A stretch of DNA of 38,352 bases from Candidatus Azambacteria bacterium RIFCSPLOWO2_01_FULL_46_26 (GTDB taxonomy: Bacteria > Patescibacteriota > Minisyncoccia > UBA9936), in contig MEYT01000036.1 of the NCBI GenBank assembly GCA_001774105.1, positions 1 through 38,352 of the forward strand, in the 5' to 3' direction. Numbering within the stretch: the stretch's first letter is position 1; every line of letters begins with the position of its first letter. A program made the translations under genes and the position numbers. Of this stretch, positions 1 through 38,352 are shown in pieces. Below the pieces are notes generated by a model. It was not told where the DNA came from, searched no databases, and was given only the letters and a program-made list of their open reading frames with translations.

Positions 1-52
1 ACCCGGGCTGCAAGACCCCCAGCCTCGCGTACTACCACTATACGACGTCCCG
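1..52 (-). tRNA. tRNA-Pro(GGG), truncated by the window start
   Basis: Minus strand reads CGGGACGTCGTATAGTGGTAGTACGCGAGGCTGGGGGTCTTGCAGCCCGGGT: acceptor 5' strand, D-arm, anticodon loop CTGGGGG with GGG; the 3' half is off the window. Confidence 0.75.
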
Positions 53-54
53 AA

Positions 55-81
55 AAAAGGCCGCGGACTGGCCGCGGCTCT
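55..81 (-). terminator. Rho-independent terminator downstream of rpmB
   Basis: Minus strand GCCGCGG-CCAGT-CCGCGGC followed by CTTTTTT. Confidence 0.8.
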
Positions 82-88
82 TTAGGCG

Positions 89-280
89 TTACTTCTTTTC
101 CTTATAAAGAGTTCGCATGCATTCGGTGCAGATTTTGGCCTTTTTCCCCGAAGGCAAAACAGCCCATTGAAGATTAGGGTATTTTCTTTTTTTCGTTGTC
201 GGGTTATACTTACCGCGTAGCTTTATCAGGCGCGTGACCAAAGTTGATTTTTTACCGCAATTTAGACAGATTCTGGACAT
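89..280 (-). CDS. rpmB: 50S ribosomal protein bL28
   Basis: MSRICLNCGKKS...NLQWAVLPSGKKAKICTECMRTL is L28-like. Confidence 0.9.
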   Translation of the reverse strand: MSRICLNCGKKSTLVTRLIKLRGKYNPTTKKRKYPNLQWAVLPSGKKAKICTECMRTLYKEKK

Positions 281-345
281 AAAAATATAATCTTTTAATT
301 TTCTGATTCGTAGGTATCATACTATAATTTTATTTTTTTTGCAAC

Positions 346-978
346 ATGGCGATTGAATTTTACGTTTTTTATATTGCCGTACTGATTTTTTCCGTCGTAA
401 TCCACGAGGTGTCGCACGGAACGATAGCCAACCGGCTCGGCGACCCGACGGCAAAATTCGCCGGCCGCTTGACTTTGAATCCCATTAAACATTTAGATTT
501 ATGGGGATCCATTATATTGCCGGTCTTTTTAATACTTGTAAGAAGTCCGATTCTTTTCGGCTGGGCAAAGCCGGTGCCTTATAACCCCTATAATCTCAAG
601 AACCAAAAATGGGGGCCGGCCATGGTGGCCGCGGCGGGTCCGGCCAGCAATTTGCTTTTAGCGGTTTTTTTCGGCCTGATTATCCGGCTTGCCGGCGCCT
701 TTGATCAATCGGGATTTTTCGGCCTGCTCGCCGGCTATTTTCAAATCATTGTTTTTTTAAACTTAACCTTGGCGATTTTTAATCTTCTGCCGATACCGCC
801 GCTTGACGGCTCAAAAGTCCTTTTTGCCGCCCTGCCTTATTCTTACGAACACATTAGAGTGTTTCTTGAACAATACGGCCTCGTTATTCTTCTTTTTGTA
901 CTTTTTTTCGGAGGTAATTTCATCTTTCCCGTCATCCGATTTCTTTTTCAAATAATCACCGGAACCGACATTTTCTGA
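346..978 (+). CDS. Site-2 protease family (M50) membrane metalloprotease
   Basis: HEVSH (HExxH) in the first TM helix; GPASNLLLA; NLLPIPPLDGSKV. Confidence 0.92.
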   Translation: MAIEFYVFYIAVLIFSVVIHEVSHGTIANRLGDPTAKFAGRLTLNPIKHLDLWGSIILPVFLILVRSPILFGWAKPVPYNPYNLKNQKWGPAMVAAAGPASNLLLAVFFGLIIRLAGAFDQSGFFGLLAGYFQIIVFLNLTLAIFNLLPIPPLDGSKVLFAALPYSYEHIRVFLEQYGLVILLFVLFFGGNFIFPVIRFLFQIITGTDIF

Positions 979-999
979 TTTTGAAACAACCTCAAAGAT

Positions 1000-1025
1000 A
1001 AAACCCCGATTTGGATCGGGGTTTT
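1000..1025. terminator. Bidirectional terminator
   Basis: AAAACCCCGAT-TTGG-ATCGGGGTTTT between convergent genes. Confidence 0.85.
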
Positions 1026-1038
1026 TAAATTTTATTGA

Positions 1039-2142
1039 TTAAACCTCTTCAAATATAAACGGCAGACGATGAAAAATATTTTTCATCTTTTCCCGCCATT
1101 CACTTTTATTTTCGGTCCCGTCGAGCAGATACAGCAGCGCGGCGAACGAAGACAGCAAAGAATTTCCGTCCTGAGGAGTGAAGCAGGTTCCTTCAATCTC
1201 TCTTCCGCCGTTCAAGACCTCAAGCGACGGCAGGCAGACGACGGTTTGATTTAAAATTCTTCCGAAATGCCCCCAGTCGCGTCCGGCGGAAAAGACGACG
1301 TTGTTCATCGTCTGGTGCGTCGTGGCGGTTAAAGGATTTTCCCAGAAACGGGCGGTTGCTTCGGCCAAAGTCAGCGATGTTTTCAGTTTTAAATTGAAAT
1401 CAATCACGTGCATGTACGGGTTGGGCGACTTGTGCGCCCGGCTGTGGATGTCCAGATCGCCACGGACGCTGATCGTCCTCAAGACCGCCATTGCGTCAGC
1501 CGCCTGATGCGAACCAAACTTCGGATCGCTCGGAGTTCCAACCTCAATTCCGATGATTCCTTTCTTTTGGCTGACGTCGCTTACGCGGCGCTGGAGATAA
1601 AAGCGTCCGCTTTCCAGATAATTCGGCCCTTCATGCGCCAGGACCAAAGTTTGCAGAATGGCCAAAATGTTGTGGGTATTGCAGGAAACCACCTGAATGA
1701 ATTTATGCGGCGAGCCGGACCAATAAAGCGCCTTATTATTGATATTGTAAGCGAAAGGGATTCCGAATCCCTTGGCGCCGCCTTGGGCGATAAAACCGCG
1801 GCACTTTTGCGTATGGTGCCGATAAAAATAAAAATCCTCCTTCATTTTCAAAGCCAGATCGTCCTTCGTGCAATCAATGATAACATTGGCCAAAGAAAGA
1901 GCTGTTTCAAAATCATAATCCGGCGTCATGCCGAATTGGACGAACTTTGAAAATTTTTCTTTATACGCGCAGATTTTGGCGCCGCAGGATTGAAAACGCC
2001 GAACCATGCCGACATCTTCAACCCGGGGCGTATTTTTGAGAATTATGATTTCGTCAATTCCGAGCTGGCTTTTAAGCTCCAAAGCGGCTTTTGCCAGCGG
2101 CTGGCCGATCGTTCCGGTGCCGACAATCAGTACTCTTGTCAT
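1039..2142 (-). CDS. Type II (archaeal-type) glyceraldehyde-3-phosphate dehydrogenase homologue
   Basis: N-terminal GTGTIGQPLAKAA Rossmann motif; VVSCNTHN resembling the SCNTT active-site motif; later GSHQAADAM...PYMHVIDFNLKL resembles the archaeal GAPDH C-terminal domain. Confidence 0.65.
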   Translation of the reverse strand: MTRVLIVGTGTIGQPLAKAALELKSQLGIDEIIILKNTPRVEDVGMVRRFQSCGAKICAYKEKFSKFVQFGMTPDYDFETALSLANVIIDCTKDDLALKMKEDFYFYRHHTQKCRGFIAQGGAKGFGIPFAYNINNKALYWSGSPHKFIQVVSCNTHNILAILQTLVLAHEGPNYLESGRFYLQRRVSDVSQKKGIIGIEVGTPSDPKFGSHQAADAMAVLRTISVRGDLDIHSRAHKSPNPYMHVIDFNLKLKTSLTLAEATARFWENPLTATTHQTMNNVVFSAGRDWGHFGRILNQTVVCLPSLEVLNGGREIEGTCFTPQDGNSLLSSFAALLYLLDGTENKSEWREKMKNIFHRLPFIFEEV

Positions 2143-2223
2143 TTTCTCTCCGATTTATTGTCAAAGAACCTCTGCTTTTTGTTTAACATTTAACGGACTA
2201 AAAGTCAATTTGCTTAACCAAAT

Positions 2224-2378
2224 AAAAAAGCTTTGCCGCCAAGAAGTTAAGTGATTTTAGAAAAAATCCAAGTGGGTGCCCGCAATTTCGGCCCACAGGC
2301 CGAAATGATATAGAGCTCCCGGTCAAGAACGATTGACCTAAAATCATGCTTGACTTTCTTGTGCGGCAAAGCTTTTTT
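2224..2378. repeat. MITE-like or structured palindromic intergenic element
   Basis: Imperfect ~36-bp terminal inverted repeat AAAAAAGCTTTGCCGC.. / ..GCGGCAAAGCTTTTTT, with internal hairpins ATTTCGGCC-CACA-GGCCGAAAT and GGTCAA-N6-TTGACC. Confidence 0.6.
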
Positions 2379-2409
2379 AATTATAGCGCATTTCCAAAGG
2401 CAAGTAAAT

Positions 2410-2880
2410 TCAGGCGGCTTTGATAATGCGGTCGACATCGCCGATTTCATCCAGAATTCCCGGAATTAAATCGTATTTTTTCGCCTCTTCAAACGAAACC
2501 CAGGCGTATTCGGTCAGGTCCTGGCATAATTTGACTTCTCCCGAACCGTATTCGCACCAGTAAGAAAACGTGATTACCGGCCAGCCGTCCGGACGGATGA
2601 AAACCAAATCCGTAAGATAGCGGGGCTTTTCTATTTCAAGATTTACTTCTTCTCTCACTTCCTTTTTCAACAGCCAATCGATGATCCCGTACCAGGCGTC
2701 GGTTGTGGTTTTGGGCACGTTTTGATATTCGGTCAGCACGAGTTTGCCGCCCGGCACGGTCCACATGTTCGGGTACGCTTTTTCACGGGGCGAGCGTTTG
2801 ACGATGAGAAACTTGCCGTCTTTGGCGATAATGGCCGTGGCGACGACGAAATGAAGGCGGGGATCCAATTGATTTGACAT
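2410..2880 (-). CDS. NUDIX hydrolase
   Basis: Nudix box-like GGKLVLTEYQN...KKEVREEVNLEI, with an insertion in the box spacer. Confidence 0.8.
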   Translation of the reverse strand: MSNQLDPRLHFVVATAIIAKDGKFLIVKRSPREKAYPNMWTVPGGKLVLTEYQNVPKTTTDAWYGIIDWLLKKEVREEVNLEIEKPRYLTDLVFIRPDGWPVITFSYWCEYGSGEVKLCQDLTEYAWVSFEEAKKYDLIPGILDEIGDVDRIIKAA

Positions 2881-2896
2881 AAGGAACGCCTGCGAA

Positions 2897-3487
2897 TTAA
2901 AACATTATATCCTCCTCGGCGCGTTTGTACTCAAAGATTTCCTCCGCGGCAAACCAAAACGCGAGCTCGTGCGTCGCTTCCTGAGGCGTTTCCGAAGCGT
3001 GAATCAGATTATGAACCGCCCGCTGATTTTTATTGGCCAAAGCAGCCGAGTCAACCGAAAAATCGCCGCGGATAGTTCCCATCTCGGCCAGCGCAGGAAT
3101 GGAATTGCCGACCAGTTTTCTGACCATATCAACGCTGTGAATTCCTTCCACAACTATTTTCACGATCGGTCCGGAAGTCATAAAATTGATAATCCACTCC
3201 CTGACCGCGACTCCGATTTTCATCGGGTCGTCGGTGCCCATTTCTTTAATCGGATCCCAGCCGTACTTTGCGTAAGTCGCCAATGACTTTTCGCCGAGCC
3301 GCTTGACCCATGCCTCGTCTTTCGGATAATGAAAATCTATTTGTTCTTTGCTCGCCCGAAGCATTTTCAGGGCGATAACCTTCAGGCCGCGCTTTTCTAT
3401 CCGGCCAATGATTTCTCCGATCAAACCGCGCTTAACGCCGTCCGGCTTGACCAAGACGACGGTGCGTTCTTGTGTTGGATGAGACAT
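2897..3487 (-). CDS. ndk: Nucleoside diphosphate kinase (extended form)
   Basis: ERTVVLVKPDGVKRGLIGEI, RGDFSVDSA, NLIHASETPQEATHE; contains an extra ~40-aa segment. Confidence 0.93.
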   Translation of the reverse strand: MSHPTQERTVVLVKPDGVKRGLIGEIIGRIEKRGLKVIALKMLRASKEQIDFHYPKDEAWVKRLGEKSLATYAKYGWDPIKEMGTDDPMKIGVAVREWIINFMTSGPIVKIVVEGIHSVDMVRKLVGNSIPALAEMGTIRGDFSVDSAALANKNQRAVHNLIHASETPQEATHELAFWFAAEEIFEYKRAEEDIMF

Positions 3488-3558
3488 AATTTTACGAAAT
3501 ATTAATTAACGCGAATATACGAATAAAATATCACAAATATTTTGAACAATCAACTTTT

Positions 3559-4443
3559 TTACCTCTCGGTTTTCACTTTCAACTCTCGACCATTGCTCAA
3601 TATTTCAACCGTGCCGTTTATGTCGTTTCTGAAAATTTGCGTTCCAAATTGTCCAAGCCGCGTCAAAACTTCGCGGGTCGGGTGGCCATAGGAATTTTTA
3701 CGGCCGACCTGAATCACGGCGATTTTTGGGCCAACGGCTTTTAAAAATTCTTCGGAACTTGAGGTCTTTGAACCGTGATGAGCGACTTTCAAGACGTCCG
3801 AGGCCAAATTTGCGCCGTTTTCGGCCGCGAGTCCGATTTCAACCGGCGCCTCAATGTCGCCGGTAAGCAGAAAAGAATTTTTGCCGAAACTCAGACGGCC
3901 GACAATTGAGGCGTTATTCACGTCGCCGGAATAATATTTGCCGGCCAAATCTTTTTCGGGATGCAGAATTTCAAAATAAACCCCAGAGCCCAGCCGAATT
4001 TTCTGTCCTTTTTTGGCGATCGTCACGGGAATATTTTTCTCTTCAATGACCTTTTGCCATTCCGCGAAAGCCGGTGAATTATACAAAACGCCGGTGGTCA
4101 AAATCCGGCCGATTTTATACCGTTTCGCGACTTCAATCAGGCCGGCCATGTGATCAAGCTGAGGGTGAGTCAAAATCATCAAATCAATCGAGCGATCGTA
4201 AAAAGGCATCAGCCGCCCGAGCCGCGACAGAATTATCGAATCCGGCCCGCCGTCCACGAGGACTTGATTGCCGGCAGGGGTCTGAATGAAAATAGCGTCG
4301 CCTTGGCCGACGTCAAGATAATTAACGGACACGGAATCGCCGGGCGGCAATGTCAGGACGACAAACCAGACCAAAAACGCGGTTGCCGCGAGAAATCCCA
4401 AAAAATAAAATTTTAAATTCTTGATAAACCTTGACTTTTTCAT
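3559..4443 (-). CDS. ComEC/Rec2-type MBL-fold hydrolase
   Basis: LDVGQGDAIFIQTPAGNQVLVDGGP; LTHPQLDHMAGL; LKVAHHGSKTSSS. Confidence 0.92.
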   Translation of the reverse strand: MKKSRFIKNLKFYFLGFLAATAFLVWFVVLTLPPGDSVSVNYLDVGQGDAIFIQTPAGNQVLVDGGPDSIILSRLGRLMPFYDRSIDLMILTHPQLDHMAGLIEVAKRYKIGRILTTGVLYNSPAFAEWQKVIEEKNIPVTIAKKGQKIRLGSGVYFEILHPEKDLAGKYYSGDVNNASIVGRLSFGKNSFLLTGDIEAPVEIGLAAENGANLASDVLKVAHHGSKTSSSEEFLKAVGPKIAVIQVGRKNSYGHPTREVLTRLGQFGTQIFRNDINGTVEILSNGRELKVKTER

Positions 4444-4459
4444 TAATATGAATTATACT
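4431..4459 (+). promoter_or_regulatory. Sigma70-type promoter of the 65-aa ORF
   Basis: TTGACT -17 nt- TATACT, followed by AGGAGG directly upstream of ATG 4491. Confidence 0.7.
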
Positions 4460-4490
4460 ATAATAACAAAATTTAAAGAGAGGAGGGGGA

Positions 4491-4688
4491 ATGAAGACAG
4501 TAGAGGAAAAGGGAAACGCCTGCCACGACAGATTCGAAGAAGGACGGGGAAACAGCACGGGTCCCGAACACATGACAGAGACAAACCAGCTGGTGGAATG
4601 CCTGCACTGCCCCGACGCGGCGGAATGCTGGGAAGACAAAGAACAAATTTTTAATCTTTTAAGACAAAACCAGTACAGCCAGGAATAA
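4491..4688 (+). CDS. Small cysteine-containing protein (65 aa), unknown function
   Basis: Strong promoter, AGGAGGGGGA RBS and a downstream terminator; ECLHCPDAAECWEDKEQIF. Confidence 0.7.
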   Translation: MKTVEEKGNACHDRFEEGRGNSTGPEHMTETNQLVECLHCPDAAECWEDKEQIFNLLRQNQYSQE

Positions 4689-4699
4689 CAAACGTTTAA

Positions 4700-6256
4700 T
4701 CAAACGGGGCCGGAAAATAAACCGGCTCTTTTCTTTAACCAAAAACCAAGCCAAATCAAAAGAGCGTAATACAAAACGGCGAAAATAAAAGGAAAATTAA
4801 AAATTTCAAGCGAAGCGTAAGGAAATTTGGCCAGGCCTTCGACAACCCAAATTTCATAGCTCAAAAACAGCCAGACAACGGAAGCGGCGATCTTGGCCAA
4901 GGGCATAAAAACAAAACCGAGCGCGGCCGAAATAAAACCGAAAAACATGGTCAGCGGAATTGCCGGCAAAATCAAAACGTTGGCCAAAGGAGAAATCAGG
5001 GAGAGCCGGTCGAAATTGTAAATTAAAACCGGCAGAACCGCCGCTTGAGCCGATATCGTCGTCAGGAATATTTCTTTTATTTTTTCAAAAGCGCGCTTTG
5101 CAAACGGCGTTAATTTTTCTTCCATTTCCTGTTTCATGAAAATTCTCGCCAAAATCGGCTGGAAATAAATCAAGCCCAGCGCGGCCAAAAAAGAAAGCTG
5201 AAAGCCCGCGTCCCAACGTAAAAGTTTCGGATTAAACCAAAGCATCGCCGCGGCGGCGAAAACAAGAGCGTTGGTAACCTGATAAATCCGCCCTTCTTTC
5301 GAGGCCAACAAAACCAAAGAACCCATGATCGCGGCCCTGACCACCGAGGCCTGAGCGCCGGTCAGCGCGGTAAAAAATAAAATGGTCAGCAAAGTGAGCC
5401 AAAAAATCATCGGCCGCGACAATCGCAAAAATCCCAAAAACGCGGCCAGAACGAAAGCAATGATGGTTATGTTGTAGCCGGAAATGGCAATAATATGAGT
5501 GACGCCGGCAGTATTAAAAGCCTCCATCAAATCCGGCGGAATGGCCTGGCGGCTGCCGATCAAAAGCGCGCTTAAAAATGAGGCTTGCGGCTCGGGCAAA
5601 ATTTGAGCGATAACTTCTTCAAACTTATTTTTGAAAGATAAAATATATCGGTAATAAATTTTTCCGTTGCCGAAAGAAATCTGATTGATGTATTTTGGAT
5701 AAGCGATAACGGAAAAAATATCGTCTTTTGCCAAAAAGGCGCGGTAATCAAAATCATCAAATTTCGGCGGGGTCTTCAATTTGCCGACGATCTCTATTTC
5801 GTCGCCGTACTGATATCGCGGATATTTTCGGGCCGTTACGATGATTCTTCCGCCGACGCCTGCCTGCGCAGGCAGGTTTGTCTCGGCGTTGCCGGCCAAT
5901 TTAATTTTCGACGCCCTGACTTCGTATTTGACGGCTGCCGGCCCGGCCTCCGGTTCATTATCGATAATTCCGATAATGGACGCTTCCCCCAAATCGTTGT
6001 AAGAGCTTATCGGAATTTCCGGCGACAAATTCTCCGGCTTTGAAAGAAAATCCTGCCGCCAAAAAGCGACCGCGGCGACAATGACGCAAAAACCCAACAA
6101 AACAATTTTTTTGTTCTTCCAAAAAACGGAAATTAAAAATATTCCCAAAATCAAAATTCCCCCTAAAAATGACGGGGGAATTTTGATTAAAGAACTCAGT
6201 CCGATTCCAACAATGAAAGAAAAACAGAGGAGTAAAAATATTTTCGCCTTGGACAT
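4700..6256 (-). CDS. comEC: ComEC/Rec2 family competence membrane protein
   Basis: LLIGSRQAIPPDLMEAFNTAGVTHIIAISGYNITIIA competence-domain signature; multiple TM helices. Confidence 0.92.
   Translation of the reverse strand: MSKAKIFLLLCFSFIVGIGLSSLIKIPPSFLGGILILGIFLISVFWKNKKIVLLGFCVIVAAVAFWRQDFLSKPENLSPEIPISSYNDLGEASIIGIIDNEPEAGPAAVKYEVRASKIKLAGNAETNLPAQAGVGGRIIVTARKYPRYQYGDEIEIVGKLKTPPKFDDFDYRAFLAKDDIFSVIAYPKYINQISFGNGKIYYRYILSFKNKFEEVIAQILPEPQASFLSALLIGSRQAIPPDLMEAFNTAGVTHIIAISGYNITIIAFVLAAFLGFLRLSRPMIFWLTLLTILFFTALTGAQASVVRAAIMGSLVLLASKEGRIYQVTNALVFAAAAMLWFNPKLLRWDAGFQLSFLAALGLIYFQPILARIFMKQEMEEKLTPFAKRAFEKIKEIFLTTISAQAAVLPVLIYNFDRLSLISPLANVLILPAIPLTMFFGFISAALGFVFMPLAKIAASVVWLFLSYEIWVVEGLAKFPYASLEIFNFPFIFAVLYYALLIWLGFWLKKRAGLFSGPV
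4709..4735 (+). terminator. Terminator for the 65-aa ORF, overlapping the comEC 3' coding end
   Basis: GCCGG-AAAATAAA-CCGGC then TCTTTTCTTT. Confidence 0.55.
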
Positions 6257-6263
6257 GATAAAG

Positions 6264-8456
6264 CTAGATTGTGCAGGTCGGGCAGGAGCCGGGCAGAATA
6301 TCAGGAATAGTCGCTTCGGGGTCTTTAAGTTCGGGCGAAATTTCCTGCTCCATGACCAACTTCGTTTCCTCCTTTTGAGGCGCCGCTCCGACTTGCAGAA
6401 TCTGCATTTGTTTTGAACCGCTTCTGTAAATGGTGATGCCCTTGCATCCGTATTTATAAGCCAGCATATAGGCCTTCTTCACGTCCTCAAGAGTGGCGGT
6501 TTCCGGAAAATTGATGGTTTTAGACACGGCATTGTCAACGTGTTTTTGAAAAGCCGCCTGCATTTTGACGTGATCTTCGGGAGTGATATCGTGAGCGGTC
6601 ACAAAAATTTTCTGCCACCTCAAAGGAACTTCTTTCAATCCCTGAACGCTTCCGGTCGCCGCCACTTTGTTCAACAAATCATCCGTATAAAAGCCTTCTT
6701 TTCGCGCGATTTCTTCAAAAAGAGGATTAATTTCAAGCAGTTCAACCGGTTTTTCCGCTTCTTTGCCGATGAAAGAATAGCGCCTATAAACCAAGGCAAA
6801 AATCGGCTCAATTCCCTGGGAAACTCCGGCAATGATGCCGATGGTACCGGTCGGCGCGATAGTGGTCGTCGCGACGTTTCTCATTCTCGTCCCGCCTTTT
6901 CTGTCAAAAACGCTGCCTTTAAAATTCGGAAAAACGCCCCGTTTTTTGGCCAGCTCGTTTGACATTCGATCCGCTTCGTCGTCGATGAACTTCATGATTT
7001 TGGACGCCAACTGAAACGCCTTTTGCGAGTTGTAGGGAATCGCGAGCCGAATCAGCATGTCGGACCAACCCATCACGCCCAAACCGATGCGGCGATTGCC
7101 GCGAGTCATTGCCTCTATTTCGGGCAAAGGATAGCGGTTCATCTCCACGACGTTATCCAAAAAATGAACCGCGTCGCGCACGGTCTCGCGCAAATGTTCC
7201 CAATCAACGTCCCACCTCTGCTTTTTTTGCTTCAACATCTTGATCAAATTAATGCTCCCCAAATTGCACGACTCATACGGCAACAGCGGCTGTTCGCCGC
7301 ACGGATTGGTCGCCTCAATCTTGCCCAAGTACGGCGTCGGATTGCCCCGCTCATTGTTCATTCTGTCAATGAAAACTACACCCGGATCGCCCGTTTCCCA
7401 GGCAAGTTTCACGATTAAATCCAAAACTTCCCCGGCATCCAATTGCTTGACCGTCTGACCGCTGCGGGGGTTTATCAAATCATAGTTTCTTCCCTTCTCG
7501 ACGGCATCCATGAACTCGTCGGTGATGGCGACGGAAATGTTGAAATTTTGCAAAATTCCTTCGCTCTTTTTGGCGGTGATGAACTCCATAACGTCAGGGT
7601 GATCCACTCTCAGAATTCCCATGTTCGCTCCTCTTCTTTTTCCGCCCTGCTTAATCACTTCCGTCGCTTTGTCAAAAACGGTCATGAAAGAAACCGGGCC
7701 GGAAGCGACTCCGCTTGTTGATTTAACGACATCCCCTTTCGGCCTCAAACGCGCGAACGAAAATCCGGTGCCCCCACCGCTTTGATGAATCAAAGCGGTG
7801 TCGCGAATCGCGCCGAAAATGCTTCCTATTGAATCTTCAACCGGGATAACAAAGCAGGCGGAGAGCTGCTGAAGAACCGAACCGGCGTTCATCAAAGTCG
7901 GAGAATTTGGCAAAAACTCCAAAAGAGCTTTCATCCGAAAAAATTTTTCTTCGGTTTTAAAAAGCTCGTCGTCACCGATGTTGGGATTATAAATCTTTTC
8001 GGCCGCGGCGATATTCTGAGCGACCCGCTTGAATAGGTCGCTGGGCGTCTCAACCAATTTTCCGTTGACGTCTTTTCTTAAATAGCGCGATTCCAAAACC
8101 TTCAGGGCGTTCGGCGTCAATTTTATCTTTACGTCTTTTGCCAAAAGAAAATACTTTAATTCCCGAATTTCGGTCCGCTTTTGGCGATAGGCGGCGTAAG
8201 CGTCGGCCACGTTTTTAAAACCCTCGACTTGAAGGGTTTCAATGACGATATCCTGAATATCTTCCACTCCCGGAGTTCGTTTCTGGAACCGTTCGTTTAA
8301 AACTTTCACGGCTTTATCCGAAATTCTCTTCGCCACGACGCCGTCCTCTTCGCCGGTCGCGGTAATCGCTTTATGGATCGCGTCGGTAATCCGCTTCTGG
8401 TCGAAAGGAACAACCCGACCGTCCCGTTTTTTGATTTGCTGAATTAAATTTTTCAT
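6264..8456 (-). CDS. nrdJ: Adenosylcobalamin-dependent (class II) ribonucleoside reductase
   Basis: ATP-cone N-terminus; LMNAGSVLQQLSACFVIPVEDS; NPCGEQPLLPYESCNLGSINL; C-terminal CPTC. Confidence 0.92.
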   Translation of the reverse strand: MKNLIQQIKKRDGRVVPFDQKRITDAIHKAITATGEEDGVVAKRISDKAVKVLNERFQKRTPGVEDIQDIVIETLQVEGFKNVADAYAAYRQKRTEIRELKYFLLAKDVKIKLTPNALKVLESRYLRKDVNGKLVETPSDLFKRVAQNIAAAEKIYNPNIGDDELFKTEEKFFRMKALLEFLPNSPTLMNAGSVLQQLSACFVIPVEDSIGSIFGAIRDTALIHQSGGGTGFSFARLRPKGDVVKSTSGVASGPVSFMTVFDKATEVIKQGGKRRGANMGILRVDHPDVMEFITAKKSEGILQNFNISVAITDEFMDAVEKGRNYDLINPRSGQTVKQLDAGEVLDLIVKLAWETGDPGVVFIDRMNNERGNPTPYLGKIEATNPCGEQPLLPYESCNLGSINLIKMLKQKKQRWDVDWEHLRETVRDAVHFLDNVVEMNRYPLPEIEAMTRGNRRIGLGVMGWSDMLIRLAIPYNSQKAFQLASKIMKFIDDEADRMSNELAKKRGVFPNFKGSVFDRKGGTRMRNVATTTIAPTGTIGIIAGVSQGIEPIFALVYRRYSFIGKEAEKPVELLEINPLFEEIARKEGFYTDDLLNKVAATGSVQGLKEVPLRWQKIFVTAHDITPEDHVKMQAAFQKHVDNAVSKTINFPETATLEDVKKAYMLAYKYGCKGITIYRSGSKQMQILQVGAAPQKEETKLVMEQEISPELKDPEATIPDILPGSCPTCTI

Positions 8457-8458
8457 TC

Positions 8459-9220
8459 TTATTTTATCATTTTAAAGCTTTTTATCATCGCGTCGGCAAT
8501 CTCTAAAAATTTTACCACAGCCGGGTCTTGCCGAGAAGGATTAAAATGGCTTTCACTTGAAACCGTCAACGCGTAAATTTTGCCGCCGTAAGGGAGATAA
8601 ACAATCCTTGCCGAACCGCCTTCGGCGTCCAAATATTGCTCAAGGCCGGAGATTCCTGGAACGGAAATCTCTTTTTCGTAATAATCCAATCTGAACGCTT
8701 TGTCGGCCTCATAAAGTTTTTTAAGTTCGGCGGCTTCCTTCGCGGAAAGAAAACGATCAAAACTTCCCAAACCGGCGCCCGGCTCATCGGTTTGCTCCAG
8801 CCACCCCTGAAGATCGAACTGCTCCGGATTTTCCTTGACCGAAACAAAAAACAAGCCGGGGACGGCGGGCGTTTTTCCTTCGCCCCGCGGTTCGGCCGCA
8901 GGTTCAAACGTCGCGTAACCCTCGGTTTCCCGAACGTTCCAGTCTTTGGGATGGCTGATTTCGTACTCGCCGGAAAAACTTTTATAAAGCGACATTTCGA
9001 CAACGGCTTTTTCTTCCTTGGTCAATTCTTTTAATTCCTGTTCAAGTTTTTCGGTTTTTGTCATTTCTCTTTCAATCGCGACCCAGCTTTGCTGCCAGAG
9101 ATAATTAAAATAAATAAACGCCGCGATGACGAGTCCGGCGAGAATCAGCAGAAAATACGGATACTTCTCAATAAAATATTTCTTGAGACGTGCTTCAGTC
9201 TCCTGTTCGTAATAAACCAT
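8459..9220 (-). CDS. Membrane-anchored hypothetical protein, possibly PsbP/DcrB-like
   Basis: Single N-terminal TM then YEISHPKDWNVRETEGYATFEP. Confidence 0.5.
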   Translation of the reverse strand: MVYYEQETEARLKKYFIEKYPYFLLILAGLVIAAFIYFNYLWQQSWVAIEREMTKTEKLEQELKELTKEEKAVVEMSLYKSFSGEYEISHPKDWNVRETEGYATFEPAAEPRGEGKTPAVPGLFFVSVKENPEQFDLQGWLEQTDEPGAGLGSFDRFLSAKEAAELKKLYEADKAFRLDYYEKEISVPGISGLEQYLDAEGGSARIVYLPYGGKIYALTVSSESHFNPSRQDPAVVKFLEIADAMIKSFKMIK

Positions 9221-9229
9221 TTTGATTTT

Positions 9230-10384
9230 TTACTTCATTTTCTTTCTGATGAACGTCGGGATGTCCCATTCGGTTTCGTCTTTCAAATCCGAATCTGACG
9301 AAGCAATCTTCTTGGTTTTGTGGTCGGCGCTCTGCCGAAAGAGTTCCTCGGACGGCGCCTTCTTCTCCGTTTCGGCGTTCGCGGCGCCGTTTATTTTTAA
9401 AGGTAATGAAACGGTTTTAACCGGCGCCCCCTCGTCAAAACCGGTGGCTATAACGGTTACTCTAATCTCGCCTTTCTTTAACTTATCGTCATGTATCGCG
9501 CCAAAGATGATTTTGGCGTCGGAGTCAATCGATTCGGTTATTACTTTGGCCGCCTCGTTGACTTCAAGCATGCCGAGATCCTGGCCGCCGCTGATGGAGA
9601 AAAGAACGCCTTTTGCGCCGTCAATGGAAAGTTCAAGCAAAGGAGAATTTATGGCCGCCTTAGCCGCGACAATCGCCCGATCTTCGCCTGTGGCCGAGCC
9701 GATACCCATCAAAGCCGAACCCGCGTTCTGCATAATCGCCCGGATGTCGGCGAAGTCAACGTTAATTATTCCCGGATAGGTGATTAAATTGGAAATTCCC
9801 TGCACGCCCTGGCGCAAGACATCGTCAACCTTCGCGAAAGCGTCAATTAAAGAAGTGTTTCTGTCAATAATCTGCAAAATCCTGTCGTTGGGAATGACAA
9901 TAAGCGCGTCAACACGCTCTTTCAATTGAGCCCATCCTTCTTCGGCGAGCTGCCTTCGCTGAGCGCCTTCAAAACTGAAAGGTTTCGTCACAACGCCTAT
10001 GGTCAAAGCGCCCGAATCCTTGGCAATCTCCGCGATCACCGGCGAAGCGCCAGTGCCGGTTCCGCCGCCCAAACCGCAGGTAATGAAAACCATGTCCGCG
10101 CCTTTGAGCGCCTGCTGAATCTCTTCCCTGTTTTCTTCGGCCGCCTGGCGGCCGATTTCTGGATTCATTCCGGCGCCCAATCCTCGCGTCGCGTTTTTGC
10201 CAATGTGAATTTTTTCATTGGCTTTGCAGTTATGCAAATCTTGGGCGTCGGTGTTGACGGCCAAAAACTCGACACCTTTGATGTTCGCCGCCACCATCCT
10301 TGATATGGCGTTCCCGCCGCCGCCGCCGACTCCGACCACTTTAATTTTCGCGAATGTCTCCATGTCCGGTTTTATTTGAGGCAT
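9230..10384 (-). CDS. ftsZ: Cell division protein FtsZ
   Basis: [35 protein letters not shown]-terminal DIPTFIRKK. Confidence 0.98.
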
Positions 10385-10392
10385 AAATGTTA

Positions 10393-10434
10393 TAATTTCT
10401 AATTTCTAATTTCTAATTTCTAATTTCTAATTTC
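10393..10434. repeat. Six tandem 7-bp TAATTTC units in the ftsA-ftsZ intergenic region
   Basis: TAATTTC x6, followed by opposite-sense ATTGAAAATTGGAAATTTC to about 10477. Confidence 0.95.
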
Positions 10435-10478
10435 TAATAATTTGAAAATTTGGATTTAATTGAAAATTGGAAATTTCT

Positions 10479-11729
10479 TTAAGGCAGTATCGCCCTGAAC
10501 CAATGCTTAATTTTATCAAAAATTGAGCCGTCCATCAATGGGATTTTTGGGACCATTGAACCGAGCCCCTCTTTCTTGCCTTCAAGGTCCTGACCCATCA
10601 ATACAAGGCCGAGGGCGCAAGCGAAAGTGGGGTCGTCAACCCTGTCAACCAAGCCGCCCAATTCTTCGGCCGGAAAGCCGATTTGCGCCGGCAATTTCAA
10701 TTCCCTTTTGGCCAAATCAACGAGTCCTTGCAATTTCGCTCCGCCTCCGACGAGGATGACTCCGGCCGGCAGCATGCCCTGGCGGTTTATCTTTTTTAAT
10801 TCTTTATTTACCAGATCAAAAATCTCGCAAATCCTCGCTTCAATGATGTCCGCCAGCATCCGTCGCGAAACTTTCGTTTGATCTTCAACGCCGAACTTCG
10901 CCAAATCAATCGTTTCTTTTTTCCCGATTTCCGAGGCCGCGCATGAACCGTACTCCAATTTTATTTTTTCGGCAACGTCAATGGAAGTTCTCAAGCCGAT
11001 CGCGATGTCGTTCGTAATGTGTCCGGAACCGATCGGCAAAATATTCGCGTAAACAATGTCTCCGTCTTCAAACACGCCCAGTCCCGTCGTGCCGGCGCCC
11101 AGATCGAGGGTTAAAACGCCCAGCTCTTTTTGACGGGAATTCAGAACGGCGCGGCTTGAAGCCAAAGAAGACAAAATGAATTCACTCGGTTCGATTCCCG
11201 CCTCCGACAAACACTTGTTTAAATTTTTTAAAACCGGCGTTGAGCCCTCAATGATCAGAACGTCGACTTCCAAACGGATGCCGTGCATGCCGACAGGGTC
11301 TTTTATGCCTTTTTCGCTGTCAATGATGAATTCTCTCGGAATTACGTGAAGTATTTCGCGATTCGCCGCGAGGGTCACCGCCTCGGCCTGGCGGATCACG
11401 CGCATTACGTCATCCTCCGAAATCTCCTGATCCGCCCTTGATACCGCGACCACCCCGCGGGACGAACGGCAGCCGATGTGGCTTCCGCCGACGCTCACGT
11501 AGGCCTCACGAACGGAAACGCCGCTTGCCCGCTCGGCCATTTTCACGGCTTCCCGTATGCTTCTTGCCGCGGCGTCAATGTCGGTAATTATGCCTCTTCG
11601 CAATCCGTTCACGGAAGATTGGCCCGTCCCAAGAATACGAAGTTTCTGCGCCGCTCCGAGCTTCTGGGCAACGACCGTTTGAACCGTGGAAGTTCCGATG
11701 TCTAAACCTATGATGATGTCGTTTTTCAT
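10479..11729 (-). CDS. ftsA: Cell division protein FtsA
   Basis: IIGLDIGTSTVQTVVAQ; LTLDLGAGTTGLGVFEDG; VILVGGGAKLQGL. Confidence 0.96.
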   Translation of the reverse strand: MKNDIIIGLDIGTSTVQTVVAQKLGAAQKLRILGTGQSSVNGLRRGIITDIDAAARSIREAVKMAERASGVSVREAYVSVGGSHIGCRSSRGVVAVSRADQEISEDDVMRVIRQAEAVTLAANREILHVIPREFIIDSEKGIKDPVGMHGIRLEVDVLIIEGSTPVLKNLNKCLSEAGIEPSEFILSSLASSRAVLNSRQKELGVLTLDLGAGTTGLGVFEDGDIVYANILPIGSGHITNDIAIGLRTSIDVAEKIKLEYGSCAASEIGKKETIDLAKFGVEDQTKVSRRMLADIIEARICEIFDLVNKELKKINRQGMLPAGVILVGGGAKLQGLVDLAKRELKLPAQIGFPAEELGGLVDRVDDPTFACALGLVLMGQDLEGKKEGLGSMVPKIPLMDGSIFDKIKHWFRAILP

Positions 11730-11744
11730 AACGAATGCGAATTT

Positions 11745-12206
11745 TTATTTGATTATTTCCATTATTTTACTTTGGGTTTTCTCCATTTTTTTTGCTTCCC
11801 TCGCGCTCCGCTCGTGTTCGTATCCCGCCAGATGCAATATGCCGTGAATCAGCAAAATAGTCAGTTCTTTCAATAATGAATGTTTGCTTCGTTTTGCCTG
11901 TTTCCGCGCAACCGGCAAACAGACGACTACCTCTCCCAATCTTATAATTTTTTCCGGCGCTTTGACAAATTTTTTGCCCCGTTCAATCTGGCTGAACGAC
12001 AGGACGTCGGTCGGCTTGTCTTTGCCTCTATACGTTTTATTCAGCGCCCGCATTCTTTTCCCGCCGACCAGCGCCAAACTCACTTCCGCTTCCTTGCCCC
12101 GAGCCAAGCCGAGGGGTTTTTTTATCTCCTCAAGCGCCGCTTCCGCCGCTTGCTTAAGACGCTTCTCTTCAATCCTTGTTTTGGTAAGATTATTAATTTC
12201 AATCAT
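11745..12206 (-). CDS. ybeY: rRNA maturation endoribonuclease YbeY
   Basis: TDVLSFSQ; LLIHGILHLAGYEHE (HGxLHLxGxDH-like). Confidence 0.92.
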   Translation of the reverse strand: MIEINNLTKTRIEEKRLKQAAEAALEEIKKPLGLARGKEAEVSLALVGGKRMRALNKTYRGKDKPTDVLSFSQIERGKKFVKAPEKIIRLGEVVVCLPVARKQAKRSKHSLLKELTILLIHGILHLAGYEHERSAREAKKMEKTQSKIMEIIK

Positions 12207-12676
12207 CCTAATTTGGCCATTTCTTCTTTCACAATCTTACTGACCGCCCCTCCCTCGGCGCGGCCCTTTGTCTCTCTCATCAGCGCGGCCATCACTTTCC
12301 CAAAATCTTTTTCGCTTTTGGCTCCGGATTTCGCGATTGCCTCTTTAACTTTTGCCCTCAATTCTTCTTCGCTCATCTGCGCCGGCAAGTACGCCATAAG
12401 CATATCAAGCTCGGATTTTTCTTTGGCCGCCAGCTCAGGCCTGCCGCCCTTTTCAAACTGTTCGCTCGCGTCTTTGCGTTTTTTTGCTTCGCTTGAAATC
12501 ACCCCGAGCAATTCTTCTTCGGTCAATTCAACGTCCCGTCCGGTCTTCTCTCTTGTCCTTTTTTCGATTTGCTTATTATAAATCGCGGAAATGAGCATTC
12601 TTAAAACCGAACGCTTTAATTCGTCGCCGGTCTTAAACGTTTCTTTTAAATCGGATTGGATTTTTTGAAGCGTCAT
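12203..12676 (-). CDS. GatB/YqeY domain protein
   Basis: LKETFKTGDELKRSVLRMLISAI; FEKGGRPELAAKEKSELDMLMAYLPAQMSEEEL. Confidence 0.92.
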   Translation of the reverse strand: MTLQKIQSDLKETFKTGDELKRSVLRMLISAIYNKQIEKRTREKTGRDVELTEEELLGVISSEAKKRKDASEQFEKGGRPELAAKEKSELDMLMAYLPAQMSEEELRAKVKEAIAKSGAKSEKDFGKVMAALMRETKGRAEGGAVSKIVKEEMAKLG

Positions 12677-12681
12677 GCGAT

Positions 12682-12930
12682 TTAACGGTATTTTTTGTAC
12701 GGTTTTTCCTCTTCCTTCAAAAGACCGAGCTTTCTCAGCTTCTCCATTTCTTTGGTTTTTTCGATTCTATAAAGCGCGGAAAGTTTTTTCTGCCGTTTGG
12801 TCGGTTCCGCCCGGTGATACCTTTTCTTTCTCGCTTCAACCAAAACATGGCTTTGCTGCACCCTGCGGGTAAAGCGCCTCAAAAAACTTCCTGTTGTTTC
12901 TTTTTCTTTTTTCTTTAAAAATACCGGCAT
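12682..12930 (-). CDS. rpsU: 30S ribosomal protein bS21-like (start MPVFLKKK)
   Basis: ETTGSFLRRFTRRVQQSHVLVEARKKRYHRAEPTKRQKK. Confidence 0.85.
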   Translation of the reverse strand: MPVFLKKKEKETTGSFLRRFTRRVQQSHVLVEARKKRYHRAEPTKRQKKLSALYRIEKTKEMEKLRKLGLLKEEEKPYKKYR

Positions 12931-13031
12931 AAAAACACCTCCTTTCAATTGTTACGAATTTACGAATCCGTACGAATACACGAATAAAAATGTTCTCATT
13001 CGTACATTCGTAACAATTCGTACATCCGCGG

Positions 13032-13406
13032 TCAAGGCATTCCTCTCTTTTCTCCGGCCTTCCATCCTCCAAGCAAATGCAAATGCAAATGATCAATCAA
13101 CTGGCCGCCGCCACGCCCGACGTTGAAAACCAATTTGTAACCGGTCTCATCCAGGCCAAAATCTTTTGCCGCTTTTTTGGCCGCCAAAAACATGGCAGTT
13201 ATCATTTTTTCGTCTTCCGGCTCCAGATCGTTTACGGAATCAATGTGTCTTTGCTCCATTTTCGGGACAATCAAGAGGTGGATTGGGGCGCTGGGACGAA
13301 TGTCCTTAAAAACCATCAACTCATCGGCATCATAAACTATCTCCGACGGCAATTGTTTATTTACGATTTTGCAAAAAAGACAAGTTGTCACAAGTATCGA
13401 TGCCAA
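13032..13406 (-). CDS. HIT family hydrolase (start uncertain; the listed start is TTG)
   Basis: CLFCKIVNKQLPSEIVYDAD; HLHLHLLGG. Confidence 0.93.
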   Translation of the reverse strand: MASILVTTCLFCKIVNKQLPSEIVYDADELMVFKDIRPSAPIHLLIVPKMEQRHIDSVNDLEPEDEKMITAMFLAAKKAAKDFGLDETGYKLVFNVGRGGGQLIDHLHLHLLGGWKAGEKRGMP

Positions 13407-13494
13407 TATACGAATTGATACTAATTATACGAATGCGGGGATTTAGTATCAGTATTTATTCGTATCATTAGTATGCATTCGTATATTTGCATCG
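13398..13494. repeat. Palindromic element with TACGAAT/ATTCGTA units
   Basis: 37-nt arms 13398-13434 and 13458-13494 are reverse complements with 4 mismatches. Confidence 0.75.
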
Positions 13495-13496
13495 CG

Positions 13497-14783
13497 TTAT
13501 TTCTTCAATCTCTTCTTCACTTCGTTCAAAATTTTCTCAAGCGGAATGATTTCCTGAACTCCGGACGACATTTCCCGCAAAATAATGTTTCCGTCCATCA
13601 CCTCTTTTTGTCCCAAAATCAAACTGATCTGCGTTCCAATTTTATCGGCAATCCGAAGCTGGGCTTTTATGCTTTGTTTGCTGAACGCTTCGGCGGGCGC
13701 GAGACCGGCTTTGCGAAACTCCTCAAATAAAACCAGACTCTTTTTCTTCGCCCGATCGCCCAATTGAATCAAAAATATTTTCGGGCGAATGCCGGCCGAA
13801 GGAACTTTGATTTCCTGGACCTTCATTAAATTGACCGTCCGTTCCACCCCTCCCGCGGCACCCATGGCTGGCGTGCTTTTGCCGCCCAAAACCTCAATAA
13901 AATCGTCAAAACGTCCGCCGGCGCCCAAAGCCGCGACTTGCGTCTGAGCGCTGTCGGGCCAAATTTCAAAAACCGTTTTCGTGTAATAATCCAACCCGCG
14001 CACCAAAAAAGGGTTCAAATTATAGGGCAGTTCAAGCTCGTCCAAAAATTCCAGAACGCTCTTGAAATGATCGTGGCATTCTTTGCAAAGGTGATCAACC
14101 GTGTGCGGCGCCTGACTCTTGAAAAGCTGACATTTTTCGTCTTTGCAGTCAAGGAGCCGCAATGGATTTTCTTTAAAACGCCGGCGGCAATCCGAGCAAA
14201 GCTTTTTAACCCGATTGCGGTAATAATCTTTAAGCAGAGAACGGTAGCCGGGCCGGCAGACCTTGCAGCCGATACTGTTGATTTGAACGGTTAAACCCTT
14301 GATGCCGAGCTCCGAATAAATATTATAAAAAACTTTTATCAGCTGGGCGTCAATCACGGGATCGGATTCTCCGATGACTTCAAAACCGAATTGGTAAAAT
14401 TGGCGATAGCGTCCGGATTGCGGCTGTTCGTAACGGAACATCGGGCCGAAATAGAACAACTTCAACGGCTGGGGCATAACGGAAAGGCCGTGCTCGATGT
14501 ACGCCCGCATGACTCCGGCCGTTCCTTCCGGCCTTAAAGTCAAGGAATCGCCTCCTTTGGTTTTAAAGGTGAACGTCTGTTTTTCCACGATGTCGGAAGA
14601 CAGTCCGAGAGTTTTCGAAAAAAGTCCGCTGTCTTCCGCGATCGGCGAGTCAATTCGTTTAAAGCCATATTCGGCCGCCAAAGTTCTGACGACTTTTCTC
14701 AGCCGCTCCCAGTATTTTTGGTCCTGCGGCAAAATGTCGTGAAAACCTTTAGGCGTTTGAAAAATTTGAGCGGTTTTTGGCAT
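13497..14783 (-). CDS. hisS: Histidyl-tRNA synthetase
   Basis: TPKGFHDILPQD; TLRPEGTAGVMRAYIEHG; GRYRQFYQFGFEVIGE; LVRGLDYYTKTVFE. Confidence 0.97.
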   Translation of the reverse strand: MPKTAQIFQTPKGFHDILPQDQKYWERLRKVVRTLAAEYGFKRIDSPIAEDSGLFSKTLGLSSDIVEKQTFTFKTKGGDSLTLRPEGTAGVMRAYIEHGLSVMPQPLKLFYFGPMFRYEQPQSGRYRQFYQFGFEVIGESDPVIDAQLIKVFYNIYSELGIKGLTVQINSIGCKVCRPGYRSLLKDYYRNRVKKLCSDCRRRFKENPLRLLDCKDEKCQLFKSQAPHTVDHLCKECHDHFKSVLEFLDELELPYNLNPFLVRGLDYYTKTVFEIWPDSAQTQVAALGAGGRFDDFIEVLGGKSTPAMGAAGGVERTVNLMKVQEIKVPSAGIRPKIFLIQLGDRAKKKSLVLFEEFRKAGLAPAEAFSKQSIKAQLRIADKIGTQISLILGQKEVMDGNIILREMSSGVQEIIPLEKILNEVKKRLKK

Positions 14784-14801
14784 AAGTTACGAATTCGTAA
14801 A

Positions 14802-15359
14802 TTAGTAATTTGGCGTTTCGAACGCTTGCGCTTTGTTGATAGGCCATGCTCTCAGCCATGTCCGGCCGACAATATAGGACCCGGACAATTTTCCGAAACG
14901 GCGGGAATCCAAAGAAAAATCGCGATTGTCTCCCAAAACAAAATAATCGTCAGAACCCAAGGACGCGTCCAAATCGCCCCGGGTAATCCGTCCGCGCAAA
15001 TACGCGCTTTCATCCAAAACAAACCCTTCCGGCTGATTCCGGTTAAAAATTTTCACGATCCCGCCTTCAATCTTCACCCGCTCTCCCGGCAAGCCGATTA
15101 TTCGCTTGATGAAATATTGGGAAGTGTCTTGCGGATACTTCAGCACAATGACATCCCCGCGCTTTGGCTCGGAAAAACGGTAAGAAATCTCGTCAACAAT
15201 CAAATAATCCCGGTCGTAAAAATTCGGCTCCATGCTCGCCCCGCGGACGAAAAACGGTTGAATGACGAAATAACGGATCGGCCCGACGATTAAAAGAGAT
15301 ATGACCGTCAGCTTGGTTATTTCCCAAAGAAAAATTTTAATCTGCCGTAAAAAATTCAT
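14802..15359 (-). CDS. lepB: Signal peptidase I
   Basis: FFVRGASMEPNFYDRDYLIVDEISYRF; FIKRIIGLPGERV; VLGDNRDFSLDSR. Confidence 0.96.
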   Translation of the reverse strand: MNFLRQIKIFLWEITKLTVISLLIVGPIRYFVIQPFFVRGASMEPNFYDRDYLIVDEISYRFSEPKRGDVIVLKYPQDTSQYFIKRIIGLPGERVKIEGGIVKIFNRNQPEGFVLDESAYLRGRITRGDLDASLGSDDYFVLGDNRDFSLDSRRFGKLSGSYIVGRTWLRAWPINKAQAFETPNY

Positions 15360-15417
15360 GTTTTGTGCTTCCAAGTTAGCACAGATTTTTAAAAAAATCA
15401 AATTCTCTTGCAATTAG

Positions 15418-15819
15418 GATTACGCCGCGGTTTTTTTGAAAATCGGAAAAAAATACGGCTTAAAACAATTGCTGAACATAACCGTCCTTCTTGGGGTAAT
15501 CAGCACGATCTGGTATCTCTGGCTTGTCGGCGAGAAAACGGCCATTGCTTTCAGCATCCTCGGCGGCATTGTTTCAATGGTTACGCTTTTGGCGATTCTT
15601 GATCTGGCGGCCCGTTCCTGCCCGAAAATGGCCGAAGGGACTTTTTTCGCTCTCTTAATGTCGGTCTACAACGGCGGAGCAATGGTCTCAAAGGTCCTTG
15701 GCGGTTTTCTTCTTCAATACACCGGCTTGCAAACTCTCATTATTATCAGCGCGGTCTTCACCGCTTTCTGCTGGCTATTGGTTCCTCTGATAAAATTAGA
15801 GGACGAAAATTTACATTAG
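15418..15819 (+). pseudogene. 5'-truncated MFS/folate-biopterin-type transporter remnant
   Basis: Reads directly from an upstream stop with no ATG; LDLAARSCPKMAEGTFFALLMSVYNGGAMVSKVLGG matches only a C-terminal part of such transporters. Confidence 0.6.
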
Positions 15820-15834
15820 AGGACGAAAATTTAC
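15795..15834. repeat. Perfect 20-bp tandem duplication (ATTAGAGGACGAAAATTTAC x2)
   Basis: Copies at 15795-15814 and 15815-15834; the second supplies the stop codon. Confidence 0.97.
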
Positions 15835-15838
15835 AAAG

Positions 15839-15864
15839 GCCCGTGTAACAGCGGGCTTTTTTTA
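15839..15864 (+). terminator. Rho-independent terminator
   Basis: GCCCG-TGTAACAG-CGGGC then TTTTTTT. Confidence 0.8.
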
Positions 15865-15875
15865 TAATGAGCGGA

Positions 15876-15961
15876 GGGGACTAAATTTTGAAAATCGTAG
15901 GCGGGGGCGGCCAACCGAGTCTGCGAGGTTGGGGTTAAGCGATTTTCAAAATTTAGTCCCC
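15876..15961. repeat. 86-bp palindromic (MITE-like) element
   Basis: Perfect 22-bp inverted repeat GGGGACTAAATTTTGAAAATCG / CGATTTTCAAAATTTAGTCCCC; internal CCAACC-N10-GGTTGG. Confidence 0.9.
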
Positions 15962-15969
15962 GGAGCGTT

Positions 15970-17334
15970 TTATTGTAATAACTTCACCGCTTTAACAAAT
16001 TGCTCGCCTCTGTCAAATTCGTTTTGAAATAAATTGAACGAGGCGGCGGCGGGCGATAAAAGAACGGCATCTCTTTTTTGGGCGAGCCGCCGGGCATGAA
16101 TGACGGCCTGTTTCATGTCGGGCGCGTCAATCACGGCTTTTAATTTTAGATTTTTGGTTCGCGCGAGGTGTTTTTGAAATTCAACTTTCATCTTCTCGGT
16201 CGCCGAACCGGGAAGCAAAACAAGAAAATCCGCGTTTTTTAAAATTTCTCCGGCAAAAACCGAGTAATCCAAATTTTTATCCTCGCCGCCGGCGATAAGA
16301 ATTAAACGCCCGTTTTTAAACAACGACCTCGCGGCTTTGATTGCCTCAATCCCCGCGCCGGGATTTGTCGCGCCGGAGTCGTTGATGTAAGTGACGCCTT
16401 TGATTTTCCCGACTTTTTCCAAACGATGCGGTAGTAATTTGAGGCGCGGAATCAGCGATAAAATTTCTTTTCGCGAAATCTTAAAAAGTTTCGCGATCTC
16501 AATCGCGGCCGCGAGATTCGCGGCGTTGTGAGCGAGCGAGAGAAAAGGAATGGATTTTGCGACGATTTTTGAAAAATAAATTTTTTTTGAACGCGCGTTT
16601 TTTGTCAGTTTTTCAAGCAGGCGATTGTCTTCGGGAATTATAAGGAAATCCTCCGGTTTTTGAAATCTAAAAATATTCATTTTTGCTTTGGCGTATTGGG
16701 CAAAAGAAGAGTAGCGGTTCAGGTGGTCAGGAAAAATATTCGTGATTACAGCAATGTGAGGACTTTTTTTCTTTTCGGCCAGCGCCTCAAGCTGAAAACT
16801 GGAAAGCTCCAAAATAACCGGCCCGCCTTGACTCGGCGAGGCAAGCCCGCCTTTTTTGATTTTGGGCAGTACTTCCAAAACCGATTTGCCGATGTTTCCC
16901 CCCAAAACCGCGTTTTTGTATTTTCTTTTCAAAATTTGATGAATCAAAAAAGCGGTCGTTGACTTGCCTTTTGTGCCGGTAACGCCGACGACCGGCGCGG
17001 GACACAAATCAAAAAAAATTCCGACATCCGTCTCAATCGGAACTCCGCTCTTTTTCGCCAATGCCAAAAACTTGGATTCATTCGGAACTCCGGGATTTTT
17101 AATAATCAAATCGGCGTTTTTAAAATCTTCTTGACGATGTTTACCCAAAATATAACGAATCGGCAGCCCTTTCAATCGCCCCAATGACTCTCGTAATTTA
17201 CCCCTTGTCTTTAAATCCGTAACCAAAACCCTTGCCCCGGCCTTGGCAAAAAATTCAGCGGCCCCGACCCCTCCGCCGCTTATTCCAAGCCCCATTATCG
17301 TCACTTTTTTGTTTTTGAAATCAGATTTGACCAT
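15970..17334 (-). CDS. murD: UDP-N-acetylmuramoylalanine--D-glutamate ligase
   Basis: VVGVTGTKGKSTTAFLI; LELSSFQLE; INDSGATNPGAGIEAI; LIAGGEDKNLDYS. Confidence 0.96.
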   Translation of the reverse strand: MVKSDFKNKKVTIMGLGISGGGVGAAEFFAKAGARVLVTDLKTRGKLRESLGRLKGLPIRYILGKHRQEDFKNADLIIKNPGVPNESKFLALAKKSGVPIETDVGIFFDLCPAPVVGVTGTKGKSTTAFLIHQILKRKYKNAVLGGNIGKSVLEVLPKIKKGGLASPSQGGPVILELSSFQLEALAEKKKSPHIAVITNIFPDHLNRYSSFAQYAKAKMNIFRFQKPEDFLIIPEDNRLLEKLTKNARSKKIYFSKIVAKSIPFLSLAHNAANLAAAIEIAKLFKISRKEILSLIPRLKLLPHRLEKVGKIKGVTYINDSGATNPGAGIEAIKAARSLFKNGRLILIAGGEDKNLDYSVFAGEILKNADFLVLLPGSATEKMKVEFQKHLARTKNLKLKAVIDAPDMKQAVIHARRLAQKRDAVLLSPAAASFNLFQNEFDRGEQFVKAVKLLQ

Positions 17335-17371
17335 TCTGTTTTAAATTTACCATAAACAAGCGGAAATAAGA

Positions 17372-17399
17372 AAAGGGTTCTCTTTTTTGAGAACCCTTT
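17372..17399. terminator. Terminator-like hairpin at the murD-side edge of the cytochrome island
   Basis: AAAGGGTTCTC-TTTTTT-GAGAACCCTTT, perfect 11-bp stem. Confidence 0.75.
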
Positions 17400-17411
17400 G
17401 TTGATTTAATT

Positions 17412-17585
17412 TTATCGATCGGCCAAGGCCAGAACGTAGCCCTTTTCAATCAACTCTTGCAAGCGCCATTTCGGCACGTAATCATAAACCAACTTCTTCT
17501 TTTCCTTGTCCCAGCAAAGAACGTGAACGTAACCTTGTTCTTCGCTAAGTTTTTTGACATCCTCAGGCGTAAAAGCTCTTGCCAC
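17412..17585 (-). CDS. 57-aa unknown protein (GTG start, not in the ORF track)
   Basis: GGAAGGAGGAAAATC-GTG; translation MARAFTPEDVKKLSEEQGYVHVLCWDKEKKKLVYDYVPKWRLQELIEKGYVLALADR. Confidence 0.7.
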   Translation of the reverse strand: MARAFTPEDVKKLSEEQGYVHVLCWDKEKKKLVYDYVPKWRLQELIEKGYVLALADR

Positions 17586-17631
17586 GATTTTCCTCCTTCC
17601 AAACGCCTTCCATCACGCCATCCAATCTTTA

Positions 17632-17814
17632 CTAGTCCCTTATGGCCACATACATTGTCGCGAGAATAATTCCCAGCGCCATTGAGCCGAGTCCGGCAAG
17701 CGCGAACAAAAAAGGAGAATCGCTCGCGGCTCCGCCCAAAACTATCGTTATCGCGCCCCCGTACACCAAAAGTCTTGAAGACGCCGCAAGCGCCGAATGC
17801 CAAAAATTTCTCAT
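17632..17814 (-). CDS. 60-aa two-TM membrane protein
   Basis: AAGGAGGATGACAA-ATG RBS; two hydrophobic helices. Confidence 0.65.
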   Translation of the reverse strand: MRNFWHSALAASSRLLVYGGAITIVLGGAASDSPFLFALAGLGSMALGIILATMYVAIRD

Positions 17815-17838
17815 TTGTCATCCTCCTTATAATCCTTG

Positions 17839-17925
17839 TCAGAATCCGAGCAGAGAAAGCGCCAAAAGCAAAAAACAAACGAAGTACAAAAACGCCAGCA
17901 CGGAAAGCTTTTCCCATTTTTCCAT
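17839..17925 (-). CDS. 28-aa single-TM micropeptide
   Basis: TAGGAGAGAAA-ATG RBS; MEKWEKLSVLAFLYFVCFLLLALSLLGF. Confidence 0.55.
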   Translation of the reverse strand: MEKWEKLSVLAFLYFVCFLLLALSLLGF

Positions 17926-17933
17926 TTTCTCTC

Positions 17934-18278
17934 CTACTTCTGCAGTTCGCGTATGTAACTTACGATGTCGTGAATCTGATCTTCCGAATAAGTGTCCGCG
18001 TAAGGCGGCATTCCGGTTCCGGGAACTCCTTTGGAAATCTTCTGGAATAACTGCCCGTCGGTCATTTGTTTCACCCGTCCGTCGCGTAAAGACGGAATCA
18101 TCGGCGGCATGCCTTCGCCCTTTGGACGATGACATCCCACACAGCTTTTTCCGTATAAAACCTTTCCGTTCTGTGCGTTGCCGGCGGCATCGGCCAATGT
18201 CGTAAAAATAGTCCCGCAAAAGACAATCAAAACAATACCAATAATAAAAACCGGAATAATCAACAATCTTTCTTTCAT
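17934..18278 (-). CDS. Monoheme c-type cytochrome, exported or membrane-anchored
   Basis: Signal/TM N-terminus; KSCVGCHRPKGEG (CXXCH); GTGMPPY candidate Met ligand; GAGGGGG RBS upstream. Confidence 0.92.
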   Translation of the reverse strand: MKERLLIIPVFIIGIVLIVFCGTIFTTLADAAGNAQNGKVLYGKSCVGCHRPKGEGMPPMIPSLRDGRVKQMTDGQLFQKISKGVPGTGMPPYADTYSEDQIHDIVSYIRELQK

Positions 18279-18337
18279 TGTCATCCCCCTCTTTTTTGTT
18301 GTCAAACAACTTGCCGCACCTCTTTAAACTATTAAAG

Positions 18338-18365
18338 ATTATAAGCTAAAACCATAAAAAGTCAA
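18338..18365 (-). promoter_or_regulatory. Promoter of the monoheme cytochrome operon
   Basis: Minus strand TTGACT -16 nt- TATAAT. Confidence 0.7.
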
Positions 18366-18410
18366 GGGAAATTTAGATAAAAGCGGATATCCGGGTTTTC
18401 AATGTAAAAA

Positions 18411-18437
18411 TAAACCCCGCACAATATTTATGCGGGG
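18411..18437 (-). terminator. Terminator downstream of the NHL protein gene
   Basis: Minus strand CCCCGCA-TAAATATTG-TGCGGGG then TTTATTTTT. Confidence 0.75.
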
Positions 18438-18458
18438 CAACAATTTACCACTTTTATT

Positions 18459-19835
18459 TTACTTGACTTTTAACCTTCCGTAACCAAACACCGCCACCTT
18501 GCCGTGCGAAATGCTCTTATCGCCAACCTTTTCAATCGCTCCGCTCTGGCTTGTTATCCAGATCAGATATTCAATCTCAAAATCAGGCGCGGCGAACTTC
18601 TGAAAGTATTTAATGTTTTCCGGGCTGGTGTCAACCGCCATATCGCTCGGGCGCTCCAAATTGGGCACTTTCTGGCCGGATGTTTCGTCAAACACCGGTT
18701 CTCCGCCCCAGACGGCGTAAGGAAAATACACCAGGTCTCCTCTTGCGTTATCTTTCGGCAAGATCTTTTCAGAAAATGTTTTAACGTAAGGCAAGCGGAC
18801 AATGCGCGCGCTCTGCCCGACCAAAGTGATGCCGCTGTCCAAACCGTATATGTCACCGTTGGGAGCCGCGGCCACGGCCAACGCGCTGTCAAAGCCCAAA
18901 ATATTGGGGGCACGCACGCCGAATTGATCAATGAATTTGCCCTCGGAATCGAATTTCAGGATGCGGCCGTTCATTTCCTCACTGATATACAGATTATTTT
19001 GGCCGTCAACGTCAACGTCCGACGGCTGATGGAGCAGAATTTTTCCACCCCGCTTCGTTTGAATGTCTTTTGTCAACGCGTCGGCGGAAGACGCGACTTT
19101 TTGCTGCACTTCCTTTTTTTCCAGAACCTTCTCGCTGCCGCCGTTCTCCGCAAATTCTTTCCAAATTTCCCGCGGCATTCCCACAACCCTTAAAATTTCC
19201 CCGGTGTTTTTATCAAGAATAAAAACGCTTTCCGCGGACGGTTTATTTGACAACCTTTGAAGGCCCTGATCAACCGCGTAAATTTTGTCTCCTTTTATCC
19301 TGATTCTTTGGGGAGCAAAAACGCAATTGATTTTTTTCAGAAGATTCATCTTTTCGTCAAAGACCGCGATTTTTTTCGCCGAAGGATACGTCAAATATAA
19401 AAATCTTCCGTCCGTATCCATTCCAAAAGCGTCGCTGAACTCTTTTCTCTTGACTTCTTCGACTTTCGGCGGATTGGAAAGGAAATCAAACACCCAAACG
19501 GTGTCGCCGTCCAGAATGTACGCCCTTCCCTCCATCACCGCGATTGACGTCGGCGAACCGATAAAACGATCGGGTTCTGTTTTTTCACCGAGCAGAATAT
19601 CGAGCCATTTTGGCGTTTTCTTCGCGGGACCCTTCAAGGTAAAAAGCAATTGCCATCTTTGAATCTGATTAAGCGGCATGTCTTTGAATTGCTCCGGCAG
19701 TTTATGGGGATAAAAACGCTCTTCTTCGTCGGCCTCCGCTCCCCCGTTCGGAATGCTTTTATTTTCGGCGAGGGCATTAGAGCTAAAACAGACGAGCAGT
19801 AAAAAAATCGGAACCAATCGTGTCAATCGCGTCAT
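18459..19835 (-). CDS. Secreted NHL/beta-propeller repeat protein
   Basis: Signal peptide ...VCFSSNALAEN; repeats such as HQPSDVDVDGQNNLYISEEMNGRILKFDSEGKFIDQFG. Confidence 0.8.
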   Translation of the reverse strand: MTRLTRLVPIFLLLVCFSSNALAENKSIPNGGAEADEEERFYPHKLPEQFKDMPLNQIQRWQLLFTLKGPAKKTPKWLDILLGEKTEPDRFIGSPTSIAVMEGRAYILDGDTVWVFDFLSNPPKVEEVKRKEFSDAFGMDTDGRFLYLTYPSAKKIAVFDEKMNLLKKINCVFAPQRIRIKGDKIYAVDQGLQRLSNKPSAESVFILDKNTGEILRVVGMPREIWKEFAENGGSEKVLEKKEVQQKVASSADALTKDIQTKRGGKILLHQPSDVDVDGQNNLYISEEMNGRILKFDSEGKFIDQFGVRAPNILGFDSALAVAAAPNGDIYGLDSGITLVGQSARIVRLPYVKTFSEKILPKDNARGDLVYFPYAVWGGEPVFDETSGQKVPNLERPSDMAVDTSPENIKYFQKFAAPDFEIEYLIWITSQSGAIEKVGDKSISHGKVAVFGYGRLKVK

Positions 19836-19875
19836 TTTGATTCTCCTTTCTTTGGTTGTTTTTCAGAAATTTCAT

Positions 19876-19901
19876 CCCGCTTCTTTTTAAAAAGAAGCGG
19901 G
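19876..19901. other. Perfect 26-bp palindrome between the barrel and NHL genes
   Basis: CCCGCTTCTTTTTAAAAAGAAGCGGG. Confidence 0.85.
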
Positions 19902-19906
19902 ATTTC

Positions 19907-21982
19907 TTAAAAATGTCTTGCAAGATTAATCCTGAAAAGGAATCCGTCTCTCTCCGTGTTGTTTTCATTGACTTCGTACTTCTCCAAAGCTCTTCTGATA
20001 AAAACATTCACGGACAACTGCCTCACTTCATGAGAAAACGCCAATTGCAAGGCCGAAACGTTTCTTTCGGTTTTGCCTATTGCGGAGGAGTCATAAGTTA
20101 CACCAGCCGTCACTCTCGTCTTGACGGTTTCGAAAATAGCGTTTATTCCGGAATTTAAAAGCCGGATGTCGTTCTGCTCCGTTTTGCGATAGTCAATATC
20201 GCTTCTGCCGCCCTGCCATGTTAAACGCAGTTTTTCATTAACCGGAATCGTGAGCGAGAACCTCGACGTCGCACGGTGAAAAGGGTAATTCAGTTGGGCA
20301 TTATCTTCAAAATCAATGCCGGATGTTATTTCCGCTTTCCGCCACCGCTCAAACGCGTATCTTGAATCCAAGCCGAAACTTCGGTTTTGACCGGAATTAT
20401 CCGATAACTGATTGTAGGCGCTTCCGCTCCCGCCGGTTGTGTTTTGTTCAACGTTTCTTAAACGAAAATACGGCTCAGCCAGTCCGTCAAACAAACTGAT
20501 TCTTGCCGAAACAGTTTGAACGGTATTTCGCGCCAAACCGCGCGGCACAAAATTTTCGTACCCAACAAGCACGGTTTCTCCGTTTAAAATCCGCGTTCCG
20601 GGAATTCTTTCGACATAAGTCGGAGAGCCGAGCTTGTAAATCCGGTAGTCCGCTCCTTCCTGGTAAATTATCGTGCCGGAAATGTCGGTTACCACAACCG
20701 ATTCCGTCGAAATTTCCTGTCCCTCCAGCATAACCGCTTCGTAATCGGAGATTTTATGCATTTCCCCGCTGACAAAAACGTGTTCTTCTCCCGCCCTGAA
20801 CAGATCCGACGATGAAATTTCGTAGCCCAAAGAAAGTTTTCCGTCAAAAGCGGGAAAAATTTGTTTGGCATAGTCAACCCGCGCCAATTTTTCATCCAAG
20901 GTTTGTTCAAAAGCGGAAAATTGTTTTTTTTCGCGCCCAGCTTCCACTTCGGTAAAAAGACTCTCGCCCAATTGATGGGAAAAGCCGCCGCGCGCCTCAT
21001 AAGCGTTTTCTTCTTTTGACAGCCATTCGCTTTCCGCGGCGCCGCCCGAAACTTCCCGGTTTATTTGAGAAGCGCCGAAACTGACAAAGCTGTCCAGTTT
21101 CTGCAATTTGTCGCGAAAAATCCAAAACCGTTGTTCCTGCCTGAGAGCAAAACCGGAATAATCCGAAACGCCGTTCCGCGAATTCAAACTCAAAGACGTC
21201 TTTGTCCTCAAGGTATTGTCCAAAAATTTACCGGCTGCCGTTCCATGGAAATAATGGCTGACGTAATCCGATTCATGCTCTTTTTGGTTTAAAGAAAAGC
21301 GTCTTGAATAGAGCTGTTCGCGAAAATTCAAGTTAACGGAAACTTTTTCCCATTGTTTTTCCGTGTCCGCCTCGAAACTTTTCCGTTCTTCGTGAATGTC
21401 AAAATCATAATCGACAAGCGATTTATTGCCGCGAAAAACATTACTTGCGTCGCTGCCGAAGACGTCAAAACGAAAATTCAAGGGCCAGCCGACAACGGTT
21501 TTTCCCAAATCAAACGTTAAACCGCCGTGTTTTTGGTCGGCCAAATAATCCATGTTAGGCGTATGGCCGATATCCGCGAGGCGTCTTTGAAAAAAGAATG
21601 AACCGCCGTAAGGAGTTTCCTTCAAAAAATATCCGTCAATACCGAAATTTTTCGCGAAATCCGCTCCTTGATATTCCGCGAGGCCCTGACCGAACGCAAT
21701 TCCGCCGCCAACTTTCAGCCCGACAAACCTCTTGTGATAAATGAAAAATCTTTCTTCGATTCTCAACTCTTCATTCATCAGCCGGTACTCGCCGATAATT
21801 TTATTTTTTCCGGAACTAATCTTTTGTAGGTCCTCCCGCAGGGAAAATCCAAGTTCGCCGGCCGGGCGTTCGAAATAAAACGGCCCAAAATTCGCTATCG
21901 GCTTAATTTCGGCGGACTCGCAGATTGGCGTCAGACAAAACAAAATCACGAATCCTATCGCGAACAACAATCTCCTGGTCAT
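19907..21982 (-). CDS. Predicted outer-membrane beta-barrel protein (start MTRRLLFAIGF)
   Basis: AAAGGAG RBS; signal peptide FVILFCLTPICESAE; alternating amphipathic strands; C-terminal ...DGFLFRINLARHF ends in Phe. Confidence 0.75.
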   Translation of the reverse strand: MTRRLLFAIGFVILFCLTPICESAEIKPIANFGPFYFERPAGELGFSLREDLQKISSGKNKIIGEYRLMNEELRIEERFFIYHKRFVGLKVGGGIAFGQGLAEYQGADFAKNFGIDGYFLKETPYGGSFFFQRRLADIGHTPNMDYLADQKHGGLTFDLGKTVVGWPLNFRFDVFGSDASNVFRGNKSLVDYDFDIHEERKSFEADTEKQWEKVSVNLNFREQLYSRRFSLNQKEHESDYVSHYFHGTAAGKFLDNTLRTKTSLSLNSRNGVSDYSGFALRQEQRFWIFRDKLQKLDSFVSFGASQINREVSGGAAESEWLSKEENAYEARGGFSHQLGESLFTEVEAGREKKQFSAFEQTLDEKLARVDYAKQIFPAFDGKLSLGYEISSSDLFRAGEEHVFVSGEMHKISDYEAVMLEGQEISTESVVVTDISGTIIYQEGADYRIYKLGSPTYVERIPGTRILNGETVLVGYENFVPRGLARNTVQTVSARISLFDGLAEPYFRLRNVEQNTTGGSGSAYNQLSDNSGQNRSFGLDSRYAFERWRKAEITSGIDFEDNAQLNYPFHRATSRFSLTIPVNEKLRLTWQGGRSDIDYRKTEQNDIRLLNSGINAIFETVKTRVTAGVTYDSSAIGKTERNVSALQLAFSHEVRQLSVNVFIRRALEKYEVNENNTERDGFLFRINLARHF

Positions 21983-22091
21983 CGCTTTTCTCCTTTTGTA
22001 TTCTATTGTTAAAAAACGTGCGAAATCAATCGCAAATTTTGTCGCGAATACCGAAAAACTGATTCGGAACAAAATTCGAGATTTATTAAGG

Positions 22092-22125
22092 GCCGGAGAA
22101 TGAAATTTTAATTTCATTCTCCGGC
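22092..22125. terminator. Long hairpin between the 7-heme and barrel genes (terminator or mRNA-processing structure)
   Basis: GCCGGAGAATGAAAT-TTTA-ATTTCATTCTCCGGC, 15-bp perfect stem. Confidence 0.6.
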
Positions 22126-22132
22126 TTCTTTA

Positions 22133-22831
22133 TTATTTTTTCGTCAAATGATGGATGTCATTGTGGCAAGCGACGCATTGCGGAAAATTCCACATCGCCT
22201 GTTTTTGAGGCGTATCGTCCGGAGCCGGTTTGTGGCACTGCATGCAAACTTCTTTTTCCGCCATTTTCAAAAACTTTTCTTCTTTGTTGTGCGGCTCGTG
22301 ACAGGTAAGGCATATTCCGGCCTGATTCAATTCTTTGGCTTTTTCTGCCGGAAAATGACTGAAGTCCTTTTTATCCATGTGACACTGCGTGCAAAGATCA
22401 ATATCGGCCTTTTTTAAAAGTTTTTTTTCTTTTGACCGATGAGGTTCGTGGCAGAAACCGCACATTCCCATTTTAACCGGCCAATGCCTTTCTTCTCCTG
22501 TAAACGATTCCTTGTCGTGGCATTGAAAACATGTTTCAGCCAAAGCCGGTCCTATTGTCATCGGCTTATCGTCTTTGTGGCAAGCGTTGCACCATTGCTG
22601 CTTCCATGGCACGTGCCGGCTCTGCCATTTCTCCTCCTCTTTTTGCTTCATCTTCTTGACAATGTCGGCTATATCTTCGGAAGACGAATGGCTTTTTTCT
22701 TTTTCTTTCCGCAATTCTTCTTCCGCGGGCACGCCGTCAATGAAAAAAGAAAGCCATTTCCTTCCGTTTGTCCCAGCGCATCCGTTCACAATAATAACGA
22801 TCAAAAATATCAAAACCGGCCATTTTTTCAT
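22133..22831 (-). CDS. Seven-heme (doubled CXXCH-type) c-type cytochrome, probable lipoprotein
   Basis: CNACH, CFQCH, CGFCH, CTQCH, CLTCH, CMQCH, CVACH; N-terminal VIIVNGCAG lipobox-like. Confidence 0.93.
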   Translation of the reverse strand: MKKWPVLIFLIVIIVNGCAGTNGRKWLSFFIDGVPAEEELRKEKEKSHSSSEDIADIVKKMKQKEEEKWQSRHVPWKQQWCNACHKDDKPMTIGPALAETCFQCHDKESFTGEERHWPVKMGMCGFCHEPHRSKEKKLLKKADIDLCTQCHMDKKDFSHFPAEKAKELNQAGICLTCHEPHNKEEKFLKMAEKEVCMQCHKPAPDDTPQKQAMWNFPQCVACHNDIHHLTKK

Positions 22832-22970
22832 TTCATCACCCCCTTTTATTACCGTTTGCGATTTAGATTACCTTCAAGACAGCGGCACCGCGCCGATTAC
22901 GCGATTATCAAAGAATCCATCATTTTTAAAGGTGCAAGCGGTATTTATTTTCTCCGCTATTTTCACGCGA

Positions 22971-22999
22971 ATTATACAGAAAAATCCTATAAAAGTCAA
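22971..22999 (-). promoter_or_regulatory. Promoter of the 7-heme cytochrome
   Basis: Minus strand TTGACT -17 nt- TATAAT. Confidence 0.75.
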
Positions 23000-23035
23000 G
23001 TATATTAAGGGAATTCGGACTTCATCTTACTAATT

Positions 23036-23067
23036 AAAAAACCGCAGATAATTTTTATATCTGCGGT
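23036..23067 (-). terminator. Terminator downstream of the 4-heme cytochrome
   Basis: ACCGCAGATA-N7-TATCTGCGGT; TTTTTAATTA follows on the minus strand. Confidence 0.8.
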
Positions 23068-23087
23068 GATTGATTAATTCTTTTTTG

Positions 23088-23762
23088 TTATTGATGCAAA
23101 TCCTGCCATTTTCCTTTATGGCAAGCGCCACAAAGAGTGCCGCCTATTCCGTTGCCGTCATCATCAAACGGAAGAGTGAGGTAATGTCCGTAAGGTCCGC
23201 CGTCGCCTTTGTGCATATAGCCGTGGCAAGTGGCGCAAGTCAGAACATTTTTATTGGGGCCTCCCAAATAAAACGTCTCTTGCATCTCCGAGAGAGGCGC
23301 CATTACATCCTGTAAAACCGAAGGCGTTCGGCTGCCGCGCCGAGAGATTAAGTCGTCGGTAATTTCCACGCCGATGGGATGATGGATGTGCCCGTCCGTC
23401 GGATTAATGTACTTTTCCGACAGATGAGAACTGCTTATCCATCTGGGGTTGCCGTGACACTTAAGACAAAATTCGCCGAGCGGATCAAGTGTCGGAGTGG
23501 ACAATATCGTGTAAGACGTATAATTTTGCCAAACTCCGCTTGCGTCAAATTCGCTTGTCGAACGATAAAGCCAGGGGTATCCCGGGAAAATGGTTTTGCC
23601 GTCCTGAAGTCCCGCGTGCTCCGCGTTGTGACAATTCGCGCAAGTAGTGGGGTTGTAAGCCGGATTATAAGTGTGGCCGGCGTCAGCTTCAGGAACAACC
23701 ATCCAAAGCATTACCGCCGTAAGTATTAAAACCGCCGTCGCGCATGCCATTTTCTTTAGCAT
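23088..23762 (-). CDS. Four-heme c-type cytochrome, exported
   Basis: Signal peptide ...VVPEADAGH; CANCH, CLKCH, CATCH, CGACH; AGGGAGGG RBS. Confidence 0.93.
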   Translation of the reverse strand: MLKKMACATAVLILTAVMLWMVVPEADAGHTYNPAYNPTTCANCHNAEHAGLQDGKTIFPGYPWLYRSTSEFDASGVWQNYTSYTILSTPTLDPLGEFCLKCHGNPRWISSSHLSEKYINPTDGHIHHPIGVEITDDLISRRGSRTPSVLQDVMAPLSEMQETFYLGGPNKNVLTCATCHGYMHKGDGGPYGHYLTLPFDDDGNGIGGTLCGACHKGKWQDLHQ

Positions 23763-23963
23763 ATATTTCCCTCCCTGTTGTTAAAGAAATTCAAAATAAT
23801 ATCTCGATGATACCGCGCCGCGATATTACCGCATTTCCACCCTACATCTTGCGTAAAAATTTGTCAAGACTCTGTTTTTATTTTTGGGCATATTTAAATC
23901 TCAAGAAAAAAGCCAAAGCTTTTACGCTTTGGCTATTAAATTGCTCGTTAAAATGAAAAATTT

Positions 23964-24407
23964 TCAAGGAATAATCACGACAGGAAACTGTCCTTTGCCG
24001 TCTCCCATCCCGGGGGCGTTTTTGGGCATACCGGGCAGGGCGATGCCCCTGACATTGGGTTTATCCCGCAAAAGCTTTTTAATACTTTCCGCGGGGACGT
24101 GCCCCTCAATAATATAGCCGGAAGATGTTATGGCCGTATGACAGCTTTGCAAATTTTGGGGGATATTGTATTGCTTTTTTACCCCCGCCACGTCATCCGT
24201 ATGGATAACATCCGCGTCAAATCCGTTTTCCCGCAAGTAATCAATGTATGAATGACAGCACCCGCAACTGGGTGAAGCATAAACCGTTATTTTTTCAGCC
24301 GCCATTGCTCTGTCAGCGAACGATTCAAGTTTCCAAAAAACTCCCAGCGAAAGTAACACGCCGGCACAAATAATAAATATGACCCAAATTTTTCCCCTAG
24401 CGCCCAT
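23964..24407 (-). CDS. DUF411 family (putative metal-binding) protein
   Basis: ITVYASPSCGCCHSYIDYLRENGF; SCHTAITSSGYIIEGHVPAESIKKLL; IALPGMP. Confidence 0.88.
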   Translation of the reverse strand: MGARGKIWVIFIICAGVLLSLGVFWKLESFADRAMAAEKITVYASPSCGCCHSYIDYLRENGFDADVIHTDDVAGVKKQYNIPQNLQSCHTAITSSGYIIEGHVPAESIKKLLRDKPNVRGIALPGMPKNAPGMGDGKGQFPVVIIP

Positions 24408-24424
24408 AAAGCACCCCCTTTTTG

Positions 24425-24457
24425 TTAAAAAACACCGCCACTTTAAGTGGCGGTGTT
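24425..24457 (-). terminator. leuS terminator
   Basis: Minus strand AACACCGCCACT-TAA-AGTGGCGGTGTT then TTTT. Confidence 0.8.
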
Positions 24458-24486
24458 AATATAACATACTTAAAAAATATTGTCAA
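24458..24486 (-). promoter_or_regulatory. Promoter of the DUF411 gene
   Basis: Minus strand TTGACA -17 nt- TATATT, lying between the leuS stop and the leuS terminator. Confidence 0.65.
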
Positions 24487-24490
24487 ATTT

Positions 24491-27043
24491 CTATCCGACA
24501 ATATTAATCAATTTTCCGGGAACAAAAATAATTTTCTTGGCTTCTTTTTCCGCAAGCCATGTCTTAACCTTTTCTCGCCCAAGCGCGAGCCGCGCCGCCT
24601 CTTCCCGAGAAATGCCGGCTGGCGCTTCAAACAGGTCGCGCACTTTGCCGTTGATTTGAACAATCAGAGTAAAAGTTTCTTCTTTAATGAATTTTGGATT
24701 AAATTTCGGCCATTTCGCCAAGTGAACGCTTCCCTTTTCATCCCTTCGACCGCGCTCAGGGCTTGCCGATTGACTCCAAAGTTCTTCGGCTATGTGCGGA
24801 GCAAACGGGGCAAGCAATTTAATTACCAATTTCCAATTTTCAATTTCCAATGATGGTTGTTTTTCCAATTCATTCACTAAAATCATTAAAGAGCTGATCG
24901 CGGTATTATACTGCAAATTTTCAATATCTTCCGTAACTTTTTTGATGGTTTTGTGCAATGCCTTATTTAAGTCATCTTGAGGGCTTTGCCCGAAGGATCT
25001 TTTGAGATTCTTCCCCCGCCTTGGCGGGGTCAGAATGACGGAATGAGTTAATTTCCAAATTCGCTCAAGAAACCTTGTAATACCGCGAATTCCTGTGTCC
25101 CTGAAATCTCCTCCCTGCTCAAACGGCCCCAAAAACATCAAGTACATTCTCAACGTGTCCGCTCCGTAGGCGCGAATATATTCGTCCGGATTGACGACAT
25201 TGCCTTTGGATTTTGACATCTTGGCGCCGTCTTTGATTAAAAGACCATGGGCCCGAAATTTCTTGAACGGCTCTTCAAAATGGATAAAACCCAAATCACG
25301 CAGCGCCATCGCGACAAAGCGGACATATAAAAGATGAAGCACGGCATGTTCGGCGCCGCCGATGTACATATCCACGGGCAACCATTTTCGCGCCAAACGT
25401 GAAAATGCTGAATTTTCAATTTTCAATTTCCAATTTTCAGATGCCATAAGATAACCGAGATAATACCAGGAAGAATCCAAAAACGTGTCGCAGACGTCGG
25501 TTTCGCGGCGCGCCCATGATTTGCATTTTGGACAGCGGACTTTAAAAAATTTTTCCACAATTGCCAGAGGTGACTTTTCCGTTCCGGTCGGCCGGAAATC
25601 TTTAATGTGAGGAAGTTTTACCGGCAAATCCTTTTCCGGAACCGCGTGCCAGCCGGGCATATCTTTTCTTTCTCCTCTTCCCTCATGCCTGCAGGTTTCA
25701 CAAAAAATTAAAGGAATGGGCGCTCCCCAATACCTTTGTCTTGAAATCAGCCAATCGCGCAATCTGAAAGTCGTTTTTTTCTCGGCCAAATCTTTTTTCG
25801 CCAGCCATTCCGCTATCGCATTCTTGGCTTTTTGACAAAACATTCCGGTGAATTCGTTTGAGGCAACCAAGTAACCCTCTTCTTCATATGCCCTCTCAAG
25901 AACCGGGCATTTCGGCTCGGGGTAATTCGGGCAAATTACCATCTTTATGGGCAAGTTAAATTTTTTGGCGAACTCAAAGTCCCTTTGGTCATGCGCCGGA
26001 ACGGCCATAATCGCGCCGGTGCCGTATCCGGCCAAAACATAATCGGCGACAAAAATCGGAATTTCTTCTCCGGTTGCCGGATTTGTCGCTTTGATTCCCT
26101 TAATTTCAACGCCGGTTTTTTCCAGCCCTTCGGCAATCCGTTCAGCTTCTGATTTATTTTTCGCTCCCGCGATATATCTTTTGACTTCTTCCCAATTTTC
26201 AATTTGCAATTTTAAATTTTCAATTTTTGAATGTTCCGGCGCTAAAACAACGTAAGTCGCCCCAAAAAGCGTATCAGCTCGTGTGGTAAAAACCTCAATT
26301 GGAAATTGGAAATTGGGAATTGGAAATTTCACTACTGCTCCTTCCGACTTGCTTATCCAATTCCTTTGGGCGACTTTTATTTTTTCCGACCAGTCGATTT
26401 TTTCAAGATTGTTCAAAAGCCGCTCGGCGTAATCGATAATTTTGAAAAACCACTGCTCAAGCTCTTTTTTAACAACCGCCGTCCCACAGCGCTCACATTC
26501 GCCGGCGATGACCTGCTCGTCGGCAAGCACGGTTTTGCACGACGGACACCAATTGACCGCCTGTTTCTTGCGATACGCCAGTCCGCTCTTAAACATCTGG
26601 ACGAAAATCCACTGGGTCCATTTGTAATATTCCGGGTCGTACGTTTCAAGCCGCTCCTCCCACGCGAAACCGTTGCCGATCATCCGAAGCTGGCGGTAAA
26701 AATTTTTCTCGGAGATTTTCGCCTGATCCGCCGGGTGTTTTCCGATTTTTAGGGCGTAATTTTCCGAATGGATTCCGAAGCCGTCAAGGCCGATCGGCTC
26801 AAACACGTCATGCCCCTGCATTCTTTTGAAACGGCCGTAAATATCCGCGCCGACAAAAGCGTACATATTGCCGACATGCAAACCCTCGGCCGAAGGATAC
26901 GGAAACATCATTAAATTATAAAAAGGCCGTTTTAATTTTTTCTTGCCCCGAGCTTGTCGAGGGGTGAAGTTCGGCTCGTACACGCGCTTCTTTTGCCAAA
27001 TCTTCTGCCACTTCTTTTCAATTTTTTGAGGATTATACTTCAT
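24491..27043 (-). CDS. leuS: Leucyl-tRNA synthetase carrying multiple in-frame repeat insertions
   Basis: MFPYPSAEGLHVGN; GLDGFGIHSENYA; FTTRADTLFGATYVVLAPEH; KMSKSKGNVVNP. Confidence 0.97.
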   Translation of the reverse strand: MKYNPQKIEKKWQKIWQKKRVYEPNFTPRQARGKKKLKRPFYNLMMFPYPSAEGLHVGNMYAFVGADIYGRFKRMQGHDVFEPIGLDGFGIHSENYALKIGKHPADQAKISEKNFYRQLRMIGNGFAWEERLETYDPEYYKWTQWIFVQMFKSGLAYRKKQAVNWCPSCKTVLADEQVIAGECERCGTAVVKKELEQWFFKIIDYAERLLNNLEKIDWSEKIKVAQRNWISKSEGAVVKFPIPNFQFPIEVFTTRADTLFGATYVVLAPEHSKIENLKLQIENWEEVKRYIAGAKNKSEAERIAEGLEKTGVEIKGIKATNPATGEEIPIFVADYVLAGYGTGAIMAVPAHDQRDFEFAKKFNLPIKMVICPNYPEPKCPVLERAYEEEGYLVASNEFTGMFCQKAKNAIAEWLAKKDLAEKKTTFRLRDWLISRQRYWGAPIPLIFCETCRHEGRGERKDMPGWHAVPEKDLPVKLPHIKDFRPTGTEKSPLAIVEKFFKVRCPKCKSWARRETDVCDTFLDSSWYYLGYLMASENWKLKIENSAFSRLARKWLPVDMYIGGAEHAVLHLLYVRFVAMALRDLGFIHFEEPFKKFRAHGLLIKDGAKMSKSKGNVVNPDEYIRAYGADTLRMYLMFLGPFEQGGDFRDTGIRGITRFLERIWKLTHSVILTPPRRGKNLKRSFGQSPQDDLNKALHKTIKKVTEDIENLQYNTAISSLMILVNELEKQPSLEIENWKLVIKLLAPFAPHIAEELWSQSASPERGRRDEKGSVHLAKWPKFNPKFIKEETFTLIVQINGKVRDLFEAPAGISREEAARLALGREKVKTWLAEKEAKKIIFVPGKLINIVG
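24825..24850. repeat. In-frame heptamer repeat insert in leuS (D)
   Basis: Minus strand ATTGGAA ATTGAAA ATTGGAA; encodes LEIENWKLV. Confidence 0.85.
24971..25039. repeat. 69-bp cloverleaf palindromic element inserted in frame in leuS
   Basis: Outer arms GTCATCTTGA / TCAGAATGAC, internal hairpins GGGCTTTGCCC, GAAGGATC..GATTCTTC and CCCCGCCTTGGCGGGG; exactly 23 codons. Confidence 0.85.
25411..25439. repeat. In-frame heptamer repeat insert in leuS (C)
   Basis: Minus strand ATTGGAA ATTGAAA ATTGAAA; encodes ENWKLKIENS. Confidence 0.85.
26193..26228. repeat. In-frame heptamer repeat insert in leuS (B)
   Basis: Minus strand ATTGAAA ATTTAAA ATTGCAA ATTGAAA; encodes KIENLKLQIEN. Confidence 0.85.
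26295..26330. repeat. In-frame heptamer repeat insert in leuS (A), opposite orientation
   Basis: Minus strand AATTCCC AATTTCC AATTTCC; encodes FPIPNFQFPI. Confidence 0.85.
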
Positions 27044-27186
27044 CTTATTTAAAATTGTATGCCAAAAAAATTAAATTGTAAACCTCCGTATTCGGGTTCA
27101 CTTGTTTTGGTATTTTGGAATGTGATATAATGTTAAAGTGAAATAAAAGAAATTTAAATAATGGCGTTGAAAGATTCTTTCTTTGA

Positions 27187-27780
27187 ATGTCGTTTAAAAA
27201 ATTTTATCAAACCATTATGAACCAAGCACTGATCAATTATATCCAAAAAGCGAAAGCGGCCGGAAGGAGCGAGGAGGAAATCAAGAACACGGCTCTCGGA
27301 ATGGGTTGGAAAGAAAATGACGTAATGGAAGCGTTTAAGGCCGCTACAGGCGAGAGCGTTCCCGTTCCGCCGCCAACCCCTGAGGCCGCGATGGCTCAAG
27401 CCGTCCCGTCAAAGGCGTTTTCCGCCAAACTCATTTTAATAATAATTGGCGCTGTCGCGCTCTTAATCATTGGCGGAGGATCGGCCTATTATTTTCTTGT
27501 CATAAAACCGGCGCAAGAAGCGGCACAACAGCCGCCGATTGAACAGCCTGCCTCGCCGGCAGGCGGGCCGCAAGTCCCGACTCCGCCGGAAGAGCAACCG
27601 ATAGCGCCGCCAGAAGAAATTCAACCGCCCGAGGCACAACCATCGGAGATTCCGCCGACCGGAACCGAGACGGCGCCGACGGAACCAACCGAACCGCAAC
27701 CGGAAGCACAGCCCCAACCGGAACTTCCGTCACCTCCGCCTCCACCGCCTCCTCCTCCCGACGCGCCGCCGTCCCCTTAA
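27187..27780 (+). CDS. Single-TM protein with a Pro-rich C-terminus (unknown)
   Basis: N-terminal SHOCT-like helical segment ALINYIQKAKAAGRSEEEIKNTALGMGW, TM helix, then PPPPPPPPP tail. Confidence 0.75.
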   Translation: MSFKKFYQTIMNQALINYIQKAKAAGRSEEEIKNTALGMGWKENDVMEAFKAATGESVPVPPPTPEAAMAQAVPSKAFSAKLILIIIGAVALLIIGGGSAYYFLVIKPAQEAAQQPPIEQPASPAGGPQVPTPPEEQPIAPPEEIQPPEAQPSEIPPTGTETAPTEPTEPQPEAQPQPELPSPPPPPPPPPDAPPSP

Positions 27781-27796
27781 GTCGGCAATGTAAAAC

Positions 27797-27826
27797 AAAA
27801 CTCGGCTGTTCTTAAGCCGAGTTTTT
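27797..27826. terminator. Bidirectional terminator
   Basis: AAAACTCGGCT-GTTCTTA-AGCCGAGTTTTTT. Confidence 0.8.
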
Positions 27827-28579
27827 TAATGAGTCAACAACTTTTACTTTTGGGGCATTTTTCAGCCACTCAATTTTTTTATTTTGCGAACAATCGGGAT
27901 TAAACCATTCGCACAATTTTTGGGCGTCTTCTTTCCAAAGCCGGATACAACCGTGGCTGGCGCGATAGCCGGGCAAAGCGCCGCCGTGCAACCAGTAAGC
28001 GATTCCGCGACTGCTTTGATAAAACATCATTGCGTAAGGCATGGGGACGGGCTTGCCGGTCGGGTCTTTATAAATCGAGGAATAATGATCGCGGTCAACG
28101 GCCAGAATTTTGAAATCGCCGGTCGGCGTTTTACAGGTTCGCCAGAATTTTCTTTTATCAAGGCACTTCGGCGCGGCCGAAGAAATCGGACCGCCAAAAA
28201 CCAAATTGCCGAATTCGTAAGCGCCGAACCATTATTCTTCCAAATCCACCAAAATGAATTTTTCTTCGTTCTTTGCTTCTTCAAAAAACGCTGGCAGAGG
28301 CGAATATCCGGCGGCTTGCTCCAAATCAACCGGCACCTTTATTTTTTGTCCCGCAAACAAATGGTCTTTGTCCAACCGGTTGAACCTGGCGATAACGCGC
28401 CATTTTTCGCCGAAAAGTTTTTCGAAAGTATCGCCCTTTTTTACCGTGTAAACCTCGCTTGCGACTTTATTCTGCGAAGGAAATCTCTCCAAATCTTTCG
28501 CCTCGGCCGGAGACAATTTGCCGACATTTAATAAAATGAGGAAAAATAAAAAGACAATTCCCTTCTTCACGACCCTCAC
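27812..28579 (-). pseudogene. LysM + L,D-transpeptidase (YkuD), interrupted by one in-frame TAA at 28232-28234
   Basis: LysM VYTVKKGDTFEKLFGEKWRVIARFN in 28232-28579 and YkuD HGGALPGYRASHGCIRLW in 27812-28204, both in the same frame. Confidence 0.8.
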
Positions 28580-28622
28580 CTCCTTTTAAAAGAGCGTGTA
28601 AAAAATAATTATACCAGAAATC

Positions 28623-29489
28623 TCAAATTCCAAAAAGAGTCCGTGCGTTCAGAGTGGTTTGACGGGCGACTTCTTCAAAAGAAACCCCTTTCAATTCGGC
28701 GATCTTTTTTGCCGCTTCTTCAACGTAAAGCGGCTCGTTTCTTTTTCCCCGGTACGGAACCGGCGCGACGTAAGGCGCGTCGGTCTCAACCATTATCTTT
28801 TCAAGCGGCGCGATTTTAATCACCTCGTTCCAGTCCTTGACGAAAGTGATGACGCCGGTAAAAGAAATCAAAAAATCCAATTCAAACAATATTTCCGCCT
28901 CGTTCAACGTTCCGGCGAAAAAATGATTGACCCCTTTCAGTTTCGGCTCTTTCTTTTTGGCTTCTTTCAAAATCGCGAGCATGTCCTGATAAGCGTCTTT
29001 TTGGCCGAAAGACGAGTCCCTGCAGTGAATTATCGCCGGCTTTTTGGCTTTAGCCGCCAATTCAAGATGTTTCGCGAATATTTCTTTTTGTTTTTCTTGC
29101 GCCCGCGCCTTTTCCCCCTCGCTTAAGTCCTTAAGATGAAAATAATCAAGGCCGGTTTCGCCAACGGCAACGGCTTTCGGATTTTTCGCCAGCTCCGAAT
29201 ATTTTTCAAAATCAAACTCTTCGGCTTTCGTTTTAAATTTTACGAGTTCGTCAAGTTCCGAAGAATCGTAATGGCCTTCAAGCAAATGAATCGGATGAAG
29301 GCCGACTGCGGCATAGACCCCTTCCTCGTAATTTTGAGCCATTCTTATGGCCCGCTCGGAAGTGGAATACTGGGAGCCGACATTAATCAACCAGACGCCC
29401 GCCTTAAGCGCGCGCTCAATCACTTCTTTCCCGTCCTCTTTGAAGGCCGAAAAATTCACGTGTGTATGAGTGTCTATGAGTTTTGGCAT
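28623..29489 (-). CDS. TatD family metal-dependent hydrolase
   Basis: LIDTHTHVNFSAF; GETGLDYFH; METDAPYVAPVPYRGKRNEP. Confidence 0.95.
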   Translation of the reverse strand: MPKLIDTHTHVNFSAFKEDGKEVIERALKAGVWLINVGSQYSTSERAIRMAQNYEEGVYAAVGLHPIHLLEGHYDSSELDELVKFKTKAEEFDFEKYSELAKNPKAVAVGETGLDYFHLKDLSEGEKARAQEKQKEIFAKHLELAAKAKKPAIIHCRDSSFGQKDAYQDMLAILKEAKKKEPKLKGVNHFFAGTLNEAEILFELDFLISFTGVITFVKDWNEVIKIAPLEKIMVETDAPYVAPVPYRGKRNEPLYVEEAAKKIAELKGVSFEEVARQTTLNARTLFGI

Positions 29490-29492
29490 GAT

Positions 29493-30980
29493 TTATTTAG
29501 GCAATCTCGGAAATAATGACGCTTGTTTTTTAATCGCAAATTTATTGTCCCACTCGTCTTTCGCGGTTTTTTCAATACCCAATTGCTCAAAAATTTTGTC
29601 CGCGGTCTTGGGCATAAACGGCTCCAAAAGCCACGCGATATGCGCGAGGGAAGTTAAAAGGTTAAGCATCGCCTGATCGAACTCTTTCTCCTTGCCCTGT
29701 TTCAGCAACTCCCACGGTTTTTCTTTGTCAACATATTCGTCGCAAAAACCGATAAGCCGCCAGATTGTTTCAAGCGCCTCGTTAAATTTCATTTCGGCCA
29801 AGTGCTTTTCGTAGTTCTCCCAAGCCCTGTCTATTATTTCCCGAACGTCGGCTGAAATTTTTAATTCCTTTTTGGCGGTTCTTTTTTCCGCCAAAGTCAG
29901 GACGCGCGCGACAAGATTTCCCAGGCCGTTGGCAAGGTCGGCATTATACCGCTCCTCAAACTTCTCGAAAGTAAAATCGCCGTCCTCGGTCGGAGGAATT
30001 TCCCGCAGAAGATAATATCTCGCCGCGTCCGCGCCATATTTTTTAATAACCTCAAAAGGATCAATCACGTTGCCCAATGTCTTTGACATTTTTTGGCCGC
30101 CGGAAGTGATAAAGCCGTGAACGAAAAGATTTTTCGGCAAGGGAAGCCCGGCCGAAAGAAGCATCGCCAGCCAGATTAAAGCGTGAAATCTCAAAATGTC
30201 TTTGCCAATAATGTGAACATCGGCCGGCCAATATTTCTGAAAATTCTCGCCGTCCTCCGCATACCCAAGAAGAGAAATGTAGTTCACGAGGGCGTCGCTC
30301 CAAACGTATATCGTGTGAGTCGGGTCGTCGGGAACCGGAATACCCCACGAAAGGTCTTTGGAAGGCCTTGAAAAACTCACATCTTCAACTCCCTCGGCGA
30401 TGAACGAAAGAATTTCGTTTTTTCGCCCGGCCGGAACGATTTTAAATTCCTCGGTTCGGATGATTGACTCCAATTCGTTCGCGTAGCGCGAAAGCCGGAA
30501 AAAATAATTTTCTTCCTCAATTGTTTCCGGTTCTTTAAAATGAATCGGGCATTTTCCGTCTTTCAATTCCGAGGACTTCATAAACGCCTCATGCCCCACG
30601 CAGTAAAGCCCTTTGTAATTGGCCTTGTAAATATCCCCTTTGTTTACCAGTTTTCGCCACATTTTTTCAACTGCCGGCCAGTGCCTTTTTTGGTCCGTGG
30701 TGCGGACAAAATCGTTGTTGGAAATATTTAAGGCGCCGGCCAATTCTTTAAATTTGGCCGCGGTTTCATCAACGAACTCTCCAACCGGTTTTCCCGCCTT
30801 TTCCGCGGCTTCAACAATCTTCCGGCCGTGCTCATCGGTTCCGGTCAAAAAGAAAACATCGTCTCCTTTAAGCCGCTTCCAGCGAGCCAAAACATCCGCC
30901 TGCGCCAATTCCAGCGCGTATCCGATATGCGGCAGGGCGTTCACATAAGCAATTGAAGTGGTGATATAAAATTTGCCCAT
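29493..30980 (-). CDS. metG: Methionyl-tRNA synthetase (start MGKFYITTS)
   Basis: FYITTSIAYVNALPHIGYALE; GTDEHGRKI; KMSKTLGNVIDP. Confidence 0.96.
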   Translation of the reverse strand: MGKFYITTSIAYVNALPHIGYALELAQADVLARWKRLKGDDVFFLTGTDEHGRKIVEAAEKAGKPVGEFVDETAAKFKELAGALNISNNDFVRTTDQKRHWPAVEKMWRKLVNKGDIYKANYKGLYCVGHEAFMKSSELKDGKCPIHFKEPETIEEENYFFRLSRYANELESIIRTEEFKIVPAGRKNEILSFIAEGVEDVSFSRPSKDLSWGIPVPDDPTHTIYVWSDALVNYISLLGYAEDGENFQKYWPADVHIIGKDILRFHALIWLAMLLSAGLPLPKNLFVHGFITSGGQKMSKTLGNVIDPFEVIKKYGADAARYYLLREIPPTEDGDFTFEKFEERYNADLANGLGNLVARVLTLAEKRTAKKELKISADVREIIDRAWENYEKHLAEMKFNEALETIWRLIGFCDEYVDKEKPWELLKQGKEKEFDQAMLNLLTSLAHIAWLLEPFMPKTADKIFEQLGIEKTAKDEWDNKFAIKKQASLFPRLPK

Positions 30981-31040
30981 TTTATAGAAATTTTTGAGCT
31001 CCACTTTGGGGCGAAAAAAATTTCGCAACAAAATGGAGCA

Positions 31041-31140
31041 CCCAGCACATAAATTTACATTTGTCGCAACTACAAACTATGATTATTTCTAGGTAGCCAT
31101 TGTTTATACCTCGCCGACTATTGTAAATTTATGTGCTGGG
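31041..31140. repeat. 100-bp palindromic (MITE-like) element in the metG leader / rsmI-metG interval
   Basis: Perfect 19-bp arms CCCAGCACATAAATTTACA / TGTAAATTTATGTGCTGGG, extended imperfectly to about 26 bp. Confidence 0.9.
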
Positions 31141-31154
31141 TAAAGGTTTTGTTA

Positions 31155-31868
31155 TCAAAAATCCTGCGCCTGCGGCTTAGATTTTTGAACAAAGCCCTTT
31201 ACAACAATCACAAACTCTCCCAATATTTTATCAGTTTTCAGCGATTCAATCACTTTTTCGGGATTGCCACGATAGGTCGTTTCAAACTTTTTTGTCAGTT
31301 CGCGGCAGACGACGAGATTCGCATCCGGCGCGAAATTTTTGACTTCTTCAAACGCTTTCAAAATCCGATGAGGCGATTCGTAAAAAACAACGATTCTTTT
31401 TTTCGCTTCCTCGGCCAAATTCCGGAAAAAGGTCTGCCGTCCCTTTTTGTGTGGCGGAAATCCCAGAAACAAGAATTCATCTGCCGGAAAACCGGAAATA
31501 GAAAGTGCGGCGATAAGCGCGCAAGGCCCGGGAACGGAAACAATTTTTACTTCGTTTCCAAACCTTTCAACAACCGCCTCAACCAGCTTCCCGCCCGGGT
31601 CGGAAATTCCGGGCGTGCCCGCGTCGGACACATACGCGAGATTTTTGCCGCTTTCAAGCAGCTCAATAATTTGTTCCGTTTTTGCCGCTCCCGAATGCTG
31701 AAAATAACTTAGAGTCGGGGTCTTGATGTCGTATCGTTCCAAAAGTTTTTTCGTAACCCGCGTGTCTTCGCAAACAATCATATCAACCTCTTTCAAAATC
31801 CGCAAAACCCTCAAAGAAACATCTTCAAGATTGCCTATCGGCGTGGCGACAATATATAATGTAGTCAT
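31155..31868 (-). CDS. rsmI: 16S rRNA (cytidine1402-2'-O)-methyltransferase
   Basis: MTTLYIVATPIGNLEDVSLRVLRIL; CEDTRVTKKLL; SDAGTPGISDPG. Confidence 0.96.
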   Translation of the reverse strand: MTTLYIVATPIGNLEDVSLRVLRILKEVDMIVCEDTRVTKKLLERYDIKTPTLSYFQHSGAAKTEQIIELLESGKNLAYVSDAGTPGISDPGGKLVEAVVERFGNEVKIVSVPGPCALIAALSISGFPADEFLFLGFPPHKKGRQTFFRNLAEEAKKRIVVFYESPHRILKAFEEVKNFAPDANLVVCRELTKKFETTYRGNPEKVIESLKTDKILGEFVIVVKGFVQKSKPQAQDF

Positions 31869-32318
31869 ATGATTCTCACTCCTCATGTTTTAACCGGCGC
31901 CCTAATCGGCGCGCAAACAACGAATCCCCTTGCCGCGTTTGTTTTCGGCCTCGTTTCACATTATCTGATAGACAAAATTCCCCATTGGGATTACGACATC
32001 AAAAAAATTGAAGAAAAATCCGGCGGCGGTAAAGTCATAACGCAATGGCTGAAAATCGGATTTGACCTCTCGCTTCCTTTTTTCATTATGGGATTTCTCG
32101 CGCCAAACGAACAAATTTTAAAACTTTCATTACTCGGCGCGGCTGGCGCGACATTGCCGGATTTTCTCGTGTATCTCAGTTGGCGATTTCCAATGAAAAT
32201 TTTAACCGCTCACGCCAAATTTCACGACAAAAACCACTCAAAAATAAAATTAGGCCTCTTGGCCGGCCCGGTGAGTTATCTCGCGATTATTTTCCTTTTC
32301 CTCCTTCTTTATCCTTAA
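31869..32318 (+). CDS. Small membrane protein with conserved His/Asp (metal-dependent hydrolase-like)
   Basis: MILTPHVLTGALIGA...FGLVSHYLIDKIPHWDYD. Confidence 0.7.
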   Translation: MILTPHVLTGALIGAQTTNPLAAFVFGLVSHYLIDKIPHWDYDIKKIEEKSGGGKVITQWLKIGFDLSLPFFIMGFLAPNEQILKLSLLGAAGATLPDFLVYLSWRFPMKILTAHAKFHDKNHSKIKLGLLAGPVSYLAIIFLFLLLYP

Positions 32319-32325
32319 AATCGCT

Positions 32326-33348
32326 TTAGGCCTCAATCTTCCTCTTTTCAAAATCGCTCCAAAACTCGCCAAGCATCGCGGCAACGGGAACGCTGATCAG
32401 CATCCCAAGAATTCCGCCCAAGCGGAATCCTATCAGCAGGGACAAAATTACCACCACCGGACTCAAGCCGACAATCTTGCGCATCACCTGCGGAACAATC
32501 ACATGATTCTCAAACTGCTGAATAATAACGAACAAAAGCAAAACCATCGCTCCCAAAAACAAATCCTGAACCGCCGCCAGCAGCACGGCGATTGTTCCGG
32601 AAATCAACACCCCAACAATCGGCATCAATTCGGCAATGCCGGCAATGATGGCCAAAACCAGGGCGTATTTTACGCCCAAGAGCAAAAGCCCAATATAAAC
32701 CGCCACGCCGACAACAAAGCCGAGCAAAAGCTGGCCCTGTGCCCACCGGCCGATTTTTCTTTTTGAGCGAGTCCAGAGATCCATCACATACTCTTCATAA
32801 TGAAGAGGGGTGAGCGCTCTCAAAAAATTATCAATGCCGCGCGGTTGGATTGAAAGATAAAACGAGATGACGACGGTCAGAACCAAAGAAGTAATGCCGC
32901 CGAAAACGGCTATCACCGCCTCTAAGCTGTTGGAAGCAACCAGACCCAAACTGCCTTCCAGTTGCCGCAGGAAACCTTTCAGGGTCTCTGTTAAATTTTG
33001 TTCGGTGGCCGGCTGAATCGTCCGGATAAAGGAGTTGATTTTTTCAACATAAGCCGGCATTACGGCGGAAAGTTCCCGGATCTCCATCAAAAGCACGGGG
33101 ACGATCAAATAAACAAGAAAACCGATGAAGCCGAAAGCAGTCAGATAGACTGCCAAAACCGTGAAAATTCTGGAAACGCCTTTTTTTTCAAACCATTGCG
33201 CCAGAGGGTCAATGGCCGAGGCAATGACCAGAGCCAAAAACAAAATTGCCGCGATGTCGCGCACGGCGTAAAGAAAAACAATCAATAAAAAAACGAGTAA
33301 AATTCTGAAAATCGTCGGCCAAGAAATTTCGATTGTTCTTTTTTCCAT
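32326..33348 (-). CDS. AI-2E family transporter
   Basis: YAVRDIAAILFLALVIASAIDPLAQWFEKKGVSR; IQQFENHVIVPQVMRKIVGLSPVVVILSLLIG. Confidence 0.93.
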   Translation of the reverse strand: MEKRTIEISWPTIFRILLVFLLIVFLYAVRDIAAILFLALVIASAIDPLAQWFEKKGVSRIFTVLAVYLTAFGFIGFLVYLIVPVLLMEIRELSAVMPAYVEKINSFIRTIQPATEQNLTETLKGFLRQLEGSLGLVASNSLEAVIAVFGGITSLVLTVVISFYLSIQPRGIDNFLRALTPLHYEEYVMDLWTRSKRKIGRWAQGQLLLGFVVGVAVYIGLLLLGVKYALVLAIIAGIAELMPIVGVLISGTIAVLLAAVQDLFLGAMVLLLFVIIQQFENHVIVPQVMRKIVGLSPVVVILSLLIGFRLGGILGMLISVPVAAMLGEFWSDFEKRKIEA

Positions 33349-33371
33349 ATACCTTAATTATATCCTTTCTT

Positions 33372-34637
33372 TCATATTTTTAACAACTTCTGAAATTCTC
33401 TATCGTCTTTAAGCGGCCCGATTAAGGCCAAATTCAGCTTGGACGGGTGGAAAATATCCCGGGCGACTCTTAAGATGTCTTTCCGGCTGACGGCGTTGAT
33501 TTTCCTCAAAATTTGTTCGGGCTTCAAAATTTTATTGAGAGCGATTTCCTGCTCGCCGACGAATTCTGCCCAATCGTCGGAACTTTCAAAAGCCAGAAGC
33601 ATTTTCCCTTTAAAATAATCTTTTGCTTTTTTCAGTTCCTCGGCGGTCACGCCCTTGTCGCGGACGAGCCGAAACTCTCTTAAAATCGCGACAATCGCGT
33701 CTTTGACTTTTTCGTTGTTAACGCCGGCCCTGACCGCCAAAAAACCGGTGTCGCTTGAGTTGTCAACCATTGAGCCGATGTAATAAGCCAGGCCCTTTTT
33801 TTCTCTGATCGTAACCCAGAGCCGGGAGCTCATTGACCCGCCCAGAATTGACGACAAAACAGACAGGGCGTATTTTCTCGGGTCAAAAACATTATAAGCC
33901 CGAACGCCGAGGCAAAAATGGGTCTGTTCGGTTTTTTTGTAAAAAATCAGATTTTCCGGTTTTGACTGCTTTTCAATAACCGGTGCTTTGCTTTTCGGTT
34001 CCCCTTTCCTGATTTTTGAAAAATAATGTTCAATTTTATTCAAAATGTTTTTTTCGTCGAATTTTCCGGCAACCGTAACGACAATGTTGTCGGCAACATA
34101 CTGATTGTGAAAATATTGAACCAATTCCGGCCGCTTTAATTTTGAAATAACCTCTTTTTTACCGAGGATCTCCCAGCCGGCCGGCTGATCGCCGTAAAGC
34201 AGGCGGTCGAAAAGCACGCCGGTGTAATGGCTGGGCATGTCGTTGTACATGTTAATTTCTTCAATAATCACTCCCCGCTCCCGCTCGATTTCTTTCGGAT
34301 TGAACGTTGAATTGAGCAGAATGTCTGAAACAATGTCAAGAGCCAAATCAAGATGGTTGAAGTCCGCCTTAACCCAGTAGCCGGTCCGTTCGTCGCCGGT
34401 AAAAGCGTTGTGTTCGGCGCCCACCCGGTCAAGCTCGGTGGAAATTTGCAGGGCGGTCGGCCGCTTCTTCGTCCCCTTGAACATTACATGCTCCAAAAAA
34501 TGCGACAGCCCGTTTATTTCCCTTGTTTCGTATTTTGAGCCGGTCCCGACCAAAACCAAAACCGTAACGCTCCGCACATCCTTCATCGGCACGGTAATCA
34601 CGCGCAATCCGTTTTTTAACGTGGTTTTATGAAACAT
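33372..34637 (-). CDS. M16 family (insulinase-like) zinc peptidase
   Basis: HFLEHVMFKGT (HxxEH); DIVSDILLNSTFNPKEIERERGVIIEEINMYNDMP. Confidence 0.95.
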   Translation of the reverse strand: MFHKTTLKNGLRVITVPMKDVRSVTVLVLVGTGSKYETREINGLSHFLEHVMFKGTKKRPTALQISTELDRVGAEHNAFTGDERTGYWVKADFNHLDLALDIVSDILLNSTFNPKEIERERGVIIEEINMYNDMPSHYTGVLFDRLLYGDQPAGWEILGKKEVISKLKRPELVQYFHNQYVADNIVVTVAGKFDEKNILNKIEHYFSKIRKGEPKSKAPVIEKQSKPENLIFYKKTEQTHFCLGVRAYNVFDPRKYALSVLSSILGGSMSSRLWVTIREKKGLAYYIGSMVDNSSDTGFLAVRAGVNNEKVKDAIVAILREFRLVRDKGVTAEELKKAKDYFKGKMLLAFESSDDWAEFVGEQEIALNKILKPEQILRKINAVSRKDILRVARDIFHPSKLNLALIGPLKDDREFQKLLKI

Positions 34638-35949
34638 GTTTTTTAAAATATTCCGTTAAATCTCCTACTTTCATTCTCTCCTGCTTCATCGTATCTCTAT
34701 CCCGAACCGTAACCGTATCGTCTTCAAGCGTTTCAAAATCAACCGTTACGCAAAAGGGCGTGCCGATTTCGTCTTGGCGGCGGTAGCGCTTGCCGATGTT
34801 GCCGATGTCATCCCAGCTCACCATAAAACTTTGTTTAAGATTTTCATAAATCGTCTTTGCTTTCTCACCAAGTTGAGGTTTGTTGGCTAACAGAGGAAAT
34901 ACCGCAACCTTGTAAGGCGCAAGAACCGGCGGCAAAGATAAATAAACTCTTTGCTCGCCCTTAACTTCTTCCTCTTTATAATGCTCGCTCAAAACCGCCA
35001 AAAACGTCCGGTCAACCCCGAAAGTCGGCTCTATCACGTGAGGGATAAATCGTTCTTTTTTCTCCTCATCAAAGTAACTCAAGTCCTGCCCGCTCGCTTC
35101 CTGATGATTTTTCAGGTCAAAGTCGCCTCTGTAAGCGATGCCGTATAGTTCGTCTTTTTTGAAAGGAAAATTATAGTCAATGTCAACCGTTCTTTTTGAA
35201 TAATGCGCCCGGTCTTCCGCCGGCACTTCCCGAAACGTTAAATTCGCGTCGCTCAAGCCGATCATTCTCAGCCATTTTTTCATCTCTGAAAGCCAATACT
35301 CAAATTGTTTTTCCCATTCGCCCTCCTTAATAAAATACTCTATTTCCATCTGCTCAAACTCGCGCGTTCGGAAAATAAAATTTCCGGGAGTGATTTCGTT
35401 GCGGAACGCCTTGCCGATTTGCGCCAAACCGAAGGGGATTTTCGGGTGGAGCGAATCGTTGATATTCTTAAAATTTACGAACATCCCTTGAGCCGTCTCC
35501 GGACGCAGATAAGTCAAACCGGTTTCATCCTCAACCGGCCCCAAAAAGGTCTTAAGCATTGTGTTGAACTGCCGCGGCTCGGAAAGCGCGCCGCCGCATT
35601 CGGGGCATTTCTTTCCGTCAACGTGGTCTGCCCGAAATCTTTTTTTGCATTTTTTGCACTCAACCAGCATATCCGAAAATCCCTTCTCGTGCCCCGAGGC
35701 CTGCCAGACCTTGCGGTTCATAATCAAAGCCGCGTCAACGCCGAACATGTCGTCCCGCTTATGAACAAAAAAGTCCCACCAAAGCGCTTTAATGTTATTT
35801 TTAAGCTCAACGCCCAAAGGCCCGTAATCCCAGGAATTGGCCAGCCCGCCGTAAATGTCCGAGCCCGGATACACAAACCCGCGCCGTTTGCACAGCGAAA
35901 CGATTTTGTCCATTTTGTCGGCAATTTTTTCCATATCGTTATTCCTCAT
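34627..35949 (-). CDS. glyS: Glycyl-tRNA synthetase
   Basis: RRGFVYPGSDIYGGLANSWDYGPLG; LRPETAQGMFVNFKN; FRNEITPGNFIFRTREFEQMEIEYF. Confidence 0.97.
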   Translation of the reverse strand: MRNNDMEKIADKMDKIVSLCKRRGFVYPGSDIYGGLANSWDYGPLGVELKNNIKALWWDFFVHKRDDMFGVDAALIMNRKVWQASGHEKGFSDMLVECKKCKKRFRADHVDGKKCPECGGALSEPRQFNTMLKTFLGPVEDETGLTYLRPETAQGMFVNFKNINDSLHPKIPFGLAQIGKAFRNEITPGNFIFRTREFEQMEIEYFIKEGEWEKQFEYWLSEMKKWLRMIGLSDANLTFREVPAEDRAHYSKRTVDIDYNFPFKKDELYGIAYRGDFDLKNHQEASGQDLSYFDEEKKERFIPHVIEPTFGVDRTFLAVLSEHYKEEEVKGEQRVYLSLPPVLAPYKVAVFPLLANKPQLGEKAKTIYENLKQSFMVSWDDIGNIGKRYRRQDEIGTPFCVTVDFETLEDDTVTVRDRDTMKQERMKVGDLTEYFKKHVS

Positions 35950-35997
35950 CTTACCTGAAAATTTTCCCTTTGTCCAAGCCGCAAAGCGTGTTATTAT

Positions 35998-37233
35998 ATG
36001 TGTGAAATGAAGAAATATGCCGTCATTTTTATTTTCATTTTTCTTTTAGTCGCGGGCGCGTGGCTTGGATATTTTTATTGGCAAAATTTGCGAGGGTTAG
36101 GGCCGGCGTTGAAACCGCCGCCCGAAGATATTGCCAAACTCCTGCCGCCTGAAAAATCGGCACAAGTTCCGCCGGCAATAAACGAAACCGAATTTCCTTT
36201 AAAATTGCCGGCTGGTTTTAAAATCTCCATTTTCGCCAAAGGCCTCGAAAGTCCCAGAGTTATGACGTATGACCCGGCGGGAAATATCGTCGTGAGCATT
36301 CCGGCGCAGGGAAAAGTCGTCGCCTTGCCGGACAAAAATAGCGACGGCGTTGCCGACGAAGTTGTTACTGTAATTGACGGCCTGAACCGGCCGCACGGCT
36401 TGGCAACGCGATGCACTGAAAAATGCGAATTTTTTATTGCGGAATCAAACCAAGTGGCCTACTACGACTATAATACAAAAAATTTAAAAACGTTTAACAA
36501 AAGAAAAATTATTGACTTGCCGAGCGGCGGCAACCACATCACAAGAACTATTCTTTTCATGCCAAGCCCGAATGACCATAAACTTTTAACTTCCGTCGGC
36601 TCAACCTGCAATGTTTGTGAAGAAAATGACTGGCTAAGGGCGAAAATTTTAATTTCAAACGCCGACGGCGGCGATTTGAAAACTTTCGCGTCCGGACTTC
36701 GCAATTCCGTGTTTATGACCATTCATCCGGTAACCGGAAAAATCTGGGCAACGGAAATGGGGCGCGATTTATTGGGCGATAATTTGCCGCCGGATGAAAT
36801 AAACATTGTTGAAGAAGGTAAAGATTACGGTTGGCCCTATTTTTACGGAAAAGACATCAGAGACGCGGCGTTTGAACCGGATGTTATGTTTGAACAAAAT
36901 CCCGATCGCTTCGGCAGTCACATTGACATACCGGCGCATTCCGCGCCTCTCGGCCTCGCGTTCATTCCCGAGGAAGGATGGCCGCAGGAGTATTGGCACA
37001 ACCTGCTTGTCGCCTACCACGGCTCATGGAACAGAACCGTTCCGACCGGCTACAAAATCGTCCGTTACAAATTAGACGCGCAAGGCAACTATTTAGGAGA
37101 AGAAGATTTTATTTCCGGCTGGCTCACGAACGAGGGCGCGCTCGGAAGGCCGGTTGACATCCTTGTCCAACCCGGCGGCATTATTTATGTCTCGGACGAC
37201 AAAGCCGGAGTGATTTACAAAATCACGCGCTAA
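35998..37233 (+). CDS. Membrane-anchored PQQ-type sugar (sorbosone) dehydrogenase family protein
   Basis: FAKGLESPRVMTYDPAGNIVVSIP; GLRNSVFMTIHPVTGKIWATEMGRDLLGDNLPPDEIN; YGWPYFYG; HGSWNRTVPTGYKIV. Confidence 0.88.
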   Translation: MCEMKKYAVIFIFIFLLVAGAWLGYFYWQNLRGLGPALKPPPEDIAKLLPPEKSAQVPPAINETEFPLKLPAGFKISIFAKGLESPRVMTYDPAGNIVVSIPAQGKVVALPDKNSDGVADEVVTVIDGLNRPHGLATRCTEKCEFFIAESNQVAYYDYNTKNLKTFNKRKIIDLPSGGNHITRTILFMPSPNDHKLLTSVGSTCNVCEENDWLRAKILISNADGGDLKTFASGLRNSVFMTIHPVTGKIWATEMGRDLLGDNLPPDEINIVEEGKDYGWPYFYGKDIRDAAFEPDVMFEQNPDRFGSHIDIPAHSAPLGLAFIPEEGWPQEYWHNLLVAYHGSWNRTVPTGYKIVRYKLDAQGNYLGEEDFISGWLTNEGALGRPVDILVQPGGIIYVSDDKAGVIYKITR

Positions 37234-37361
37234 ATTTAATTTGACCGAAAAACAAAACTTTGGTATCGTATTTTTGCATTCCTCTGTCCCTCAAGCCCTC
37301 GGGCCGTTAGAAATTTAATGGCCCGGAATTCTTACAAACTATAATAGATCAATTTCTAACG

Positions 37362-37433
37362 GCCCTCGTAGTTCAACGGATAGAACAGCACACTCCTAAC
37401 GTGCGGATCGAGGTTCAATTCCTCGCGAGGGCA
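37362..37433 (+). tRNA. tRNA-Arg(CCT), CCA not encoded
   Basis: GCCCTCG/CGAGGGC acceptor, loop CTCCTAA, T-arm CGAGG TTCAATT CCTCG. Confidence 0.88.
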
Positions 37434-37487
37434 CATAGTAAAATGAATAAAAAATTAAAACAGACTCGGTATATCATATAATTACTA

Positions 37488-37516
37488 TTGCACATGGAGG
37501 CTTTTTTGGGTACAAT
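37488..37516 (+). promoter_or_regulatory. Promoter of the LAGLIDADG-like gene (predicted leaderless)
   Basis: TTGCAC -17 nt- TACAAT; ATG at 37523 sits at the expected TSS. Confidence 0.6.
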
Positions 37517-37522
37517 AGTATT

Positions 37523-38215
37523 ATGAATAGAACGAAAATAAAAAAGAAAGTTCGTCAACTTCGTTCTAACGGCAAAACCTACAAAGAAATTCAAAAAAAA
37601 TTAAACTCTCGGATTCCTAAAAGTACTTTATCAAATTGGTGTCGCGGCATTGATCTGCCCAAGAACTATTTTCTAAAGGTAAAAGAGTTAAACAATAGAA
37701 ATTTAGCAAGAGGCAGGCAGACCAGTTTATTAAATCGAAAAAAACAGCAAGAATTATTCTTAAAACGTAAACGAGAAGAGGCGGAAAAAGCTATAACTAA
37801 ATCGTCTTTAAGTGGTTTGCATCTAAAATTAATTCTTGCCACTCTGTATTTAGGTGAAGGCGCTAAATGGAAAGGTCATCGCGGATTAATGCTTGGCAGT
37901 TCTGACCCGATAATTATTCTTCTCTATATTAAACTTCTTAGTAAATGCTATGGAATAAATAGAAATCAGTTAAAATGCAGAATTAGTTACCGCGCAGATC
38001 AAGATATTGAGGCATTAGAAAAATATTGGTCTAAAACCACGGGAATTCATAGAGAAAATTTCTACCAGACCAAACCAGACCCAAGAACAATAGGTAAAAA
38101 AACTTTAAAAAGCCAATATAAAGGCGTTTGCGTAATAACTTGCAAAGGAACAGACATTCAATTAGAACTAGAACAACTTATAAATACTCTGGCCAAGAAA
38201 ATAACGGGCCTGTAG
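37523..38215 (+). CDS. HTH + LAGLIDADG-like (homing endonuclease-like) protein
   Basis: N-terminal HTH NGKTYKEIQKKLNSRIPKSTLSNWCRG; LKLILATLYLGEGAKWKG...GSSDPIIILLYIKLL. Confidence 0.65.
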   Translation: MNRTKIKKKVRQLRSNGKTYKEIQKKLNSRIPKSTLSNWCRGIDLPKNYFLKVKELNNRNLARGRQTSLLNRKKQQELFLKRKREEAEKAITKSSLSGLHLKLILATLYLGEGAKWKGHRGLMLGSSDPIIILLYIKLLSKCYGINRNQLKCRISYRADQDIEALEKYWSKTTGIHRENFYQTKPDPRTIGKKTLKSQYKGVCVITCKGTDIQLELEQLINTLAKKITGL

Positions 38216-38280
38216 CTTAGAGGAAAAGCGTGTGCATGGCATGCACAAGACCGCGGGTTCGAGTCCCGCCAGGTCCACCA
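38206..38280 (+). tRNA. tRNA-Ala(GGC), CCA encoded
   Basis: GGGCCTG/CAGGTCC acceptor, TGTGC ATGGCAT GCACA anticodon arm, TTCGAGT T-loop, ACCA end. Confidence 0.93.
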
Positions 38281-38352
38281 AAAAGTTCGGACTCATTTCC
38301 AGCAGAACCCCGACTAATGTGCCACGCGCGGAGCGCGTGGTGAAGCGAAACT

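Follow-up and report, generated by a model that had tools for sequence, protein, structure and literature searches.

A predicted beta-barrel protein in a multihaem cytochrome gene cluster of a Parcubacterium: a candidate porin-cytochrome conduit of a rare type

The gene cluster and the barrel candidate

The window, by which we refer to the whole stretch of 38,352 nucleotides analysed here, is the entire contig C36 of a 727-kb genome (Candidatus Azambacteria bacterium RIFCSPLOWO2_01_FULL_46_26) that is 94% complete. Read along the minus strand from 24407 to 17412, a cluster of genes encodes a DUF411 protein, a tetrahaem cytochrome, a heptahaem lipoprotein, the predicted beta-barrel protein, an NHL-repeat protein, a monohaem cytochrome c and three small ORFs. 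Upstream of the genes of the cluster are sequences resembling ribosome-binding sites.

Counted from the first ATG, the longest ORF of the barrel candidate spans 19907–22117 (minus strand). The ATG at 21982 has a ribosome-binding-like AAGGAG upstream and yields a protein of 691 aa (19907–21982, minus strand), in agreement with the approximately 690 aa, the signal peptide and the terminal Phe that a sequence-only reading of this DNA had described. Its N-terminus is MTRRLLFAIGFVILFCLTPICESA and its C-terminus GFLFRINLARHF. The mature protein contains no Cys, and no membrane helix follows the signal (maximum of 0.83 on the Kyte-Doolittle scale in a 19-residue window). Strand character was assessed by an ad hoc statistic, the count of alternating hydrophobic/polar 9-residue segments in comparison to 500 shuffles of the same protein. 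We found 35 such segments against 24.3 ± 3.5 in the shuffled sequences, a value reached by a single shuffle. For the homologue from the second carrier genome described below the count was 33 against 24.8 ± 3.2 (reached by 4 of 500 shuffles), and five soluble proteins from the window, used as controls, showed no excess. The excess is higher than chance and, as far as such a count can tell, reflects amphipathic strand character along the whole length while falling short of proving a closed barrel; it bears out the many amphipathic strands proposed earlier.

Neither the barrel candidate nor its homologue matched the barrel families of Pfam and NCBIfam, including the MtrB-type family, at E values up to 10, and a search of the PDB sequences with the barrel profile gave no match. 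AlphaFold2 on the alignment of the two barrel sequences returned a mean pLDDT of 26 and no usable model. Structure prediction, proposed as a check of the beta-barrel assignment, hence yielded neither a barrel nor a soluble fold, and the assignment draws on the barrel-like statistics and on the porin-cytochrome setting. The unusual insert pointed out in the sequence-only reading is present at about residues 428–477; together with its margins (residues 405–491; 20510–20770, minus strand) it shares 46% identity with the homologue across 87 residues. The suggestion that it forms a surface beta-sandwich loop found no support: modelled alone in AlphaFold2 it reached a pLDDT of 35, and PDB sequences gave no credible match to it. 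We ascribe the failure of AlphaFold on both barrel and insert to the small number of homologues.

It is the cytochrome cluster, absent from the sequence-only reading, that gives the barrel protein its meaning. Directly upstream of the barrel gene lies a gene for a c-type cytochrome with a lipoprotein signal (VNGC) and seven CXXCH motifs, compared to a mean of 0.06 in shuffled sequences (22133–22831, minus strand). It belongs to the paired-CXXCH family (PF09699, 8e-27) and is related to the MtrA/DmsE decahaem cytochromes, scoring 8e-19 and 68 bits with the profile of the DmsE/MtrA-type decahaem (TIGR03508), which is below the curated cut-off of 192 bits. Its counterpart in the second carrier is 39% identical, has 10 CXXCH motifs and scores 3e-27 and 96 bits, again below the cut-off. 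Among PDB chains, both proteins match 6r2q chain A best (3e-10 for the heptahaem lipoprotein, 1e-12 for the counterpart), which we take to be MtrA, judging from its chain length and the alignment of the haem sites. In the PDB copy used this chain is named 'Cystathionine beta-synthase', apparently a mislabel. Entry 6R2Q is the crystal structure of MtrCAB from Shewanella baltica, where the 26-strand MtrB barrel encloses MtrA and its 10 haems (PMC7198977).

Further upstream a tetrahaem c-type cytochrome with a signal peptide is encoded (23088–23762, minus strand; 4 CXXCH against a shuffle mean of 0.02; 52% identical to its counterpart in the second carrier). The barrel gene is followed by genes for a secreted NHL-repeat beta-propeller protein (18459–19835, minus strand; PF01436 2e-4; PDB NHL structures with E values down to 7e-11; 47% identical to its counterpart) and for a monohaem cytochrome c of the cbb3 subunit III or class I type with a signal anchor (17934–18278, minus strand; PF13442 2e-13, PF00034 3e-12). 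Downstream of the latter are two small membrane ORFs of 28 aa (17839–17925) and 60 aa (17632–17814) and a small ORF of 57 aa with a GTG start (17412–17585), all on the minus strand; the 60-aa and 57-aa products have no family match. At the other end of the cluster, the thioredoxin-like secreted DUF411 protein (23964–24407, minus strand; PF04214 2e-23) may or may not belong to the same system. Its CGCCH motif, a CXXCH at residue 48, lies in the glutaredoxin-like part of the protein. The protein, encoded beside the cytochromes, could have a role in thiol or copper chemistry.

Matches to consensus sequences place promoter-like sites before the DUF411, heptahaem and monohaem genes and terminator-like hairpins after the DUF411, tetrahaem and NHL genes. 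The promoter-like site upstream of the heptahaem, barrel and NHL genes is TTGACT-17-TATAAT at 22971–22999, and the terminator-like hairpin after the NHL gene is located at 18414–18438 (both minus strand, consensus matches only). This layout suggests that the barrel gene probably shares a transcript with the heptahaem cytochrome and NHL genes. In addition we noticed a perfect-looking hairpin of 17 pairs at 22090–22127 between the heptahaem and barrel genes, which might control expression.

The second carrier and the genomic context

Among 387 genomes of the class, one other carrier was found (E 1e-148), with the GTDB record name Parcubacteria GW2011_GWA2_38_13b (LBUF02000001.1). Through the scaffold name GWA2_OD1-rel_38_13_curated this genome corresponds to 'Ca. 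Parcunitrobacter nitroensis' (PMC5220378). The two barrel homologues are 40% identical, and both have 691 aa and keep the C-terminal Phe. The genes for barrel, NHL protein, tetrahaem and 7/10-haem cytochrome are linked in GWA2_38_13b too, amid different surroundings: there they adjoin genes for cytochrome b/Rieske, NrfH-like and 9-haem cytochromes. With sequence identities of 39–52%, we regard the core cluster of cytochromes, barrel and NHL protein as an independent second case. On this scaffold a decahaem and two tetrahaem cytochromes, cytochrome b/Rieske, an HAO-like protein and a V-type ATPase have been described (PMC5220378). The main text of that study treats the cytochromes; the terms 'porin' and 'outer membrane' are absent from it. 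Its authors did not find lpxC and kdsA and called the envelope unclear (PMC5220378).

Upstream of the decahaem gene of GWA2_38_13b (L005:7032–8609, plus strand) we noticed two secreted proteins that by eye resemble SurA- and Skp-type chaperones. If truly of these types, they would be barrel chaperones adjoining the barrel. A Pfam search matched them to neither SurA nor OmpH, no convincing hit came from the PDB, and they were dropped as evidence.

The barrel family is rare. A search of genome contigs with the single barrel protein retrieved no relatives, and with the barrel alignment it retrieved GWA2_38_13b only. GWA2_38_13b was likewise the only carrier within its own order and in a second draw from the class, and the window's own genome was the only one in a draw of 384 genomes from the phylum. 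No relatives of the barrel were found in viral contigs or plasmids.

Since the source genome is a metagenome bin and the cluster is confined to 2 of 387 class genomes including the window's own, the cytochrome-barrel stretch might stem from a diderm and have been joined to a CPR contig by contamination or misassembly. However, the neighboring genes on both sides are Parcubacteria-like. On the left, MurD (15970–17334, minus strand) reaches 51% identity and 394 bits within the class, whereas the top-scoring PDB chain has 188 bits. On the right, LeuRS (24491–27043, minus strand) reaches 63% and 1129 bits within the class, compared to 723 bits for the Thermus LeuRS in the PDB. The order GlyRS-M16-AI2E-MetRS-TatD-LeuRS of the right flank is common to two other class genomes, and the G+C content is even along the contig. 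Simple misbinning of the contig was rejected because both flanks are Parcubacteria-like. Furthermore, the contig that carries the homologous cluster is 181 kb long and belongs to a curated genome, for which read pairs and gyrA served to check the assembly (PMC5220378). As the cluster and its two flanks share one 38-kb contig, we consider contamination or misassembly extremely improbable. The assignment to the CPR, on which the sequence-only reading depended, was confirmed by MurD, LeuRS, the LeuRS tree, the synteny and the homologous cluster in the same class.

In the LeuRS tree both carriers fall into one well-supported clade of nine, where they occupy early branches; the remaining members include non-carriers. 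This arrangement fits an old cluster that was lost in many lineages as well as an old transfer, between which a single-gene tree does not decide. A related possibility is that the cluster was acquired from a diderm and persists as a relic without function. The searches for haem-attachment and barrel-assembly machinery described below, which found neither, and the presence of one paired-CXXCH locus in the window genome would fit this explanation. However, the frames are all intact in two deeply separate genomes at 39–52% identity, which argues for long selection, and the genes are preceded by ribosome-binding-like sites. We therefore judge a relic to be quite improbable.

Comparison with known conduits

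The MtrAB/MtrCAB systems (Shewanella; MtoAB, PioAB, DmsE-type) resemble the cluster in that a barrel candidate of similar size adjoins a paired-CXXCH multihaem cytochrome with MtrA as its best match in the PDB, and the cytochrome of GWA2_38_13b shares with MtrA the number of 10 haems. In contrast to these systems, the cytochrome of the window is a 7-haem lipoprotein below the DmsE-family cut-off, the barrel has no MtrB-type Pfam match, the cluster contains an NHL protein and no MtrC, and the host has no detectable Omp85. The most similar inventory is that of the undecahaem electron transfer system Uet of Tenderiales and Gallionella, which comprises a multihaem UetJ with doubled CXXCH, a tetrahaem UetA, a barrel UetC and the NHL proteins UetHI (PMC10734462). 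UetJ has 11–12 haems, however, and Uet includes distinct trihaem proteins as well as a peptidyl-prolyl isomerase, the comparison being one of inventory only (PMC10734462).

The respiratory cluster of 'Ca. Parcunitrobacter nitroensis' shares the homologous barrel, NHL protein, tetrahaem cytochrome and 7/10-haem lipoprotein. It differs in its adjoining cytochrome b/Rieske, NrfH-like and 9-haem cytochromes, whereas no cytochrome b was found in the window genome. The Omb/Oma/Omc and Ext systems of Geobacter are alike in design, in that one cluster encodes a barrel along with multihaem cytochromes of the periplasm and the cell surface (PMC12133095), but no family match ties them to the cluster of the window. 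By analogy of design the cluster resembles the Mtr, Pcc and Uet conduits. We assigned it to none of them because the barrel fits no family profile, the cytochrome scores too low for the DmsE family and the search for Omp85 in the host was negative.

Assembly machinery, envelope and the proposed conduit

Porin-cytochrome conduits combine an outer-membrane barrel of about 20–28 strands, an adjacent multihaem cytochrome able to fill it and a second multihaem cytochrome on its outer or inner face with a host that has an outer membrane, Omp85/Bam and a cytochrome c maturation system. As judged from its motifs and its MtrA match, the heptahaem lipoprotein would be the filling cytochrome, and the tetrahaem cytochrome is a candidate for the second one; the searches of the host were negative. 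Omp85/BamA, proposed earlier as a genome-wide check, was detected in neither carrier genome at E values up to 10, whereas the genomes of E. coli, Caulobacter and other diderms, used as controls, do match. Likewise PF01578, the cytochrome-c assembly family covering the core of CcsA, CcmC and CcmF, had no match in either carrier, although both genomes carry multihaem c-type cytochromes and GWA2_38_13b a whole respiratory set. As both genomes are 94% complete, a chance absence of both families from both is unlikely; divergent forms of either could escape the profile search. In the window genome the paired-CXXCH family is represented at this locus only. If the cluster does encode a conduit, barrel insertion and haem attachment would require unrecognised or borrowed machinery.

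CPR bacteria are generally taken to have no outer membrane, and it has been argued that their secretion systems are those of cells with one membrane (PMC12102498). The chief alternative to a conduit, which we hold to be unlikely but deserving serious attention, is in line with such an envelope: the cell would have one membrane, and the 691-aa protein, secreted and rich in beta structure, would serve in its wall or S-layer as a scaffold that keeps the cytochromes at the surface. Cytochromes that span the wall occur in bacteria with a single membrane, for example in Gram-positives of the Thermincola type, which counts in favor of this arrangement, as does the NHL propeller in the cluster. The negative search for Bam machinery, the missing barrel-family match and the fact that no LPS genes were reported in the relative (PMC5220378) point in the same direction. 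The amphipathic alternation over the whole length, the C-terminal Phe and the 691 aa of both homologues, and the MtrA-like partner argue against a wall scaffold.

A different location of the barrel would account for the absent Omp85. A life on other cells is widely inferred for CPR bacteria (PMC12102498), and the barrel could be assembled in the outer membrane of an attached partner cell that supplies Bam, so that the conduit joins both cells. This would require the export of a barrel and a lipoprotein into another cell. Nothing pointing to such export was found, the parts bear ordinary Sec and lipoprotein signals, and we regard this location as very improbable.

The explanation that we favor, with somewhat better than even confidence, is that the cluster encodes a rare porin-cytochrome electron conduit of a new type in a Parcubacterium. 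It is suggested by the barrel-like statistics of both homologues, which the soluble controls do not share, by the lack of a membrane helix after the signal, by haem motifs far above chance, by the MtrA-like partner, by the linkage in a second genome and by the Parcubacteria-like flanks. It is weakened by the absence of Omp85/BamA and PF01578 matches in both genomes and of reported lpxC and kdsA in the relative (PMC5220378), by a barrel with neither a known family nor an AlphaFold model, by the seven haems of the window copy and by the missing cytochrome b.

From these features we infer the following arrangement. The 691-aa protein would fold into a large beta-barrel that serves as an insulating sheath within an outer lipid layer around the cell. 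The wire would be the lipoprotein with its 7 haems (10 in GWA2_38_13b), located in or against the barrel, with the tetrahaem cytochrome and the NHL propeller docked on one face. The monohaem cytochrome c would act as an electron shuttle linking the conduit to the cytoplasmic membrane. In this way electrons could cross the envelope in either direction, the counterpart outside being an acceptor, a donor or a partner cell.

A conduit would imply an unrecognised outer layer or another insertion site in this CPR lineage, i.e. either an outer layer whose assembly machinery is not yet known or a barrel-like protein working somewhere new. Such a cluster, conserved in two separate Parcubacteria orders that have no detectable Omp85, makes the question of the CPR envelope directly testable, and it suggests that some CPR bacteria may swap electrons with minerals or partner cells. 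As a more far-reaching version, which we consider rather doubtful, some early-branching Parcubacteria would possess a genuine outer layer and a beta-barrel conduit, and would insert barrels and attach haem by machinery that has no relation to Omp85 or to the CcsA/CcmC/CcmF-type systems. If true, the views that CPR have one membrane and that all barrels need Omp85 would both need exceptions.

Apart from the cluster, we noticed a secreted propeller protein similar to glucose/sorbosone dehydrogenases (PQQ-type) at 35998–37233 (plus strand) of the window. It is 48% identical to a copy in another genome of the class and may represent a periplasmic-type oxidoreductase in CPR.
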